Shown one piece after another: positions 1 to 64,000 of a stretch of 64,000 nt of DNA. The stretch's first letter is position 1. Each line of letters begins with the position of its first letter. The notes under the pieces were generated by a model. That model saw only the letters and a program-made list of their open reading frames with translations, searched no databases and was not told the origin of the DNA. Location: NCBI RefSeq assembly GCF_014174355.1, contig NZ_JABEQF010000002.1, forward strand, positions 248,001 through 312,000, written 5' to 3'. This DNA is from Gluconacetobacter azotocaptans (lineage in GTDB: Bacteria; Pseudomonadota; Alphaproteobacteria; Acetobacterales; Acetobacteraceae). Made by a program: the position numbers and the translations under genes.

Positions 1-397
1 TCGCGATTTCGCCCAATGCGGCGATGGGTTGCGGTGAAATGGCGACCAGCGGAATTTGCGCATCTTTCAGGGCAGGCCACAAGGTGTCGCGATAGTACGG
101 CAGCGCGATGTTGCAGGCGGGACAGTTCGCGAAGCGGAAGAAGACCAGCACGGCCGGACCGTTGGCGACAAGCGCGTCGAGTGCTGCCGGCTGCCCGTCG
201 GTGCGCGTGAGCGTGGCGGCGGGCAGCACGTCTCCGACGCCGACATGCGGCTGGTTGCCATGCTCGCGCACCAGTTGCGCGCGCTGGTTGGCGTTGATGG
301 CCAGGGCATCCGGCGCCCACGAGCGTCTGCGTTCGTCTTCCAGTGCCTGGAAGCGCGCGCGCAGGGACGGGCCGGTGACGTTCTGTTCTGTACTCAT
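1..397 (-). CDS. Peroxiredoxin-like (AhpC/TSA-type) protein, 3' end outside window
   Basis: The minus-strand frame opens with MSTEQNVTGPSLRARFQALE and runs off the left edge after about 132 residues, so the C-terminus is missing. The visible part has a helical leader, then a redoxin core: a 'GVGDVLPAATLTRTDG' strand, then 'VLVFFRFANCPACN' with a CPAC dithiol at about residues 97-100, then 'PLVAISPQ'. That is the thioredoxin-fold layout of the AhpC/TSA 'peroxiredoxin-like' family, which reduces peroxides or acts as a thiol oxidoreductase. No signal peptide is seen, so it is probably cytoplasmic. It lies tail to tail with nothing visible and shares its strand with the LysR gene to its right. 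The family is secure; the substrate is unknown. Confidence 0.75.
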   Translation of the reverse strand, partial: MSTEQNVTGPSLRARFQALEDERRRSWAPDALAINANQRAQLVREHGNQPHVGVGDVLPAATLTRTDGQPAALDALVANGPAVLVFFRFANCPACNIALPYYRDTLWPALKDAQIPLVAISPQPIAALGEIA

Positions 398-492
398 GCT
401 TGGGGGTCCCCGAAAAGGTCGAGGCCTCGATTATGGGAGAGAAGTCCCTGTTTCGACTAAGGAGTTTCGCTCAAGCATGACCTTGGCGTTGC

Positions 493-1350
493 TCATTGAC
501 CGTCGGCGGCCTGCGCCAGAAGATCGCCCAGATCCTGCGCGACATCCGACAATCCGTTGCGCCGCACGAGGATTGTTTCGATTTCCGGAACCGTGGGCAG
601 GGCGCCCTGGGCGATGATCGGCAGGCCTTCCGCCACGGCGAAGCGCCGCGTGCGGCAACTGACGCCAAGCCCGCCCCGGACCCCCGCGCGCATGGCGGGC
701 AGGTTCGGGGTTTCCAGCACGATGCGGTATTCGCGCCGGTCCTGGCCCAGCACCCGCAGGGCGGCGTCGCGAAAGCGGCAGGGTGGTTCGAGAAGAACCA
801 GAGGCAGTTCGCTGCGTTCGGTGTTCGCCGGGTCGCCCAGCCAGGCCATCCGATCCGCGCCCACCACCTTCCATGTCGCATCGGCCCTGTCGCCGTGCTG
901 GCCCAGGCAGAGGACCAGGTCGAGGCGCGCGCGGTCGAACATGTCGAGCAGTTCGGCCGAACCGCCGACGCGCACGATCAGCCGCGCACGCGGATGTTCC
1001 AGCCTGAAGCGCCCGAGCACATCGGGCAGGATGGTATCGGCGAAGTCCTGGACCATGCCCACGGTGATGGGGTCGTGATCCTGGTCCTGGCCCAGGTTCT
1101 GGACGATCCGGTCGTTCAGGGCGAGCAACTGCCGGGCGTAGGCGACCAGTTCCTCGCCCGCCGCGCTGAGCAGAAGCCGCCGGCCGTCGCGGCGGAACAG
1201 TTTCTGCTGAAGCACGTCTTCCAGCCGCTTCATCTGCAGGCTGAGGGCCGACTGGGTGAGGAAGATGGTTTCGGTGGCCTGCGCCATGGAGCCGGCCTCG
1301 ACGATCGCCACGAAGGAACGCAGCAGTTCCGTCGGCACGTTCCGGGCCAT
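493..1350 (-). CDS. LysR-family transcriptional regulator
   Basis: 285 residues from ATG 1350, usual LysR size. The N-terminal winged helix-turn-helix begins at once (TELLRSFVAIVEAGSMAQAT, then QSALSLQMKRLEDVLQQKLF), followed by the effector-binding domain ('ITVGMVQDFADTILPDVLGRF'). An in-frame TTG at 1419 would add 23 residues, but LysR proteins normally start a few residues before the HTH, so ATG 1350 is preferred. It diverges from the monooxygenase gene at 1544 across an AT-rich gap containing two inverted repeats. This is the classic layout for a LysR activator of the neighbouring operon, so it probably controls the organosulfur genes. The inducer is not known. The family itself is beyond doubt. 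Confidence 0.92.
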   Translation of the reverse strand: MARNVPTELLRSFVAIVEAGSMAQATETIFLTQSALSLQMKRLEDVLQQKLFRRDGRRLLLSAAGEELVAYARQLLALNDRIVQNLGQDQDHDPITVGMVQDFADTILPDVLGRFRLEHPRARLIVRVGGSAELLDMFDRARLDLVLCLGQHGDRADATWKVVGADRMAWLGDPANTERSELPLVLLEPPCRFRDAALRVLGQDRREYRIVLETPNLPAMRAGVRGGLGVSCRTRRFAVAEGLPIIAQGALPTVPEIETILVRRNGLSDVAQDLGDLLAQAADGQ

Positions 1351-1429
1351 TCTCTGCGGGAGGCCGGGGGAGAGCGTTTGTGACACGACGGCAGGGCTCC
1401 GGACCAATGAGGACTCCAAAAGTCCATAT

Positions 1430-1448
1430 TAACGAACTTAAATCGTTA
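1430..1448. promoter_or_regulatory. Inverted repeat, candidate LysR operator 1
   Basis: TAACGA and TCGTTA form a perfect 6-bp inverted repeat with a 7-nt spacer, in the AT-rich gap between the divergent LysR and monooxygenase genes. Size and position suit a LysR recognition site, but binding is inferred. Confidence 0.45.
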
Positions 1449-1508
1449 TATGATTATTTTTGTCTTGTTCTCACGGGATGCGCAAGTGTTAAATTGTCGA
1501 ATTGACGC

Positions 1509-1521
1509 TAACGTATCGTTA
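1509..1521. promoter_or_regulatory. Inverted repeat, candidate LysR operator 2
   Basis: TAACG-TAT-CGTTA, a perfect 5-bp inverted repeat sharing the TAACG half-site of the repeat at 1430. It lies 22 bp before the ATG at 1544, downstream of where a promoter would be expected, as for an activation or autoregulatory site. The two repeats together are more convincing than either alone. Confidence 0.42.
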
Positions 1522-1543
1522 AATATAGATCGGAGGATAAGGG

Positions 1544-2635
1544 ATGTCCGTGGAATTCATCGGCTTTATCGGCAGCCGCAATCAATCCGAGACCATCCCG
1601 CCCTCGGGTCCGGTCATCGACCTCGGCCATATCGAGGCGTCGGCGAAGATCCATGAGAACGGCGGCTTCGACCGGACGTTGATCGCCTTTCATTCCAATT
1701 CGCCCGAAAGTATCCTGCTGGCCCAGCACGCAGCGTCCGTGACCCGCGACCTCGGCCTGCTGATCGCCCATCGGCCGGGCTTCAACGCGCCCACCATCGC
1801 GGCGCGCCAGCTTGCGACGCTCGATCACCTCACGCGCGGGCGGGTGGCCGTGCACATCATCACCGGCGGCAGCGACGTCGAACTTCAGGCCGACGGCGAC
1901 CACACCACCAAGGCCGAGCGCTATGCGCGGACGAGCGAGTATCTGGACATCGTGCGGAACGAATGGGCCAGCCCGGCGCCCTTCGATTACACCGGGCGGT
2001 TCTATGACGTGCGGGGCGCCCATTCGCTGGTCCATCCCTACCGCGAGGCCGGGATTCCGGTCTATTTCGGCGGGTCGTCGGAGGACGCCATCGCCGTGGC
2101 GGGCCGGCATGCCGATGTCTACGCCCTGTGGGGCGAAACCTACGAGCAGGTGAGCGAGACGGTGACGCGGGTGCGCGCGGCCGCCGCGCGGCACGGGCGC
2201 ACGCCGCGCTTCTCGCTTTCGCTCCGCCCCATCCTGGCCGACACCGAGGAGGCGGCCTGGGCGAAGGCCGACCGCATCCTCGAGACCGCCCGTGCGCTGC
2301 AGGACAGGACCGGCTTCGTCCGCCCCGCCACGGTCCCGAACGAGGGATCGCGCCGCCTGCTGGCCGCGGCCGACAAGGGGGCGCGGCTGGACAAGCGGCT
2401 GTGGACCGGGATCGCGGCGCTGACCGGCGCGCAGGGCAATTCGACCTCGCTGGTCGGCACGCCCGACCAGGTGGCCGAGGCCCTGCTGGATTATTACCGG
2501 CTCGGCATCACCACCTTCCTGATCCGCGGCTTCGACCCGCTGCCCGATGCCTATGGCTACGGCCGTGACCTGATCCCGCGCGTGCGCGCCCTGGTCGCGG
2601 CCGAGGAGGCCCGCGCGCGCACCGCGGCGGCCTGA
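1544..2635 (+). CDS. LLM-class FMNH2-dependent monooxygenase (SsuD-like), copy 1
   Basis: 363 residues of the bacterial luciferase-like family that includes alkanesulfonate monooxygenase SsuD. These enzymes use reduced FMN from a separate reductase to cleave C-S or related bonds. Visible family motifs are 'FDRTLIAFHSNSPES' near residue 43, 'GLLIAHRPGF' near 70, 'LDHLTRGRVAVHIITGGSD', and 'EYLDIVRNEW'. A GGAGG Shine-Dalgarno sits 7 nt before the ATG. It is the first gene of a plus-strand run and is closely similar throughout to the protein at 6709, so the two are paralogues bracketing four other genes. No flavin reductase is visible in the window. Substrate not predictable; a sulfonate or another small organosulfur compound is likely from context. 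Confidence 0.88.
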   Translation: MSVEFIGFIGSRNQSETIPPSGPVIDLGHIEASAKIHENGGFDRTLIAFHSNSPESILLAQHAASVTRDLGLLIAHRPGFNAPTIAARQLATLDHLTRGRVAVHIITGGSDVELQADGDHTTKAERYARTSEYLDIVRNEWASPAPFDYTGRFYDVRGAHSLVHPYREAGIPVYFGGSSEDAIAVAGRHADVYALWGETYEQVSETVTRVRAAAARHGRTPRFSLSLRPILADTEEAAWAKADRILETARALQDRTGFVRPATVPNEGSRRLLAAADKGARLDKRLWTGIAALTGAQGNSTSLVGTPDQVAEALLDYYRLGITTFLIRGFDPLPDAYGYGRDLIPRVRALVAAEEARARTAAA

Positions 2636-2656
2636 GCGCGGAGGTGGTTGGACATC

Positions 2657-3631
2657 ATGCGCCCGCTTGTCGTCGTCAATCAGCTTGGGGCCGGGCTGAA
2701 TCCGGTGCTGGCTCCGTTCGGCGATCGCGTCCGCGTCCTTGATGGCGACCGCGAGGGCGACCTGCCCTGGGCTGTGGGCGGGGCCGATATTCTGCTGACC
2801 GGCCCGTCGCGCACCTGGAAGGCCGCCCCCGACCGCCCGCCGGCGGAATGGGGCGCGGGGCCGCGCTGGGTGCAGGTCGCCTCGGCCGGGGTGGACGGGT
2901 TTCCGGCATGGCTGCTGCAGGGCCGCGCCGTGACGTGCGGGCGCGGCGACGCGGCGGTGCCGATCGCGGAATATGTGCTGGCGGCGCTGCTGCTGCGGGA
3001 AAAGCGGCTGGATACGGTGCGCCCCGACGGCCCCGAGGCTTGGCTGCGGGAAGCGGCGGTGCTGAAGGGCGCATCGCCGCTGGGCGGGCTGGCGGGGCGT
3101 GTCGTCGGGCTGGCGGGCTATGGCGCGATCGGCCAGGCGGTCGCGGCGCGGGCGCGGGCGTTCGGCATGCGCGTGCTGGCGTGGCGGCGCGGCGCCTGGA
3201 CCGGGACCGAACAGGATGTCGAGCCGGTCGCCAGCCTGGCGGACCTGATCGAACAGGTCGACCATCTGGTGCTTGCCTTGCCGCTGACGCGCGAGACCGA
3301 AGGCTGCGTGAATGCCGGCCTGCTGGCCCGCGCGAAGCCGGGCCTGCATCTGGTCAATGTCGCGCGGGGGCAACTGGTGGACCAGGACGCGCTGGGTGCG
3401 GCGCTCGACTCCGGGCGGGTCGGCTTTGCCACGCTGGACGTGACCAGCCCGGAACCGCTGCCGGCGGGGCATCCGTTCTACACCCACCCGGCCATCCGCC
3501 TGACCCCGCATGTCTCATGGTCGGGCCCGGGCGTCGGGCAGAACCTGCACCGGCGGATTGCCGCGAATCTCGAGCGTTTTCTGGAAGGACGTCCGCTGCA
3601 GGACGTGGTGGATGCCGCGCGCGGCTACTGA
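2657..3631 (+). CDS. D-isomer-specific 2-hydroxyacid dehydrogenase family protein
   Basis: 324 residues. The NAD-binding core shows 'GLAGYGAIGQAVAARARAFG' (GxGxxG) near residue 150, and the catalytic elements follow in order: 'LVNVARGQLVD' (Arg), 'LDVTSPEPLP' (Glu) and 'LTPHVSWSGP' (His). The family reduces 2-keto acids or oxidises D-2-hydroxy acids with NAD(P). Start: ATG 2657 lies 12 nt after GGAGG (2640-2644); an in-frame TTG at 2648 lies only 3 nt after it, so neither spacing is ideal. It is 12-21 bp after the monooxygenase stop and almost certainly co-transcribed. In this pathway it may process a keto- or hydroxy-acid product of the monooxygenase; that is inference. Confidence 0.85.
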   Translation: MRPLVVVNQLGAGLNPVLAPFGDRVRVLDGDREGDLPWAVGGADILLTGPSRTWKAAPDRPPAEWGAGPRWVQVASAGVDGFPAWLLQGRAVTCGRGDAAVPIAEYVLAALLLREKRLDTVRPDGPEAWLREAAVLKGASPLGGLAGRVVGLAGYGAIGQAVAARARAFGMRVLAWRRGAWTGTEQDVEPVASLADLIEQVDHLVLALPLTRETEGCVNAGLLARAKPGLHLVNVARGQLVDQDALGAALDSGRVGFATLDVTSPEPLPAGHPFYTHPAIRLTPHVSWSGPGVGQNLHRRIAANLERFLEGRPLQDVVDAARGY

Positions 3632-3656
3632 TTTTTAAAGAAAGGGGACCATCAGC

Positions 3657-4466
3657 ATGAATGCCATTACGCCGCCCGTCGCGCCGGCACAGGTTTCGGC
3701 ACAGGCGCGCGAGCGCCGGCTGACGCCGCGCCCGCCGGCCGCATCGTTCGAGGGGGAGCGGCTGCATCGCAAGCAGCGCCTCGCCGCGACGTTCCGGCTG
3801 TTCGCGCGCTATGGGTTCGACCAGGGGCTGGCCGGGCACGTCACCGTGCGCGATCCGGAATTTCCCGACCGGTACTGGATCAATCCCCTGGCCGTCCATT
3901 TCTCGCAGATCAGGGTGTCCGACCTGCAACTGGTCGACCATGGCGGCACGATCCTGATCGGCGATCGGCCGATCAACACGGCGGGCTTCACCATCCATTC
4001 GGCCCTGCACCGCGCACGCCCCGATGTCGTGGCCGCGGCCCACACCCATTCGACCTACGGCAAGGCGTTCTCGGCCCTGGGTACCGAACTGCTGCCGATC
4101 ACACAGGATTCGTGCGCCTTCTACGAGGACCATGTGGTCTTCGACCCGTTCAGCGGCGTCGTGCTGGACGACAGCGAGGGCGAGCGGCTGGCGGCGACGC
4201 TGGGCCCGCACAAGGCGGCGATCCTGCAGAATCACGGGCTGCTGACGGTGGGGCCGACGATCGAGGCCGCCGCGTGGTGGTTCATTGCCATGGACAACGC
4301 GGCCCACGCCCAGCTTCTGGCGCAGGGGGCCGGCCCGCTGAAACCGATCGCGCCCGACGTCGCGCGCCTGACCGCAAGCCAGATCGGCACCCATCAGGGC
4401 GGCTATTTCTCGTTCCAGCCGCTGTGGGACTGGATCGTGGCCCAGGAACCCGATCTTCTGGATTGA
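3657..4466 (+). CDS. Class II aldolase/adducin family protein, copy 1
   Basis: 269 residues. After a 35-residue leader the class II aldolase fold appears: 'FRLFARYGFDQGLAGHVTVRDP', 'NPLAVHFSQIRVSDL', 'HSALHRARPDVVAAAHTHS' with the zinc-binding HTH near residue 125, and 'ILQNHGLLTVG' with the third metal histidine. Family members are Zn-dependent aldolases, epimerases or decarboxylase-like enzymes acting on phosphorylated or free hydroxy acids. It is 26 bp after the dehydrogenase, with AGAAAGGGG as ribosome site. Two further members of this family occur in the window (16186 and 57589), each beside a flavin monooxygenase, suggesting a shared chemical step. Exact reaction unknown. Confidence 0.85.
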   Translation: MNAITPPVAPAQVSAQARERRLTPRPPAASFEGERLHRKQRLAATFRLFARYGFDQGLAGHVTVRDPEFPDRYWINPLAVHFSQIRVSDLQLVDHGGTILIGDRPINTAGFTIHSALHRARPDVVAAAHTHSTYGKAFSALGTELLPITQDSCAFYEDHVVFDPFSGVVLDDSEGERLAATLGPHKAAILQNHGLLTVGPTIEAAAWWFIAMDNAAHAQLLAQGAGPLKPIAPDVARLTASQIGTHQGGYFSFQPLWDWIVAQEPDLLD

Positions 4467-4471
4467 ATGAC

Positions 4472-5071
4472 ATGACATCGATTGCACCGCTTCGGGACTT
4501 CGTGGCCCGCTTCACCAGACTGTACGAACGCGGGCTGGCGCCCGACGCCATCCAGCAGGAAGGGGCCGTGCTGCTGCGCGACCTCGTCTCGCGCGATGAC
4601 TGGCTGCCCGAGCCCTTCACCCGGCCGAATCCGGAACGCTACAGCCAGTATCTGCTGCATTGCGATCCGCTGGAGCGTTTCTCGGTCGTGAGCTTCGTCT
4701 GGGGGCCGGGACAGAAGACGCCGTTGCACGACCATCGCGTCTGGGGCCTGATCGGCATGCTGCGCGGGCGCGAGAGCGAAACGCAATTCGTGCGCGGCGC
4801 GGACGGAAAATTTCATGCCGGCGAGACCAGCGTTCTGAAGCCCGGCGAAGTGGTGGCCCTGGCCCCCGGCGTGAACGACTATCACCTGGTCGCCAACGCG
4901 CTGGCCGACCAGGCCTCGATTTCGATCCATGTCTACGGCGACAATATCGGCGGCGTGTCGCGCGCCACCTACGACCCGGAAACGGGGGCCGAGAAATCGT
5001 TCATTTCGGGCTATTCCAGCGAGGACGTGCCGAATCTCTGGGACCGCTCGAAGCGGGTGGAGGCGGCATGA
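4472..5071 (+). CDS. Cysteine-dioxygenase-like cupin
   Basis: 199 residues of the bacterial cysteine dioxygenase type I family, non-haem Fe(II) cupins that turn cysteine or related thiols into sulfinic acids. The three iron-binding histidines are visible: H86 and H88 in 'PLHDHRVWGLIG' and H138 in 'VNDYHLVANA'. ATG 4472 is chosen because the whole cupin lies downstream and it is 6 nt after the aldolase stop; the frame remains open upstream, but that is antisense-like shadow of the aldolase. The next gene overlaps by ATGA, so they are translationally coupled. Together with the rhodanese it forms a thiol-oxidation/sulfur-transfer pair. The actual thiol could be cysteine, 3-mercaptopropionate or another. 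Confidence 0.82.
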   Translation: MTSIAPLRDFVARFTRLYERGLAPDAIQQEGAVLLRDLVSRDDWLPEPFTRPNPERYSQYLLHCDPLERFSVVSFVWGPGQKTPLHDHRVWGLIGMLRGRESETQFVRGADGKFHAGETSVLKPGEVVALAPGVNDYHLVANALADQASISIHVYGDNIGGVSRATYDPETGAEKSFISGYSSEDVPNLWDRSKRVEAA

Positions 5072-6672
5072 ACGCGGTCATGGCACGGCCCGTCGCCGTC
5101 ACATCCCCGCAGGACGTGCGGCGCCTGCTGCGGGCAGGGGACGAAATCGCGCTGCTGGACCTGCGCGAGGAAGGGCCGTTCGCTGCGGCCCATCCGCTGT
5201 TTGCCGTCAACCTGCCCCTCGGGCGGATCGAAGAGCGGATCGGCTTCCTGGTCCCGCGCCGCGACGCGCCGATCGTGCTCTATGACGACGGCGAGGGCCG
5301 GGTGGCGTGCGCGCTGCCGGTCTTCGCGGCACTCGGCTACAGCAATGTCAGCGTGCTGGAGGGCGGACTGGCCGGCTGGCGGGCGTCGGGCGGCGAGATC
5401 TTCATCGACGTGAACGTGCCGTCGAAGGCGTTCGGCGAACTGGTCGAGCATGTGCGGCATACGCCCTCGCTGCCCGCGGCGGAACTCCAGGCGCGGATCG
5501 CGCGCGGCGACGATCTGGTGATTCTCGATGCGCGGCGCTTCAGCGAATATCACGTCATGTCCATTCCCGGCGGCCGGTCCGTGCCGGGTGGAGAACTGGC
5601 GTTGCGGGTGCGCGACATCGCGCCCTCGCCCGAGACGGTGGTGGTGGTGAACTGCGCCGGCCGAACCCGTTCGATCATCGGTACGCAATCGCTGGTCAAT
5701 GCGGGCATCCCCAACCCCGTCTTCGCGCTGCGCAACGGGACCATCGGCTGGACGCTGGCCGGCCTGGAACTGGACCACGGCGCGGCGCGGACGGGGGGCG
5801 AACCCACCGGCACGAATGTGGCGCGCGCCCGCGAGGCGGCGGCCGCACTGGCGGAGCGGACCGGAGTGCGGGCGATCGGGCAGGGGACGCTGGCGGTGCT
5901 CCAGTCCGACCCGGCCCGGACGGTCTATCGCCTGGATGTGCGGTCGCCCGAGGAATACGCGGCGTCGCATCTGGAAGGGTTCCGCTCGGCGCCGGGCGGC
6001 CAGCTTGTGCAGGCGACCGACGAGTGGATCGGGGTGCGTCACGGCACGATCGTGCTGACCGACGATGACGGCGTCCGCGCCCGCATGACCGGCCATTGGC
6101 TGCGGCAGCTGGGCTGGCGCGAGGTCTATGTGCTGGACGACTGGGCCGGCCTGTTGCGCGCGACCGGTCCCGAGCCCGTCGTGCCGGCGGCGTCCCTGTC
6201 GGAGGTGGAGGGCGTGTCCGTCGCCGGTCTGGTCGCGGAACGCGCGGGGGGCGGCCCGCTGGTGATCGACCTGGCCGCCAGCCCGGCCTTCCGCAAGGGG
6301 CATCTGCCGGGTGCGGTGTTCGCCATCCGTCCCGATCTGGCGGGGCATCCGCGCCTGGCGGACGCGCGGGATGTGGTGCTGACTTCGCCCGACGGGGTTG
6401 CCGCGCGTCTGGCCGCGCCCGAACTGGCGCGCGCGGGCCTGCGGGTGCGGGTATTGGACGGAGGCACGACCGCATGGCGCGAGGCCGGGCAGCCGCTTGA
6501 AACCGGCCTGGACGAGGCGCGCGCGCTCTCGCGTCCGGACGATGTCTACAAGCGCCCTTATGAGGGCACGGACAATGCCGCCGCCGCCATGCAGGCGTAT
6601 CTGGACTGGGAATTCGGCCTTGTCGCCCAACTGGAGCGCGACGGAACGCACGGCTTTTCCGTTCTGGAATGA
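5068..6672 (+). CDS. Four-domain rhodanese-related sulfurtransferase
   Basis: 534 residues made of four tandem rhodanese-like modules (about 10-125, 135-255, 275-385 and 395-495). Only module 2 keeps the active-site cysteine: C196 in 'VVVVNCAGRTRS'. The equivalent loops of modules 1, 3 and 4 read 'VLYDDGEG', 'VLTDDDGV' and 'VLTSPDGV', with Asp or Ser instead of Cys, so they are probably structural or regulatory. Rhodaneses carry a persulfide and move sulfane sulfur to an acceptor. The start overlaps the cupin stop (ATGA), implying coupled translation. The protein most likely handles sulfur released by the cupin or the monooxygenases. Acceptor unknown. Confidence 0.87.
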   Translation: MNAVMARPVAVTSPQDVRRLLRAGDEIALLDLREEGPFAAAHPLFAVNLPLGRIEERIGFLVPRRDAPIVLYDDGEGRVACALPVFAALGYSNVSVLEGGLAGWRASGGEIFIDVNVPSKAFGELVEHVRHTPSLPAAELQARIARGDDLVILDARRFSEYHVMSIPGGRSVPGGELALRVRDIAPSPETVVVVNCAGRTRSIIGTQSLVNAGIPNPVFALRNGTIGWTLAGLELDHGAARTGGEPTGTNVARAREAAAALAERTGVRAIGQGTLAVLQSDPARTVYRLDVRSPEEYAASHLEGFRSAPGGQLVQATDEWIGVRHGTIVLTDDDGVRARMTGHWLRQLGWREVYVLDDWAGLLRATGPEPVVPAASLSEVEGVSVAGLVAERAGGGPLVIDLAASPAFRKGHLPGAVFAIRPDLAGHPRLADARDVVLTSPDGVAARLAAPELARAGLRVRVLDGGTTAWREAGQPLETGLDEARALSRPDDVYKRPYEGTDNAAAAMQAYLDWEFGLVAQLERDGTHGFSVLE

Positions 6673-6708
6673 TGCGAAGACACGGCTGAAAAAAGGAAAA
6701 ACGGCATC

Positions 6709-7845
6709 ATGCCCATCGAATTCATCGGCTATGTCACCGGCCGTCATCAGAGCGAGACCATCCCACCGGTCGGGCCGGCCGTCGACCCCGGCTATATCGC
6801 GACGACCGCCGCGATCCACGAGAATGCCGGGTTCGACCGGGTGCTGGTGGCCTTTCATTCCAATTCGCCCGACAGCCTGCTGATCGCGCATCATGCGGCG
6901 GCGGCGACGCGGCGGCTGGGGCTGCTGATCGCCCATCGGCCGGGGTTTGCGGCGCCGACGCTGGCGGCGCGGCAACTGGCCACCCTCGACCAACTGACGC
7001 GCGGCCGGGTGGCGGTGCACATCATCGCGGGCGGCAACGACAGCGAACTGGAAGCGGACGGCGACCATACGACCAAGGCGGTGCGCTACGCCCGGGCCAG
7101 CGAGTATCTGGACGTGCTGCGCCGCGAATGGTCGGCCGGGGCCGCCTTCGATCACGAAGGGGCGTTCTATCGCGTGGCGGGCGCGCGTTCGGACGTCGGG
7201 CCCTATCGGCCGGGCGGAATCCCGATCTATTTCGGCGGTGCCTCGGAGGATGCCGTCCAGGTGGCCGGCCGCCATGCGGACGCCTATGCCCTGTGGGGCG
7301 AAACCTATGACGAGGTCGCGGCCATGATCGCGCGGGTCAGCGCCGCCGCCGCGGCCAACGGCCGGCCCGCGCCGCGCTTTTCCCTCTCGTTCCGGCCCAT
7401 CGTGGCGGACAGCGAGACGCAGGCATGGGAGCGGGCGGATCAGGTCCGCGCGCGGATCGATGCGTTGCAGCATGGGGCCGGCGTGCAGGCGGGGGCCATC
7501 GCGCTGGACGTGGCCGGGGCGTCCCCGGCGGCCGGGACACTGTCGACCAATGAGGGGTCGCGCCGCCTGCGTGCCCTTGCAGCGCGTGGCGAGCGCCTGG
7601 ACAAGCGGCTGTGGACCGGCGTTGCGGCGGCGACCGGTGGCCGATGGAACTCGACCGCGCTGGTGGGCGACCCCGACCAGGTGGCCGAGGCTCTGCTGGA
7701 TTACTACCGGCTGGGCGTGACGACGTTCCTGATTCGGGGATTCGACCCGCTGGCCGACGCGCTGGTCTATGGCCGCGATCTCATCCCGCGCGTTCGCGCC
7801 CTGGTGGCGCAGGAGGACGCCAGGCGGGGCATTGCGGCCGCCTGA
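6709..7845 (+). CDS. LLM-class FMNH2-dependent monooxygenase (SsuD-like), copy 2
   Basis: 378 residues, paralogue of the protein at 1544 with the same motif string ('LVAFHSNSPDS', 'GLLIAHRPGF', 'LDQLTRGRVAVHIIAGG', 'GFDPLADALVYGRDLIPRVR'). It differs mainly by an insertion of about 14 residues around 260-275 ('GAGVQAGAIALDVAGASPAA'), which may change the active-site mouth or dimer surface. It is 36 bp after the rhodanese and closes the plus-strand run; the next gene is convergent. Having two similar but diverged oxygenases in one operon suggests two related substrates rather than a dosage effect. It needs an external flavin reductase. Confidence 0.88.
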   Translation: MPIEFIGYVTGRHQSETIPPVGPAVDPGYIATTAAIHENAGFDRVLVAFHSNSPDSLLIAHHAAAATRRLGLLIAHRPGFAAPTLAARQLATLDQLTRGRVAVHIIAGGNDSELEADGDHTTKAVRYARASEYLDVLRREWSAGAAFDHEGAFYRVAGARSDVGPYRPGGIPIYFGGASEDAVQVAGRHADAYALWGETYDEVAAMIARVSAAAAANGRPAPRFSLSFRPIVADSETQAWERADQVRARIDALQHGAGVQAGAIALDVAGASPAAGTLSTNEGSRRLRALAARGERLDKRLWTGVAAATGGRWNSTALVGDPDQVAEALLDYYRLGVTTFLIRGFDPLADALVYGRDLIPRVRALVAQEDARRGIAAA

Positions 7846-7870
7846 CGGTCCGGGCCCAAGGCCCTGGAGG

Positions 7871-9034
7871 TTATCCCGCCAGGGCCGCCTTGCCGGCGAA
7901 CGCCAGCGCGCTGTCGCCCTGAGGCGTGTGGATGCGCCCGCAGTGCACGTCCCGGTAATGGCGCTCCAGCGGGTTGTCCTGGCTGAGGCCGGGGTTGCCG
8001 ATCGCCGCGACGGCCTTGCCCACGGCTGTAATCGCGTTCTCGGTGACGATCTGCTTGACCAGGCCCGCGTCCGCGTTGGCATGTTCGCCGGCTTCCTCGC
8101 GCCGTAGCGCATGGTCGATCAGCGCGGTGTTGGCCAGCAACAGCGCGTCGATCTTGCCCAGCAGGACGTGGAAGCGCGGCAGCGTGGACAGCGCCGCGCC
8201 CAGGTTGGACGGGACGCGGGCATGGAGGAAGCCGACTAGCCAGTTCCGCGCGGCGCGGGCGATGCCGTCATACAGCGCGCCGACCGCGATGGCGTGCCAG
8301 TTTGCCAGGGCCACGGCTTCTTCCTGCCTGCCGTCCGGCCGGATCAGATTGACCAGATAGCGTTCGGGGATCGCGACATCCTCGAAAACGATGGTGTGGC
8401 TGCCGGTGGCGCGCATGCCCATCTGGTGCCAGCTCTTCTCGATCCGGATCCCCGGCAGGCCGAGCGGTACCAGAACCTGGCCGACGCGCGGCGCGTCCTC
8501 GTCCGTACGCGACCAGACCACGCCCCAGTGCAACGCGGTCGAACCGGTCGAGAAGATCTTCCGCCCGTTCAGGCGCCAGATTGCGCCGTCACGCCGCACG
8601 CTGGTGGCGGGCAGGCCGCCGCGCGCGGGGGTGCCCAGTTCCGGTTCCACGCGCAGGGCGTTGATCAGTGCGCCGTCGCGGACGATGCTGGAAAACACCT
8701 CCGCCTTCACCGCGTCGCTCCAGACCGGGGAACGGGCGATCGCGCCCGACTGGAGGTATTGCATGGCCAGGATCAGCGCCGTGGACGGGTCGCCTTGCGC
8801 GATGCGGCTCACGATCTCCACGATGCGCCGCAACCCGAGGCCCTGGCCGCCGAAAACGGGCGGCACGGTCAGGGTCAGTAGCCCGGCCGCGCGCAGGTCG
8901 GCGAGGTTATCCAGCGCGATGTCGCCCGAGCGGTCGTAATCCGCCGCCCGGTCCGCGAAGCGCGCGACGAGGCGGTCCAGCGTTTCAGCCGATATATCGA
9001 CAGGCGCGTGCGCCCCGATCGGTGATCCATCCAT
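7871..9034 (-). CDS. Acyl-CoA-dehydrogenase-like flavoprotein, SfnB/DszC type
   Basis: 387 residues from ATG 9034. Features of the acyl-CoA dehydrogenase fold are 'LRAAGLLTLTVPPVFGGQGLGL' near 50-70, 'GRKIFSTGSTALHWGVVWSRT' in the beta domain, 'SWHQMGMRATGSHTIVFEDVAIP' and a C-terminal helical 'VAAIGNPGLSQDNPLERHYRDVHCGRIHTPQ'. The latter pattern, ending in a HTPQ-like segment, is typical of SfnB/DszC-type enzymes, which are flavin-dependent monooxygenases or desulfurisation enzymes rather than true CoA dehydrogenases. It is convergent to the LLM gene and heads downstream of the ferredoxin/FAD/binding-protein genes on the same strand. A role in organosulfur oxidation fits the neighbourhood; substrate unknown. 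Confidence 0.85.
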   Translation of the reverse strand: MDGSPIGAHAPVDISAETLDRLVARFADRAADYDRSGDIALDNLADLRAAGLLTLTVPPVFGGQGLGLRRIVEIVSRIAQGDPSTALILAMQYLQSGAIARSPVWSDAVKAEVFSSIVRDGALINALRVEPELGTPARGGLPATSVRRDGAIWRLNGRKIFSTGSTALHWGVVWSRTDEDAPRVGQVLVPLGLPGIRIEKSWHQMGMRATGSHTIVFEDVAIPERYLVNLIRPDGRQEEAVALANWHAIAVGALYDGIARAARNWLVGFLHARVPSNLGAALSTLPRFHVLLGKIDALLLANTALIDHALRREEAGEHANADAGLVKQIVTENAITAVGKAVAAIGNPGLSQDNPLERHYRDVHCGRIHTPQGDSALAFAGKAALAG

Positions 9035-9072
9035 GACCGGTGACTCCCCAGTGGTCTTTGTGCGTGTGGTCT

Positions 9073-9417
9073 TTATGCGCCCCGGGCGCGGCGGAAGACG
9101 TCTTCCATGCGCCAGTGCTGGTTGCGCAGCGCCTCGTCTTCGGCCCATTCGTCCCAACCCGACGCCCGCCGATATTCGCCCAGCAGGCCGGACGCCTCGA
9201 TCGCCGCCGCGTCCTGCGGCTGGGCGCGGCCGGCGTCGGGATGCACATACAGCGCGTCCTCCCGGCAATAGAGTTCGCACAGGAAGCAGGTCTGGCAGTC
9301 GGCCTGCCGCGCGATGCGGGGCGGGCCGTCCGGCGCGGGGTCGAACACGTCGCGGGGGCAGGCGGCCACGCAGTCGTTGCAGCCGGTGCAGCGCGCGGCG
9401 AGGACGAGTTCGATCAT
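9073..9417 (-). CDS. Two-cluster 4Fe-4S ferredoxin-type subunit
   Basis: 114 residues. Two cysteine motifs, 'CTGCNDCVAACP' (about residues 10-21) and 'CQTCFLCELYC' (about 41-51), are enough for two [4Fe-4S] clusters, as in AprB-like or FdxB-like electron-transfer subunits. A 60-residue C-terminal tail rich in charged and aromatic residues ('ASGWDEWAEDEALRNQHW') follows and may bind the partner. The start overlaps the stop of the FAD protein (ATGA at 9414-9417), so the two are translated together and very likely form one complex. It probably passes electrons to or from the flavin of its neighbour. Confidence 0.85.
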   Translation of the reverse strand: MIELVLAARCTGCNDCVAACPRDVFDPAPDGPPRIARQADCQTCFLCELYCREDALYVHPDAGRAQPQDAAAIEASGLLGEYRRASGWDEWAEDEALRNQHWRMEDVFRRARGA

Positions 9418-10985
9418 GCCTGTTCTCCCGCCGGGACGATTTCCGTCCAGATCGTCTCCACGCCGCCGGCAATGATGTGTGCAGGCAGCGTGGCGGCGGC
9501 GATTGCATCCGCGCGCCGGTGCAGGCCCAGGCTGTCGTGGCGCGCCAGCGCGCTGGCCGTGCTCCAGCGGGCGGTGGCGGTCAGGGCGGCAAGCTCCCTG
9601 CGACGGGCTCGGGCGTGTGGGGTCCCGGCAAGGCCGGCGTGGGGCAGGGCACTCCAGCCGCTGTCCAGACGGTCGCGCGCCGCTGACAGCGTCGCTTCCG
9701 TCCGGAAATATTGCTTCATGGGCGACAGCATCTCGGCCTGCACCATGCGCTCGATTTCGGCCGCGTCGGCTGTGCCGCGCGTCTGCGCCAGGCCGGCACC
9801 GCCCGTGCCCTCGGCGGGCGTGTCGGCGCGCCGGCCCTGGCGGCGCACGCGGGCCAGCGCGGCCTCCGCCGCGATACAGCCCGAGGACAGGGCCCAGGCC
9901 GCGTTCACGGCGCCGCCCCCGCTGATGGCCCCGGTGACCGGCTCGCGCGAGGCGACGTCTCCGACCACGAACAGCCCCTCCACCCCCGCGCCGGCATCCG
10001 CGTCGGCGACGCGCACGCCGCCCACGCCCCGGATCGTACCCTCGCCCACCAGCGAGACGGGGAAGCGGTCCTGGAAAGGGTCGATTCCCAGACGGCGGAA
10101 GGTCAGGGTCACGTTGGGGGAAATCTGCGGCAACTGTCGCCGTACGTCCTCGGGCGTGGCGGAGAGATCGCAGAACACCGGTCCGCGCGCCAGGGCCTCG
10201 GCCAGGAACGCGGTGTCGTGCGGGCCTTGCGGACGGTCCAGCAGGCGGCCCTGCCCGTCGTAATAGCGCGCGAAACTGTAGATCATGGTGCGCGCCATGG
10301 TGGTGCCGGCCGGTACCACCGTGAAGAAGGCGGAAAATTCCATGCCGGACAGCACGGCCCCGGCCTCGACCGCCATCAGCAGCCCGTCGCCCGTGTTGTT
10401 CGCCCCGCCCAGCAGGTGCGAGCGGAAGCCGCAGCCGCCGGTGGCCAGGATCGTAGCCCCGGCGCGGACCACCCAGTCGCCGCCCGCCCCCTGGCGGCTG
10501 ACGCCGCGCGCGCCGGCGATGCTGCCATCGGCATGGCGCAGCAGTTCCAGCGCGGGGCTGTGGTCCAGGACGATCGCGCCGGCCGCCAGGGCCTTTTCGC
10601 GCAGGGCGCGCAGATATTCCGGCCCGCGCAGCGCGTGGTGGCGGATCCTGCCTTCGTCGTCGGGCACATACCGGTAGTGGCTGGCGATGCCGGGCAGCGT
10701 GCGGAAGGTGCGGTCGATGATCCGCGCCATCCATGGGGCGTCGCCCAGGCCTTGCGCCGCGGCCATGCGGCGGGCGATCGCGTCCTCGCGCCGGCCGGCC
10801 TCGGGGGGCACCCACCAATGGCCGGGCCCGGCCGCCGCCGCCACGCCCGAGGTGCCGCAGCGGCCCTTTTCCGCGACGATCACGCGCGCGCCGCCCTGCG
10901 CCGCGGTGATGGCGGCCCAGCACCCCGCCAGGCCGCCGCCGATGACCAGCACGTCGGCGTCATGGTGGACGAGTCGGGTCGTCAT
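9414..10985 (-). CDS. FAD-dependent oxidoreductase (fumarate reductase/AprA-like flavoprotein)
   Basis: 523 residues. The N-terminal dinucleotide fold 'DADVLVIGGGLAGCWAAITAAQGGARVIVAEKG' (GxGxxG) and the later 'ATGGCGF' and 'GLFVVGDVASREPVTGAISGGGAVNAAWALSSG' are the FAD-binding pieces of the succinate dehydrogenase/fumarate reductase/adenylylsulfate reductase flavoprotein family. A C-terminal helical region follows. It is coupled to the two-cluster ferredoxin by a 4-nt overlap, an AprAB-like pair, but lacks enough here to call it APS reductase. It also overlaps the binding protein upstream by 4 nt, so all three are one transcript. Likely a redox step on an imported sulfur compound. Confidence 0.83.
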   Translation of the reverse strand: MTTRLVHHDADVLVIGGGLAGCWAAITAAQGGARVIVAEKGRCGTSGVAAAAGPGHWWVPPEAGRREDAIARRMAAAQGLGDAPWMARIIDRTFRTLPGIASHYRYVPDDEGRIRHHALRGPEYLRALREKALAAGAIVLDHSPALELLRHADGSIAGARGVSRQGAGGDWVVRAGATILATGGCGFRSHLLGGANNTGDGLLMAVEAGAVLSGMEFSAFFTVVPAGTTMARTMIYSFARYYDGQGRLLDRPQGPHDTAFLAEALARGPVFCDLSATPEDVRRQLPQISPNVTLTFRRLGIDPFQDRFPVSLVGEGTIRGVGGVRVADADAGAGVEGLFVVGDVASREPVTGAISGGGAVNAAWALSSGCIAAEAALARVRRQGRRADTPAEGTGGAGLAQTRGTADAAEIERMVQAEMLSPMKQYFRTEATLSAARDRLDSGWSALPHAGLAGTPHARARRRELAALTATARWSTASALARHDSLGLHRRADAIAAATLPAHIIAGGVETIWTEIVPAGEQA

Positions 10986-11938
10986 GGCAGGGTGAAGCTC
11001 CGGTCGAAGGCGGTCTCGAACGGGTCGACCGAGGACAGGAAGCCGGCCGCGCGGTAGGCGTCCAGCGTGACCTGCTCGGCCTTCACGACGCCGTCGCCGA
11101 CGGCGGCGGGGGTAGCGATGAGCTTCTGCGCGACGGCATCGGCGACGGTCTGCGGCAGGCCGGTCTGGCGCGCCAGCAGGGCGGCATAGTCTCGCTGGTG
11201 CAGCGCGCCCCAGGCATAGGCCCTGGCCACGCGGCGATAGAAATCGGCCAGTTGGGCGTGCTTGTGCGCCAGCGCGGCATCGGTTGCGACAAAGAAGCTG
11301 TTGTTGGGCATGACCCCGGCGCCGTCGGCCAGGATGGCCCCGTGGTTCTGGATCGTTTCCAGCGAGACGTACGGCTCCCACGTCGACCAGGCGTCGATGC
11401 CGCCGCTGTCGAGCGCCGCCTTGGCCTGGGCCGGGGCGAGGAACACGATATGTGGCGCGGGGGCCGGGATCGCGCCGGTCTGGATCAGGCGCAGCAGAAG
11501 CAGATGGCCGATGGAGCCACGGCCGGTCGCCACCCGCTTGCCCGAAAGGCCCGACAAGGCGTGGATCGGCGAGCCGGACGGCACGACGACCGCCGTGGCG
11601 CGACCGCCCCCGCGCGGTGGAATCAGCAGGGCGGCCCTGACCGGCAGGCCCGCGCCCCAGGCGAACAGAAACGGACCGTCGCCCGCGATCCCGGTATCGA
11701 CCGCCCCGGCCCCCAGCGCCTGCAGAAGGGGGGCGGCGGCCTCGAACTCGGTCCAGCGAATGCGGTAGGGCAGACCCTGGTCGGCGCCTGCAGCTTCCAG
11801 CAGCGCCTTCTGCTGCCCTTTCTGGTCGGCCACCACCAGGTCGTCGTCCGCCCGTGCGCCCGGCGCGGCGTGAAGCAGGCACAGCAGGGCGAGGGCGCCC
11901 AGAAGGCGGCAGGGCATGAGGCGGGCGGCACGATGCAT
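10982..11938 (-). CDS. ABC transporter periplasmic binding protein (SsuA/NrtA-like), copy 1
   Basis: 318 residues with a signal peptide ('MPCRLLGALALLCLLHAAPGARA', cleavage near residue 30). The mature part follows the SsuA/TauA/NrtA fold: 'YRIRWTEFEAAAPLLQALGAGAVDTGIAGD', 'LSGLSGKRVATGRGSIGHLLLLRLI', and 'GGIDAWSTWEPYVS', which is a strong family signature. It captures sulfonates or similar anions in the periplasm for the permease/ATPase pair encoded divergently at 12116-13701. The intergenic region of about 180 bp holds promoters for both directions. Two Met starts are possible (11938 and 11917); the difference only affects the signal peptide. Confidence 0.88.
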   Translation of the reverse strand: MHRAARLMPCRLLGALALLCLLHAAPGARADDDLVVADQKGQQKALLEAAGADQGLPYRIRWTEFEAAAPLLQALGAGAVDTGIAGDGPFLFAWGAGLPVRAALLIPPRGGGRATAVVVPSGSPIHALSGLSGKRVATGRGSIGHLLLLRLIQTGAIPAPAPHIVFLAPAQAKAALDSGGIDAWSTWEPYVSLETIQNHGAILADGAGVMPNNSFFVATDAALAHKHAQLADFYRRVARAYAWGALHQRDYAALLARQTGLPQTVADAVAQKLIATPAAVGDGVVKAEQVTLDAYRAAGFLSSVDPFETAFDRSFTLP

Positions 11939-12115
11939 GGCGAAGCGATCTTCGGACGGCTGTCAGGGAGCGGCAGCGTGCCCGCGAGGAGCGCGGGATA
12001 CAATCAAATCACGCTGAATTGTGGTATGAATAATATTTACCTGACAAGCAGGATGAATCAGGCGAAGCTGCGGCGCATACCCATCGAAGTCCCATTGAAG
12101 GAAGGAACGGCGGAC

Positions 12116-12955
12116 ATGTCAGGAACTCTCATCCGGACCGTATCCCCGGTGGCGGCCCGGGCAGCCCCGCGATCGGCCTGGCGGCCCAGGCTGGGCGTCC
12201 TCACGCGCTATGCCTCGCCCTTCTTTCTGGTGCTGCTGTGGCAGGCGGCGTGTTCGACGGGGCTTCTGTCCACGCGGCTGGTGGCGTCTCCGGCCCAGAT
12301 CGTCGCGACCGGCTGGTCGCTGACGCGGGACGGCAGCTTGCAGACCAATCTGGCGGTGTCGCTGGCGCGCGCCGGCTCGGGCCTGGCGATCGCCTTCGTG
12401 GCGGGGGTGAGCCTGGCGCTGATTTCGGGCCTGTCGCGTCTGGGTGAGGACATCGTGGACGCGCCGTTGCAGATTCTGCGCACCCTGCCGGCGCTGGCGC
12501 TGGTGCCGCTGTTCATTCTGTGGTTCGGCATCGGCGAGACGCCGAAGATCGCGCTTGTGGCGCTGGGGTCGAGCTTCCCGATCTATCTCAACCTGCACAA
12601 GGGCATCCGTTCCATCGACCCGAAGCTGCTGGAAATGGCCCGCACGCTCGGCCTGTCGCGGGCACGCACCATCCGTGACGTGATCCTGCCCGGGGCGCTG
12701 CCGGATCTTCTGGTGGGGCTGCGGTTTGCCGTGGGCATCTCGTGGCTGATGCTGGTGGTGGCCGAGCAGGTGAACGCCGACAGCGGAATCGGCCACATGA
12801 TGATGGATGCCGAGGATTTCCTGCGCACCGACATCATTCTCGTCGGTCTGGTGATCTATGGGCTGCTCGGCCTGGCGTCCGACCAGATCGTGCGTTTTCT
12901 GGAGACGACGCTGCTGTCCTGGCGGCCGTCGCATCGTATCGCGAGGTCGGCATGA
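12116..12955 (+). CDS. ssuC: ABC transporter permease, SsuC-like
   Basis: 279 residues with about six membrane segments (for example 'YASPFFLVLLWQAAC', 'AGSGLAIAFVAGVSLALI', 'ALALVPLFILWFGIG', 'IILVGLVIYGLLGLA'). The EAA loop near residues 180-210 reads 'ARTLGLSRARTIRDVILPGALPDLLVGLRF', typical of SsuC/TauC/NrtB permeases. Start ATG 12116 follows AAGGAACGG; the open frame upstream is not coding-like. It overlaps the ATPase gene by ATGA. Together with the divergent binding protein and the ATPase it forms a complete inner-membrane importer. Substrate assigned only to class (alkanesulfonate, taurine or nitrate-like anions), so the symbol is a family label. Confidence 0.85.
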   Translation: MSGTLIRTVSPVAARAAPRSAWRPRLGVLTRYASPFFLVLLWQAACSTGLLSTRLVASPAQIVATGWSLTRDGSLQTNLAVSLARAGSGLAIAFVAGVSLALISGLSRLGEDIVDAPLQILRTLPALALVPLFILWFGIGETPKIALVALGSSFPIYLNLHKGIRSIDPKLLEMARTLGLSRARTIRDVILPGALPDLLVGLRFAVGISWLMLVVAEQVNADSGIGHMMMDAEDFLRTDIILVGLVIYGLLGLASDQIVRFLETTLLSWRPSHRIARSA

Positions 12956-13701
12956 ACGCGGTTGCCCAGGTGACGCAGGGGGCGGGCGTACCATCACGCG
13001 ATGACGCGGCCGTTCTGGTGCATGGTCTGACACGCCGCTTCGGCGACGGCCCGGCGGTGCTCGATCGTCTCGATCTGGCCATTGCGCCGGGCGAGTTCGT
13101 GGCGCTGCTCGGGCACAGCGGGTCGGGGAAATCGACCCTGCTGCGCACGCTTGCGGGCCTCGACCCGGTGACCGAGGGATCGGTCGCGCGCCCGCGCGAG
13201 GTCTCCGTCGTCTTTCAGGAAAGCCGCCTGCTGCCGTGGAAACGGGTCTGGCAGAATACCGTGCTGGGCCAGGATGGGGCGGATCGTCGCGATCGCGCCG
13301 TGGCCGTGCTGGAGGAGGTCGGGCTTGGTCACCGGATCGACGCCTGGCCGCTGACGCTGTCGGGCGGCGAGGCGCAACGCGCGGCGCTGGCCCGCGCGCT
13401 GGTCCGCGAGCCTGCGTTCCTGATGCTGGACGAGCCTTTTGCCGCGCTGGACGCGCTGACGCGCCTGAAAATGCAGCAACTGGTTTCGGATCTGTGGACC
13501 CGTCACCGGTGCTCGGTCCTGCTGGTGACGCATGACGTCGACGAGGCGCTGCTGCTGGCGGATCGAGCCGTGGTGCTGGAGCGCGGCCGCATCCGTACGG
13601 ATGTGCTGATCCCGATGGATCGCCCCCGCCGCCACGCCGATCCGCGGTTCGAGCATCTGCGGGGCGTGTTGCTTGAATCGCTTGGCGTGCACGACGGGTA
13701 A
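12952..13701 (+). CDS. ssuB: ABC transporter ATPase, SsuB-like
   Basis: 249 residues with all nucleotide-binding motifs: Walker A 'GHSGSGKST' near residue 62, Q-loop 'FQESRLLPWKRVWQNT' whose LLPWK pattern is typical of SsuB/TauB, signature 'LSGGEAQR', Walker B 'FLMLDEPF' and H-loop 'VTHDVDEAL'. It is coupled to the permease by a 4-nt overlap. It powers import of the sulfonate-type substrate. The gene ends close to a small hairpin and a dispersed repeat, which probably mark the end of the transcript. Confidence 0.88.
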   Translation: MNAVAQVTQGAGVPSRDDAAVLVHGLTRRFGDGPAVLDRLDLAIAPGEFVALLGHSGSGKSTLLRTLAGLDPVTEGSVARPREVSVVFQESRLLPWKRVWQNTVLGQDGADRRDRAVAVLEEVGLGHRIDAWPLTLSGGEAQRAALARALVREPAFLMLDEPFAALDALTRLKMQQLVSDLWTRHRCSVLLVTHDVDEALLLADRAVVLERGRIRTDVLIPMDRPRRHADPRFEHLRGVLLESLGVHDG

Positions 13702-13708
13702 CGCAAAC

Positions 13709-13723
13709 CCAGCTTTCTGCTGG
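13709..13723 (+). terminator. Short hairpin after ssuB
   Basis: CCAGC-TTTCT-GCTGG, a perfect 5-bp stem with 5-nt loop, 7 nt after the ssuB stop. There is no T-run, so it is a weak terminator candidate, perhaps helped by the adjacent repeat. Confidence 0.3.
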
Positions 13724-13740
13724 CTGATTGAGATGCAGGC

Positions 13741-13840
13741 CTCAGGGCGCTGCCCTGAAACCCGCCCAAGGGCATCGCCCTTTGGAAACCCGGTCGTTGA
13801 TCCAGGATCGGGGCCCCGGGCTTCAGGCCCGATCTTTCTT
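13741..13840. repeat. Dispersed hairpin-rich intergenic repeat, copy A
   Basis: About 100 bp of nested palindromes: CAGGGCGCTGCCCTG, AAGGGCATCGCCCTT followed by TGGAAA, then GATCGGGGCCCC and a GGGC-TTCA-GGCCC type stem. The order AAGGGCAT.GCCCTTTGGAAA ... GATCGGGG.CC ... GGGC.TCAGG recurs at 46349-46450, so this is a dispersed element, possibly a terminator or a mobile palindromic unit. Its edge supplies the last codons and stop of the frameshifted monooxygenase to its right. Confidence 0.6.
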
Positions 13841-15165
13841 GCGGCGTGCGGTGTAGCGGTTGGTCGGATAAGGCAATCTCAGATTCTCGCGGAACGTCGC
13901 GTGCTCATAATCACGGTGGAACAGGCCGCGGTCCTGAAGAATTGGGACCACGTGATGGACGAACAGATCGAACTGGCCAGGAAGGGTTTCGAAGATCACG
14001 AACCCGTCCGCCCCTTCGTTCTCGAACCAGGTCTGGAGCGCGTCGGCGACCTTTTCCGGCGTGCCCACGAAATCGCCCCGCGGCGTCGCGATCCGTTCCG
14101 CGATCTGGCGGAGCGTGAGATGGCCTTGCCGGACCTGCTCCAGGATGCGGAGCGAGGCGCTCTGGTTGCTGTTGTGGCCGATGGCTTCGACGTCCGGGAA
14201 CGGGCCGTCCAGATCGTACTGGTGAAATCATGGTCATTGAAGGCGCGCGACAGGAATCCCAGCCCGGTATCCAGCGAGCCGAGCGACGCCAGTTCCCGAT
14301 AGCGCGCTTCGGCGTCGGCCTCGGTCAGGCCGATGACCGGCCCGATGCCGGGCAGGATAAAGGGCGCATCCGCGTCGCGTCCGAAGGCCCGGGCACGGGA
14401 TTTCACGTCGCGATAATAGCCCTGGGCTTCGGCAAGGTTCTGCGGGCCGCAGAAGACGACTTCCGCGCGTCTGGCGGCGAAATCGCGTCCGCTTTCCGAC
14501 GCGCCGGCCTGGAAGATGACGGGTTGTCCCTGGGCCGAGCGCCCGATGTTCAGCGGCCCGCGCACCTGGAAGAACTCGCCCTGGTGGTCGAGCCGGTGCA
14601 GTTTCTCCCGGTCCACGAAGACGCCGCGCGCCTTGTCGCCAACCAGCGCGTCGTCCTCCCAGCTATCCCATAATCCCTGGACGACATCGAGATATTCAGC
14701 GGCGATCCGGTAGCGCTGGTGGTGCTCGGGATGTGACTCCCTGCTGAAATTGGCCGCCGTGTCGCCCAGCCAGGAGGTAACGACATTCCATGCCGCGCGG
14801 CCGTTGCTGATATGGTCGAGCGAGGCGAACTGACGGGCGACGTTGAAGGGTTCCGAGTAGCTGACCGTCAGCGTGCCGACCAGGCCGATGCGGCTGGTGG
14901 CCCCGGCCAGCGCCGAAAGGATGGTGATCGGCTCGAACCGGTTGAGATAATGCGGGCTGGATTTTTCGTTGATCGAGAGGCTGTCGGCCACGAACACGAA
15001 ATCGAACTTTCCCTTCTCGGCCAGCCGGGTCTGATGCAGGTAGAAGGGGAAGCTGGTGCTTGCCCGCACATCGCGGTCGGGATGCCGCCAGTCGTCCCAC
15101 GTGCGGCCGACGCCATGAAGGATGAAGCCGAGTTTGAGTCTGCGCGGAGCGGGCATGGCGGACAT
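13823..15165 (-). pseudogene. NtaA/DmoA-type FMN monooxygenase, frameshifted near 14221
   Basis: An intact frame from ATG 15165 encodes an NtaA/SnaA/DmoA-type luciferase-family monooxygenase ('[19 protein letters not shown]', '[15 protein letters not shown]', '[24 protein letters not shown]', '[25 protein letters not shown]') up to 'FNDHDFT' at about residue 315. From there the expected continuation ([11 protein letters not shown]...[25 protein letters not shown]...ENLRLPYPTNRYTARRK) lies in another frame, ending at 13823. Reading ACC-CAG instead of ACCAG restores it, so one C (a G on the plus strand, at 14221-14222) is missing. Either a recent inactivating deletion or a sequencing error; the rest of the coding sequence is undamaged, which favours a very recent or artefactual event. 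Confidence 0.82.
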
Positions 15166-15193
15166 CTTTCTGCTGGTTGGGCTGCCGGTTGGG

Positions 15194-16186
15194 CTATGCG
15201 GGAAGAAGGGGTGTCAGGGCCGGGGAAAAGACGGCCCCGATATTCGTGCCGGGCGGCAGGACGCCCGCCGTGACGAAGGTGTCGGCCACGGATTGCGCGC
15301 CGGTTATGTCGCCCTGCCGCCAGGCGCGCGGGGCGTAGGGGCGGTTCTGGGTCTGGAGGTAGGCCAGAACCAGGGGTTCGGGCACCTTGATGACCGGGGC
15401 GACGGCGCGTGCCCAGCGCGGCTTGTCCGTGCCGAGGGTGGCGTAGGCCTTGCCGAGGCGGCGGATATAATCGGCGGCGGCGGCGCGGAAGTCCGGGTTG
15501 TCCAGTCCGCGCGGGTTGGCGCCGACGAAATAATGTCCCGACAGGATATCGGCGGCGCTTTGCAGGATACGCGCGGTGCCGTCCGCCTCCAGCGTCTGGA
15601 TGGCATAGCCGTAGGTCGCCCAGGCATCGAGGCTGCCCGCCTTCATGGCCGTCAACCCGTCGCTCATGCCCAGTGCGATCGGGTGGATGTCGGCGAAGCT
15701 CATGCCATGCTGCGCCAGCATGCGCAGCAGGAAGTAATGCGCGGTCGTGGCCTTGATGTAGCCGACCCGCTTGCCCCGCAGGTCCGTGACCGATCGCGCC
15801 GGCGAGCCCGCCGGCACCAGTAGGGCCTGATCGGTCGTGGGGCCTTCCATGGTGGCGACGACGGCGATCCGCGCCCCGGCACTGGCGGCGAAAACCATCG
15901 GGATCTCGCTCCACATCCCCAGGTCGACCGCATCGGCGTTGATCGCCTGGGCGATCAGATTGCCGGAATTGAATTCGCTGAACGCCACCCGATAGGGAAA
16001 GTCGTCCAGCCCCGTAGCGGCCAGCAGGGTCTGGTCCATGCCGCGAAACGCGGCCACGCGCAGCGTCGCATGCGCCAGGTCCGCGGCCGCGGCGCGACGG
16101 AGCGGCGCCGTGGCGGCAGACAGGCCAAGACCCGCCGCAAGGCCGAGGGCATGCCGTCGTGTCACGATCATGGGGGCGTCCCGCAT
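15194..16186 (-). CDS. ABC transporter periplasmic binding protein (SsuA-like), copy 2
   Basis: 330 residues. The N-terminus '[27 protein letters not shown]' has a twin-arginine start and a hydrophobic core, so export by Tat or Sec is likely. The mature part matches the SsuA/aliphatic sulfonate fold: '[32 protein letters not shown]', '[25 protein letters not shown]' and '[14 protein letters not shown]'. No permease or ATPase is beside it, so it may share the SsuBC pair at 12116-13701. Its start overlaps the aldolase stop (TGATG), so it is co-translated with that gene, and the monooxygenase follows 28 bp later. Confidence 0.87.
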
Positions 16187-16980
16187 CAGGCGTCGAAGCC
16201 GGGCGAGAGGCGCGCTGCCTTGCGCAACGAGGCCTCCCAGATCAGGTCGTGAATGTCCCGGCCACCTTCGACCGGCTTGCGCTTGCGCCCGACCTGGCGG
16301 CGCACCGCGTCCTGTGCCTCGGCCGGCGCGATCAGGACGTTTTCGCGGCCGATCGACAGGGTGCGGACCTGTGCGGTGCAGGCGCTTTCCAGCTGATAGA
16401 TCCGCCCCCAGGCCGTGCCTGCCGTCCTGCCGAGCGCCAGCGTGCCGTGATTGCGCAGCAGCATGAAGTTGGTATCGCCAAGATCGGCGATCAGCCGTTC
16501 GCGTTCATCCAGTTCGAGGGCGATACCTTCGTAATCGTGATAGCTGAGCGACGGGATGACCGTCAGCGCACGCTGATTGAGCGGCAGCAGCCCTTCGGCG
16601 TGCGCGGAAACCGCCATGCCGTCAGGGGAATGGAAATGGGCGATGAACAGGGCGTCCGGCCGCGCCGCGTGAATGGCGGAGTGGATGACGAAGCCGGCAT
16701 AGTTGATCCCGTATGCGTTTTCGCCGACGATTTTGCCGTCCAGATCGACCTTGACCAGACTCGACGCCGTGACTTCCTCGAACATCAGCCCGAAGGGATT
16801 TATCAGGAAATGGTGCGCGGGCCCCGGCACGCGCGCCGAGATATGGGTCGCGATCAGGTCGTCCCATCCATACAGCGCGGCGAGCCGGTAGAACGCCGCC
16901 AGATCGACGCGGACGGCCCATTCCTCGGCGGACATGGCGGGTGACGCCTGGCGAAGTGGCGGATGTGCGAGGACTGTCAT
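16186..16980 (-). CDS. Class II aldolase/adducin family protein, copy 2
   Basis: 264 residues from ATG 16980; an in-frame upstream start at 17076 would add 32 non-conserved residues. Metal-binding motifs are 'HSAIHAARPDALFIAHFHSPDG' (HFH) and 'LLRNHGTLALGRT'. The fold matches the copy at 3657, including 'INPFGLMFEEVTASSLVKVDLDG'. It opens a minus-strand operon of aldolase, binding protein and NtaA-type monooxygenase, overlapping the binding protein by one base. Reaction unknown; it probably acts on a product of the monooxygenase. Confidence 0.85.
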   Translation of the reverse strand: MTVLAHPPLRQASPAMSAEEWAVRVDLAAFYRLAALYGWDDLIATHISARVPGPAHHFLINPFGLMFEEVTASSLVKVDLDGKIVGENAYGINYAGFVIHSAIHAARPDALFIAHFHSPDGMAVSAHAEGLLPLNQRALTVIPSLSYHDYEGIALELDERERLIADLGDTNFMLLRNHGTLALGRTAGTAWGRIYQLESACTAQVRTLSIGRENVLIAPAEAQDAVRRQVGRKRKPVEGGRDIHDLIWEASLRKAARLSPGFDA

Positions 16981-17124
16981 GGCAGCGCTCCGGGCGGAGG
17001 TGGTCTGGTCGTTCGGCCCGGAGTGTACGGGCGATCCGGCCGGCCCCCGAATGAGAAATGATAAAGCATCGTTCAAAGACGCCTTGATCGTGGGCGCGCC
17101 CGGCGCGCCTGCCAGGTCAGGCGT

Positions 17125-19287
17125 TCACAGATCGAAGCGCATGCTCAGGGTCACGGTGCGGGGCGCGCCGGGAAAGAGCTGCAGCGCGCCCCTGCTGACC
17201 CAGTAGCGCTCGTTGCCGATGTTCTCCACCGCCGCCCGGAACGTCAGCCGGTGGCGGTGGACGCGCGTGACATACTGCGCGCCGACAGTGCCGATGATGT
17301 ACGATTGCAGCCGGAACGTATTGGACGGATTCAGCCACCCGGCGGAAACCCAGTTCAGCCCGCCGTTGACGCTGAGGCCCTTTACCGCCGGGATCACATA
17401 ATTCGCCGAGAAATTGGCTTCGAAGGGCGAGGTCGATTCGGCCCGTTTGCCTTCATAGGGCGTGCCCGCGCCATAGCGCGCGTCCAGATACGTCAGGCTT
17501 CCGGTCAGTTGCAGGTCGCGTGTGGCCTGTACCGCGCCCCCGACCTCGACACCCTGATATCGCACCAGGCCGCCCTGCTGCTGCACATTGTTGGAATCGA
17601 CATAGGCTGCGATCGTATCGAGCCGGTAGAGCGCCAGCGTGCCGCTCCAGCGGGATTTCTGCACTTTCACGCCCAGTTCGTATTCCTGGCTGCGCATGGG
17701 GGCGAAGACCTGATAGGCGTTCTGGGCGGTCGCGGCCGCCTGCGTGCCGGACTGCATGGCTTCGACGTAACTGAAATAGGCGTTGATGTCGGGCGCGGGC
17801 TTGTACGAGAGCGAGACGACAGGAGTGACCGGGTTGTTGTGGCGCGCGGCCGTCTGGCGGCCGCTTCCGTTGGTGGCGTAGTCGTCCTCGAAATAATCCG
17901 TGTAGCGTGCGCCGGCCAGCAGGGACCATTTGTGCCAGCTTATCGTGTCGCTCCAGAACGGGGCGATCTGCGTGTAATCGATGTAGTTGTAGAGCCTGGG
18001 GTTATAGAAATGCGCATTGGTTTCGGTCGGGCGTGAGACGAAAATATTTCCGTACTGGTACGGCTGGTAATATTGCGCGTTCGCGTCGGCATCGAACTTC
18101 TGGTACAGCCACATGATGCCGGCCACCACGTTGTGCCGCAGGGGGCCGGTCTGGAAGGTACCCTCGGTCGTTTCCTGCACCTGATGGTAGGTGAAGACGC
18201 GGGTCATCTGGAATGGCCGGTTCAGGTAGTCTCCCCGATCGTTGAGAAACGTGATGGCGTTCGAGGGAAATCGCTCGTCGAGATGGGTGTATCCGTAGAC
18301 GAGTTTCGTATTCCAGTGTGGCGCGAAATCCCAGTCGAAGCCGGTATTGAAATGCTTGAGGTCGTTGGCCTTCCAGGAATCCCTGGCCCCAAGCTCCGCA
18401 CGGCCGCTGATCGGGGTCAGCGAGGTCAGGCCACTGACCACGGTCACACCATTGACCATGCCTTTCTGCAGCGTATTGAGATAGAAAGAATCGAAATGCC
18501 AAGCGAGCGCATCGGTGATTCGCACGCGGGTCGCGGCCGACACCGAGGTCGAACGGATAAAACTGCCGTTGTACTGGTTGCCGACTTCGTTGCCGACGGA
18601 AAAACGGTATGTCACGCGGCCGGATTTTCCAATCGGACCGCCGGCGTCGAGACTCTGCCGGAAGGCGGCGTCCGACCGGTAGCCGGCCTCTATGGACAGA
18701 CGCGGGTCATCGACCGGCTTCTTGAGCTGAAAATCCAGCACCGCCCCAGGCGAGCCGAAGCCATAGAGAAACGCGGATGCTCCTTTCGTCAGCTGGAACT
18801 GTCCGAAATTCGCCATCGGCAGGTCGATGAACCAATAGGGAATGGCGAACCCGTCGATCTTGTAGCCGTTGGTCCAGTCCAGATCGAGGCCGCGCACGCG
18901 GAAGCTGGCGCCCGAGGCGGTCGAGCCGCCGTTGGAGTTCTCCTGGACGCCGGGCTCGGCACGAAAGATATCATTGATGTCGGCTGCCTGCATCTGCTCG
19001 ACCTTGGCCGCTGAAACGATGCTGAGCGAGAAGGGGGTGTCGAATTCGGACCGCGATCCCAGGGCGCCCATGGCCGCGTGGGAGGCCAGGCGAGGCCGAT
19101 GGGCATTGGCGCTGACGGTAATGGCTTCCGGCGACGCGGCTTGTATTGCCGCGGGTGCGGCGGCCGGTTTTGAACGGACGACGGATTTCGTATGTGCCGG
19201 GGCCTCGGCATGGGCTGAAACAGGTGCGATCGTCACCAGACCGGAAACGATAATCGTCCTTCTGGTGAAGGATCCAGCCGATTTCAT
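17125..19287 (-). CDS. TonB-dependent siderophore-type receptor
   Basis: 720 residues from ATG 19287 (GGAAGGG upstream; an in-frame ATG at 19335 lacks a ribosome site). Signal peptide about residues 1-28 ('MKSAGSFTRRTIIVSGLVTI...SAHA'), a TonB box-like 'EAITVSA' near 55, the plug domain ('QAADINDIFRAEPGVQENSNGG', 'FRVRGLDLDW', 'LTKGASAFLYGFGSPGAVLDF') and a 22-strand-type barrel ending in 'RTVTLSMRFDL' with terminal aromatic/hydrophobic pattern. The GSPGAVLDF plug segment is characteristic of ferric siderophore receptors. Outer membrane; energised by TonB. No siderophore genes lie nearby. Its orientation away from bacterioferritin, and iron context, suggest iron regulation, but I did not find a convincing Fur site at its own promoter. 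Confidence 0.88.
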   Translation of the reverse strand: MKSAGSFTRRTIIVSGLVTIAPVSAHAEAPAHTKSVVRSKPAAAPAAIQAASPEAITVSANAHRPRLASHAAMGALGSRSEFDTPFSLSIVSAAKVEQMQAADINDIFRAEPGVQENSNGGSTASGASFRVRGLDLDWTNGYKIDGFAIPYWFIDLPMANFGQFQLTKGASAFLYGFGSPGAVLDFQLKKPVDDPRLSIEAGYRSDAAFRQSLDAGGPIGKSGRVTYRFSVGNEVGNQYNGSFIRSTSVSAATRVRITDALAWHFDSFYLNTLQKGMVNGVTVVSGLTSLTPISGRAELGARDSWKANDLKHFNTGFDWDFAPHWNTKLVYGYTHLDERFPSNAITFLNDRGDYLNRPFQMTRVFTYHQVQETTEGTFQTGPLRHNVVAGIMWLYQKFDADANAQYYQPYQYGNIFVSRPTETNAHFYNPRLYNYIDYTQIAPFWSDTISWHKWSLLAGARYTDYFEDDYATNGSGRQTAARHNNPVTPVVSLSYKPAPDINAYFSYVEAMQSGTQAAATAQNAYQVFAPMRSQEYELGVKVQKSRWSGTLALYRLDTIAAYVDSNNVQQQGGLVRYQGVEVGGAVQATRDLQLTGSLTYLDARYGAGTPYEGKRAESTSPFEANFSANYVIPAVKGLSVNGGLNWVSAGWLNPSNTFRLQSYIIGTVGAQYVTRVHRHRLTFRAAVENIGNERYWVSRGALQLFPGAPRTVTLSMRFDL

Positions 19288-19335
19288 TTTATACCCTTCC
19301 GTCCGAAAGAAACCATGCGCCGTTCTGCGCAACAT

Positions 19336-19910
19336 CGCGGATGCAGGGACGTGTCTAGGGTAGGGTTCCGGAGAGTAATATTGAATTGTGTAAAACTTAT
19401 ATATTTCGCTGCGTCATCCGGCGGCCCGATGGCACCTGCTGAATTCGTGTGCAATGTCCGTGCAAGATCTGGCGTGACCCGCCTTGCACACGACGCCTTC
19501 GCCCTGTATCCGGCCGGCCCAGGCGTATGGGACAATGTCTGCGGATACCGTCGACCGAGGATTGGGCGGACCGTTCGTGTCACGCTCGATCGGTCGTCGG
19601 GCCTGGTCCAGCCTGCATGGCGTTGAGGCAGGCCCGGGAGGGGCAGGCGTATCCGCACGTTTCCGGTGCCGTCGGGTAAAAGCGCGGACTGGAAGAAGCC
19701 TGGCGTGGATGGCAGGTCAAGCCCGCCGGAGCGGGATCGAAACTCGGCCGGACGCCGAGTCCGCCATGGATGGAAGGCGCGCGGGCCTTGCGGCAGGCAC
19801 TGGCCGCCACTGGCGCGGCTGGGAGCGGGCGAGCCGGAGGCCGCCGTCATACGCCGGAGCGCGCGTCAGGCCGGCATGACCTGCAAGCCTGGGCGCGCGT
19901 CCGGTGGAAA
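19336..19910. other. 575-bp intergenic region, no gene recognised
   Basis: Lies between the receptor's 5' end and the 3' end of bfr. The right-hand 450 bp is high-GC with overlapping open frames on both strands but no recognisable product or ribosome site. The left 100 bp (19360-19420) is AT-rich and must hold the receptor promoter, on the minus strand. Confidence 0.6.
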
Positions 19911-20399
19911 TCAGCTCTGCTCGGGCGCCGGAGCCGAGTTCAGGTGGATGTAGCGTTCAATCCCGACCAGCTTGATCAGGTCGAACTGACGGTCGAGGAA
20001 GTCCTCGTGCTCTTCTTCATTCTCGAGGATTTTCAGCAGCAGATCGCGTGACACGTAGTCACGTACGCTCTCGCAATAGGCGATGCCTTCGCGCAGGTCG
20101 ACCAGCGCCTTTTCTTCGAGCTTGAGATCGCATTCCAGGATCTCCTGAACGTTCTGGCCCACCAGGATGGTGTTCAGCCGCTGCACGTTCGGCAGGCCGC
20201 CCAGATACAGGATGCGCTCGATCAGCCAGTCGGCGTGGCGCATCTCCTCGATCGATTCCTCGTATTCCTTCTTGCCCAGCAGGGTCACGCCCCAGTGGTT
20301 CAGCGTGCGGGCATGCAGGAAATATTGGTTGATCGCCGTCAGTTCGTTGGTGAGCTGGATGTTCAGGTGCTCGATGACCTGCGGGTCCTTGATCGGCAT
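19911..20399 (-). CDS. bfr: Bacterioferritin
   Basis: 162 residues, normal Bfr length. It stores iron in a 24-subunit shell. The di-iron ferroxidase residues can be followed by alignment to the E. coli protein: E19 in 'NELTAINQ', E52 and H55 in 'EEMRHAD', the Glu in 'EEKALVDLREG' region and E128/H131 in 'LENEEEHEDFLD'. The haem-binding methionine of 'EEMRHAD' is also conserved, so it probably binds haem. Starts at ATG 20399 with MPIKDPQVIEHLN. A Fur-like palindrome lies about 95 bp upstream. Divergent or independent from the SDR gene on the same strand. Confidence 0.95.
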   Translation of the reverse strand: MPIKDPQVIEHLNIQLTNELTAINQYFLHARTLNHWGVTLLGKKEYEESIEEMRHADWLIERILYLGGLPNVQRLNTILVGQNVQEILECDLKLEEKALVDLREGIAYCESVRDYVSRDLLLKILENEEEHEDFLDRQFDLIKLVGIERYIHLNSAPAPEQS

Positions 20400-20493
20400 G
20401 GGACTGCTTTCTTCATTTCATGAGGAGGATGTTATCCTGCATGTATCGCACAACCCGACGCCCTGCAAATAAAAAACGTATATATATCAATAT

Positions 20494-20512
20494 GATAATG
20501 GATATGATTATC
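20494..20512. promoter_or_regulatory. Candidate Fur box
   Basis: The 19-mer GATAATGGATATGATTATC has perfect GATAAT/ATTATC arms and matches the classic 19-bp Fur consensus at 15 positions by eye. It sits between the SDR stop (20542) and bfr start (20399), so it most plausibly regulates bfr. The match is direct; regulation is inferred. Confidence 0.6.
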
Positions 20513-20541
20513 ACTCTCAATCCTTGTCCCGGTCGTCCGGC

Positions 20542-21294
20542 TCATCCACGCCCGACGAAGGAGGGCATGCCCACCGGCAGCACGGTCATGGATTGCACGA
20601 CCGCTTCCGGCGGCAGGGAGGCCATGCAGCGGATGGCGGAGACGACGCAGGCCAGATCGAGCATCGGCTCGGGGCGGGTGGAGAGGTCGGCCTGCAGGGT
20701 GCCCTGCTGCATGGCGGTTGCCATGCTGGTCTGCGCGTTGCCGATATCGATCTGCCCGCAACCGATCCGATATTTGCGCCCGTCGAGCGCGGTCGCCTTG
20801 GTCATGCCCGCCACCGCATGCTTGGCGGCGGTGTAGGCGATGGAATTCGGGCGCGGCGTAGTGGCGGAAATCGAGCCGTTGTTGATGATGCGTCCGCCCT
20901 GCGGCGCCTGCGCCTTCATGATCCGGAAGGCGGCCTGGGTGCAGTAGAACAGGCCGTTCACGTTGATGTCCAGTACACGCAGCCAGTCGGCAGGCGACAT
21001 ATCCTCCAGCAGGCAGGGCGGCCCGGAGACGCCGGCATTGTTGAACAGCAGGTCCAGCCGTCCGAAATCCCGCGCGACGGTGTCGAACAGCGCGTCGACC
21101 TCCTCGGGCTGGGTCAGGTCGCAGGCGAATGGCGTTATCTGCGTGGGGACCTCGGCGGCCACCTCCTGAAGCAATGCAAGGCGGCGTCCCGCGATCACGA
21201 CCCGGTACCCGTCCTGGGCAAGCCCCAGCGCCACCGCCCGCCCGATGCCCGAGCCGCCACCGGTCACGATTGCGATAGGTCCTGACACGGTCAT
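20542..21294 (-). CDS. Short-chain dehydrogenase/reductase
   Basis: 250 residues from ATG 21294, chosen because it overlaps the SMP-30 stop (ATGA). The Rossmann motif 'AIVTGGGSGIGRAVALGLAQ' (TGxxxGxG), 'LLFNNAGVSG' (NNAG), a catalytic Ser in 'NNGSISATTPRPNSIAYTAAKHAVAG' and the YxxxK (YTAAK) make it a classical SDR. The Asn-Ser-Tyr-Lys set is complete. Substrate unknown: paired with SMP-30 it probably acts on a sugar or sugar acid lactone route. The 3' end lies next to the Fur-like site. Confidence 0.88.
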   Translation of the reverse strand: MTVSGPIAIVTGGGSGIGRAVALGLAQDGYRVVIAGRRLALLQEVAAEVPTQITPFACDLTQPEEVDALFDTVARDFGRLDLLFNNAGVSGPPCLLEDMSPADWLRVLDINVNGLFYCTQAAFRIMKAQAPQGGRIINNGSISATTPRPNSIAYTAAKHAVAGMTKATALDGRKYRIGCGQIDIGNAQTSMATAMQQGTLQADLSTRPEPMLDLACVVSAIRCMASLPPEAVVQSMTVLPVGMPSFVGRG

Positions 21295-22214
21295 GCTGCC
21301 TCCCCGGGGAATCCACATTCATGCGTGTTGAGAAAGAGGGCGTAGAGCGATGTGTGCGCCGTAATGTAAAGCCGGTTCCGCTTCGGGCCGCCGAACGCCA
21401 TGTTCGAGACGGTCTCGGGCAGCAGGATGCGCCCCAGCAGTGTGCCGTCGGGCGCGAGCGCGCGCACGGAGTCCGCGCTCGACGTCCAGATATTGCCGTG
21501 CCAGTCCACCCGAAATCCATCATACAGCCCGCACGGGGATTCCGACAGCAGCCTGCGCTCGGCAAGCGTGTGCCCGCCGTCATGCACCGGGTAGGCATAA
21601 AGCGCGGATCGCATGGAAGGCCGGTGGGTCGCGCCCGTATCGGAGATATACAGCGTGGATTCATCCGGCGAGAAGGCGAGGCCGTTCGGCTGGACCAGGT
21701 CGCGCGCGACGATCTGCGTCGTGCCCCGCGCGGGGTCGTGGCGATAGACATAGGACCCGCCGATCTCGGCGCGTGCCATATGTCCTTCGTAATGGCTGTC
21801 GATGCCGTAGGTCGGGTCGGAGAACCAGATCGTGCCATCCGATTTTACGATGACATCGTTGGGCGAGTTCAGGCGCGCGCCCTCGAACCGTTCGACGACG
21901 GCACGCCAGACGCCATCGTGGTCGAGGCGGGCGATGCGCCGGCCGCCATGTTCGCACGCGACCACCCGCCCCTGGCGGTCCAGCGTGTGGCCGTTCTGGT
22001 AGCCGCACGCGCTTTCGAACACGCCGACGTGGCCGTCCATCTCGTTGAAACGCAGCACGCGGTCGTTGGGAATGTCCGACCACAGCAGATATCTGCCGGC
22101 GGGGACATAGACCGGTCCTTCCGCCCAGCGGCTGCCGCTCCACAGCTTTTCCAGTTTGGCATGACCGATGATCAGCGCGCCGAAGCGCGCATCCAGCACA
22201 TCGTAATCGCTCAT
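21291..22214 (-). CDS. SMP-30/gluconolactonase-family lactonase
   Basis: 307 residues from ATG 22214 (AAGGAAAGG nearby; a start at 22241 also possible). Six-bladed beta-propeller signatures are visible: 'WSGSRWAEGPVYVPAGRYLLWSDIPNDRV' with the metal Glu, 'RLNSPNDVIVKSDGTIWFSDPTYGI' with the Asn/Asp pair, 'QPNGLAFSPDESTLYISDTG' and 'PCGLYDGFRVDWHGNIWTSSAD' with the catalytic Asp. These enzymes hydrolyse sugar lactones with Ca/Zn. It is first of a two-gene operon with the SDR, so lactone production and opening are plausible. No signal peptide, so cytoplasmic. Confidence 0.88.
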   Translation of the reverse strand: MSDYDVLDARFGALIIGHAKLEKLWSGSRWAEGPVYVPAGRYLLWSDIPNDRVLRFNEMDGHVGVFESACGYQNGHTLDRQGRVVACEHGGRRIARLDHDGVWRAVVERFEGARLNSPNDVIVKSDGTIWFSDPTYGIDSHYEGHMARAEIGGSYVYRHDPARGTTQIVARDLVQPNGLAFSPDESTLYISDTGATHRPSMRSALYAYPVHDGGHTLAERRLLSESPCGLYDGFRVDWHGNIWTSSADSVRALAPDGTLLGRILLPETVSNMAFGGPKRNRLYITAHTSLYALFLNTHECGFPGEAA

Positions 22215-22454
22215 TCCGGGGAACCTTTCCTTGCAAATCACGCGGGGTTCGGCTGGCCGCTCCCTAGTGCCTTGTCGGGATCGAACGGGTTCCGCGGGGC
22301 CCGATCACCTCATATGGGAAGGTCGGAATCCACGTCCCCGCGGGGCCGCGTTCTGCATATGACGGTGCGGGGCATTGCGGGCGACCTCGGTCTCGATCGC
22401 GCGACGTAATGAAAGAGATGAAAGATCCAGGCAGGCAGGGACATAGGGTCGACA

Positions 22455-22565
22455 TCAATACACGGCGGTCTGGACGCCGCGTCCGGTCTTTTCCAGGCGT
22501 TGGTGTACGATGGCGTCGTTGACGACCGGGCTGAAAACCACGTGGAATTCTGACGGAATGTACAT
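22455..22565 (-). CDS. Possible 36-residue small ORF or gene remnant
   Basis: A minus-strand frame starting MYIPSEFHVVFSPVVNDAIV and ending in GRGVQTAVY. Its composition looks protein-like (balanced hydrophobic and charged residues), unlike the surrounding shadows, but there is no clear ribosome site and a stop lies seven codons upstream of the ATG. It may be the tail of a decayed gene. No family recognised. Confidence 0.2.
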   Translation of the reverse strand: MYIPSEFHVVFSPVVNDAIVHQRLEKTGRGVQTAVY

Positions 22566-23082
22566 CACACCCGTAATATTATCTTCTTAATCCTACCCCT
22601 GGCGTCGCCGGATCGCACGCCTGATCTGCCAACGGTCCGGTAAACTGTTCTTGCAGTGCCCCAATTGCCGCGCCTGACGGGGGCGATGAAACTGAAGGGT
22701 GTCCAGCATGGCGGGGCCGTGAAGACGATGCGCAGCGGCAAGGCTGGACTCATCCATCGGCGGACCGTGGTGCTCTGTCGAGGATGTCGAACTACCCTCG
22801 ACTGGGTCCCTCATTCCAGCCGAGGCAAAAGAAATTTCCATCCCGATAATCAAAATATTGTGACGGCAGCGTGATTCAACCGGTTTCGACTGTGGGAAAC
22901 CCACAGCGGTTCAGTCGCAGCGCTTCCGGCATCTGCGGAAAGAACGCCTGGATAACGGCATGAAAATCATGCTGAATATGATCGGATGCGATCCGCACTC
23001 GTCCCCTGCTGGAAGAATTGGGAAGAACTCTTTATATAAAAGTCCCCTCGGACGCATAATGCATTTATGTCATCTCGTCTAG

Positions 23083-23094
23083 CCCCATATGGGG
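23083..23094. promoter_or_regulatory. 12-bp perfect palindrome CCCCATATGGGG upstream of bcsAB
   Basis: A perfect palindrome in the AT-rich part of the leader, about 45 bp after TATATAAAA. Suits an operator for a dimeric regulator; which one is unknown. Confidence 0.35.
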
Positions 23095-23398
23095 TATTCT
23101 TTTATTTGATTCGTCCGTTTATTACTATATGAGTCAGATGTCATTGCGGGGGCGATGCAAAAAAGGGGATACGTTCGCGACATATAGCCGAGGTGTGCAG
23201 CGGTGGTCCCAGGATGGGGGCGCCGTCGGACATGCAACTTGTATTGCGCCCGGACGACCTGGGGCGTGGCCCCGTCGTCGACGGGCGCAAAGTGGTTTGT
23301 GTGACGTTCTTGAAGCCGAACTACCGGGCGGTCCCATGTGGGTGCGGCAGGCTGGGCGCGGATAACGAACGGCGCATTCATGTGGGGACGAGGGGCCG

Positions 23399-23423
23399 CC
23401 CGTCAGGGATGTCTCCTGACGGG
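23399..23423 (+). promoter_or_regulatory. Leader hairpin just before bcsAB
   Basis: CCCGTCAGG and CCTGACGGG form a perfect 9-bp stem with a 7-nt loop (GATGTCT), ending 19 nt before the chosen bcsAB start codon. In the mRNA it would sit next to the ribosome-binding region, so it may control translation or be an attenuator. Confidence 0.45.
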
Positions 23424-23442
23424 TTCGGAACGAGCGACTGCC

Positions 23443-26400
23443 ATGCGTAACATACGTAATGTGAATATGGAAAACATGCTTGCGAAGTCGGAGATCTTCC
23501 TCAGGTCTCCGTTCGTTTCCCTGCTTGTTGCGGGCTTCGGCGTGGGCATGATGCTTGTCGTGGGGGGCGTGGAGCTGACGCCGTATCAGCAGGGGTTGCT
23601 GTCCGTTGGGACGATCAGCCTGATGCTGGTCGTCAATCGCAGGAAAGGGCGTGCCGCGAGTTGCTTCCTGATGGCGCTGTCGCTGCTGGTGTCCATGCGC
23701 TACATGGCCTGGCGGCTGAACACGACGATCGTGCTGGGGAATTGGCTCCAGTCGATCCTGTCAATCATGCTGCTGCTGGCTGAAATATACGCCCTGCTGA
23801 TGTTGTGCCTCAGCTACTTCCAGATGGTGTGGCCCTTGCGGCGTCTTTCGTATCCGTTGCCGGCCGACCAGGCCAACTGGCCCACGATTGATGTCTATAT
23901 CCCGACCTATGAAGAAGACCTGACGCTGGTACGTTCCACGGTACTGGCGTCGCTGGACCTTGACTGGCCTGCCGACAAGCTGAATGTCTATATCCTGGAC
24001 GATGGCCGGCGCCGCGAATTTCGCGATTTCGCGCTGGAAGTCGGCGTGGGCTACATCACCCGTGCCGACAACAGGCATGCCAAGGCCGGCAACCTGAACC
24101 ACGCCGTCAGTGTCACCCACGGCGAGATGATGGTCATTTTCGATTGCGACCATATACCGACTCGCGGCTTCCTGAAGAAAACGGTGGGATGGCTGGTCGC
24201 CGAGCCCAAGATGGCGATGCTGCAGACGCCGCATCATTTTTACTCCTCCGATCCGTTCAAGCGGAACCTGACGGCGGCCGAGGAAGTGCCCCCTGAAGGA
24301 AACATGTTCTATGGGCTGATCCAGGACGGCAACGATTTCTGGGATGCAACCTTCTTCTGCGGATCCTGTGCGGTGATCCGGCGCAGCGCAATTCTGGGGA
24401 TCGGTGGTTTCGCTACCGAAACCGTGACCGAGGATGCGCACACGGCGCTCAAGATGCAGCGCCAGGGCTGGAGCACCGCCTACCTGCGCGAGCCGCTGGC
24501 CGGCGGGCTTGCGACCGAACGCCTGATCTTCCACATCGGGCAGCGCATGCGCTGGGCGCGCGGCATGCTGCAGATCATGCGCCTGGACAACCCGTTGACG
24601 GGACATGGCCTCCGCTGGGAGCAGCGGCTGTGCTATTTATCCGCGACATTGCATTTTCTGTTTGCGATTCCACGGGTCATTTTCCTGCTTTCGCCCCTGG
24701 CCTTTCTGGTGTTGGGCCAGAACATTTTCGCCGCGTCGCCACTGGCGATCATGGTCTATGCGATGCCGCATATCGTACATTCGCTCATGACCCTGTCCCG
24801 GATCGAAGGGCGCTGGCGCTACACCTTCTGGAGCGAGATCTACGAGACCTCTCTTGCCCTGTTTCTGGTCCGCCTGACGGTCATAACCCTGCTGCTGCCA
24901 CGGCGCGGGCGCTTCAACGTCACGGCCAAGGGAACATTGCTGGACAAGGAGTTTCTGGATTTCGACGCGGTCTATCCGAACGTCATCCTTTCGGTCGTTC
25001 TGGGCCTGGCAATGGTTCGCGGCGTGGTGGACGCGCTCTGGCAGCATCTGGACCGCCTGTCCTTCCAGTCCCTGCTGCTGAATATGGTGTGGGCCGGGCT
25101 AAGCCTGTTCACCGTGCTGGCGTCCATTTCGGTGGGTCGTGAAACGCGGCAGACCCGCCTGCAGCATCGTGTGAAAGCGAACCTGCCGATTACGGTCACC
25201 GCCGCGTCGGGACAGGTGTGGTCCACCCGGACCACCGACATCTCGCTGGGCGGTTTTGGCATGCAATCCCCCTGGACCGCACCGCTGGCCGGGCCGATGC
25301 AGGTGACTATCGGGTATCACAATGAACAGGACGGCATTGAGGTGTCGGTGCCCGCGCGGATCCTGCGTCAGCGTGACGGCTTGCTGCACGCGCAGTGGGT
25401 TATCGATGGTCTGCACGATGAACGGCAGGTGGTGGCCATGGTATTCGGTCGTCACGATGCCTGGGCGGACTGGGCGAATTACGCCCCGGACCGCCCGATC
25501 CGAAGCTTTTACATCATTCTGAAAAGCGTAATCGGCCTGTTCAAGCCCAGTGCGAAATATGAGGGACGTACGATCCCTACTACGGCCAAGGCGGCCGTCG
25601 CCATCATTGCCAAGGAAGAAAAATTGGAAAAGAGAAGCTTGGTGCTGCAACCCGCGCGGCGTGTCGCCCGAAGCGGGGTGGTCGCCTCTTTCATGATGGC
25701 ATCTGGAATTGCCGCGATGGGAATGACCGTCGCCGTGGCGCAGACAACCCTGCCGCTGACGGCCCCCGCGGCGCAAGCGGGCCTGCCGATCGGCGATCCC
25801 AATGCGGGGGACGCAGCACCCGTGGCGCCCCCTGCGATGGACCAGACCGCGGCCGACCGAGTGTCGGATGTCGAGGTGACCAATACCCTGTCGTTCCGCG
25901 ATCTGGGCGCGGTGAACGGGCCGTTGACGTTGCGGGGATATAGTCCGCTCCAGGGCCTGACCATCGCCGTGCCGTTCAACCGTGTGGTGACCCATGCGCA
26001 ACTGACATTGTCCGGTGCGCTGTCGCCGTCGCTGTTGCCCGAGGCCAGTGCCGTCACCGTCACGCTCAACGAACAATATATCGGGACGATCAAGGTCGAT
26101 CCCCAGCATCCCGAATTCGGACCGCTGACGTTCGATGTCAATCCGTTGTATTTTGCTGGCAAGAACACGCTGAATTTTCATTTTGCCGGCGAATATCGGC
26201 GGGACTGCAACGATCTGTACAACGAGGTCCTGTGGGCGCGGATTTCCGACCTGTCCCGGATCACGCTGACCACGGTGCGGATTGCGCCTGAACGGACGCT
26301 GGCCCACCTGCCGTCCCCGTTCTTCGATCCGAACCTGCGGTCGGCCCTGCGTATCCCGATCGTGCTGCCATCGACCTCGACCGGCAGCTTGCGAGCCGGC

Positions 26401-28008
26401 GGCGTGATCGCGTCGTGGTTCGGGAAGCTGGCGGATTTCCGGGAAGTGTCCTTCCCGGTGATGGCGGATATCCCGGCGGCGGGCAATGCGATCGAGATCG
26501 GCGAGAATCTGCCGGTCGGTCCGGATGGCAAGCCGCCCGCGGGGCCGACGCTTGCGGAAATTCCCAACCCCCACGATCGCTGGGGCACCGTGCTGCTGGT
26601 CACCGGGCGCGACGCGCGGGAGGTCGAGATCGCGGCACGCACGATGGTCCTGTCGCCGGATACGCTGGGGGCGGTCGGCTCCAAGGTCGTGACGGACGTC
26701 ACGATGACGCCGCGCAAGCCCTATGATGCCCCTGCCTTCATCCCCACCGACCGGCCGGTGCGCCTGGGCGAACTGGTGCCGTCCAGCACGCTTCACGCCG
26801 TTGGCTTCGTGCCCACCGAACTGACGGTGCCGTTCCATCTGCCGCCTGACCTTTATACCTGGCATCACCGTCCCTTCATGATGGACCTGTGGGTTCGCGC
26901 GCCCGGCAGCCCGATCATGGACCTCGAGACGTCGCGCCTGGATGTCCGCGTCAACGACAATTACCTGCAAAGCTATTCCCTGGTCCCCCCCAGCACATGG
27001 GAAAGATGGTCGCGGCGGCTGATGGATCCACATGCCGGTGCTATCGGCCACCGGGTCGCGCTGCCGGCGTGGCTGGTCTTCGGGCAGAATCAGTTGCAGT
27101 TCGATTTCGACGCGCGTCCGATCGACCGTGGCGCCTGCCGGCGCGTGCCTGCCGATATCCGCATGAGCGTCGATTCCGATTCCACCTTCGATTTCCGTCG
27201 GGCACACCATTTCACCACCCTGCCGAACTTGTCTTATTTCGCTGGGGCGGCCTTTCCCTTCTCGCGGATGGCCGATCTGTCCGAAACGACCGTCGTCATG
27301 CCGCGTAATCCGGATATCGGGACGGCGTCGGCCTATTTCGACCTGATGGGTTTCTTCGGTGCGTCGACGTGGTTCCCGGCGACCGGGGTCCATATTGCCT
27401 ATGCCGACGAGACGGCCAGCCATCCGCCGTCGGGCGATATCATCCTGCTGTCGCCGGCCGACCGCCTGCATGGCGCCGAACCGCTGCTGTCGCGTTCGTC
27501 GTACGTCATCGCCGACAGGCGGGTTACGGTTGGCCAGCATATCGGGCTGCAGAACATATGGTACCTGTTCCAGGATCGTGATCACACCGGCCTGCGGAAC
27601 GGGGTTTCGGCGAACCTGAACGCGCCGATCGCGGGGGCGGGGCTGCTGCTCGGGGCGCAATCTCCCTACGCCGCCGACCGCTCGGTCGTCGCGATCCTGG
27701 GCGATACGCCGCAGCGCCTGCAGGATGTTGTCCTGGCGTTGCGTGACCGGCACGCCGCCCCGCTGATCCAGGGCGACCTGATGCTCAAGAACGGCGACCA
27801 GGTCACCAGCTATCGCACGGCTCCGCTTTACACCGTCGGTTCACTGCCGTTCTGGATGTGGCCGGACTGGTATTTCGGCGGTAATCCCGTCTTGCTTTAT
27901 ATTGTCGGGCTGGTCGGGGCCGGGCTGCTGGCGCTGGTAGTGTGGCGCTGGCTGCGGGCCCGGGCGCGTAGCAGGGTGGGTCGCACCGACCTGACCGGGG
28001 ATCCATGA
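23443..28008 (+). CDS. bcsAB: Fused cellulose synthase BcsAB
   Basis: About 1521 residues. BcsA half: membrane helices, then the GT2 domain with DD at 186-187 ('ILDDGRRR'), DCD at 234-236, TED at 329-331 and QRMRW at 367-371, and the PilZ c-di-GMP site (RLQHR 572-576 and DISLGG from 599). It polymerises UDP-glucose into beta-1,4-glucan and extrudes it. A second hydrophobic export segment at about 744-768 leads into the BcsB half, periplasmic, with a C-terminal helix ('LLYIVGLVGAGLLALVVW'). Fusion of A and B in one chain is known from acetic acid bacteria, where it is cut into two subunits. Start: ATG 23443 chosen; ATG 23467 is possible and the frame is open to 23338. First gene of the bcs operon. 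Confidence 0.95.
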   Translation: MRNIRNVNMENMLAKSEIFLRSPFVSLLVAGFGVGMMLVVGGVELTPYQQGLLSVGTISLMLVVNRRKGRAASCFLMALSLLVSMRYMAWRLNTTIVLGNWLQSILSIMLLLAEIYALLMLCLSYFQMVWPLRRLSYPLPADQANWPTIDVYIPTYEEDLTLVRSTVLASLDLDWPADKLNVYILDDGRRREFRDFALEVGVGYITRADNRHAKAGNLNHAVSVTHGEMMVIFDCDHIPTRGFLKKTVGWLVAEPKMAMLQTPHHFYSSDPFKRNLTAAEEVPPEGNMFYGLIQDGNDFWDATFFCGSCAVIRRSAILGIGGFATETVTEDAHTALKMQRQGWSTAYLREPLAGGLATERLIFHIGQRMRWARGMLQIMRLDNPLTGHGLRWEQRLCYLSATLHFLFAIPRVIFLLSPLAFLVLGQNIFAASPLAIMVYAMPHIVHSLMTLSRIEGRWRYTFWSEIYETSLALFLVRLTVITLLLPRRGRFNVTAKGTLLDKEFLDFDAVYPNVILSVVLGLAMVRGVVDALWQHLDRLSFQSLLLNMVWAGLSLFTVLASISVGRETRQTRLQHRVKANLPITVTAASGQVWSTRTTDISLGGFGMQSPWTAPLAGPMQVTIGYHNEQDGIEVSVPARILRQRDGLLHAQWVIDGLHDERQVVAMVFGRHDAWADWANYAPDRPIRSFYIILKSVIGLFKPSAKYEGRTIPTTAKAAVAIIAKEEKLEKRSLVLQPARRVARSGVVASFMMASGIAAMGMTVAVAQTTLPLTAPAAQAGLPIGDPNAGDAAPVAPPAMDQTAADRVSDVEVTNTLSFRDLGAVNGPLTLRGYSPLQGLTIAVPFNRVVTHAQLTLSGALSPSLLPEASAVTVTLNEQYIGTIKVDPQHPEFGPLTFDVNPLYFAGKNTLNFHFAGEYRRDCNDLYNEVLWARISDLSRITLTTVRIAPERTLAHLPSPFFDPNLRSALRIPIVLPSTSTGSLRAGGVIASWFGKLADFREVSFPVMADIPAAGNAIEIGENLPVGPDGKPPAGPTLAEIPNPHDRWGTVLLVTGRDAREVEIAARTMVLSPDTLGAVGSKVVTDVTMTPRKPYDAPAFIPTDRPVRLGELVPSSTLHAVGFVPTELTVPFHLPPDLYTWHHRPFMMDLWVRAPGSPIMDLETSRLDVRVNDNYLQSYSLVPPSTWERWSRRLMDPHAGAIGHRVALPAWLVFGQNQLQFDFDARPIDRGACRRVPADIRMSVDSDSTFDFRRAHHFTTLPNLSYFAGAAFPFSRMADLSETTVVMPRNPDIGTASAYFDLMGFFGASTWFPATGVHIAYADETASHPPSGDIILLSPADRLHGAEPLLSRSSYVIADRRVTVGQHIGLQNIWYLFQDRDHTGLRNGVSANLNAPIAGAGLLLGAQSPYAADRSVVAILGDTPQRLQDVVLALRDRHAAPLIQGDLMLKNGDQVTSYRTAPLYTVGSLPFWMWPDWYFGGNPVLLYIVGLVGAGLLALVVWRWLRARARSRVGRTDLTGDP

Positions 28009-28011
28009 TGC

Positions 28012-28045
28012 CATGCCCTTCCGCCTGGACAGGCGGAAGGGCATG
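28012..28045 (+). terminator. Strong 15-bp hairpin between bcsAB and bcsX
   Basis: CATGCCCTTCCGCCT, loop GGAC, then AGGCGGAAGGGCATG: a perfect 15-bp stem starting 4 nt after the bcsAB stop. There is no T-run. In an operon such a structure could be a partial terminator or an mRNA-stabilising stem that sets the ratio of synthase to accessory proteins. Confidence 0.6.
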
Positions 28046-28099
28046 TTGAATGCCGGTGAATGCGGTTCGCCGGACATATGTAAATCAGGAGAGTTAAGT

Positions 28100-28768
28100 A
28101 TGAGTGCCCTTCTTGCGGGTCTGACGTTGCTGATCATCGGCGACAGCCATGTGACGTTCAAGGACTCGCTTCTATCCATCCTGCCGGACGAATTGACCCG
28201 GCAGGGCGCCAAGGTCGTGGCCTACGGCGTCTGTTCGTCGCAGGCGGCCGACTGGGTCGTGCCCAATCCCAACAACGGCTGCGGCGCTGCCCAGCGAATT
28301 GATGACGAACCGCTGGGCCCGCCGAACATGCAGCCCGCGTCCCCGCCGCCGATCGCCTCGCTGATCGACAAATGGCATCCGAATGTCGTGATGGTGGTGC
28401 TGGGCGACACGATGGCGTCGTACGGACAGGATTCATTTTCCAAGGAGTGGGTCGACCAGCAGGTCAAGACCCTGACCTATACGATCGGCAAGACCGCATG
28501 CATCTGGGTCGGTCCGACCTGGGGCCAGTACAGCCCGCGCTACGGCAAGACGGACGCCCGCGCGACCGAGATGGCGAATTTCCTGAAGGGCGAGGTCGCG
28601 CCCTGCACCTATATCGACGGCACCGCCCTGATGAAGCCCGGAACGGTCCAGACCATCGACGGCATTCACGCGACGCCGGCCAGCTACAAGACCTGGGGGG
28701 ACCAGATCATTCAGGCGACCGTCCCGCTGCTGCAAAAGGTGAAGGACAGTGGAACGCTGACGCCGTAA
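28100..28768 (+). CDS. bcsX: BcsX, SGNH-type hydrolase of the cellulose operon
   Basis: 222 residues from ATG 28100 (AGGAGAG upstream). 'LLIIGDSHVTF' (GDSH with the nucleophilic Ser) near residue 15 and 'IDGIHATPASY' (DxxH) near 195 give the SGNH/GDSL fold; the block III Gly-x-Asn is replaced by 'LGDTM', so catalysis is uncertain. Name follows the bcsAB-bcsX-bcsY-bcsC order of the second cellulose operon in Komagataeibacter. In that system it is thought to act with the acyltransferase BcsY on a modified glucan. 'SALLAGLTLLIIG' is only mildly hydrophobic and no clear signal peptide is seen. Confidence 0.85.
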   Translation: MSALLAGLTLLIIGDSHVTFKDSLLSILPDELTRQGAKVVAYGVCSSQAADWVVPNPNNGCGAAQRIDDEPLGPPNMQPASPPPIASLIDKWHPNVVMVVLGDTMASYGQDSFSKEWVDQQVKTLTYTIGKTACIWVGPTWGQYSPRYGKTDARATEMANFLKGEVAPCTYIDGTALMKPGTVQTIDGIHATPASYKTWGDQIIQATVPLLQKVKDSGTLTP

Positions 28769-28861
28769 GGGATCGCGGGTCGTCCGCCCCCGGGCAGGAC
28801 CGGGCGACCCATCGCCGCCTTGTCGTTTCTCCCCTGATATCGCTACTGACGGAACACCGGT

Positions 28862-30022
28862 ATGCTTGAGCGTTATATGGCCCCCCCTGCGAAGACGTCC
28901 TGGACGCAGCTTCTGCAGCGTGAATTCTTCCCCACGGATCGTCGACGCGATATCGACGGGCTGCGGGGGCTGGCCGTTCTCATGGTCGTGCTGTTTCATG
29001 CCGGATGGTTGCGCGGCGGCTTTGTCGGCGTCGACATCTTCGTCGTGATATCAGGCTATTTCATGGGCCGGTCGGCGCTCATGCAGCATCCCTTCAAGCC
29101 GGTGAATTTCGTCTGCCGTCGCCTCTATCGCCTGTTGCCCGCGCTGCTGTGCATGATCGCGCTGGTGTCGGCCGGCATGCTGTGGTGGCTCCTGCCGAGC
29201 GATCGTGCCGATGTCGCCCTCAACGGCGCCTATGCGCTGGTCTACCTGTCGAATATCTGGGCATCAGGGCACGTCGGCTATTTCGAGGGGCAGAGCATCG
29301 CCTATCCGTTTCTGCACACATGGTCGCTGTCCCTGGAAATGCAGTTCTATACCATCATTTTCATGATGGCGCTTTTCCTGCCCTTCCTCCGGCACCGCAA
29401 ATGGGCGATCTCAGCCATCTGCCTGCTGTCGTTCGCCTTCAGCATGGTCAGTCACCTGCACGGCGACACGCAGGGATATTACAATATCTTCGACCGGATG
29501 TGGCAGTTTTCGCTGGGGACGATGATCTGGATCCTGCCGCCGCTGCGCCTGTCCAGGGGGGCGGCCACGCTTGTCTTCGCCGCCGCCTATGCCATGCTGA
29601 TCGGGGCCGCGCTGTTCTACCGGCTGGACTTCGCCTGCCCGTCCTACATGTCCGCCCTCCCGTGCCTGGCCGTCGTTGCGCTGATCATGCTGCCGCAGAC
29701 GGGGGCCGCGCGGATCGGGCTGGTGCCCCTGTCGCCGGTGGGCGTGATCTCCTATTCGATCTATCTCTGGCATTGGCCGGGAATCGTTGTTGCGAACTAC
29801 CTGATGGCGTTCCAGGTCCACGGCTGGACGATGGCCGCCGTACTGGGCATCGTCATGGTCGTCAGCCTGTTCAGTTACCTGTTCGTCGAGCGGGTGGGGC
29901 TGGAGTACGAGAAGACGGCCCGCCAGGACGTGCGGGTGCGTGGGGCCGGTTTCCTGGTGGGGGCCTGCACAATTCTGGCGCTGGTCCTATTCTCCGTCTC
30001 GGCCACGTACCGTGTTCATTAG
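28862..30022 (+). CDS. bcsY: BcsY, membrane acyltransferase
   Basis: 386 residues of the acyltransferase-3 (OafA-like) family with about ten membrane helices. The family N-terminus 'DGLRGLAVLMVVLFHAGWLRGGFVGVDIFVVISGYF' holds the conserved His and Arg. A later 'FLHTWSLSLEMQFY' is the second family motif. These enzymes move acyl groups, often acetyl, onto sugars across the membrane, so BcsY may acetylate cellulose or a co-secreted glucan. It follows bcsX by 93 bp and precedes bcsC closely. No strong ribosome site is visible at ATG 28862; the ATG at 28877 is an alternative. Confidence 0.87.
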   Translation: MLERYMAPPAKTSWTQLLQREFFPTDRRRDIDGLRGLAVLMVVLFHAGWLRGGFVGVDIFVVISGYFMGRSALMQHPFKPVNFVCRRLYRLLPALLCMIALVSAGMLWWLLPSDRADVALNGAYALVYLSNIWASGHVGYFEGQSIAYPFLHTWSLSLEMQFYTIIFMMALFLPFLRHRKWAISAICLLSFAFSMVSHLHGDTQGYYNIFDRMWQFSLGTMIWILPPLRLSRGAATLVFAAAYAMLIGAALFYRLDFACPSYMSALPCLAVVALIMLPQTGAARIGLVPLSPVGVISYSIYLWHWPGIVVANYLMAFQVHGWTMAAVLGIVMVVSLFSYLFVERVGLEYEKTARQDVRVRGAGFLVGACTILALVLFSVSATYRVH

Positions 30023-30065
30023 GCGTCATCGTGGTCCATGTCAGGGCGGGTGGCCCAAGGCTGTC

Positions 30066-33000
30066 TTGGGGGCGTCGGCCGGTGGCGGCTCGCGGGCGCA
30101 GGCATGCGGTGCGACGATCCTGGGCGGGCTGCTCCGCGGGGGGATGGTGCTGGGCGGCCTGGCCCTGGGTACGCCCGCGCTGGCCCAGGACGCGCCGGTG
30201 CCGGCTGGTGGCGGCCCGGCCGATGGGGCGGCGGTTGGAAGTCCGCATATCGGATCATCGTCCGACGCGGCGCGGCGCACGCATGCGGAATCCGTGCTGA
30301 ATCTGGTCCTGGAAGAAGGACATTACTGGATCGACGCACGCCAGCCCGACAGGGCGCTGGGCAGCATCCAGAGGGCGCTCGCCATACAGCCCGACAATGG
30401 GGACGCGCTGGCGATGTTGGGGAGCGTCCAGGTCGATAAGGGAGACCTGACCGGCGCCCGCACCACGTTGGACCGCCTGGTCAAGGCGGGCGGCAGTGCG
30501 GAGCAGGTGGGGCGCCTGCGCGCAACGCTGCAGTTCGGTCCGGTCGACCCCAAGGGGCTGGAGGAAGCGCGCCGCCTTGCCGGGTCGGGCAATATGCTGG
30601 CGGCGATGTTCCGCTACCGGGCCCTGTTTCGCAACGGCGATCCCCCGCCCGGGCTGGCGCTGGAATATTACCGTGTCCTGGGGGGGACCATCCTGGGATA
30701 TAACGAGGCCCGCACGAAGCTGACGGCACTGGTCGCCAGCAGTCCGCATGATCTGGACGCGCGCCTGGTGCTGGCCCAGATCCTGACCTATCGTGACGTC
30801 ACGCGCGCGGCCGGACTGGCGCAACTTCGCCAGCTGGCGCTGGGCGATGCCCCGCCGGTCATTCGTGGGCTGGCGGTACAGGCGTGGCGGGATAGTCTGG
30901 CGTGGCTGCCGATCATCGGCGCCAGCATCCCGCTGTACATGGAGTGGCTGGCGCTGCACCCCGATGACGCCATGGTCGTCAGCCGGCTGGAGAAGGCGCG
31001 GGCAACCAAGGCGACCATCGACGAAGGGAACGATCGGACCGAGGGATATGTCCTGCTGACCCATGGGCGGCTGGACGCGGCCAGCGCGGCGTTCCAGCGC
31101 GCCCTGGCCGTCAACCCGCGGGACGCGGACGTGCTGGGCGGGCTGGGCCTGGTGGCACAGCAGCGCCGGCAGCCGGCAGTGGCGCGCGGCTATTTCCGCC
31201 GGGCGCTCGCGGCCGATGCGGCGCGCGCCTCGCACTGGCGCGCGGCGATCAAGAGCCTGGACGCGGTCGGCGGAAACGATCCGGAGATCGTCCGGATCAC
31301 CCATCTGATGGCCGAAGGCCGGTATGACGCGGCGCGTGCCGCCCTGGCCCGTCTGGCGCACCGCCCCCAGACGAGGTTGTCCGTCCTGATGATAGAGGGC
31401 GGCCTGGACCGGCGACAGGGGCGCCCCGCCGAGGCCGAGCGGATCTATCGCGAAGTGCTGCGTCGCCGTCCGCATGACGCCGACGCCATGTTCAACCTGG
31501 CCGACCTGCTGTTCCAGCGAGGGCAGGAGGACGAGGCCAGGGTCCTGATGGCCCGCCTGGCGACGGAGCGGCCGGCGTTGCTGCCGCGGCTGGAGGCCGC
31601 CAACGACCTGGATCGCGCCGCCCATGCCAGGAGCGACGCCGAGCGGATCGGCTTCCTGCGCCAGGCGCGGGACCGGGTGCCGGGCGATCCATGGCTGAGC
31701 CTGAACCTGGCGCAGGCCCTGTACCGTGACGGCCGGACGCAAGAGGCCCGGGACATGATGGACGGCCTGACGGGGGACATCCATGCGCCGGCGGCCAATC
31801 TTCAGGCCGGGATCATCTTTGCCATGTTCGGTCATGACATCGACCGGGCGGAACAGTTGATCGCCCGTCTGCCGCCCGCGGCGGGCAATGCCGATATGGC
31901 GCGAATTATGCGGCAGATCGCCCTGTACCGGCAGATTCGGGCCCTGCCGCCGAACGACATACGTTCGATCCTCGTGCTGGCGGACCAGCCCGACCCCACG
32001 GGCGATCGCGCGGCGGTCCTGGTGAACGCGCTGCTGGACAGGCATGAGGTGGGCAGCGCGCGATGGGTCGTGACGCATGAGGCCGCGATTACCCCATCGC
32101 CCCAGCCGAATCAGCGGCTGGTCTATGCCGGCTTGTCCCTGCGGCTGCAATCGGTCGGCGACACGCAGCGGTTTCTGGACGAGTACGACCGCCTGGCGCG
32201 GGCGCAGGCAACTCCGCCCACGGCGGATGAGGCCCAGGCGCGCGAGGATGTCGCGGTCGGCCTTGCGGTGCTGAAGACCGATCGCCTGATCGGCCACAAA
32301 CAGCCGGACCAGGCGTACGGCGTCATCGCGCCCGTGGTCGCGGCGCATCCCGATGCCGCGCGGGCATGGCTGGCGCTGGGACGGGTCTACCGGGCGCAGG
32401 GCAAATCCGACCTGGCGCTGCGCACCGATCAGGACGCCCTGCGCAGGCGGCCGGACAGCGTGGAGGCGATGGCCGCCGTCGCGCTGGATGCGCTGGCCCT
32501 GAACGATCGCCCCCTGGCCCGGGCTATGGCACAGCAACTGACGGCGCGTGCCCCCGACAACCCCGTCACATGGCAGGTGCGCGCCGAAAACAACCGGGTC
32601 GAGGGTCGTGACACGCAGCGGCTTGCGGACCTGGAACAGGCGCGCCACCTGCAATGCCGCGCCCCGGCCGACACCGATTGCAGCGCGGAGGCGATCCGGC
32701 AGCCGGATTATCGCTGGCCCGATATCGACACCGAGTACGACCCCCAGCGGGGTGCACCCCTGCCGGCGAGCTCTCATTATCTGCCGCAGGACGACCAGAC
32801 GGCGTCGGTGAACCGGCAGATCGTCTATGTGCGTGACTCGCTCTCGCCGCAGATCGACGCCAATGCCTATGTCAGAAGCCGCCTGGGCACCGGCGGGCTG
32901 GGGCAGTTGACCGAACTGGCCTTCCCGATGACGGGAACGTTCCCTTTTTCGGCCTGGCTGCACCGCGTGAGCTTCTCGGTGACGCCCGTCGCGCTGTTCA

Positions 33001-33920
33001 CCGGCGACCCGCTGCGGAACGCCGATACGGCGCGGCAGTTCGGCACCGTTCTGGTCAACGGCGCGCCGGCCTCGGCGTATCATCATGAAGATGTCCAGGG
33101 AGTCGGGCTGGACCTTCGCTACGTCAATAACTGGTTCTCGGCCGATGTCGGATCGACCCCGCTGGGTTTCCCGATCGCCAATGTCCTGGGCGGGGTCGAA
33201 TTTGCGCCGCATCTGACACCCAACCTGACCCTGCGGCTCACCGGGGGCCGCCGCATGGTGACGGACAGCGAATTGTCCTATGCCGGCATGCGGGACCCGG
33301 GGACGGGGCGGATCTGGGGCGGGGTGACGCGGCTGAACGGTCATGGCGAGCTGGAGTGGGCAACCCCGGTCTGGAGCCTGTATGCCGGCGGCGGTTTCGC
33401 CTATCTCAGCGGAACCCATGTCGCCGACAATACCGAAGTCGAGGCCGGCCTGGGCGGCAGCGCGACGGTCTGGCAGATGGATCAGCGCCAGCGTCTGCGG
33501 GTGGGCGTCAACCTGACGTATTTCGGCTACAAGCGGAACAGCTATGACTTTACCTGGGGGCAGGGCGGATATTTCTCGCCGCAATCCTATTATGCTATCA
33601 TGCCGACGGCCGAATATTCCGGCCATATCGACAGATGGACGTGGTTCCTGCGGGGGGAGGCCGGGTATCAGAATTACCACGATGCCTCCGCGCCGTACTA
33701 TCCGTTGAACGACGGTCTGCAACAGGCATCCACGACGACGCCGCCCAACAGCTTCGGCAAGCAGGGCGCAAGCGGCGTGGCCGGCACCGGTCGGGCACGG
33801 GTGGCCTACCAGGTGAATCCCGAGCTGAGATTGGGCCTGGAAGGCGGATATACCCGCGCCGGAAGCTGGTCGGAGGCCAGCGGCATGCTGCTGCTGCATT
33901 ATGTGTTCGACGGCCAGTGA
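30066..33920 (+). CDS. bcsC: BcsC, TPR-rich periplasmic/outer-membrane cellulose export protein
   Basis: About 1284 residues. An N-terminal hydrophobic export segment ('ATILGGLLRGGMVLGGLALGTPALAQ') precedes a long array of TPR-like repeats (about 60-900, such as 'ALGSIQRALAIQPDNGDALAMLGSV' and 'AARAWLALGRVYRAQGKSDLALRTD'). The last 330 residues are the BCSC C-terminal beta-barrel ('YFSPQSYYAIMPTAEYSG', ending 'MLLLHYVFDGQ'). It guides the glucan across the periplasm and outer membrane. The start is unresolved: TTG 30066 is chosen for its AAGG site and signal-peptide length; ATG 30144 leaves too short a leader, and the frame is open to a GTG at 29940 inside bcsY. Last core gene of the operon. 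Confidence 0.9.
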   Translation: MGASAGGGSRAQACGATILGGLLRGGMVLGGLALGTPALAQDAPVPAGGGPADGAAVGSPHIGSSSDAARRTHAESVLNLVLEEGHYWIDARQPDRALGSIQRALAIQPDNGDALAMLGSVQVDKGDLTGARTTLDRLVKAGGSAEQVGRLRATLQFGPVDPKGLEEARRLAGSGNMLAAMFRYRALFRNGDPPPGLALEYYRVLGGTILGYNEARTKLTALVASSPHDLDARLVLAQILTYRDVTRAAGLAQLRQLALGDAPPVIRGLAVQAWRDSLAWLPIIGASIPLYMEWLALHPDDAMVVSRLEKARATKATIDEGNDRTEGYVLLTHGRLDAASAAFQRALAVNPRDADVLGGLGLVAQQRRQPAVARGYFRRALAADAARASHWRAAIKSLDAVGGNDPEIVRITHLMAEGRYDAARAALARLAHRPQTRLSVLMIEGGLDRRQGRPAEAERIYREVLRRRPHDADAMFNLADLLFQRGQEDEARVLMARLATERPALLPRLEAANDLDRAAHARSDAERIGFLRQARDRVPGDPWLSLNLAQALYRDGRTQEARDMMDGLTGDIHAPAANLQAGIIFAMFGHDIDRAEQLIARLPPAAGNADMARIMRQIALYRQIRALPPNDIRSILVLADQPDPTGDRAAVLVNALLDRHEVGSARWVVTHEAAITPSPQPNQRLVYAGLSLRLQSVGDTQRFLDEYDRLARAQATPPTADEAQAREDVAVGLAVLKTDRLIGHKQPDQAYGVIAPVVAAHPDAARAWLALGRVYRAQGKSDLALRTDQDALRRRPDSVEAMAAVALDALALNDRPLARAMAQQLTARAPDNPVTWQVRAENNRVEGRDTQRLADLEQARHLQCRAPADTDCSAEAIRQPDYRWPDIDTEYDPQRGAPLPASSHYLPQDDQTASVNRQIVYVRDSLSPQIDANAYVRSRLGTGGLGQLTELAFPMTGTFPFSAWLHRVSFSVTPVALFTGDPLRNADTARQFGTVLVNGAPASAYHHEDVQGVGLDLRYVNNWFSADVGSTPLGFPIANVLGGVEFAPHLTPNLTLRLTGGRRMVTDSELSYAGMRDPGTGRIWGGVTRLNGHGELEWATPVWSLYAGGGFAYLSGTHVADNTEVEAGLGGSATVWQMDQRQRLRVGVNLTYFGYKRNSYDFTWGQGGYFSPQSYYAIMPTAEYSGHIDRWTWFLRGEAGYQNYHDASAPYYPLNDGLQQASTTTPPNSFGKQGASGVAGTGRARVAYQVNPELRLGLEGGYTRAGSWSEASGMLLLHYVFDGQ

Positions 33921-33934
33921 AGGAAGACCCCAGT

Positions 33935-35692
33935 ATGTCACTCCCGAAATCCCGTGCGGGGAACAAGGTCGGTCGGCGACAGGCACGGGCCGGCACCGTC
34001 GCCCTGCATGCCGCCCTGGCTTGCCTGTCCGTCGCCGGAAGCGGGGCGGCGTACGCGGCGGCGCCGACGTGCCCGCCGGAGGGCGGGCCGCGATCCGGGA
34101 TTTGCATTCCCGCCGGCGACGCGGCGGCGACCAGCCTCGATCGTGCCCCGACGGTGCGGGACGACGCCGGCGCCGGCTATGTCGAGGGCGATCTGTGGCA
34201 GGCACGTGGGCAGGTCTGGCGGGCCGCGTCGGCTCAGGTGGGGGCCGCCCGGTGGGTGGCGCTGAAGACCGGGCGTCCGGGGGATGCCTTCGGTGCGCAT
34301 ACGGTGTTCGCCGGCGGGCCGACGCAGATGGTCACCGGATATTCCGGGCCGGCGCTCGACCTTGCCATCGTGGTCTCCGGCCAGCGGCGCGCGCGCACCA
34401 TCGCCATTCGTCCGGACGGCACGTTCGACAGCGGCGCGCTCGATGCGGCCCTGGCGGAGAAGGACCCCGGCACGGATGCGACCGTCATGCGGATCTACGA
34501 CCAGTCCGGTCACGGCAACCACCTGACGGCTGTTTCCGGGCGGGAGGTCGTGCATATCGGCGTCATCCGGATCGCCGGGCGCGAGGCGATTTCGTGGGGC
34601 GAGGGAAACGGTCCGGGCGGCTTCGTGATTCCCGGCAGCCTGAAGGTCCCCGCGAACGGTTTCTTCTTCGGCACCACGGGGGTCTATGCCTCGTCCAACA
34701 CCGCGTCCGGGGCCTTTCCGGTGCCCGTGATGCTGGGGGGGCAGAATGGCGGGCCGGAGTTCAAGATTTTCACCGGCAGCTATACGCTCGACGGGTTCGT
34801 ACATCTGGCCGATCGGAACAGCCCGGACCAGAAGACCGGCCTGGTTGTGACCAACAGCCCGGCGGCCTTCGGCGTGGCCGCCGGGCCGGGCGGGTATGAT
34901 CTGATGTCGGGAAACGCCGTCAGTGCCTACCGGGCGGCCGTGCCGTCAGGCGCGCTGGCGGGTGGCTATGTCGGCTATAATGCTGATGGTGGAAGCTGGT
35001 ATTCGCAGGGGCGCAATACCGGCCAGTGGACGGGCATCGTTATCGCGGACGGCGGTATATCCGACAGCGCCCTGCGCGACTTTCACGCTTCGGCGGCGGC
35101 GTCAGGCAATTTCATGCCTCAGCTCAAATCCGTCCTGGTCGCCATCGGCGACAGCCGCACCGAAGGGTATCAGGTCCAGGATGGCATCAACTGGCCCCTG
35201 CTGATGCAGCGGAAAGCCCGCTATCAGAGCTACAATTTTGCCGTGGCGGGCGCCACGACCCGCCAGATGCGCGCGGCCCTGCCGGCCGCCGCCGCGGTGG
35301 CGCGGGGGGCGGCGGCGCGCGTGGCGGTCGTCTTCGGCGGCTTCAACGATCATCTCGAGACGAATCACATCCCGATGGCCGAGACGATCGCGAATCTCGG
35401 AACGATCGTGAAAAGTCTCAAGACATACGGCTTTACCGTCGCGCTGGTGGATGAAACGAACACGGACGGCGCGCTGCGGCAGCCCATCAAGGACGCCGTC
35501 CGGAATGGCGCGATTCCCGCGGATATGGAACTGGACCCGTTCGCGGCCGACCAGCCCCTGTACAGCGTGATGAACCGCATGTACTGGCAGGGCGACTATA
35601 CCCATCCCACCGCCCAGGGGCAGGCGCTGCTGGCGGATGCGATATGGGCGAAGGTCGGGCCGCTGCTGGCAGCCGCGCCGAACGGGAAATGA
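33935..35692 (+). CDS. Two-domain secreted SGNH hydrolase with arabinofuranosidase-B/LamG-like N-terminus
   Basis: 585 residues with a signal peptide ('RAGTVALHAALACLSVAGSGAAYAAA', cleavage near 45). The middle part resembles the catalytic-domain fold of GH54 alpha-L-arabinofuranosidase B ('MRIYDQSGHGNHLTAVSG' near 187-200, and 'DLMSGNAVSAYRAAVPSG'). The last 200 residues are an SGNH esterase: S407 in 'AIGDSRTEGYQ', N471 in 'FGGFNDHLE' and the D554/H557 pair in 'GDYTHPT', so the catalytic triad looks complete. It starts 14 bp after bcsC with AGGAAGA, so it belongs to the operon. A downstream gene of similar size (called ORF569) is reported from the second Komagataeibacter operon; homology here is likely but unproven. 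Probably removes or adjusts acyl groups on the exported polymer. Confidence 0.8.
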   Translation: MSLPKSRAGNKVGRRQARAGTVALHAALACLSVAGSGAAYAAAPTCPPEGGPRSGICIPAGDAAATSLDRAPTVRDDAGAGYVEGDLWQARGQVWRAASAQVGAARWVALKTGRPGDAFGAHTVFAGGPTQMVTGYSGPALDLAIVVSGQRRARTIAIRPDGTFDSGALDAALAEKDPGTDATVMRIYDQSGHGNHLTAVSGREVVHIGVIRIAGREAISWGEGNGPGGFVIPGSLKVPANGFFFGTTGVYASSNTASGAFPVPVMLGGQNGGPEFKIFTGSYTLDGFVHLADRNSPDQKTGLVVTNSPAAFGVAAGPGGYDLMSGNAVSAYRAAVPSGALAGGYVGYNADGGSWYSQGRNTGQWTGIVIADGGISDSALRDFHASAAASGNFMPQLKSVLVAIGDSRTEGYQVQDGINWPLLMQRKARYQSYNFAVAGATTRQMRAALPAAAAVARGAAARVAVVFGGFNDHLETNHIPMAETIANLGTIVKSLKTYGFTVALVDETNTDGALRQPIKDAVRNGAIPADMELDPFAADQPLYSVMNRMYWQGDYTHPTAQGQALLADAIWAKVGPLLAAAPNGK

Positions 35693-35797
35693 GGCCGGGA
35701 CAAGCGGGGTCATGACGGAATTCCTTCCGCTTATGGCCCGCATATCATGGCTTCGGGCACTATTGCGAAAATGAACTGAAATAGCCGTCTGTTTTAC

Positions 35798-37636
35798 ATG
35801 AAATATACAACGGGCGCCGCGAGGCGCCATTGGCGCGACATCGCCCGGCAGGTGCCCAACGGGTGGGACATAAAAACGATGTCTGAATCCCCCAACGAGT
35901 TACCCGACCTGACGTCGCACGATGCCGTCCTTCTGGCGGACGTCGTGGATGATATTCTTATCGTGGCGATGACCGATGCCGATGGTGTGATCACGTATGT
36001 GAATGACCGGTTTTGCGATATCAGCAAATACAGCAGGCACGAACTTCTGGGCGCCACGCATGCCATTGTCAATTCGGGCTACCACGATCCCGAATTTTTC
36101 CACGACATGTACAAGACCCTTCGGTCAGGACGGACATGGCGCGGCAATATCCGAAACCGGGCGAAGGACGGGTCCTGTTATTGGGTCGCCACGACGATCG
36201 TTGCCAGGAGAGGCGGGGATGGCCGGATCGTGGGCTATATCGCGACGCGATTCGATATAACGGAACTGATGCTGACCCGCATGCGGCTTGGAAGCCTCGC
36301 CGTGACCGATTCGCTGACCGGCCTTGTGAACCGGGCCGGATTTCACGACAGGATGACCGACGCCCTGCGTCGCGCGGCGATGGGGGACAGTGCCGGGGCA
36401 TGCCTTGTCATGTTCGACCTGGATGGATTCAAGCATGTCAACGACAACCACGGTCACGATGCCGGCGACAGGGTGCTGCGGACGATCGCGACGCGCCTGA
36501 CCGGTCTGATCGACCCGGCCGACACGATATGCCGCCTGGGCGGCGACGAATTCGCGCTGATACTTGAAAAAACGGTGCAATCGACAGCACGGGACCTGGT
36601 GATGGAGCAGATCCTCGCGACGATCGAACAGCCGGTCGAACTGGGGGCGGGGGCCGTCATGCTGTCGGGTAGCCTGGGTGTCCTGCCGCTGGCCGGATAT
36701 GACTCGGTCGATGAGGCCCAGAAACATGCAGATCTTGCCTTGTATGCCGCCAAGCGCGCGGGCGGCAGGCAGGTTCGGCTGTTCGGGCCGGACCTGCGCC
36801 GGGCCATTGTCACGCGGTCGCAAACGCTGTCCGACGCCAAGCATGGCGTCGCGGCCGACGAGTTCGAAACGTATTTCCAGCCGATTCTGACCTGCAGCAC
36901 CGGGCAGATCAATGAAGTCGAGGCCCTGCTGCGCTGGCACCATCCTCAGCGGGGCCTGCTGCCCGCATCGTCCTTTGACGACGTCCTGGCGGATTCCCAG
37001 TTCATGTCGGCCATTGTCGCACGCACGATGCGATCGCTGGTGTCGGCGCTGCAATGTTTCCGGGAACATGGGATGCCGGTGCATCTGCTGGGAATCAATC
37101 TGTCGCGTTTCGATCTTCTGGGGACCGAACTGCAGAAAAGACTTCTTGCCGAGATCGACACGCATGGCCTCGCCACCGGCGATTTCGTCCTAGAAATCTC
37201 TTCATGGTCGGTATTTGGCCGCCGTGCCAATCGTGCGACCGATCGCATTCACGAACTGGCGGCGGCAGGGTTCCAGATTGCGATAGACGGTTTCGGTGAT
37301 GGGCCGACGGATTTTCGGCTGCTGCGTAATCTTCCCGTCTCGCAGATCAAGGTGGCCCAGTGCTTCGCGCGCGGCCTGGCGGACCGGCCCGAGGCGCGTG
37401 AGGTGCTCAAGAGCCTGATTGACCTTGGACATGCCTGCGGGATGACAGTCTGCGTCATGGGCATAGAGACCGAGCAGGAGGCTGAAATCGCCATCGACCT
37501 CGGCGCGGACCGGCTCCAGGGTTTTCTGGTCTCCTATCCGCTCAGTATTGATGACGCGATTGCCCTGGTGAATGCCTGGCCTGCCCCCGACCGGGGTGCG
37601 CCCGGTAAGGAGGGATGGCGGGGTCTCGGAGACTGA
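35798..37636 (+). CDS. PAS-GGDEF-EAL diguanylate cyclase with degenerate EAL
   Basis: 612 residues from ATG 35798 (ATG 35879 also possible; both have weak ribosome sites). PAS about 48-155 ('VNDRFCDISKYSRHELLG'), GGDEF about 165-325 with intact GGDEF at 248-252, but the I-site position reads DPAD, lacking the RxxD arginine. The EAL domain (about 345-600) has EAL at 375-377 and N434, yet several usual catalytic positions differ: ExTE reads EISS (466-469), DDFG reads DGFG (497-500), KxD reads KVA (518-520), EGVE reads MGIE (554-557). It is thus predicted to make c-di-GMP, the activator of the PilZ site in BcsAB. It follows the cellulose operon by 105 bp. The PAS ligand (oxygen, redox, light) cannot be read here. 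Confidence 0.9.
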   Translation: MKYTTGAARRHWRDIARQVPNGWDIKTMSESPNELPDLTSHDAVLLADVVDDILIVAMTDADGVITYVNDRFCDISKYSRHELLGATHAIVNSGYHDPEFFHDMYKTLRSGRTWRGNIRNRAKDGSCYWVATTIVARRGGDGRIVGYIATRFDITELMLTRMRLGSLAVTDSLTGLVNRAGFHDRMTDALRRAAMGDSAGACLVMFDLDGFKHVNDNHGHDAGDRVLRTIATRLTGLIDPADTICRLGGDEFALILEKTVQSTARDLVMEQILATIEQPVELGAGAVMLSGSLGVLPLAGYDSVDEAQKHADLALYAAKRAGGRQVRLFGPDLRRAIVTRSQTLSDAKHGVAADEFETYFQPILTCSTGQINEVEALLRWHHPQRGLLPASSFDDVLADSQFMSAIVARTMRSLVSALQCFREHGMPVHLLGINLSRFDLLGTELQKRLLAEIDTHGLATGDFVLEISSWSVFGRRANRATDRIHELAAAGFQIAIDGFGDGPTDFRLLRNLPVSQIKVAQCFARGLADRPEAREVLKSLIDLGHACGMTVCVMGIETEQEAEIAIDLGADRLQGFLVSYPLSIDDAIALVNAWPAPDRGAPGKEGWRGLGD

Positions 37637-37728
37637 TTTGACATACGGTCTGTCGAACGAGAGCGCGGGAAACGTGCGTCGGAATTGCCAAGGGGGGCGT
37701 ATTTCGAATCAGCCGCTCGAACGGATTC

Positions 37729-37935
37729 CTATCCCCCCAGGTGACGCAGGACCTCCACAAGACCGAAGAGGCCGGCCCACAGGAACAGCGAGAGGACGAA
37801 GCCGATACAGATCCCGCGGATCACAGCGTCCCTGGGCGGCTGGCGAGACGCGGGCGGTGGGCCTTCGCGAAGGCCCGGTTCGGCGTCCTGGACGTCCAGA
37901 ACCGGACGTCGTGTCAGGACCGGGGTCAGTTCCAT
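37729..37935 (-). CDS. Small single-helix membrane protein, unknown
   Basis: 68 residues on the minus strand, convergent to the diguanylate cyclase. A soluble charged N-terminal half ('MELTPVLTRRPVLDVQDAEP') is followed by a strongly hydrophobic stretch, 'GICIGFVLSLFLWAGLFGLVEVL', near residues 41-63. The clear topology and positive-charge placement suggest a real gene, but only a poorly placed GGAG lies upstream. The rest of 37637-38257 holds the AT-rich promoter region of the metal pump (TATAAC near 38108) and nothing else I can call. Confidence 0.5.
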   Translation of the reverse strand: MELTPVLTRRPVLDVQDAEPGLREGPPPASRQPPRDAVIRGICIGFVLSLFLWAGLFGLVEVLRHLGG

Positions 37936-38257
37936 CAGGTGTCATGTGCTCCGGAAAGTGTCGCCGATGTGACGCGCCCGCGCAGGCAACCGGAAGAATA
38001 GTCTGTGGAACTATCGCTCTCAAGTCCGGCGGCACGAACCAGGCCCATGGCAGGTTAGGGGTGCCAGAGGATGCTTCGGATCGGAAAATAATAACGAAGA
38101 AAGAATTATATAACGATAGGGAAACGAACGGATAAACGGTAAATTCTTATTTATGGCTCAGACATGCTTTGTCGGGATGGGACGATCTTCCCTGAGATAG
38201 GCTTTGTCGCTTGATGGGTGCGGGAATGGTGCCGCAAGCGGGCGATATCCAGGGGTT

Positions 38258-39541
38258 ATGCGGGAATACGGTCTTTTTTCTTCCATTGTCCGACGGGTGT
38301 CGGGGGGATTACAGGGCACGCGGCTGGTCATGGCCGCGCTGCTGCCGTTGGCCGGGGGGGGGATCCATCCCGCCGGTGCCTCGTCCCTGCATGAGGCCAT
38401 TCGTCTGGCCTGGGCCCAGGATCCGTTGCGCCATTCCCTGACGGTCGACAGCCATGCCGCCGGGCGGAACGCGGATGCCGCGCGGTCGTGGTTTCCCGGT
38501 GGGCCGGTCGTGTCCGGGCAATATTTCGACGATCATTTCATTGGCAGCAATCAGGGCTATACGACCTATCAGACCGGGGTTTCCGTGCCGTTCTGGCTGC
38601 CTGGCCAGGGTACGGCCACCGTCCGGAGCGCCCTGGCCGACCAGGACGTGGCCCGGGCGCATCTGGAAGTGGAACGCATGGCCATCGCCGTTCGGGTGCT
38701 GGACCTGGCGACGACCGCCGCGCTGTGCGCCGAGCAGGTCCAGGCACTGGCGGACGAACGGCGGGCACTGGACTCCGTCGAAGGAGTTACGCACCGGCTG
38801 CTGTCGGCGGGCGAGGTCTCGGCCGCTGACAGCCACGCCGTCTCGGGCGAGCGGGAGGATGTCGAGAACCAACTGGCGAACGCGCAGGAACAGCTGGCCG
38901 ACGCGCGCGCCGGGCTGGAGGAACTGACGGGGCGCGACGAGGTTCCGGACCTTTCGGACATTACCGGCCGGACGCTGGTGGCGGCCCATCCGGGCAATCT
39001 GGACCTGGCGATCGGGCGCGACCCGCGCCTGCGTCTGGCCCAGGCGCAGGTCGCCGCGGCCCGGGCCAAGGACCGTCTGGTCCAGGCGTCGTTCATGCCC
39101 AATCCCGAACTGGGCGTCGATGCGATTCACGAAAAACAATATGGCAGCCCCTGGAACACGCGGGTGGGTGTGCAGGTCAGCGTTCCGCTGCCCAGCGCCG
39201 CGCGCAACGTGCCCATGCGGATGCAGGCGGTGCGCGAGATCGCGGCGGCCGAGCGGGACGCGCAGACGGCACAGCGCATGATCCGCGCCGAATATACCCG
39301 CACGCGCGTGCGCCTGGCGTCCGCCGTCACGATCCTGGCGCATGCGACGTCCAAGCGGCAGGCCCTGGCGTCGCGGGTGGACGATCTGGAAAAGGCATGG
39401 GAGGTCGGCGAGGTGTCGGTCATCGAATATCTGCGGGCGCGGCGTGACGCCCTGGCGGCGCAGCAGCAGGAACGCACGGCCTCGGTCGCCTGGCACAGCG
39501 CCATCGCCCGCATCCTGATTTCCGCGGGTTCCACGCCGTGA
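38258..39541 (+). CDS. cusC: TolC/CusC-family outer-membrane efflux protein
   Basis: 427 residues from ATG 38258 (AGGGG just before; the frame extends to a TTG at 38204, and ATG 38330 is later). A signal-like hydrophobic region ('LVMAALLPLAGGGIHPAGA') precedes the outer membrane factor fold: two repeated long helical blocks ('VQALADERRALDSVEGVTHRLLSAGEVSAADSHAVSGERED', and 'LEKAWEVGEVSVIEYLRARRDAL') and barrel strands ('GVQVSVPLP'). It forms the exit duct of the tripartite pump with the next two genes. Symbol is a family label from the RND partner. Confidence 0.85.
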   Translation: MREYGLFSSIVRRVSGGLQGTRLVMAALLPLAGGGIHPAGASSLHEAIRLAWAQDPLRHSLTVDSHAAGRNADAARSWFPGGPVVSGQYFDDHFIGSNQGYTTYQTGVSVPFWLPGQGTATVRSALADQDVARAHLEVERMAIAVRVLDLATTAALCAEQVQALADERRALDSVEGVTHRLLSAGEVSAADSHAVSGEREDVENQLANAQEQLADARAGLEELTGRDEVPDLSDITGRTLVAAHPGNLDLAIGRDPRLRLAQAQVAAARAKDRLVQASFMPNPELGVDAIHEKQYGSPWNTRVGVQVSVPLPSAARNVPMRMQAVREIAAAERDAQTAQRMIRAEYTRTRVRLASAVTILAHATSKRQALASRVDDLEKAWEVGEVSVIEYLRARRDALAAQQQERTASVAWHSAIARILISAGSTP

Positions 39542-40722
39542 GATCCTGCCTGAGAACGCTTTTTTCCGGCGCACCGGCCGGCCTTTGCGTCCTGGCGTGC
39601 GCCCTCCTGCTGTCCGCGACGGGGGTGGTGCAGGCGTCGGCCGCCGAGCCTGTGGTGACGATTTCCGCCGACGCCCTGAACAGGATGGGAATCGGCACCG
39701 CCGTGGCCGTGGCGGGGACCCTGCGCGGTCATGTGACCTGTCCGGCCTATGTGGTGCCCGACGACCGGGCCGTCGTGCGGATCCATGCGGTCGGGCAGGG
39801 CCGGATCCTGCAGGTGCGGTCCTATCCCGGACAGGCCGTCTCGGCGGGCCAGGTCCTGATGGAGTACGACGATTATACCCTGACCGACGTCCAGCAGCAG
39901 GTCCGCGCCGCCGAGGCCACGCTGGAGGAGGCGCAGGCGACGCGCGACGAGGCCGCGCTGGCGGCCCGGCGGGCCGAAACCCTGCGGGGCGGCGCGCTGG
40001 CGACTGGCGAGGTGGAGCGTCGCCGGATGGTGCTGCGCCATGCCCAGGGCGCGGTCCGCGAAAAGCAGGCAATGCTGGACAATACCCGCATGCGGCTGGC
40101 GCAGTTTTCCTCGGCCACCGAACGTCCTGACGGCCATCGCTCGCGGATCGTGTCGCCGGTGGCGGGCGTCGTGCGCGTGGTCAACGTGGCGGCGGGCGAC
40201 AGCGCCGGAGCCGGCCCGCTGCCGCTGGTCGAAATCGACGACCTGTCGTCGGTCTGGGTGGTGTCGCAGGTACTGGACCACGACGCCCGGCAACTGGCGC
40301 CGGGGAATCCGCAACTGACCTTCCCGGGCCGCGATGCGGCCGGGCAGATCGAGTCGCGGATCAGCACGATCGACGGCACCGTCGACGTGCAGACCCGCCA
40401 GCTTCTGGTGCGCAGCCTGGTCGATAACCGCGCGCGCCGGCTGCGTCCGGGCATGCTGGTCACCACCGCCCTGTTCGGTTCCACACCGGTGTCCGGCGTG
40501 GTCGTCCCCGACAGCGCGCTCCAGACCGTCGATGGCCGGCCCGTCATCTTCGTGCGGGTCGCCCCGGAACGCTACGCCGTCCGCGACGTGCGGGTCGGCC
40601 CCACCGCCGAGGGGCGGATAGTGGTCACGCAGGGCCTGTCGGCCGGCGAGACCGTCGTCACCCAGGGCAGTTTCGCCCTGAAATCGCAGTTGATGCTCAC
40701 GCGACCCGACGGCGGGCCGTGA
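39538..40722 (+). CDS. cusB: RND periplasmic adaptor, CusB/CzcB-like
   Basis: 394 residues starting with GTG 39538, which overlaps the TolC stop (GTGA). Signal peptide about 1-35 ('LCVLACALLLSATGVVQASAA'). The adaptor elements are visible: 'RIHAVGQGRILQVRSYPGQAVSAGQVLMEYDD' barrel-sandwich hybrid, an alpha-hairpin ('VRAAEATLEEAQATRDEAALAARR'), then 'SPVAGVVRVVNVAAGDSAG' and 'LRPGMLVTTALF'. It bridges the inner-membrane pump and the outer-membrane duct. No methionine-rich copper site of the E. coli CusB kind is evident, so metal choice is unsettled. Confidence 0.87.
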   Translation: MRSCLRTLFSGAPAGLCVLACALLLSATGVVQASAAEPVVTISADALNRMGIGTAVAVAGTLRGHVTCPAYVVPDDRAVVRIHAVGQGRILQVRSYPGQAVSAGQVLMEYDDYTLTDVQQQVRAAEATLEEAQATRDEAALAARRAETLRGGALATGEVERRRMVLRHAQGAVREKQAMLDNTRMRLAQFSSATERPDGHRSRIVSPVAGVVRVVNVAAGDSAGAGPLPLVEIDDLSSVWVVSQVLDHDARQLAPGNPQLTFPGRDAAGQIESRISTIDGTVDVQTRQLLVRSLVDNRARRLRPGMLVTTALFGSTPVSGVVVPDSALQTVDGRPVIFVRVAPERYAVRDVRVGPTAEGRIVVTQGLSAGETVVTQGSFALKSQLMLTRPDGGP

Positions 40723-40723
40723 C

Positions 40724-43700
40724 ATGAGGCTGATTCATGCCCTGTTGCGCAGCCGCAGCCGCAGCATCGTGCTGGGGCTGGTGGCGCTGTTGACGCTGGC
40801 CGGCATTGCCGATCTGCGGACCCTGCCGGTCGAGCCGGTGCCCGATATCTCGCCCACCCAGGTGATGCTGTCGGTGCTGGCGCCCGGCCTGCCGACCGCC
40901 GAGGTCGAGAAGCTGGTCACCTTCCCCGTCGAGGTCGCGATGGCCGGCATCCCGGGGATGACGGGCATGCGTTCGGTGTCACGCACCGGCGTCGCCGTCG
41001 TCTATCTCCAGTTCGCGAGCGGGTCGGACATCTATCGGGACCGCACCCTGGTATCGCAACGCATGGCCGACGCCCGGTCGCGTATCTTCGTCAACGGGCT
41101 GTCGTTCACCATGGGTCCGATGGCCACCGGGATGGGCGAGATCATGCAGTTCCAGCTGCGTGGGCCGAACCTGCCACTGCCGGAACTGAACCGGATCATG
41201 ACATGGCAGGTCGTGCCGCACATGAAGCTGATCCCCGGGGTGATCGACGTCAACGTCAATGGCGGGGCCGAGGAAACCTTCAAGGTCGCCCTGGATCCCG
41301 ACCGGCTGCAGCAGTACGGCGTGTCCGTGTCCGACGTGTTCGAGGCGGTGGACAAGGGCAACGCGGCGGCGGGCGGCGCCTGGATCGAGCATAATGACGA
41401 ACAGCGTGTCGTCGTCGGACGGACGCTCATCGACGACCTGGCCGAATTCGGCGAGATCCAGGTCCGCTCCGGCCCTAATGGCGAGGTCATCCATGTGCGC
41501 GACGTCGGCACCGTCTCGCGCGGGGCGCGGCCGCGCCTGGGGGCCGTCACGCGTGACGGGCAGGGCGAGATCGTCAATGCGGTGGTGCTGCTGCAACAGG
41601 GCGCCAGCGCCAAGGCCACGCTGACGCGGATCGACGAGGCCTTGCCCGGCATCCGGCGGACCCTGCCAGCCGGCACGTCGCTGGACGTCTATTACAGCCG
41701 GGCCGACCTGACGAATTCCACCATCGGCACGGTCAAGGAGAATCTGGCGCTGGGCGCCGTGCTGGTGCTGGTGGTGCTGCTGGTCGTCATCGGGGACTGG
41801 CGCGCGTCCGTGGTCATCATCTCGGTCATCCCGTTCGCGCTGATCGCCGCCATGGTGGGCATGCACCATCTGGGCATTTCGGCGAACCTGCTCAGCCTGG
41901 GCGCGATCGATTTCGGCATGGTGGTCGACAGTTCGCTGGTCATCGTCGAGAGCGTCATCAGCATGCAGGCCCACCGGCGGGTGTCCATGGGCGAGATGAT
42001 CGCGACCGCGCTGTCGCAGGTGGTGCGTCCGGTCACCTTCGCGATCCTGGTCATCGTCATGGTCTATCTGCCGATCCTGACCCTGCAGGGGGTCGAGGGA
42101 CGGATGTTCCGCCCGATGGCCCAGACCGTGATCCTGGCGCTGATCGCGTCGCTGGTCTTCTCGCTGGTCTGCGTGCCGGTGCTGACGCAATTGCTGGTGC
42201 GCGTGCCGCAGGGCCATCACGACACCGCCTTCATCCGGTTCTGCCGGCGCTATTACGAACCCGCCTTCGCCTGGTGCACCGCCCATGCCAATGCCGTCAT
42301 CGGCGTGGCGCTGGCACTGCTGGTCGTCTCGGGGGGGCTTGCGATGCGTCTGGGCGGCGAATTCATTCCTCAGTTGCAGGAAGGCGACCTGGTGGTGACG
42401 TCCACCCGCCTGCCTGGGATTTCGCTCGATGCCTCGATCCGGGCCGCGACCGCCATCGAGAAGACCCTGAGCCAGTTTCCCGACATCCAGACGGTCGTCA
42501 GCAATACCGGAACGGCGGCCATTCCCACCGACCCCCAGGGCTGGGAACAGACGGACAGCTTCATCCTGTTGAAGCCGCGGGCCGAGTGGAAGACCGCCAC
42601 GACGCAGGAGGGGCTGGTGCGCGCCTTTACCGCCGCCCTGCGCCGTAACGTGCCCGGGTCGCTGTTTTCGTGGAGCCAACCCATCCAGATGCGCATGGAC
42701 GACATGCTTTCGGGTGTGCGCTCGCAGATCGCGGTCGGGATCTACGGCGACGATCTGCCGACGCTGGGTCGTCTTGCGGCACAGATTTCGGCGCAGATCG
42801 CCGCCATTCCCGGCGCGGCCGACGTGGCGCCGCAGGATGTCGGCACGATCGCGTTCCTGCATATCGACGTCGACCGCACGGCGGCGGCCCGACTGAATGT
42901 CGATACGACCGAGGTCATGAACGTCGTCGAGGCGCTGGGCGGGCATATCGGGCCGCCGGTCGTGCTGAACGGCGCGCTGATCCCCACGCAGGTGCGTTTC
43001 GCCGATGATGCCGGAAATACGGTGGAGAAGATCCGTAACCTGCCGGTCCTGACACGCAACGACCATGTCGTGCGCCTGTCGCAGGTAGCGTCGGTGGTGC
43101 TGGAGGAGGGCCCCGCCGCCATCCGGCGCGACCAGGGGCAGCGGCGGATGATGGTGCAGGCCAATGTGCGCGGCCGCGACCTGGGATCGTTCGTGGCCGA
43201 GGCCCAGCGGCGGGTCGCCAGGGTCGCGCTGCCGCATGGCTACCGGATCGAATGGAGCGGCCAGTTCAAGAACATGCAATCCGCCGTGGCGCGCCTGGGC
43301 GTCGTCGTGCCGGTGGCGCTGTTCCTGATCTTCTGCCTGCTGACGGTTGCGTTGGGGGAATTGCGTCTGGCCGGGCTGGTCTTCATCAACCTGCCCTTCG
43401 CCGCGACAGGCGGCATCATCGCCCTGTACGTCCGGGGCATGCCGTTCAGCGTTTCGGCCGGGATCGGCTTCATCGCCCTGTTCGGCGTCGCCGTCCTGAA
43501 CGGCGTGGTGCTGGTCAGCTATATCCGCCAGAAGCGCCAGGCAGGCCTGAGCGTGGTTGAAGCCGCGACCAGCGCCGCGAAGGAACGCTTCCGCCCGGTG
43601 ATGGCGACGGCCACCGTGGCCTGCCTGGGCTTTTTCCCGATGGCCTTTTCCCTCAGCGAGGGGGGCGAGGTCGAAAAACCCCTGGCCACCGTGGTGATCG

Positions 43701-43810
43701 GCGGCCTGATATCGTGCACCGCCCTGACGCTGCTGGTCCTGCCGTCGCTGTATATGCGCATCGTGGGGGACAAGGCGTCGCGGCGGCGCGAGGCGGGGAA
43801 GGCGGGCTGA
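40724..43810 (+). CDS. cusA: RND heavy-metal efflux pump, CusA/CzcA-like
   Basis: 1028 residues, 1 bp after cusB. Twelve helices in the RND layout with two large periplasmic loops. The heavy-metal RND motif 'GAIDFGMVVDSSLVIVE' in helix 4 keeps the two proton-relay aspartates. Methionines are frequent in the second loop ('MRMDDMLSGVRS'), as in Cu(I)/Ag(I) pumps. The nearby SCO1 gene makes copper the best guess, but zinc/cobalt (CzcA) cannot be excluded. The last 135 codons are repeated exactly in the following 520 bp, and the gene itself remains complete. Confidence 0.92.
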   Translation: MRLIHALLRSRSRSIVLGLVALLTLAGIADLRTLPVEPVPDISPTQVMLSVLAPGLPTAEVEKLVTFPVEVAMAGIPGMTGMRSVSRTGVAVVYLQFASGSDIYRDRTLVSQRMADARSRIFVNGLSFTMGPMATGMGEIMQFQLRGPNLPLPELNRIMTWQVVPHMKLIPGVIDVNVNGGAEETFKVALDPDRLQQYGVSVSDVFEAVDKGNAAAGGAWIEHNDEQRVVVGRTLIDDLAEFGEIQVRSGPNGEVIHVRDVGTVSRGARPRLGAVTRDGQGEIVNAVVLLQQGASAKATLTRIDEALPGIRRTLPAGTSLDVYYSRADLTNSTIGTVKENLALGAVLVLVVLLVVIGDWRASVVIISVIPFALIAAMVGMHHLGISANLLSLGAIDFGMVVDSSLVIVESVISMQAHRRVSMGEMIATALSQVVRPVTFAILVIVMVYLPILTLQGVEGRMFRPMAQTVILALIASLVFSLVCVPVLTQLLVRVPQGHHDTAFIRFCRRYYEPAFAWCTAHANAVIGVALALLVVSGGLAMRLGGEFIPQLQEGDLVVTSTRLPGISLDASIRAATAIEKTLSQFPDIQTVVSNTGTAAIPTDPQGWEQTDSFILLKPRAEWKTATTQEGLVRAFTAALRRNVPGSLFSWSQPIQMRMDDMLSGVRSQIAVGIYGDDLPTLGRLAAQISAQIAAIPGAADVAPQDVGTIAFLHIDVDRTAAARLNVDTTEVMNVVEALGGHIGPPVVLNGALIPTQVRFADDAGNTVEKIRNLPVLTRNDHVVRLSQVASVVLEEGPAAIRRDQGQRRMMVQANVRGRDLGSFVAEAQRRVARVALPHGYRIEWSGQFKNMQSAVARLGVVVPVALFLIFCLLTVALGELRLAGLVFINLPFAATGGIIALYVRGMPFSVSAGIGFIALFGVAVLNGVVLVSYIRQKRQAGLSVVEAATSAAKERFRPVMATATVACLGFFPMAFSLSEGGEVEKPLATVVIGGLISCTALTLLVLPSLYMRIVGDKASRRREAGKAG

Positions 43811-43834
43811 CCCCTGCGCGGCGACGGGGGCCGG

Positions 43835-43924
43835 TTATGCCCCCTGTCGTCCCGGTTCATGCCGGGCCGGCGGCAGCAGGCGGTGCAGCCGCTGGGCGAT
43901 GTCCGGGGCGCTGGAATCCACCGG
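43835..43924 (-). pseudogene. Duplicated 3' fragment of the SCO1 gene
   Basis: The last 29 codons plus stop of the SCO1 gene (ending 'RLLPPARHEPGRQGA'), copied within the first 520-bp unit. It has no start or promoter of its own and is not expected to be expressed. Confidence 0.9.
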
Positions 43925-44330
43925 GACAGGCGGCATCATCGCCCTGTACGTCCGGGGCATGCCGTTCAGCGTTTCGGCCGGGATCGGCTTCATCGCCCTG
44001 TTCGGCGTCGCCGTCCTGAACGGCGTGGTGCTGGTCAGCTATATCCGCCAGAAGCGCCAGGCAGGCCTGAGCGTGGTTGAAGCCGCGACCAGCGCCGCGA
44101 AGGAACGCTTCCGCCCGGTGATGGCGACGGCCACCGTGGCCTGCCTGGGCTTTTTCCCGATGGCCTTTTCCCTCAGCGAGGGGGGCGAGGTCGAAAAACC
44201 CCTGGCCACCGTGGTGATCGGCGGCCTGATATCGTGCACCGCCCTGACGCTGCTGGTCCTGCCGTCGCTGTATATGCGCATCGTGGGGGACAAGGCGTCG
44301 CGGCGGCGCGAGGCGGGGAAGGCGGGCTGA
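43925..44330 (+). pseudogene. Duplicated 3' fragment of cusA
   Basis: Repeats the last 135 codons of cusA, about three membrane helices. A fortuitous frame from 43899 adds nine unrelated residues (MSGALESTG), so a 143-residue truncated product is possible in principle but has no ribosome site. Probably non-functional. Confidence 0.9.
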
Positions 44331-44354
44331 CCCCTGCGCGGCGACGGGGGCCGG

Positions 44355-45005
44355 TTATGCCCCCTGTCGTCCCGGTTCATGCCGGGCCGGCGGCAGCAGG
44401 CGGTGCAGCCGCTGGGCGATGTCCGGGGCGCTGGAATCCACCGGAAACAGCGAGACCAGGCGGTTGTTGCCATCCATCAGGTACAGGACCGAACTGTGGT
44501 CCATCAGGTAGCCATCCGCCTGACCCGGCCCGGGGCGCCTGCGGGCCAGGGCGTGGAATGCCGCCAGGGTGCGCCCGATTTCGGCCTCGGTACCGGTCAG
44601 GCCGACGATCCGGGGCGAGAAGGACGTGACATAGCGATGCACGACGGCGGGCGTGTCACGCGCCGGATCGACCGAGATGAACAGTGGCACGATCTCGTCC
44701 TGTCGCGGCCCCAGTTCGGCCAGCGCCGCCGTCACGGTGGCGAGGGTGAGCGGACAGACGTCGATACAATGGGTATAGCCGAAATAGATCAGGGTATATC
44801 TGCCCCTGAACATGGCCTGTGACACCGTGCGGCCCCGATCGTCCACCAGGGTGTAGTCGCCGCCGATGCGGGCGTGCGGCAGCAGGCCGGCAACCGTCCG
44901 ATACAACGCGGCCCCGCCCAGCAGCACGGCCGCGACTGCGGCGATCGCCCAGCGGGCGCGCCGGTCCTGCGCCCGTATCCTGTCCTGCTGCGTGCCGCGT
45001 GCCAT
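44355..45005 (-). CDS. SCO1/SenC-family copper chaperone
   Basis: 216 residues. One N-terminal membrane anchor ('WAIAAVAAVLLGGAALYRTVAGLL', about 20-43) and a thioredoxin-like domain facing the periplasm. The copper-binding CxxxC is 'THCIDVCP' and the third ligand His lies in 'LMDHSSVLYLMD'. SCO proteins deliver Cu to the CuA or CuB site of cytochrome oxidase, or protect against copper. It is convergent with the cusCBA operon and its 3' end is part of the tandem duplication. Intact despite it. Confidence 0.9.
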   Translation of the reverse strand: MARGTQQDRIRAQDRRARWAIAAVAAVLLGGAALYRTVAGLLPHARIGGDYTLVDDRGRTVSQAMFRGRYTLIYFGYTHCIDVCPLTLATVTAALAELGPRQDEIVPLFISVDPARDTPAVVHRYVTSFSPRIVGLTGTEAEIGRTLAAFHALARRRPGPGQADGYLMDHSSVLYLMDGNNRLVSLFPVDSSAPDIAQRLHRLLPPARHEPGRQGA

Positions 45006-45231
45006 GGCGTTTTCATATCCCGGTTCCGCCGATCTTCACAACGCGGCGGATGCGTATCGGCAAGGATCTGGCCCGCGATACCTGTCATGGTGCGTGATCC
45101 GCCGTGCGCATTCCCGACCCGACGTCTCCGTTGCGGCAATGCCCCGGGCCGGGCTATGCCCTCGGCCTGCCCATTTATCCGTCTCTGTGCCGAACCTGTC
45201 GGCCGGACACTGTCTCGTCGCCGGAGCCCTC

Positions 45232-45687
45232 ATGACGTCGCCGCCGCCTGCCGTCCCGCCCCCTTGCGCCTCGGATGAGGCGATTGCCGCAATCGGTTGC
45301 GGGCTGCTGGACCGTACCCTGCCGAAGGAGGCATGGACCCATGCCGCCCACTTCGCCGCCACGTTCTGGCTTCTGCGGACGCGGCCCGGGATGGATCTGC
45401 CGCGCGAGATGCCCGACCTGATTCGTGCCTACAATCTGGCGCTCGGTGGGGAGAATACCGACACCAGCGGGTACCACGAAACGATCACCCAGGCCTCGAT
45501 CCGTGCCGCACGCGCCATACTGGCCGAGGACCCGTCGCGCCCGCTTTGGGCCACCTGCGACGCGCTGATGACCTCGCCGTTCGGCCGCAGCGACTGGCTG
45601 CTGACCTACTGGACGCGGCCGGTGCTGTTCTCGGTCGCCGCGCGGCGGGGGTGGTGCGCGCCTGATATTCGCGACCTGCCCTTCTGA
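45232..45687 (+). CDS. Conserved hypothetical protein, 151 residues
   Basis: No family recognised. ATG 45232 follows GGAG by 6 nt. Soluble alpha-helical composition without signal peptide: 'EAWTHAAHFAATFWLLRTRPGMDLPREMPDLIRAYNLALGG', 'SGYHETITQASIRAARAIL' and 'TSPFGRSDWLLTYW'. The spaced histidines (HAAHF, YHE) could bind a metal. It is convergent with the membrane protein downstream and shares no operon. Confidence 0.7.
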   Translation: MTSPPPAVPPPCASDEAIAAIGCGLLDRTLPKEAWTHAAHFAATFWLLRTRPGMDLPREMPDLIRAYNLALGGENTDTSGYHETITQASIRAARAILAEDPSRPLWATCDALMTSPFGRSDWLLTYWTRPVLFSVAARRGWCAPDIRDLPF

Positions 45688-45706
45688 CGGTCGCGCCGCG
45701 TCGGGA

Positions 45707-46228
45707 TCAGCGCAGGAAGACCTTTGGCACGCCTTCGCTGTTCAGGCACGACATGACGATCACCCCGGTCCACAGCGCCAGCGACGCCGCCGCGACCACG
45801 CGCGCCTGCGTCGTCCCGGCGGGCTGGCCGCCAAGTGCGGCCCTGTAGACCCTGCGGTGCGAGAACGCGACCAGCCCCATGGCCATGGCGATCAGCAGCA
45901 GCTTCGGCGTCAGATAGCTGCGACTGCCGATATGCACCGGATCGTAGAAAAACAGTGCGACCCCGGTGACCATCGCGACGGCGAACAGGCTGTGGATCCA
46001 CGGCAGGATCAGCCGCGACACCGCTGCCAACGCCTGCCTGCCGCCATGCCGGAACAGCGCCACATCCAGCACCAGGTCGATGCCGAAGAAACCGGCCATG
46101 CTGATCATATGCGCCGTGCGGACCAGGTAATGGACGGGCTGCATCCAGTAATGGTACATACGGCTGTCGAGCATGGTCAGCACGGCGTAGGGCAAGCGCA
46201 TGAACGCCAGGGGGTGAGACATCTTCAT
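45707..46228 (-). CDS. Four-helix inner-membrane protein (DUF6644-like)
   Basis: 173 residues with four membrane segments (about 36-58, 72-94, 108-130, 144-165): 'YLVRTAHMISMAGFFGIDLVLDVALF', 'LPWIHSLFAVAMVTGVALFFYDP', 'YLTPKLLLIAMAMGLVAFSHR', and 'AASLALWTGVIVMSCL'. The spacing of the first His, an Asp at the end of helix 1, a TG motif and a basic cytoplasmic loop with a His resembles the DUF6644 group, whose role is unknown. The histidines could hold a haem or metal, as in cytochrome b561-type folds, but that is a guess. Confidence 0.65.
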   Translation of the reverse strand: MKMSHPLAFMRLPYAVLTMLDSRMYHYWMQPVHYLVRTAHMISMAGFFGIDLVLDVALFRHGGRQALAAVSRLILPWIHSLFAVAMVTGVALFFYDPVHIGSRSYLTPKLLLIAMAMGLVAFSHRRVYRAALGGQPAGTTQARVVAAASLALWTGVIVMSCLNSEGVPKVFLR

Positions 46229-46348
46229 CTTCCGGGTCGTCGGTTCACCCTGTCGAATAGCATGGCAAATTAACAGTGCGAAGCAGTCGCATTACATGCC
46301 CGGCATATTCCCGATGGACCTCCCCATGCGCAGGGTTGTCACGGCGTG

Positions 46349-46450
46349 CCCGCCAAAGGGCATAGCCCTTTGGAAATCAATCTGTTTATTCATGATCGGG
46401 GTCCAGGGCCTCAGGTCCTGGTGGGTTCGGGCAAAGCCCGACCTTCCTTA
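46349..46450. repeat. Dispersed hairpin-rich intergenic repeat, copy B
   Basis: Related to 13741-13840: AAGGGCATAGCCCTTTGGAAA, then GATCGGGGTCCAGGG-CCT-CAGGTCCTGG and TTCGGGCAAAGCCCGACCTT. Three potential hairpins in 100 bp, lying between two minus-strand genes. The final stem followed by CCTTCCTT is terminator-like. Confidence 0.6.
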
Positions 46451-46472
46451 ACTGCGGGCGGCAGCGCCCCGG

Positions 46473-46946
46473 TCAGGCGGCGGTCTGGCGCAGATGCAGG
46501 GTCACGCGCATCGCCTCGGCGGCCAGGCGCGCGCCGCGCGTGGTGGTCGTCAGGCTGATATCGACGCCGTGATTGTTTTCCATCACCTTGCCGCCGCGGC
46601 CCCGGCCCATCGTCGCCTCGCCCTGCACGGCCCAGTAGGTGCCGTCGAAATCGCGCAGGCGGGTCAGGTTGCGGATGGTGCCGCGTGCCTCGATGCGCGA
46701 GAAGCCGACGCCGACGAGGCCGCCGCCCGAAATGGTGAAATCATAGGTGTGTCCGCCATAGACCAGCCGGCCCCGCCCCCAGGTGAATCCCGCCCCGACA
46801 TCCAGTTCCTTGATCGAGAACGAGATCTGCCCCGTCGTCGCCGCGTCCGGCGAAAGGGGCGGCGCGATCGCGGCCGCCGTGGCGAGAGCGGCGTCGCCGA
46901 ATGCCGCGCCGCACAGCGCCAAGGCCCCGAACAGGATTTTCTTCAC
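46473..46946 (-). CDS. Exported protein of unknown function
   Basis: 157 residues with a clear Sec signal peptide ('MKKILFGALALCGAAFGDAALA', cleavage near 22). The mature part is beta-rich with many glycines ('GGHTYDFTISGGGLVGVGFSRIEARGTIRNL', 'YWAVQGEATMGRGRGGKVMENNHGVDISLTTT'). It looks like a small periplasmic or surface beta-sandwich. No family recognised. It lies 65 bp from mntR on the same strand. Confidence 0.7.
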   Translation of the reverse strand: MKKILFGALALCGAAFGDAALATAAAIAPPLSPDAATTGQISFSIKELDVGAGFTWGRGRLVYGGHTYDFTISGGGLVGVGFSRIEARGTIRNLTRLRDFDGTYWAVQGEATMGRGRGGKVMENNHGVDISLTTTTRGARLAAEAMRVTLHLRQTAA

Positions 46947-47011
46947 GCCACATCCCCCCGTGAGGCCGGCCGCCGGCCCTGTCGGCCTACTGAAACCCGG
47001 CCTCGCGGATT

Positions 47012-47527
47012 TTACAACTCTCTTGATGCATCGGGCGCCTTTCCCGCGCGGCCCCGGTCGGCGAGAAAGTCCGCCAGCCCCGCGTCGATAGCCCGCCGGA
47101 AGGCGGCCAGGGTTTCCACGCCCACGTAATGTTCCATGCCTTCGGCATCGATTCGGGCGGTGTCGGCACTGATGCCCAGCGCGCGCAGGAAGGCCTCGAC
47201 CACCCGGTGGCGGGTGCGGCTGTCCTCGGCCATTTTCTGCCCGGATTCGGTCAGGAAGATCCCGCGATAGGGACGGCGCGTCACCAGCCCGTCGGCAGCC
47301 AGCCGGGCCAGCATCTTGGCGACGGTCGGCTGCGACACGCCCAGCCGGCAGGCGATGTCCACCTGCCGGGCTTCGCGTCCTTCGGCCAGCAGGTCGGCGA
47401 TCAGCTCGACATAATCCTCGACCAGCGCGGTCCGTCGGGCCTCGCGCGCCTGGCGGAAGCCTTCGGACTGGACGTCGGGGTCGGGCATGATCTCGACGGG
47501 CTTGCGCGCCGCGCGTGCGTTCTTCAC
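47012..47527 (-). CDS. mntR: Manganese-responsive regulator MntR
   Basis: 171 residues (GTG 47527 or ATG 47488) of the DtxR/MntR family. It matches E. coli MntR closely in order: '[25 protein letters not shown]', the HTH '[29 protein letters not shown]', and the metal-binding '[15 protein letters not shown]'. With Mn it represses the divergent mntH and probably itself. The divergent layout with a shared 215-bp gap containing an AT-rich palindrome supports this. Confidence 0.93.
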
Positions 47528-47675
47528 CTGCCGGGACCTCCTGTATGACCTGCGCGAGAAAACCGTCCTTATACTGGACTGCCGCCGCGCCTCAATTCCC
47601 GCGTCGCGGCGACGCCGCCGTCCGCCTGGCCGTTACGGATTGACCCAAGCATATATCAGATCGCCTGCACTACAT

Positions 47676-47696
47676 CATATAGCATATTGCATATTG
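47676..47696. promoter_or_regulatory. Candidate MntR operator
   Basis: An imperfect palindrome, CATATAGCATATTGCATATTG, with GCATAT and ATATxGCA arms, 46 bp before mntH. It resembles AT-rich MntR-type boxes. Position supports the call; binding is inferred. Confidence 0.45.
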
Positions 47697-47741
47697 TCGG
47701 CGGCGGGCGTTACGCTGGTTCGGTCGGGAGGGTTGTCCAGC

Positions 47742-49028
47742 ATGTTCGAGGTCAATGCGACAGTCAGCGTGCCGCGTGACGCCACGGGATGGCGGCGTCT
47801 GCTGGCGTTCATCGGGCCGGGATATCTGGTGTCGGTCGGCTATATGGACCCTGGCAACTGGGCGACCGACCTCGCCGGGGGGGCGGGGTTCGGCTATACG
47901 CTGCTCTCGGTCATCATGCTGTCCAACCTGATGGCGATCCTGTTGCAGGCGCTGTCGGCCCGGCTGGGCATCGCGACCGGGCTCGACCTGGCGCAGGCGT
48001 GCCGCGAGCGGTTTCCGATGCCGGTCAATGTCGCGCTGTGGCTGGCGTGCGAGGCCGCGATCATCGCCTGCGACCTGGCCGAGGTCATCGGCACCGCCAT
48101 CGCGCTGCAGCTTCTGTTCGGTATTCCGCTGCTGCTGGGGGCGGTGATCACCGTGCTGGACGCCGTGATCGTCCTGCTGCTGATGAATCGGGGTTTCCGT
48201 TATCTCGAGGCGTTCGTGATCGGGCTGCTGGCCGTCATCGCGGCCTGTTTCCTGGTGCAGGTCGTGGCGGCGGCGCCCCCGCTGGCCGCGATCCTGCGCG
48301 GCATCGTCCCGTCGCCCGCGATCCTGACCGAGCCGGGCATGCTATATGTCGCCATCGGCATCATCGGCGCCACGGTCATGCCGCATAACCTCTACCTCCA
48401 TTCCTCGATCGTGCAGACCCGCGCCTATGACCGAACCGAGGCCGGGCGACGCGACGCGATCCGCTGGTCGACCTGGGACAGCACGCTGGCGCTGATGCTG
48501 GCGCTGTTCATCAACGCGGCCATCCTGATCGTCGCCGCCGCCGCCTTTCACGACAGCGGGCATCGCGACGTGGTCGAGATCGCGCAGGCCTATCGCCTGA
48601 TGTCGCCGCTATTGGGACTGGGGGTCGCCTCGACGCTGTTTGCGGTGGCGTTGCTGGCGGCGGGCATGAATTCCACGATCACCGGCACGCTGGCGGGCCA
48701 GATCGTCATGGAGGGATTCCTGCATCTGCGCCTGCCGCACTGGGCGCGGCGGCTGCTGACGCGCGGGCTGGCCATCGTGCCGGTGGTGGTCGCGACCGCC
48801 CTCTACGGCCCCAGCGGGGCCGACCGGCTGCTGGTGTTCAGCCAGGTCGTGCTGTCGATGCAGCTTCCCTTCGCGGTGGTTCCGCTGGTGCTGTTCGTGT
48901 CCGACCGGCGGCTGATGGGGCCGTTCGCCATCACCCGGCGCATGGCCGCGCTGTCCTGGCTGGCGGCGGGGGTGATCCTGGTCCTGAACGGCAAGCTGCT
49001 GTGGGACATGGCCCTGGGAAACGGGTAA
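47742..49028 (+). CDS. mntH: Nramp-family divalent metal transporter MntH
   Basis: 428 residues, eleven helices. The Nramp signature '[15 protein letters not shown]' (DPGN) near residues 35-49 and '[15 protein letters not shown]' (MPH) near 208 are both present, and these coordinate Mn(II). It imports Mn2+ with protons. ATG 47742 follows a GGGAGG site; the open frame upstream to 47487 overlaps mntR antisense and is not coding. Regulated by the adjacent MntR. Confidence 0.95.
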
Positions 49029-49065
49029 ACGGTTCGCGCCCTGATCCTCGACCTTCTGGTGCCCG

Positions 49066-49704
49066 ATGAATTGTCCCGTCTTTTCGACCGATTTTCGCGA
49101 CACGCTCGACCGGCTGTTTCTCTGGCGGCGGGATGTGCGGCATTTCCGCCCCGATCCGGTGGCGGAGGCCACGCTGGATGGGTTGCTGGCGACCGCCTGC
49201 CTGGCCCCGTCGGTCGGGTTGAGCGAGCCATGGCGCTTCATGCGGGTCGATCGCCCCGACCGGCGCGCGGCCGTGCGGGCGGATTTCGCGCGCTGCAATG
49301 CCGAAGCGCTGGCCGCGCGGAGCGAGGACGACAGCGGGCGATACGCGGCGCTGAAACTGGCCGGGCTGGACCAGGCCCCGCATCATGTCGCGGTGTTCTG
49401 CGACGCCGATCCGCGTCAGGGGCGCGGGCTGGGGCGGATGACGATGCCCGAGACCACGGTCTGGTCGGCAGTCATGGCCATCCATACGTTCTGGCTGGCC
49501 GCGACCGCGGCGGGGCTGGGGGTCGGGTGGGTGTCGATCCTGGACCCCGAGCGGATCGCGCGGGTCCTGGACGCCGATCCCGACTGGACGTTCCTGGCCT
49601 ATCTCTGCGTCGGGTATCCGCAGGACCACGCGGACAGTCCCGAACTGGAGCGCCAGGGATGGGAACGGCGCGACCCCCACCGGCGCGGCTGGATCGTCCG
49701 CTAG
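49066..49704 (+). CDS. bluB: 5,6-Dimethylbenzimidazole synthase BluB
   Basis: 212 residues, nitroreductase-like flavin fold. 'LFLWRRDVRHFRPDPV' and 'LLATACLAPSVGLSEPWRFMRVD' near the start, and 'AVMAIHTFWLAATAAGLGVGWVSILDPE' are hallmark BluB segments. It breaks down FMNH2 with oxygen to make the lower base of vitamin B12, so the organism probably makes or remodels cobalamin. It sits 38 bp after mntH on the same strand and next to cobC and the B12 uptake genes; it is not under the riboswitch, which is further right. Confidence 0.92.
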   Translation: MNCPVFSTDFRDTLDRLFLWRRDVRHFRPDPVAEATLDGLLATACLAPSVGLSEPWRFMRVDRPDRRAAVRADFARCNAEALAARSEDDSGRYAALKLAGLDQAPHHVAVFCDADPRQGRGLGRMTMPETTVWSAVMAIHTFWLAATAAGLGVGWVSILDPERIARVLDADPDWTFLAYLCVGYPQDHADSPELERQGWERRDPHRRGWIVR

Positions 49705-49747
49705 AGCCTCCATCCGACCGGAGAGGGATGCACGTCAGACCAACAAG

Positions 49748-50401
49748 CTAGAGCCATATCCGCGAGCCGGCGCGAAGGGATATCGCGCCAGGCTCGGCCA
49801 CCGCATGGCGGCACGGCACGGCATAGAGGCGCGCGCCCCCTTGCCGCATGACGGGGTCCAGCAATGCCGGCCGCCGTCCCGCCGCCAGCCCTTCCATCAG
49901 CCGCAGCGGGCCGCCATGCGACAGCACGCAGGCCGGCGCGCCCTGCGCCAGCATATCGTGCCAGAACGACTGGACGCGGTGCAGCAGACCGCGGCCGGCC
50001 TCGCCGCCGGGGGGCGCGAACCCCTCGGGGTCGGCTGCCCATGCGTCAAGGGTCGCGCGGTCGATGCTGTCCCAGGACTGTCCCTCCCACGCGCCGAAAT
50101 CCAGTTCGGCGAGGCGGGGGTCGACACGCAGCGCGATCCCGGCGCGGGCGGCGATCCGTTCGGCCACCTGCCGGCAGCGGCTGGCGGGGGAGGCATGGAT
50201 GACGCGGCAGCCGGCCCCGCGCGCCAGGACGGCCAGGCCGTCGGCGCGGCCCCGCCACCCCGGCAGCAGGGCGACGTCGTGCCGGCCGTAGCAGGTGCCG
50301 GCCGGTACGGCGACGGGGGGATGACGTGTCAGCAGGATGGCCAGAGGGGCGTAAATCGTGTCGATCGCGGGACAATCCACCTGAGTCTCCCGTGGGGTCA
50401 T
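49748..50401 (-). CDS. cobC: CobC-like alpha-ribazole phosphatase (histidine phosphatase)
   Basis: 217 residues of the histidine phosphatase superfamily. The catalytic motif is 'LLTRHPPVAVPAGTCYGRHDVAL' (RHP rather than RHG, as seen in other alphaproteobacterial CobC proteins), with a later 'SPASRCRQVAERIAARAG', 'DPRLAELDFGAWEG' and 'CVLSHGGPLRLMEG' holding the second catalytic His. It removes phosphate from alpha-ribazole phosphate in lower-ligand assembly. Convergent with bluB and divergent from the riboswitch-btuB unit, which makes the cobalamin role the best reading. ATG 50401 is chosen; upstream frame is open but uninformative. Confidence 0.82.
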   Translation of the reverse strand: MTPRETQVDCPAIDTIYAPLAILLTRHPPVAVPAGTCYGRHDVALLPGWRGRADGLAVLARGAGCRVIHASPASRCRQVAERIAARAGIALRVDPRLAELDFGAWEGQSWDSIDRATLDAWAADPEGFAPPGGEAGRGLLHRVQSFWHDMLAQGAPACVLSHGGPLRLMEGLAAGRRPALLDPVMRQGGARLYAVPCRHAVAEPGAISLRAGSRIWL

Positions 50402-50491
50402 GGCGTCCGTGCGACCGTGCCCGCACGCCGATACGGCGTCAAAGCGCCGGGGGGCGCAAGGATCATGGTTTCCGGCCGGGGTCACGGTTTC

Positions 50492-50519
50492 TTGACAGGC
50501 AGGGCGCACCTTATATGAA
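50492..50519 (+). promoter_or_regulatory. Promoter of the riboswitch-btuB transcript
   Basis: A perfect -35 TTGACA (50492-50497), 16-nt spacer, and -10-like TATGAA (50514-50519), a few bases before the riboswitch begins. Confidence 0.6.
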
Positions 50520-50525
50520 GGGCGC

Positions 50526-50735
50526 GATGGCTCCTCCTTCGGGAGGATTAAAAGGGAATGCAGTGCGGACCGGGCGGTCCAAGCCTGCGGCTGTCCCCGC
50601 AACTGTAAGCGGCATGTCACGTATCGCCGGGCGTCATGGTCCGGGCCACTGGGGTTTCTCGTCCCCGGGAAGGCAATGCGGGATGCGACGTCGCGAGCCA
50701 GGAGACCTGCCGTCAGCACTGGTTGCGACCGGGAA
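50526..50735 (+). promoter_or_regulatory. Cobalamin (B12) riboswitch
   Basis: Contains the conserved aptamer elements in order: AAAAGGGAATGC..GTGCGG near 50550, GCCTGCGGCTGTCCCCGCAACTGTAAGCGG split from about 50583, a CACTGG segment near 50648, GGGAAGGCAATGCGGGATG near 50667, and the B12 box GCCAGGAGACCTGCC (50697-50711). It senses adenosylcobalamin in the leader and represses btuB when B12 is plentiful. Recognition is confident; edges are approximate. Confidence 0.95.
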
Positions 50736-50812
50736 CCGTCAGGCGGGGTAATCTGGCGGGCGGGCAGGGGCTGGAGTCGCGCGGCATGTCGCGGCGGTCC
50801 CGGCGGGTCCGT

Positions 50813-50845
50813 GTTCTCGTGGCAGCCGTGAACAGTCACGAGAAC
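50813..50845 (+). promoter_or_regulatory. Expression-platform hairpin before btuB
   Basis: GTTCTCGTG and CACGAGAAC form a perfect 9-bp stem with a 15-nt loop; its 3' arm covers the GAGAAC ribosome-site region 8 nt before the btuB ATG. Probably the translational on/off stem of the riboswitch. There is no T-run, so translational control is likelier than termination. Confidence 0.6.
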
Positions 50846-50853
50846 GGCCTTCG

Positions 50854-52839
50854 ATGTATTTTCTTCGACATTTCCTATCCATATCGACCCTTTTCACGGG
50901 GCTGGGCGTCGCCGACGCCCTGGCCCGGGACGCGGCCGGCCCGGAGGCGCCGAACGGGCGAAAGGCGCCCCGCGTCACAATGTCGCCGGGGCAGGACAGC
51001 CTTCCCGAAACCATCACCGTCAGCGCCGCCCGCCGCCCGGTCCGCGTGGACGAGATCGGCACCAGCCTGAGCATCATCACCGAACAGGATATCCAGCTGC
51101 GCCAGCGCCGGACCCTGCCCGACCTGCTGAAGACCCAGCCCGGCCTGAACCTGGTCCAGACCGGCGGCCCGGGCGGCACGACGTCGATCTTCATGCGCGG
51201 CACCAATGCCAACGAGGTCAAGGTGCGGCTGGACGGCATGGACATCAATGACACCAGCAACCCCAGCGGGGCGTTCGACGCGGCGCAGTTTCTGACCGAT
51301 GGAATCGGGCGGGTCGAAATCCTGCGCGGCCCGCAAAGCGGCCTGTACGGCGCGGATGCGATGGGCGGGGTCATCGACATCACCAGCATCCGGGGCGACG
51401 GGCCGATGAAGGCCATGGGCCGGATCGAGGGCGGCACCTTCGGTACCTTCAACCAGACGCTGGGCATGCGCGGCGGAGCGGGGCGTTTTCATTACGCGGT
51501 CTACGCCACGCATTCCCGCGTGGAAGACGTGCAGGTCACGCCACCCCGGCTGATCCCGCCGGGGGTAAAGATCCCGGGCAACCGCAACGACAACCGGTCG
51601 GCGAACGTGCGGCTGGGGTACGACGTCACGGACAATTTCGACCTGGGCCTGACCGCGCATCTGACGCAGAGCACCTACCGCTATGTCGGTGACGACTACA
51701 ATGTGTATCCGCCGGTGCCGATGGCCGAGCGCAATACCTCGAACCTGAACCAGGCCGTGGTGCGGGGAACGGCGCATCTGCGCTCGTTCGGGGGCCGGTT
51801 CGACCAGGTTACCGGCCTTGGCTATACCGTCTATCGCCGTCGGGACGTGACGGCGGGCGAGGCGCAGGGCACCGATATGGGCAACCCCGCCTACAATCGC
51901 GGCGGCCGGGTGAAGATCGACTGGCACGGCACCACCGACCTGGGCCGGGCGGGAACCCTGCTGGTGGGCGCGGAACATATCCACGAGGTGATCTGGAACA
52001 GTCCCATCACCGCCCATACCGACACCAATGCCGGGTACGGCCAGTATCAGGGACAGTGGCGGCACATCCTGTTCGGAGCGGCGAACATCCGGTACGATTC
52101 CAATTCGCGCTACGGGAATTACGTCACCTGGCGCGTGGCGCCGGCGATCCACGTGCCGCATACCGGCACAGTCATCAAGGCCAGCGCCGGGTCCGGCTAT
52201 CACGGCCCTTCGCTGAACCAGCTTTTCGTCAGCTATCCGGCCTATTTCTTCGTGGCCAACCCCAACCTGAAGGCCGAGCGCCTTCTGGGGTATGATGCCG
52301 GCGTGCAGCAGAGCCTGCTGCACGACCGCCTGAAATTTGGCGCGACATGGTATGAAAGCAAGGTGGACAACCTGATCAATACCGGCCTGTCGGGCTATAA
52401 CTATACCTATGTCAACGTCGCGCGGGCGCGGCTGTACGGGGTCGAATCCTTCGTGGACTGGAAGGCGCTGGACACGCTGGACCTGACCGCCAACTACAGC
52501 TGGACGGTGGCGAAGGATGTGCAGACCGGCCAGGAACTGCAACGTCGTCCGCGGCATAAATTCAGCTTCGGCGCGGTCTGGACGGCGATGCCCGGCCTGA
52601 CGTTCTCGCCCACCATCCTGTATGTCAGCCACTGGCGCGATGTCGATCGCTACGGCATGGACAGCGACGTGAAGGCCAGCGGCTATTTCACCATCGACCT
52701 GGCGGCGCAGTACCGCGTCAACCGCTACGTCACGGTCTTCGCGCGGGCGGACAATCTTCTGAACCGGCAGTTCGAGAACCCGGTCGGCTACCTGCAGCCG
52801 GGCCGGGCCGGATATGGCGGCATGACGCTGACGTACTGA
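50854..52839 (+). CDS. btuB: TonB-dependent vitamin B12 receptor, BtuB-like
   Basis: 661 residues. Short signal peptide ('FLRHFLSISTLFTGLGVADALA'), TonB box-like 'PETITVSAARRPVRV' near 51, plug with 'DLLKTQPGLNLVQTGGPGGTTSIFMRGTNANEVKVRLDGMDIND' and 'VEILRGPQSGLYGADAMGGVIDI' , and a barrel ending in 'GYGGMTLTY' with C-terminal aromatic. These plug motifs are typical of BtuB. The B12 riboswitch and the adjacent btuFCD strengthen the assignment well beyond fold. Outer membrane importer of cobalamins, energised by TonB. Confidence 0.9.
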   Translation: MYFLRHFLSISTLFTGLGVADALARDAAGPEAPNGRKAPRVTMSPGQDSLPETITVSAARRPVRVDEIGTSLSIITEQDIQLRQRRTLPDLLKTQPGLNLVQTGGPGGTTSIFMRGTNANEVKVRLDGMDINDTSNPSGAFDAAQFLTDGIGRVEILRGPQSGLYGADAMGGVIDITSIRGDGPMKAMGRIEGGTFGTFNQTLGMRGGAGRFHYAVYATHSRVEDVQVTPPRLIPPGVKIPGNRNDNRSANVRLGYDVTDNFDLGLTAHLTQSTYRYVGDDYNVYPPVPMAERNTSNLNQAVVRGTAHLRSFGGRFDQVTGLGYTVYRRRDVTAGEAQGTDMGNPAYNRGGRVKIDWHGTTDLGRAGTLLVGAEHIHEVIWNSPITAHTDTNAGYGQYQGQWRHILFGAANIRYDSNSRYGNYVTWRVAPAIHVPHTGTVIKASAGSGYHGPSLNQLFVSYPAYFFVANPNLKAERLLGYDAGVQQSLLHDRLKFGATWYESKVDNLINTGLSGYNYTYVNVARARLYGVESFVDWKALDTLDLTANYSWTVAKDVQTGQELQRRPRHKFSFGAVWTAMPGLTFSPTILYVSHWRDVDRYGMDSDVKASGYFTIDLAAQYRVNRYVTVFARADNLLNRQFENPVGYLQPGRAGYGGMTLTY

Positions 52840-52840
52840 C

Positions 52841-53689
52841 ATGCGCCGGCGGCCAGCCCTGACCTGCCTGATCGTAATAGGCCTGGTCGCGGTCTGGGGC
52901 GGCGCGCGGGCGCAGACCCGGCACAGGATCGTGTCGCTCAATCTCTGCACGGACCAGATGCTGCTGCTTCTGGTGCCCCGGCAGGATATCGTGGGCGTTA
53001 CCTCGCTGGCCGCGGATTGCTCGAACGCGGTGATGTGCGATGCGGCGCGAGGGCTCCCTGTCATCCGCCAGACGGCCGAGGCCGTCATCGCCGCGCGGCC
53101 CGACCTGGTGTTGGGCGGGGTGTACACCGCCGCCACCGCCATCCTGGCCGCGCGGGAAACCGGACTGCCGGTGATGCAGGTTCCGCCGGCCGAGCGTCTG
53201 GACGACATCCCGCGCCAGATCCGCGAGGTCGCGCGGGCGGTGGGCGTTCCCGAACGCGGCGAGGCCCTGGCCGGGGCGTTCGCACGGCGGCTGGATGCCC
53301 TGCGGCGCGTGCCTTCCGTCACCGATCCCGTTGCCGCGATCTATGGCGCCAACGGCTTCGTCACCGACAAGGGGTCGCTGTCGGATGATGTGCTGACCCA
53401 TGCCGGCCTGCGGAATTTCACCACCGTCGCCGGGATGGGCCGCGCGCATTTCCTGCCGATCGAAATGCTGATCGCCCGGCCGCCCGACCTGCTGGTCGTC
53501 GACCGGTCGGGCGTCGGGACGTCGCTGGCGCAGTCGATGCTGGACCACCCGGCCCTGCGCGACGCCTTTCCCGGCCCACATCGGGTGACGATTCCGGCGC
53601 GGCTGTGGCTCTGCGGCCTGCCGCAGACGCTGGACGCGCTGGACCGGCTGGCGCGGGCGCGCGACGCCCTGGAACGAGGGAACCGATGA
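52841..53689 (+). CDS. btuF: Periplasmic B12-binding protein, BtuF-like
   Basis: 282 residues, 1 bp after btuB. Signal peptide about 1-24 ('LTCLIVIGLVAVWGGARAQ'). Class III binding protein fold: 'RHRIVSLNLCTDQMLLLLVPRQDIVGVTSLAAD', 'LVLGGVYTAATAILAARETGLPVMQV', 'AIYGANGFVTDKGSLSDDVLTHAG'. Hands cobalamin to BtuCD. It overlaps btuC by 4 nt, so it is coupled. The family also binds haem and siderophores, but the riboswitch points to B12. Confidence 0.88.
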   Translation: MRRRPALTCLIVIGLVAVWGGARAQTRHRIVSLNLCTDQMLLLLVPRQDIVGVTSLAADCSNAVMCDAARGLPVIRQTAEAVIAARPDLVLGGVYTAATAILAARETGLPVMQVPPAERLDDIPRQIREVARAVGVPERGEALAGAFARRLDALRRVPSVTDPVAAIYGANGFVTDKGSLSDDVLTHAGLRNFTTVAGMGRAHFLPIEMLIARPPDLLVVDRSGVGTSLAQSMLDHPALRDAFPGPHRVTIPARLWLCGLPQTLDALDRLARARDALERGNR

Positions 53690-54690
53690 ATGATCGCCGC
53701 GACAGGACCCTGGTCGCCATCCTGGGCGGGGCGGTGCTGGCGCTGTTCGCGCTGTCCCTGGTGTGGGGGGAATCGGCCATCGCGTTCGGCCCGGCCTGCG
53801 CCGACCTGCTGGCCGGCCGCCACAGCGCGGGGGCCGTGATCCTAGGCGAACTGCGCCTGCCGCGCGCCATCCTGGCGGTGACGGTGGGGGGCGCGCTGGG
53901 CCTGTCGGGGGCTGCGTTGCAGGGGTATCTGCGCAATCCGCTGGCCGACCCGGGGGTGCTGGGGGTGTCCGGCGGCGCGGCGCTGGGGGCGGTGCTGGTG
54001 TTCTATACCGGCCTGATGGGTCTGTCGGTCGCGATGCTGCCGCTGGGGGGGCTGGCGGGCGCCCTGCTGGCGGTGCTGCTGCTGATGGGGCTGGTCGGGC
54101 AGGGGGGTGCGCTGGTGCTGCTGCTGGCGGGGGCGGCGCTGAGCAGTTTCGCCGCCGCGCTGACGGCGCTGGCGCTCAATCTGATGCCCAGCCCCTATGC
54201 GTCGTTCGAGATCATGCACTGGGTCATGGGCTCGCTGACCGACCGGACCTTCACCCACGTCTGGATCAGCCTGCCCGGAACGCTGCTGGGCTGCCTGCTG
54301 ATGCTGACGACGGCCCGCGCGCTGGACGCGCTGGCGCTGGGCGACGAGGTGGCGGAAAGCCTGGGGTTCCGCCTGCGCGGACCTGCGGGGATACAGGCCC
54401 GCGTGGTGCTGGGCACCGCCCTGGCGGTCGGGTCCTGCGTCGCGGTGGCCGGAGCGATCGGGTTCGTGGGGCTGGTCATTCCGCACCTGCTGCGTCCGCT
54501 GACCGGCCACCAGCCGTCGCGCCTGCTGCTGCCGTCCTTCCTGGGGGGCGCGCTGCTGCTGCTGGTCGCGGATGCGGCGGTCAGGGTCCTGTCCACCGGG
54601 ACGGAGATCCAGATCGGCGTGTTGACGGCCCTGGCCGGCGCGCCGGTCTTCTTCTTCCGCGTCCTGAAGATGCGCCGGGGGATGTCATGA
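53686..54690 (+). CDS. btuC: B12 ABC transporter permease, BtuC-like
   Basis: 334 residues, about ten helices, FecCD family. 'LRLPRAILAVTVGGALGLSGAALQGYLRNPLADPGVLGVSGGAALGAVL' and 'GAIGFVGLVIPHLLRPLTG' are the classic permease motifs. ATG 53686 overlaps the btuF stop. The ATPase start overlaps its own stop (ATGA). Inner membrane. Confidence 0.9.
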   Translation: MNDRRDRTLVAILGGAVLALFALSLVWGESAIAFGPACADLLAGRHSAGAVILGELRLPRAILAVTVGGALGLSGAALQGYLRNPLADPGVLGVSGGAALGAVLVFYTGLMGLSVAMLPLGGLAGALLAVLLLMGLVGQGGALVLLLAGAALSSFAAALTALALNLMPSPYASFEIMHWVMGSLTDRTFTHVWISLPGTLLGCLLMLTTARALDALALGDEVAESLGFRLRGPAGIQARVVLGTALAVGSCVAVAGAIGFVGLVIPHLLRPLTGHQPSRLLLPSFLGGALLLLVADAAVRVLSTGTEIQIGVLTALAGAPVFFFRVLKMRRGMS

Positions 54691-55454
54691 CCGGCCTGGT
54701 CGCCCGCGACGTCGCGCTGTCGCTGGGCGGGCGGGTGGTGCTGCACCCGTCCTCGGCGGGGGTGGCGCCGGGCGAACTGGTGGGGCTGATCGGCCCCAAC
54801 GGCGCGGGCAAAAGCACGCTGCTGCGGGTGATGGCGGGCATGCAGCCGCCGGACCAGGGGCAGGTCGTGCTGGAAGGCCGGCCCCTGGCGACGGCCGGGC
54901 GCACATGGCGGGCGCGCACCCTGTCCTTCCTGCCGCAGGACGAGGTGCCGCCGCCGCCCATGCACGTCGCGGACCTGGTGGCGCTGGGCCGCCTACCGTA
55001 CCGCGCCCATCCCGACCGCGCGCGCGACGGCGCGGCCGTGACGCGGGCGCTGGCGGAAGCCGACCTGCTGGCCCTGCGCGACCGCCCCGCCAGCCGCCTG
55101 TCGGGCGGCGAACGCGCGCGCATGCGGCTTGCGCGGGCGCTGGCGGTCGAGGCGCCCTACCTGCTGGCCGACGAACCGGTCGCGGCCCTGGACCCGGCCC
55201 ACGCCCTGGCGGTGATGGACGTGTTCCGCCGCCTGGCGGCCGGCGGGGCCGGCGTGGTGGTGGTGCTGCACGACCTGATGCTGGCCGCGCGGTTCTGCGA
55301 CCGGATCGTACTGATGCACGCGGGGCAGGTAGCGGCGCAGGGCCGGCCGGCCGACGTGCTGACCGATGCGGCCCTGCGCGCCGTCTATGGGGTCGAGGTC
55401 CGCCGCATCGAGGACGCCGTCATTCCGTGGCGCCTGGCGGGCGCCACGGAGTGA
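54687..55454 (+). CDS. btuD: B12 ABC transporter ATPase, BtuD-like
   Basis: 255 residues with Walker A 'GPNGAGKST', Q-loop 'FLPQDEVPPPPMHVADLVALGR', signature 'LSGGERAR', Walker B 'YLLADEPVAALDP', and His loop 'VVLHDLMLAARFCDR'. Typical of FecE/BtuD ATPases. Ends the B12 uptake operon; the next gene starts 93 bp later. Confidence 0.9.
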   Translation: MTGLVARDVALSLGGRVVLHPSSAGVAPGELVGLIGPNGAGKSTLLRVMAGMQPPDQGQVVLEGRPLATAGRTWRARTLSFLPQDEVPPPPMHVADLVALGRLPYRAHPDRARDGAAVTRALAEADLLALRDRPASRLSGGERARMRLARALAVEAPYLLADEPVAALDPAHALAVMDVFRRLAAGGAGVVVVLHDLMLAARFCDRIVLMHAGQVAAQGRPADVLTDAALRAVYGVEVRRIEDAVIPWRLAGATE

Positions 55455-55547
55455 CGGCCGCCTTCGGGGATTTCATGAAAGATACATAAAAGAAACGGAA
55501 GGATACGGTTAGAAGAAGCCCGTCTTTCATCAGGGTGCCTGTCCGCG

Positions 55548-56375
55548 ATGAACGTGATTCTTCATGATCGTATCCCTTCCCACGATTATCGGGCGGTTTT
55601 TCTGTCCGATGTGCATCTGGGCACGCGGGACTGCCGGGCCGACCTGCTGGCCGATTTCCTGCGGGGCCTGTCCTGCCGGCGGCTGTACCTTGTCGGCGAC
55701 ATCATCGACGGGTGGAAGCTGAAGCGATCCTGGTTCTGGAACGATCATCACGACGACGTCCTGAACCTGATCCTGCGCATGGCCCGCGGCGGGACCGAGG
55801 TTTTCTATATTCCCGGAAACCATGACGAGATATTCCGCCGCTGGCTTCCCCACCGGCTGGAGGTCGCGGGTATCCGCCTGTGCGAACAGGCCGAACACGT
55901 GACGGCGACGGGGCAGAGATTCCTCGTGCTGCACGGCGACGAATTCGACAGCGTGGTACGCTACGCGCCCTTCCTGGCCGTACTGGGCGACCGGGCCTAT
56001 TCCGCCGCCCTGCTCGTCAACCGCTGGTTCAATACGGTGCGCCGTCGGTTGGGGCTGCCTTACCGTTCGTTGTCGGCGTGGCTGAAACGGCAGGTCAAGG
56101 GCGCCGTCATGGCCATCGACCGGTTCGAGACTGCGGTGGCGGACGAGGCCCGGCGGCGCGGCATGGACGGCGTCATCTGCGGACATATCCACCATGCGGT
56201 CATCAAGGAGGTGGACGGCATCCTGTACATGAATGACGGCGACTGGGTGGAAAGCTGCAGCGCGCTGGTGGAACATCACGACGGCAGCATGCAGCTTCTG
56301 GACATGACGGACGTGCGGTGGCGCGTGGCCGCGCCCCGGCGCCTGGGGGCCGTGATGGTTCCGGCCGATGCCTGA
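55548..56375 (+). CDS. LpxH-like UDP-2,3-diacylglucosamine diphosphatase
   Basis: 275 residues of the calcineurin-like metallophosphoesterase family. Metal motifs: 'FLSDVHLGTRD' (DxH), 'LVGDIIDGWKLKRSWFWNDHHDD' (GDxxD), 'FYIPGNHDE' (GNHD), 'VLHGDEFDS' and 'CGHIHHAVIKEVDG' (GHxH). This set and the WFWND segment fit the LpxH/LpxI-related phosphoesterases used in lipid A making, though alphaproteobacteria often use LpxI or a distinct branch, so the exact substrate is uncertain. It overlaps the following glycosyltransferase by 8 nt, which supports a role in envelope glycolipids. Confidence 0.82.
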   Translation: MNVILHDRIPSHDYRAVFLSDVHLGTRDCRADLLADFLRGLSCRRLYLVGDIIDGWKLKRSWFWNDHHDDVLNLILRMARGGTEVFYIPGNHDEIFRRWLPHRLEVAGIRLCEQAEHVTATGQRFLVLHGDEFDSVVRYAPFLAVLGDRAYSAALLVNRWFNTVRRRLGLPYRSLSAWLKRQVKGAVMAIDRFETAVADEARRRGMDGVICGHIHHAVIKEVDGILYMNDGDWVESCSALVEHHDGSMQLLDMTDVRWRVAAPRRLGAVMVPADA

Positions 56376-57513
56376 CGGCGCGATGCACGGCATGGTGCAG
56401 GGCCGTTCGCCGGGGCGGACGGCCTGCGTGGGGCCGGCGCGCATCCTGATCGTGACGGATGCCTGGTATCCCCAGGTCAACGGGGTTGTCCGCACGGTGT
56501 CGCGGCTGGCCGAGGAATTGCGCGCGGCGGGGCGGATCGTGGCGGTGGTCGGGCCGCATCTGTTCCGTACCGTGCCCTGCCCGACCTACCCCGAGATCCG
56601 GCTGAGCGTCCTGCCCGGCCGCCGCCTGGCCCGGATGATCGAGGATTTCCGCCCCGACGCGCTGCATCTGGTGACCGAGGGGCCGCTGGGCCTGGCGGCC
56701 CGGCGATGGGCGATGCGCAACCATCGTTGCTTCACCACGTCGTTCCACACGCGCTTCCCCGAATATATCCAGGCCCGGACGGGGCTTCCGACGGGACTGG
56801 CCTATCGGTTCCTGCGCTGGTTCCATGGCGCCGCGGCCCTGACCCTGGTGCCGACGCCCAGCCTGCTGCGCGCGCTGGACGACCGGGGATTCCGTCATCT
56901 GGAATGCTGGACGCGGGGCGTGGATGCCCAGCGCTTCCGGCCCGGCCGGGCCGGGTGCGACTGGCGCGCGCGGTTCGGGGTGAAGGGTCCCTACCTGCTG
57001 TATGTCGGGCGGGTGGCGGTCGAGAAGAACCTGACGGCGTTCCTCGACCTGGATGTGCCGGGGACCAAGATCGTGGTCGGCGACGGACCCGACCGCGTCG
57101 GGCTGGCGGCGCGCTATCCCGACGCGGTGTTCACGGGCTATCTGGACGGGGACGATCTGTCGGCGGCCTATGCCGCCAGCCACGTGTTCGTCTTTCCCAG
57201 TCTGACGGACACGTTCGGCCTGGTGATTCTCGAAGCCCTGGCCAGCGGTCTGCCCGTCGCGGCCTTCGACGTGACGGGGCCGCGCGACATCCTGCCCCCG
57301 GGGGTGTCGCCGGTCGGCGCGATCGGCCCGGACCTGCGGCGCAACGTGCTGGCGGCGCTGCAGGGCGATCGGGCGACGTGTCGTGCCTACGTGGCGCGGT
57401 TCGGCTGGGATGCCTGCGCGCGGATGTTTCTCGATGCCATCACGCGGGTGCTGCCCGACACCGCCCTGCACCTGCCATCCTATGGAGGCACTGCAACCGA
57501 TTCGACGAGGTAA
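56368..57513 (+). CDS. GT4 family glycosyltransferase (MgtA-like)
   Basis: 381 residues. GT-B fold: N-terminal 'ILIVTDAWYPQVNGVVRTVSRLAEELRAAG', a middle 'FHTRFPEYIQARTGLPTGLAYRFLRWFHG', and a donor site 'GPYLLYVGRVAVEKNLTAFLDL' plus the ExxxxxxxE motif 'FPSLTDTFGLVILEALASGLPVAA'. The pattern resembles GDP-mannose-dependent alpha-mannosyltransferases. Translationally coupled to the phosphoesterase, a frequent pairing in alphaproteobacteria, probably for a glycolipid. Confidence 0.83.
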   Translation: MPDGAMHGMVQGRSPGRTACVGPARILIVTDAWYPQVNGVVRTVSRLAEELRAAGRIVAVVGPHLFRTVPCPTYPEIRLSVLPGRRLARMIEDFRPDALHLVTEGPLGLAARRWAMRNHRCFTTSFHTRFPEYIQARTGLPTGLAYRFLRWFHGAAALTLVPTPSLLRALDDRGFRHLECWTRGVDAQRFRPGRAGCDWRARFGVKGPYLLYVGRVAVEKNLTAFLDLDVPGTKIVVGDGPDRVGLAARYPDAVFTGYLDGDDLSAAYAASHVFVFPSLTDTFGLVILEALASGLPVAAFDVTGPRDILPPGVSPVGAIGPDLRRNVLAALQGDRATCRAYVARFGWDACARMFLDAITRVLPDTALHLPSYGGTATDSTR

Positions 57514-57588
57514 TGGATCGGAAAAACCGGGTTTACCTGCCGCCGTGCCTCCGTTCATCCTGCCTGCGTGCAGGATAAAGAGCAGGGC

Positions 57589-58320
57589 ATGACCGTACAC
57601 GACGAAAGCCGGATCCGTGTCGACCTGGCGGCAGCCTTCCGCATCGTGGCGCGGCTGGGCCTGCATGAAGCCGTCGCCAATCATTTCAGCGCGGCGGTGT
57701 CCCCGGATGGGCGGTGGTTCCTGCTGAACCCGAAATGGCGGCATTTCTCGCGCATCCGGGCCAGCGACCTGGTGCTACTGGATGCCGAGGACGAGGATGC
57801 GCGCCATCGCGCCGACATCGACCCGACGGCCTGGGCCATCCATGGGCAGATCCATCGCCTGCTGCCGCAGGTGCGCGTGGCGATGCACCTGCACCCCATC
57901 CACGCCACCACCATCGCCTGCCTGGCGGACCCGACCATCAGGCCGATCGAGCAGAACACCGCGCGCTATTTCAACCGGGTCGCCACGGACACCCTGTACG
58001 GCGGCATGGCCGACACCGGGGCCGAGGGCGCGCGCCTGGCCGGCCTGCTGGGCAACCGGTCGCGGCTGATGATGGGCAATCATGGCGTGCTGGTCACCGC
58101 CCCCACGGTGGGCGAGGCCTTCGACGATATCTATACCCTGGAGCGCGCCTGCCAGATCCTGGTCTCGGCCTATGCCACGGGCCAGCCGCTGAAGGTCCTG
58201 AACGATGACGTGGCCGAAAAGACCGCGCGTGACTGGGAAGGGATCCGCGATTTCTCGATCGCCCATTTCGAGGAAATGAAGCGCATTCTCGACCGCGAGG
58301 ATCCGTCTTACGCCGATTGA
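57589..58320 (+). CDS. Class II aldolase/adducin family protein, copy 3
   Basis: 243 residues from ATG 57589 (AGAGCAGGG upstream; a GTG at 57568 would add 7 residues). Motifs 'HGQIHRLLPQVRVAMHLHPIHA' (HLH) and 'MMGNHGVLVTAPTVGEAFDD' carry the zinc histidines. It follows the glycosyltransferase by 75 bp and begins a new operon that runs through NtaA-type monooxygenase, Rieske oxygenase and transport genes. As at 3657 and 16186, an aldolase is coupled with a flavin monooxygenase. Substrate unknown. Confidence 0.85.
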   Translation: MTVHDESRIRVDLAAAFRIVARLGLHEAVANHFSAAVSPDGRWFLLNPKWRHFSRIRASDLVLLDAEDEDARHRADIDPTAWAIHGQIHRLLPQVRVAMHLHPIHATTIACLADPTIRPIEQNTARYFNRVATDTLYGGMADTGAEGARLAGLLGNRSRLMMGNHGVLVTAPTVGEAFDDIYTLERACQILVSAYATGQPLKVLNDDVAEKTARDWEGIRDFSIAHFEEMKRILDREDPSYAD

Positions 58321-58344
58321 CGCCCCCGCCTGAAGGAGCCGCAT

Positions 58345-59682
58345 ATGATTACGCGACGACATATCGTTCTGGGCGGTTTGTTCGAAGCCAACGGCTATCA
58401 CTCGGCGGCGTGGCTGATGCCCGGGGCGCAGGATGGCGCCGCGACCGACATCGATTATTTCCGCCGCATCGTCCAGACGGCGGAACGGGGCAAGCTGGAT
58501 TTCTTCTTCCTGGCCGATACGCCGGCGGCGCGGACCGAAAACCTCGACGCCTGGACGCGGGCACCGCTGTATATGAACATGATGGAGCCGATCACCCTGC
58601 TGTCGGCCATCGCCGGTTCGACGTCGCATATCGGCCTTGGCGCCACGGCGTCCACCAGTTTCTACGAACCCTATAACGTCGCCCGCCTGTTCGCGTCGCT
58701 GGACCATATCAGCCACGGCCGCGCCGCGTGGAACGTCGTGACCACCGCCAACGACTATGCCGCGCGCAATTTCGGCCTAGATGCGTTGCCGCCGCATCAC
58801 CGGCGTTATGACCGGGCCGGGGAATTCCTCGACGTCGTGCAGGCCTTGTGGGACACCTGGGAGGACGACGCCTTCATCCACGACAAGGCGAACGTGCGGA
58901 TGTTCGACCCGGAGAAATTCCATGTCCTGGACCATCAGGGCGAATTCTTCCGGGTGCAGGGCGGGCTGAACATGGCGCGCTCGCCGCAGGGGCAGCCGGT
59001 CATCTTCCAGGCGGGGGCGTCGGAAACCGGCAAGGAATTCGCGGCGCGGACGGCCGAAGTGGTGTTCGGCACCGGCGCCTCGATGTCCGAGGCCACGGCG
59101 TTCTATCAGGATGTGAAGGGACGCATGGCGCGCTACGGCCGCCATCCCGACGCGCTGAAGATACTGTCCGGCGTGTCCATCGTCCTGGGCGAGAGCGAGG
59201 CGCACGCGCGCGAGAAATGGGCCGCCTGGCAGGAGATGATCCATATCGACATCGGGCTGATGTACCTGAAGACCGACCTGGAAACCGACCTGTCCGACCT
59301 GCCGCTGGACGAGCCGGTGCCCGAACACCGGATTCCGGAAAAATCGAATTTCCATCAGGTCTATTTCCAGGAAATCTCCGGTCTGATCCGCCAGGGGCTG
59401 ACCTTGCGTCAGGTGTGCAAGCGCTACAATCGCAGCAAGGCGATCTTCTACGGCACTGCCCGGCAGATCGCCGACCAGATGGAGGAATGGGTCGCGGCGG
59501 GTGCTGGCGACGGCTTCATGATGGCGCTGCCGGTGCTGCCGGAAAGCCTGACCGACATCACGGAAAAGGTGGTGCCGGAACTGCAGCGGCGTGGTCTGTT
59601 CCGCACCGAATATCAGGGCACGACCCTGCGCGAGAATCTGGGGCTGGCCCGTCCGCGCAATCGCTATGCGCCCAGGGGATGA
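58345..59682 (+). CDS. NtaA/DmoA-type FMNH2-dependent monooxygenase
   Basis: 445 residues. 'LGGLFEANGYHSAAWLMPG' , 'FFFLADTPAARTENLDAWTR', '[26 protein letters not shown]', '[41 protein letters not shown]' and 'TLRENLGLARPRNRYAPRG' define the NtaA/SnaA/DmoA branch, which oxidises nitrilotriacetate, dimethylsulfide and other small compounds with FMNH2. AAGGAG 6 nt before ATG 58345. Overlaps the Rieske gene by ATGA, so translation is coupled. It is the full-length relative of the frameshifted copy at 13823-15165. Confidence 0.9.
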   Translation: MITRRHIVLGGLFEANGYHSAAWLMPGAQDGAATDIDYFRRIVQTAERGKLDFFFLADTPAARTENLDAWTRAPLYMNMMEPITLLSAIAGSTSHIGLGATASTSFYEPYNVARLFASLDHISHGRAAWNVVTTANDYAARNFGLDALPPHHRRYDRAGEFLDVVQALWDTWEDDAFIHDKANVRMFDPEKFHVLDHQGEFFRVQGGLNMARSPQGQPVIFQAGASETGKEFAARTAEVVFGTGASMSEATAFYQDVKGRMARYGRHPDALKILSGVSIVLGESEAHAREKWAAWQEMIHIDIGLMYLKTDLETDLSDLPLDEPVPEHRIPEKSNFHQVYFQEISGLIRQGLTLRQVCKRYNRSKAIFYGTARQIADQMEEWVAAGAGDGFMMALPVLPESLTDITEKVVPELQRRGLFRTEYQGTTLRENLGLARPRNRYAPRG

Positions 59683-60845
59683 CCATGGTTTCCAAGGACC
59701 CGGCCGGGACGGCCCTGCTGCAGACGGCGTCGCGTCCGTTCGACGATGCGATTGCCATGCCGCCCGAGGTTTACACCAGCGAGGCGTTCCTGGCGCGCGA
59801 GGTCGAGACGATCTTCGCCCGGGAATGGATCTGCGTCGGGCGCGCGTCGGCGTTGGGGGCGGTCGGTGACTACCTGACCTGCGAGGTCGCGGGGCAGCCG
59901 ATCATCGTCCTGCGCGACAGGGACGGCGGGGTGCGGGCAATGTCAAATGTCTGTCTGCACCGCATGTCCACCTTGCTGGAAGGCACGGGGAACGTCCGGG
60001 CGATCGTCTGCCCCTATCACGCCTGGTCGTACAATCTGGACGGCACGATGCGGGGCGCGCCGTTGATGAACGGGCGCCCGGGCTTCTGCAAGGACGAGTA
60101 CCGGTTGCCCGACATCCGGTGCGAGGAGTGGCTGGGCTGGCTCTACGTGACGCTGGACGCCAATGCCGCGCCGGTGGCGGACCGCCTGCGCCCGCTGGAG
60201 CAGATGGTCGCGCCCTACGGCATGGAGCGGTATGTCGAATGCTTTCGGGAAACGCATGTCTGGGACACCAACTGGAAAATCCTGGCCGAGAATTTCATGG
60301 AAAGCTACCATCTGCCGGTCTGCCACGCCCGTACCGTCGGCCCGCATTCGAAGCTGGAGGAAATGGAGTGCCCGCCCGGTCTCGCGGCATTCAACTACCA
60401 CTGGATCACCAAGGAGGCGTCCCTGCCGATCGGCAACGCCCATCCCACCAATACGCGGCTGACCGGGCACTGGCGCCGGACCACCGGCCTGATCACCATC
60501 TATCCGTCTCACCTGATCACGCTGACCCCCGGTTATTTCTGGTACCTGTCCCTCCATCCCCAGGGCGTAGGCAGGGTGCGGATGATCTTCGGCGGCGGCC
60601 TGTCCCCCGAATTCATCGACGACCCCAAGGGCCAGGAGTATGTCGCAGCGCTGAAGGCCCTGCTGGACGCGGTCAATATCGAGGACCGCCGCTGCACCGA
60701 AAAAGTGTTCCACGGCATGGGCGCCGCCCGGGCGGCGCCGGGCCGGCTGTCCCACCTGGAACGGCCGTTGTATGATTTCACCCGGTATCTTGCCGGGCGC
60801 ACGGCGGGTTTCGACCCTGCGTCCGCACCGGCCGGCGGGGCATGA
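59679..60845 (+). CDS. Rieske non-haem iron oxygenase, alpha-subunit type
   Basis: 388 residues. The Rieske [2Fe-2S] motif is complete: 'NVCLHRMSTLL' (CxH) near residue 91 and 'VCPYHAWSY' (CxxH) near 110. The catalytic domain has 'NWKILAENFMESYHLPVCHARTVG' with the iron histidines and bridging acidic residue, and an acidic residue in 'NIEDRRCTEKV'. It hydroxylates or demethylates a substrate with electrons from a separate reductase, not seen here. It overlaps its neighbours by 4 nt on both sides, so it is in one operon with the monooxygenase and permease. Confidence 0.88.
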   Translation: MTMVSKDPAGTALLQTASRPFDDAIAMPPEVYTSEAFLAREVETIFAREWICVGRASALGAVGDYLTCEVAGQPIIVLRDRDGGVRAMSNVCLHRMSTLLEGTGNVRAIVCPYHAWSYNLDGTMRGAPLMNGRPGFCKDEYRLPDIRCEEWLGWLYVTLDANAAPVADRLRPLEQMVAPYGMERYVECFRETHVWDTNWKILAENFMESYHLPVCHARTVGPHSKLEEMECPPGLAAFNYHWITKEASLPIGNAHPTNTRLTGHWRRTTGLITIYPSHLITLTPGYFWYLSLHPQGVGRVRMIFGGGLSPEFIDDPKGQEYVAALKALLDAVNIEDRRCTEKVFHGMGAARAAPGRLSHLERPLYDFTRYLAGRTAGFDPASAPAGGA

Positions 60846-63094
60846 CAGCGCCGCCCCGCCCATCTGTCGGCCCCGTCATCGAGGCCGAGACGATCTTTCC
60901 CATTCCCCATGACCGGCGTCACGGTCGGACCCGCGACCTGTTCACCGTCTGGTGCGGGTCGAACATGATGATGCTGACGATCGTCACCGGGGCGCTGTCC
61001 ACCGGCCTGTTCGGCCTGTCGATCGGGCCGGCGCTGCTGGCCATCCTGCTGGGCAGCCTGGTCGGCGGGGTCGTGATGGCGCTGCATGCCGCGCAGGGGC
61101 CCATGCTGGGCGTGCCGCAGATGGTCCAGACGCGGGGCCAGTTCGGATCGGTGGGGGCCGTCCCGATCGTGATCCTGGCCACGCTGATGTATCTGGGCTT
61201 CACGGCGTCGAACCTCGTCCTGGGGGGCGAGACGCTGCGCGCGGCGCTGCCGGGCCTGGGGCGCGTTCCGGCGGTCCTGGCCATCGGCGTGTGCAGCATG
61301 GCGCCGACCATTTTCGGCTATCGGGGCATCCATGCCGGCGCGCGCGCGCTGACCTGGCTGGGCGGGCTGGCCATCCTGTACGCGCTGGCGCGCGGCCTGC
61401 CGCTGCTGGCGCATCTGGCGGCGCTGCCCCGGCACGGGTCGTTCCTGGGGTTTCTGGGGGCGTTGTCGACAGCGGCGCTGTGGCAGATCGCCTATGCGCC
61501 GAACGTGTCGGATTCCTCGCGCTACCTGCCGGCGACCACCGATGGCGGCCGGCGGGCCTTTGCCGCATGCTACGCCGGCAGCGTCACCGGGTCGGTCCTG
61601 CCCATGACGGTCGGCGCGCTGCTGGGGCCATTCGTGCGGCACGACGACGTGACCGGGTCGCTGGCTGGCCTGGTATCGCCGCATGCGGTGCCGGTCCTGG
61701 CTGTGCTGGCGCTCGGCATTGCGATCTCGACGGCCATGAATATCTATTGCGCCGCCCTGTCCAGCATCACCATCGTCCAGACCTTCGCCACCGGCTGGCG
61801 GCCCGGCCGCGCCGTCCGGCTGGGGCTGACGGCGGGCATCCTGCTGCTGTCGCTGGGTGTCGCGCTGCTGGCGGAGCGGCATTTCTTCCAGTCCTACACC
61901 ACCTTTCTGGAAATGCTGATGGCGTTCCTGGTGCCATGGACGGCGGTCAATCTGGTGGATTACTACCTGGTCCGGCGTGGCGCGTATGACGTGGCCGCGT
62001 TCTTCCGCGCCGATGGCGGCATCTACGGACGCTTCAACACCGCCGCGTTGCTGGCCTACGGGTTCGGGCTGGCGGTGCAGTTCCCGTTCCTGACGAATGG
62101 ATATTACACCGGGCCGGCGGTGCCACTGCTGCACGGGGTGGATATTTCCTGGATCGTCGGGCTGGCGCTGACGACGCCGGCCTATCTGTGGCTGTTGCGC
62201 GCCTTCGCGCCCGTCCAAAAGGGGGGCACGCGCGTCTGGACGGTTGTCATCCTGATGGGGCTGCTGCTGCCCGTCACAGGGGCGCGGGCGGGGTGCCTGG
62301 ACGATGTCAGGCGCGCGGGGGTGCTGACATCGGGCACCGGCCTGCTGGGTGACCGGATCGCGCTGTGGCAGGATCGGAACGGCGAATATCACGGAGTGAC
62401 CGCCGACCTGTTCTTTGAAATCGCGCGCCGGATGGGCGTCCCGCAGGCCCGCTTCATCCCGACCGAATGGCCGACCCTGATCCCCGGCCTGAAGGCCCGC
62501 CGGTGGGACATCGTGCTGTCGGACATTGTGATCACGCAGGAACGTATCATCGACGGAAACGTGCTGTTTTCCACACCCTATTTCCGGCTGTACGACCGTG
62601 TGATCGTGCTGGGCGATTCGCCGATCCGGACTACGGACGACCTGCGCGGCAAGACCCTGGGCTCGGTCGTCGGATCGACCGATTCCATGGTCGCGCACGG
62701 CCTTGTGGCGCAGGGGTACGGGGCGTCGGTCTCGGATTACAATAATTGGGCCGATCCGTTCCAGGCCTTGCGCAACCGCCAGATCGACGCCGTCATCCTC
62801 GACCAGGATTCGCTGCTGTCCCACAAGGACGAGTTCAAGAGCCTGCGGGTCATCGGCGATCCGCTGTTCTACCAGGCCAAGCCCGCCTGGCAGGAGGCGG
62901 AGCGCGCCTCGCCCTACTATCTGGGCGACGAGGGCATTGTGGTGCGGCCCGCTTGCGCCGACCTGCGGGCGGCGTTGAACAATGCGCTGGAGGCGATGCG
63001 GGCGGATGGAACGCTGAAGGCGATTCTGAAGAAGAACGGCGTGTGGGAACCGGTACAGGATCATCTGATCAAGCCGCAACCGACGGGGCGATAA
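60842..63094 (+). CDS. NCS1-type permease continuous with a family 3 solute-binding protein
   Basis: One open frame of 750 residues. Residues 1-455 are an NCS1 nucleobase/allantoin-type permease with twelve helices ('WCGSNMMMLTIVTGALSTGLFGLS', 'NVSDSSRYLPATT', 'NLVDYYLVRRGAYDVAAFFR'). A hydrophobic bridge (about 465-480) leads into an SBP_bac_3 amino-acid-type binding protein (485-750: 'DRIALWQDRNGEYHGVTADLFFEIARRMG', 'WDIVLSDIVITQER', 'GSVVGSTDSMVAHGL'). The bridge would place the binding domain in the periplasm, so the fusion is topologically possible. But the join has a AAAAGGGGGG run (62217-62226): dropping one G ends the permease at TGA 62253 and lets a GTG at 62188 start the binding protein with a normal signal peptide. 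Both readings are open. Confidence 0.8.
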   Translation: MTAPPRPSVGPVIEAETIFPIPHDRRHGRTRDLFTVWCGSNMMMLTIVTGALSTGLFGLSIGPALLAILLGSLVGGVVMALHAAQGPMLGVPQMVQTRGQFGSVGAVPIVILATLMYLGFTASNLVLGGETLRAALPGLGRVPAVLAIGVCSMAPTIFGYRGIHAGARALTWLGGLAILYALARGLPLLAHLAALPRHGSFLGFLGALSTAALWQIAYAPNVSDSSRYLPATTDGGRRAFAACYAGSVTGSVLPMTVGALLGPFVRHDDVTGSLAGLVSPHAVPVLAVLALGIAISTAMNIYCAALSSITIVQTFATGWRPGRAVRLGLTAGILLLSLGVALLAERHFFQSYTTFLEMLMAFLVPWTAVNLVDYYLVRRGAYDVAAFFRADGGIYGRFNTAALLAYGFGLAVQFPFLTNGYYTGPAVPLLHGVDISWIVGLALTTPAYLWLLRAFAPVQKGGTRVWTVVILMGLLLPVTGARAGCLDDVRRAGVLTSGTGLLGDRIALWQDRNGEYHGVTADLFFEIARRMGVPQARFIPTEWPTLIPGLKARRWDIVLSDIVITQERIIDGNVLFSTPYFRLYDRVIVLGDSPIRTTDDLRGKTLGSVVGSTDSMVAHGLVAQGYGASVSDYNNWADPFQALRNRQIDAVILDQDSLLSHKDEFKSLRVIGDPLFYQAKPAWQEAERASPYYLGDEGIVVRPACADLRAALNNALEAMRADGTLKAILKKNGVWEPVQDHLIKPQPTGR

Positions 63095-63098
63095 GGGC

Positions 63099-63806
63099 GT
63101 GCACAGATTCTTCTTCAGGGAAGTCCCGGAATATTTTCTCTTCCTGCTGCAAGGGGCATGGATCACCCTTGTGCTGTCGCTGGTCAGCATGGCATGCGGG
63201 CTGGTCCTGGGCCTGGCTGTCGCCCTGGGGCGCCTGTCCCCCTATCGGGCTGTGCGCTGGCCGCTGGATGCCTATGTCGAATTGTGGCGCGACACGCCGC
63301 TGATCGTGCAATTGCTGTTCATCTACTTCACCTTGCCCGAATTCGGCCTGACGCTGCCGGCGTTCTGGGCGGGGGTGGCGGGGTTGTCGCTCAATCTCGC
63401 GGCCTATCTGTCCGAAGTGTTTCGCGCGGCCATTGTCGCGATCGACCCGGGCCAGCGGCAGGCGGCCCTGTCGCTGGGCATGTCGCGCGCCGCGATCTAT
63501 CGCCGGGTCGTCCTGCCACAGATGTTCCGGGCGACGCTGCCGACGGTGGGCGGATATTTCATCGCGCTGCTGAAGGATTGCTCGCTGGTCTCGTTCATTT
63601 CGGTCAATGAGCTGCTGCGGCACGCCAATATCGTCATCGCGGATACCTTCGACAGCATGAACACCTACATCATGGTGGGCTTCATCTATTTCGTCATGAG
63701 CTTCGGCAGCGCCCGGCTGATCGGACTGCTGGAACGCAGGCTGACGCCGCGTCACCAGCGGCGCGGCACCGCGATGCTGTCCGATCCGAAAGGCGCCGCG
63801 GCATGA
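63099..63806 (+). CDS. Polar amino acid-type ABC transporter permease
   Basis: 235 residues from GTG 63099. HisMQ-type permease: 'LQGAWITLVLSLVSMACGLVLGLAVALGR', 'ELWRDTPLIVQLLFIYFTLPEFG' and the EAA-type loop 'AALSLGMSRAAIYRRVVLPQMFRATLPTVGGYFIALLKD'. It pairs with the binding domain upstream and the ATPase that starts 4 nt inside its 3' end. Inner membrane. Substrate class by family is amino acids or related ions, but the operon context suggests a modified N-compound. Confidence 0.88.
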   Translation: MHRFFFREVPEYFLFLLQGAWITLVLSLVSMACGLVLGLAVALGRLSPYRAVRWPLDAYVELWRDTPLIVQLLFIYFTLPEFGLTLPAFWAGVAGLSLNLAAYLSEVFRAAIVAIDPGQRQAALSLGMSRAAIYRRVVLPQMFRATLPTVGGYFIALLKDCSLVSFISVNELLRHANIVIADTFDSMNTYIMVGFIYFVMSFGSARLIGLLERRLTPRHQRRGTAMLSDPKGAAA

Positions 63807-64000
63807 GCGGGGCCGCGCCCCAACCCGTGCTGGTCGCGCGGGGGCTGCGCAAGAGCTACGGCGCGATCGAGGTGCTGGCCGGTGTGGATCTGGCGGTGGC
63901 CCCGGGCGAGGTCGCCTGCCTGATCGGCCCCAGCGGCGGTGGCAAATCGACGCTGCTGCGGTGCCTGAACTTCCTGGAACGGCCCAGTGGCGGCTCGATT
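63803..64000 (+). CDS. ABC transporter ATPase, amino acid type, cut by window edge
   Basis: The first 66 residues are visible: 'LVARGLRKSYGAIEVLAGVDLAVAPGEVACLIGPSGGGKSTLLRCLNFLERPSGGS' with Walker A GPSGGGKST and the 'LRCLNFLE' pattern typical of GlnQ/HisP-type ATPases. Coupled to the permease by ATGA. The rest is beyond the window. Confidence 0.9.
   Translation, partial: MSGAAPQPVLVARGLRKSYGAIEVLAGVDLAVAPGEVACLIGPSGGGKSTLLRCLNFLERPSGGSI

Follow-up and report, generated by a model that had tools for sequence, protein, structure and literature searches.

An in-frame fusion of an NCS1 permease and a family 3 substrate-binding protein in two Gluconacetobacter species

Is a reading frame that joins a secondary transporter to the receptor of an ABC importer a true gene fusion, and if so, what would it yield? 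The question is raised by a stretch of 64,000 nucleotides from Gluconacetobacter azotocaptans (here called the window; all features below lie on its + strand), for which a preliminary description had proposed either a new transporter architecture or two ordinary genes joined by a one-base insertion.

One frame, two complete transport domains

The open reading frame at 60842 to 63094 runs from ATG to TAA in one frame and encodes 750 amino acids (calculated mass, 80.2 kDa), comprising an NCS1 permease, a bridge derived from a signal peptide, and a family 3 substrate-binding protein. Pfam matches place Transp_cyt_pur (NCS1, PF02133) at residues 20 to 440 (E = 1.4e-45) and SBP_bac_3 (PF00497) at residues 510 to 731 (E = 5.4e-23), and both domains are complete, confirming the continuous two-domain frame reported earlier. 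Its ATG overlaps the stop codon of an upstream gene for a Rieske ring-hydroxylating oxygenase subunit (59679 to 60845) in the tetranucleotide ATGA. This gene probably belongs to the same operon as the fused frame, as do those for an NtaA/DmoA-family FMN-dependent monooxygenase (58345 to 59682) and a class II aldolase/adducin family protein (57568 to 58320).

The permease part (60842 to 62206; residues 1 to 455), delimited by PF02133, alignments, and a profile match to a solved structure, is full length when aligned with stand-alone NCS1 relatives. The PF02133 profile was covered from position 1 to 440 of 440, at 156.3 bits against a cutoff of 23.5; the score against NCBIfam TIGR00800 was only 95.6 bits, its cutoff being 353.1. 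A profile of 15 relatives recovered Mhp1 (2jln) at an E value of 2.3e-7, the sole solved relative found for this part, and the single sequence gave no match at an E value of 0.01. The family profile and the solved relative together place the permease in NCS1 (nucleobase:cation symporter-1), and uptake of nucleobase-like substrates, coupled to a cation, is predicted; we take NCS1 permeases to be of the rocking-bundle type.

The mature binding protein (62291 to 63091; residues 484 to 750; 29.6 kDa) scored 81.7 bits against PF00497 (cutoff, 26.4), and both its sequence relatives in the PDB and its fold matches, GlnPQ domains among them, indicate an amino-acid-binding fold. Across the 16 aligned proteins, Arg568 and Asp654 do not vary; the two presumably hold the carboxylate and amino groups of an amino acid. 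As claimed previously, a matching ABC permease and ATPase follow. The permease gene (63099 to 63806; PF00528 and HEQRo_perm_3TM) is of the family 3 type, its closest NCBIfam model being the cystine type, below the cutoff. The ATPase gene (PF00005) starts at 63803 and runs off the window at 64000; in the genome it encodes 258 amino acids. Domain and fold, neighbors of the same class, and the Arg/Asp pair all identify the C-terminal part, at the level of sequence, as a binding protein of the family 3 (polar amino acid) type of ABC importer.

Relatives and the age of the fusion

The suspicion of an artifact rested on an A4G6 run, AAAAGGGGGG, which does lie at 62217 to 62226. The frame arithmetic behind it was also right: past the run, the +1 frame first meets a stop at the TGA at 62253 to 62255, and a GTG at 62188 opens a basic leader, VAVARLRARPKGG, that extends as far as the run and is not in frame with the fusion. 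One extra G, introduced by misassembly or by a recent mutation in this strain, would thus make two normal genes look fused. Inspection of close relatives, as had been advised, weakens this alternative. The run is absent from both G. tumulisoli and G. johannae, yet G. tumulisoli encodes the fusion in frame (761 amino acids, 93% identity over query residues 3 to 750) with a different linker, 9 nucleotides different in length from the one in the window, again in frame, and in G. johannae a piece of the permease survives in frame. An extra G would require two independent errors, whereas a fused frame in one relative and a remnant in another are what an ancestral fusion would be expected to leave. 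We therefore regard a one-base insertion, previously rated a serious competitor, as very improbable. Recurrence of the fused frame in a second species argues that the joining is more than chance, and the open reading frame appears to be a true gene fusion, with a sequencing slip unlikely as its source. Ribosomal slippage on AAAAGGGGGG to produce the permease alone would be speculation; G. tumulisoli has no such run.

Between G. azotocaptans and G. tumulisoli, the two species from which the fusion is known, both parts show the signature of purifying selection, with a dN of 0.022 and a dS of 0.238 for the NCS1 part and a dN of 0.041 and a dS of 0.311 for the binding-protein part. In G. johannae the permease is missing from this locus, but the binding protein and the ABC genes are retained. 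The leader of its binding protein carries, in the same frame, a remnant of the NCS1 end that matches G. tumulisoli at 23 of 26 bases and the window at 22 of 26, identities reached in 0 of 1,000 shuffles in either case. By blastn, the match to the window (E = 0.053) was weaker than that to G. tumulisoli (E = 1.4e-5), which counts against our preferred reading. In a tree with outgroups, G. johannae is the sister of G. azotocaptans (support, 0.902), although the outgroups are distant and the root is only moderately sure, and third-position identity was highest for this pair in all five genes common to the three species. Given this sister relationship and the remnant in G. johannae, the fusion probably arose before the three species split, and G. 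johannae seems to have undone it.

Matching binding-protein loci were found in 16 of the 397 Acetobacteraceae genomes searched. An ABC permease homolog adjoins the binding protein in all 16 and an ATPase was found in 15, while the binding protein is unfused in the 13 genomes other than those of the three species above, and neither these nor G. johannae have an NCS1 gene ahead of it. In 10 of the 13, an NCS1 gene instead lies downstream of the ATPase; among the remaining three, which have no adjoining NCS1 gene, one has such a gene on the same contig at a distance of about 21 kb and another lies on a 5-kb contig. The Acetobacteraceae cluster reads aminotransferase-PhyH-SBP-ABC permease-ATPase-NCS1-TonB receptor. 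It resembles the fusion locus in its homologous binding protein (53 to 61% identity at ten loci), its ABC importer, and a nearby NCS1 gene, but all its genes are separate, NCS1 lies downstream, and its NCS1 proteins do not group with the fused one. In our tree, 9 of the 10 downstream NCS1 proteins cluster in a single clade (100/100) and the last one stands alone on a long branch, whereas the fused NCS1 groups with one from Bombella and those of two other genomes (93/88, on long branches). Direct descent of the fused permease from the downstream gene of such clusters was rejected on this separate grouping, which has modest support. Since the fused NCS1 falls outside the cluster group at that modest support, the pairing of NCS1 with this binding protein and importer may have arisen twice.

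Searches for further NCS1-SBP fusions, using the whole fusion protein as query (E cutoffs of 1e-60, 1e-45, and 1e-40, with up to two candidates scored per genome), returned none besides those of G. azotocaptans and G. tumulisoli among 397 genomes of the family, 385 of the class, and 398 of the phylum, sets that overlap; fusions from distant NCS1 or binding-protein branches would be missed. A scan of genome contigs with the whole protein (11 loci) added no further fusion. Among PLSDB plasmids, the best 30 of 1,076 records by protein, of which total 5 cover at least 80% of the query, held no genuine fusion, and the best 20 of 58 by DNA included neither a record covering 80% nor a fusion. Five Rhizobium plasmid records reached 85% query coverage but were rejected as a false lead; in the one examined, the alignment overruns the annotated end of the permease into an isochorismatase gene. 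Several genomes gave matches that run past a TGA to query residues 462 to 496, apparently through the same kind of overrun, and in the three examined, the binding protein was absent at an E value of 1e-20. Among the open-license PMC papers listed, titles and abstract openings yielded no NCS1-SBP fusion.

The bridge and the fate of the chain

What lies between the two domains bears on what the frame would produce. A linker (62207 to 62233; residues 456 to 464), presumed cytoplasmic and the site of the 9-nucleotide difference, leads into a 13th hydrophobic segment (62234 to 62290; residues 465 to 483), which ends in the signal peptidase I-like motif A-R-A; Gly484 comes next. The -3/-1 rule holds here for each of the 16 binding proteins in the alignment, with Ala, Ser, or Val at -3 and Ala or Ser at -1. 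The hydrophobic core spans 17 and 15 residues in the two fusions, no longer than the 11 to 19 residues of stand-alone signal peptides (7 of 14 compared). By its sequence, the bridge is the old signal peptide of the binding protein, its signal peptidase site retained, yet internal to a longer frame. It is also the fastest-changing part (dN, 0.30; dS, 0.76 over residues 452 to 483), and the structure model renders it as a short helix at low confidence (block means of 47 and 43 over residues 461 to 480), partly because the alignment misplaced the C-terminal helix of stand-alone NCS1 proteins.

We consider it fairly likely that the fusion is old and acts as a polyprotein, with cleavage releasing the binding protein into the periplasm to serve the ABC importer. 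The stop codon of an NCS1 gene and the start of the binding-protein gene behind it would both have been lost, turning the signal peptide into the 13th hydrophobic segment. Translated as one chain, the twelve NCS1 helices would end in the cytoplasm, and the linker and old signal peptide would then cross the membrane outwards. Signal peptidase I would cut at A-R-A/G, giving two products in equal amounts: the complete NCS1 permease, about 51 kDa including its stub, and a periplasmic binding protein of about 30 kDa, now free to feed the ABC permease and ATPase of the adjoining genes. Against this reading, a signal peptide located behind twelve helices need not be cut, the bridge changes fast and is modeled at low confidence, and an in-frame TTG at codon 452 of the window could itself start a signal peptide.

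That TTG, suitably placed, is one reason to consider a restart inside the permease gene, which would yield two primary products, the binding protein carrying its own signal peptide, and leave a fusion in name only; in G. johannae, moreover, the binding protein must be translated from a start close to the remnant. We think such a restart unlikely, as the counterpart of codon 452 in G. tumulisoli is CTG, and the nearest ATG, GTG, or TTG upstream of its bridge is a GTG at codon 447, where the region of the last permease helix begins. The two fusions have no in-frame ATG, GTG, or TTG in common from the end of the last NCS1 helix to the cleavage site. None of the junction starts examined is preceded by AGGA, GGAG, or GAGG, a weak argument given that none precedes the start of the fusion either.

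The 80-kDa chain might instead stay whole, with the binding protein held at NCS1 so as to raise the local substrate concentration. It would then either pass substrate straight to NCS1, in the manner proposed for TAXI-GltS, or be shared with the ABC importer. The probable age of the fusion, the linkage of NCS1 to binding protein and importer in another arrangement at 10 of the 13 other loci, and the TAXI-GltS fusions, a published precedent (PMC12344293), speak for such a tethered receptor. We nevertheless find it doubtful, since the signal peptidase motif and short hydrophobic core are kept, G. johannae dispenses with the permease while keeping the binding protein and ABC genes, and at 3 of the 13 loci no NCS1 gene adjoins the binding protein. 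Of the new working unit suggested in the preliminary description, then, the fusion stands, in two species and as a remnant in a third, while the idea of a permease with a tethered receptor is disfavored by the kept cleavage site, the adjacent ABC permease and ATPase, and the 14 other genomes with no NCS1 gene ahead of the binding protein. A whole chain passing substrate to both NCS1 and the ABC importer, so that a single receptor supplies an ion-driven and an ATP-driven route, seems to us improbable.

Known systems and implications

ABC importers of the GlnPQ type carry a family 3 binding domain on the ABC permease that it serves. The fusion resembles these in the covalent joining of such a domain to a membrane protein and differs in that the partner is an unrelated secondary transporter. 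A mechanistic parallel is FbcH, the cytochrome b/c1 polyprotein of Bradyrhizobium, in which a polytopic membrane protein and a periplasmic protein are made as one chain that an internal signal sequence allows to be split. We propose this mechanism for the fusion as well, though the proteins differ and our cut is only predicted.

According to PMC12344293, TAXI-GltS systems couple, or rarely fuse, a substrate-binding protein to a secondary transporter of a kind that mostly works alone, and something in the elevator mechanism may be needed before a transporter can work with a binding protein. As described there, these fusions likewise join a binding protein genetically to a secondary transporter, with an N-terminal TAXI-type binding protein and a GltS transporter that modeling assigns to the elevator type. 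In the window, by contrast, the binding protein is C-terminal and of family 3, an ABC type, the transporter is an NCS1 permease, and the binding protein has an ABC permease and an ATPase of its own kind beside it. Substrate-binding-protein-dependent secondary transporters (the TRAP, TTT, and TAXI-GltS kind) are expected to receive substrate from a binding protein that has no ABC permease partner; because the ABC permease at 63099 to 63806 and the ATPase lie directly next, the fusion falls outside this class. Were the whole-chain, dual-route reading true, it would to our knowledge be the first rocking-bundle transporter assisted by a binding protein. It would then break the suggestion in PMC12344293 that some feature of the elevator mechanism is required.

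Altogether, the fusion represents a natural, evolutionarily kept joining of parts of two transport systems with different energy sources, and it provides a natural setting in which to learn if cleavage of a signal peptide persists once twelve membrane helices precede it. If it does not, the locus would test the use of a binding protein by a transporter outside the elevator class; if it does, the fusion would be a tidy bacterial example of polyprotein-style co-production.

A fused permease and binding protein in two species

A single open frame of 750 codons (60842-63094, forward strand) encodes a full NCS1 permease domain (residues 20 to 440, Pfam) and a family 3 binding protein domain (residues 510 to 731, Pfam), confirming that NCS1 permease and SBP_bac_3 lie in one continuous frame, as the preliminary description had it. 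That description weighed a true fusion against a one-base insertion in an A4G6 run (62217-62226), and its positions for the run, a GTG at 62188 and a TGA at 62253-62255 were borne out by the sequence. A search of 60 genomes, counting the window's own, returned an end-to-end fusion without a stop in G. tumulisoli LMG 27802, with 93% identity across query positions 3 to 750. The junction reads ...LLRAFAPVQKGGTRVWTVV... in the window and ...LLRVFAPSGADGWDGRRVWTVV... in G. tumulisoli; the two differ in length by 9 nt, and G. tumulisoli has no G-run yet is still fused in frame. The fusion is real, and a base miscount at the G-run in the window fails to account for the G. tumulisoli fusion, the remnant in G. 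johannae or the tree described below. As a separate observation, within the window codons CAA AAG GGG GGC (62213-62227) lies the heptamer A AAG GGG, which might act as a slippery site for a -1 shift; the next stop in that frame is the TGA at 62350, and G. tumulisoli lacks this heptamer.

Between the window and G. tumulisoli, substitutions are mostly synonymous in both the NCS1 half (dN 0.022, dS 0.238) and the binding-protein half (dN 0.041, dS 0.311), and both are thus maintained as proteins. The bridge between them evolves faster (dN 0.18, dS 0.53 for residues 464 to 483; dN 0.30, dS 0.76 for residues 452 to 483). Upstream lie genes for a Rieske oxygenase, an FMN-dependent monooxygenase and a class II aldolase, and since the ATG of the fusion overlaps the stop of the Rieske gene, these genes and the fusion look like one operon. 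A family 3-type ABC permease (63099-63806) and an ABC ATPase (from 63803) follow. Beyond the ATPase, on the contig downstream of the window (L084:1221-7822), Pfam identifies a 2-hydroxyacid dehydrogenase gene on the other strand, a TonB-dependent receptor, a 2Fe-2S-domain gene and an MFS transporter; the 2Fe-2S protein could be the reductase of the Rieske oxygenase.

Direction of change and the G. johannae remnant

In G. johannae LMG 21312, the binding protein gene immediately follows the monooxygenase gene, and Rieske and NCS1 genes are absent from that locus. The best Rieske match elsewhere in this genome is 31% identical, and it has another NCS1 (56% identical) on a different contig, as has the window genome. 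Within the 59 bases that follow the stop of the monooxygenase gene lies a match to the NCS1 coding end (23 of 26 bases against G. tumulisoli, 22 of 26 against the window), in frame and abutting the bridge from upstream. None of 1,000 shuffles scored as high against either species, and blastn of the remnant gave an E value of 1.4e-5 against G. tumulisoli and only 0.053 against the window. Given the match, the shuffles and the blastn result, the permease end very probably stood in frame before the binding protein in an ancestor of G. johannae. This short remnant of a lost NCS1 gene (L037:5993-6051) now starts the signal peptide of the binding protein, which a deletion appears to have returned to a stand-alone state.

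A tree built from the genes for the binding protein, the ABC permease and the ATPase, and including three outgroups, pairs the window species with G. johannae (support 0.902) and places G. tumulisoli outside; its root is only moderately sure, since the outgroups are distant. Third-position identity was highest for the window-G. johannae pair in all five genes common to the three species. A fusion before the three-way split, followed by deletion in G. johannae, would account for the remnant, the tree and the G. tumulisoli fusion, and the fusion is probably ancestral to the group.

Bridge, probable cleavage and expected products

In NCS1 transporters, twelve helices cross the membrane and both termini lie inside, as known from Mhp1, the only solved relative of the fused permease that we found. 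After these helices, the bridge (the former signal peptide, residues 465 to 483, plus the linker before it) would run outward across the membrane. It comprises a linker with basic residues and a hydrophobic core of 15 to 17 residues, with A-R-A or A-G-A directly before Gly-Cys-Leu-Asp-Asp. Stand-alone leaders have cores of 11 to 19 residues (seven compared, of 14 aligned), and by sequence the core of the fusion is not lengthened into a long anchor. At -3 all 16 aligned binding proteins carry Ala, Ser or Val, and at -1 either Ala or Ser, in agreement with the -3/-1 rule governing signal peptidase I sites (PMC9360617). An AlphaFold2 model of the fusion (mean pLDDT 83.6, pTM 0.63) is poor in the bridge (block means of 47 and 43 over residues 461 to 480, with a short helix at 465 to 475) and tells little about the junction, because the input alignment misplaced the C-terminal helix of stand-alone NCS1 proteins.

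We favor cutting at the bridge by signal peptidase I, which would free a 29.6-kDa binding protein; the fusion is most likely a polyprotein that gets cut, for which the cytochrome b/c1 precursor of Bradyrhizobium, a processed polyprotein, is a precedent. Internal translation starts are the other way in which a free binding protein might arise. Codon 452 of the window's frame is a TTG, but the G. tumulisoli codon at this position is CTG, and among ATG, GTG and TTG codons upstream of its bridge the closest is GTG 447. AGGA, GGAG and GAGG are all absent before the internal starts, as they equally are before the fusion's own start. A minority reading, in which the fusion is a binding-protein-using transporter of the rocking-bundle class, has both the adjoining ABC genes and the retained cleavage site counting against it.

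Distribution, substrate and meaning

The fusion is rare. The preliminary description had proposed looking for the NCS1 and SBP_bac_3 architecture elsewhere, and within the genomes, loci and plasmid records searched it occurred only in the window species and G. tumulisoli. Querying with the whole fusion gave no further case in 397 genomes of the family, 385 of the class and 398 of the phylum (these sets overlap, and no more than two candidates were scored in any one genome), nor among 11 genome_contigs loci and the plasmid records listed. The binding protein itself matched in 16 of 397 Acetobacteraceae genomes at an E value of 1e-25 or better: the two that carry the fusion, G. johannae, and a further 13. 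A homologue of a PhyH-family oxygenase gene precedes the binding protein in 11 of these 13, and in 10 a separate NCS1 gene follows the ATPase. Of the three left over, the first carries an NCS1 gene on the same contig but about 21 kb off, the second has none within the 12 kb read, and the third lies on a 5-kb contig where neither an NCS1 gene nor an ATPase was found. Ten genomes (L050, L066-L070, L072-L075) keep the order aminotransferase, PhyH-family oxygenase, binding protein, ABC permease, ATPase, NCS1 and TonB-dependent receptor (families from Pfam on L050, order from homology), pairing an outer-membrane receptor with two inner-membrane transporters. Another Acetobacteraceae genome (G144) provides an outgroup for the window's operon: at its locus L076 the genes for the binding protein, ABC permease and ATPase adjoin a homologue of the window's monooxygenase (57%) and a gene that matches Rieske weakly (28%), and NCS1 is lacking. 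A closer homologue of the Rieske gene (71%) sits on a different contig (L085).

The binding domain is similar to amino-acid binding proteins, and Arg568 and Asp654, at positions that we take to bind amino-acid head groups, are invariant in the 16 aligned proteins. The closest NCBIfam model for the ABC permease is cystine, scoring below its cut-off; together with the NtaA/DmoA-type monooxygenase, this leads us to guess at a sulfur- or nitrogen-containing amino-acid-like substrate.

Since the fused NCS1 falls outside the group of cluster NCS1 proteins (support 93/88 for the group that it does join; long branches), linkage of an NCS1 gene to this ABC importer may have arisen twice. It is chiefly this recurrence that supports a functional tie between the two transporters. 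The fusion is a new domain combination, not a new kind of system. In the closest published case that we found, TAXI-GltS, a binding protein is likewise joined to a secondary transporter, coupled or fused (PMC12344293). Its authors suggest that such use of a binding protein may require something in the elevator mechanism, and they say that further classes would test this. The present fusion could be such a case, with a rocking-bundle transporter, on the minority reading given above.
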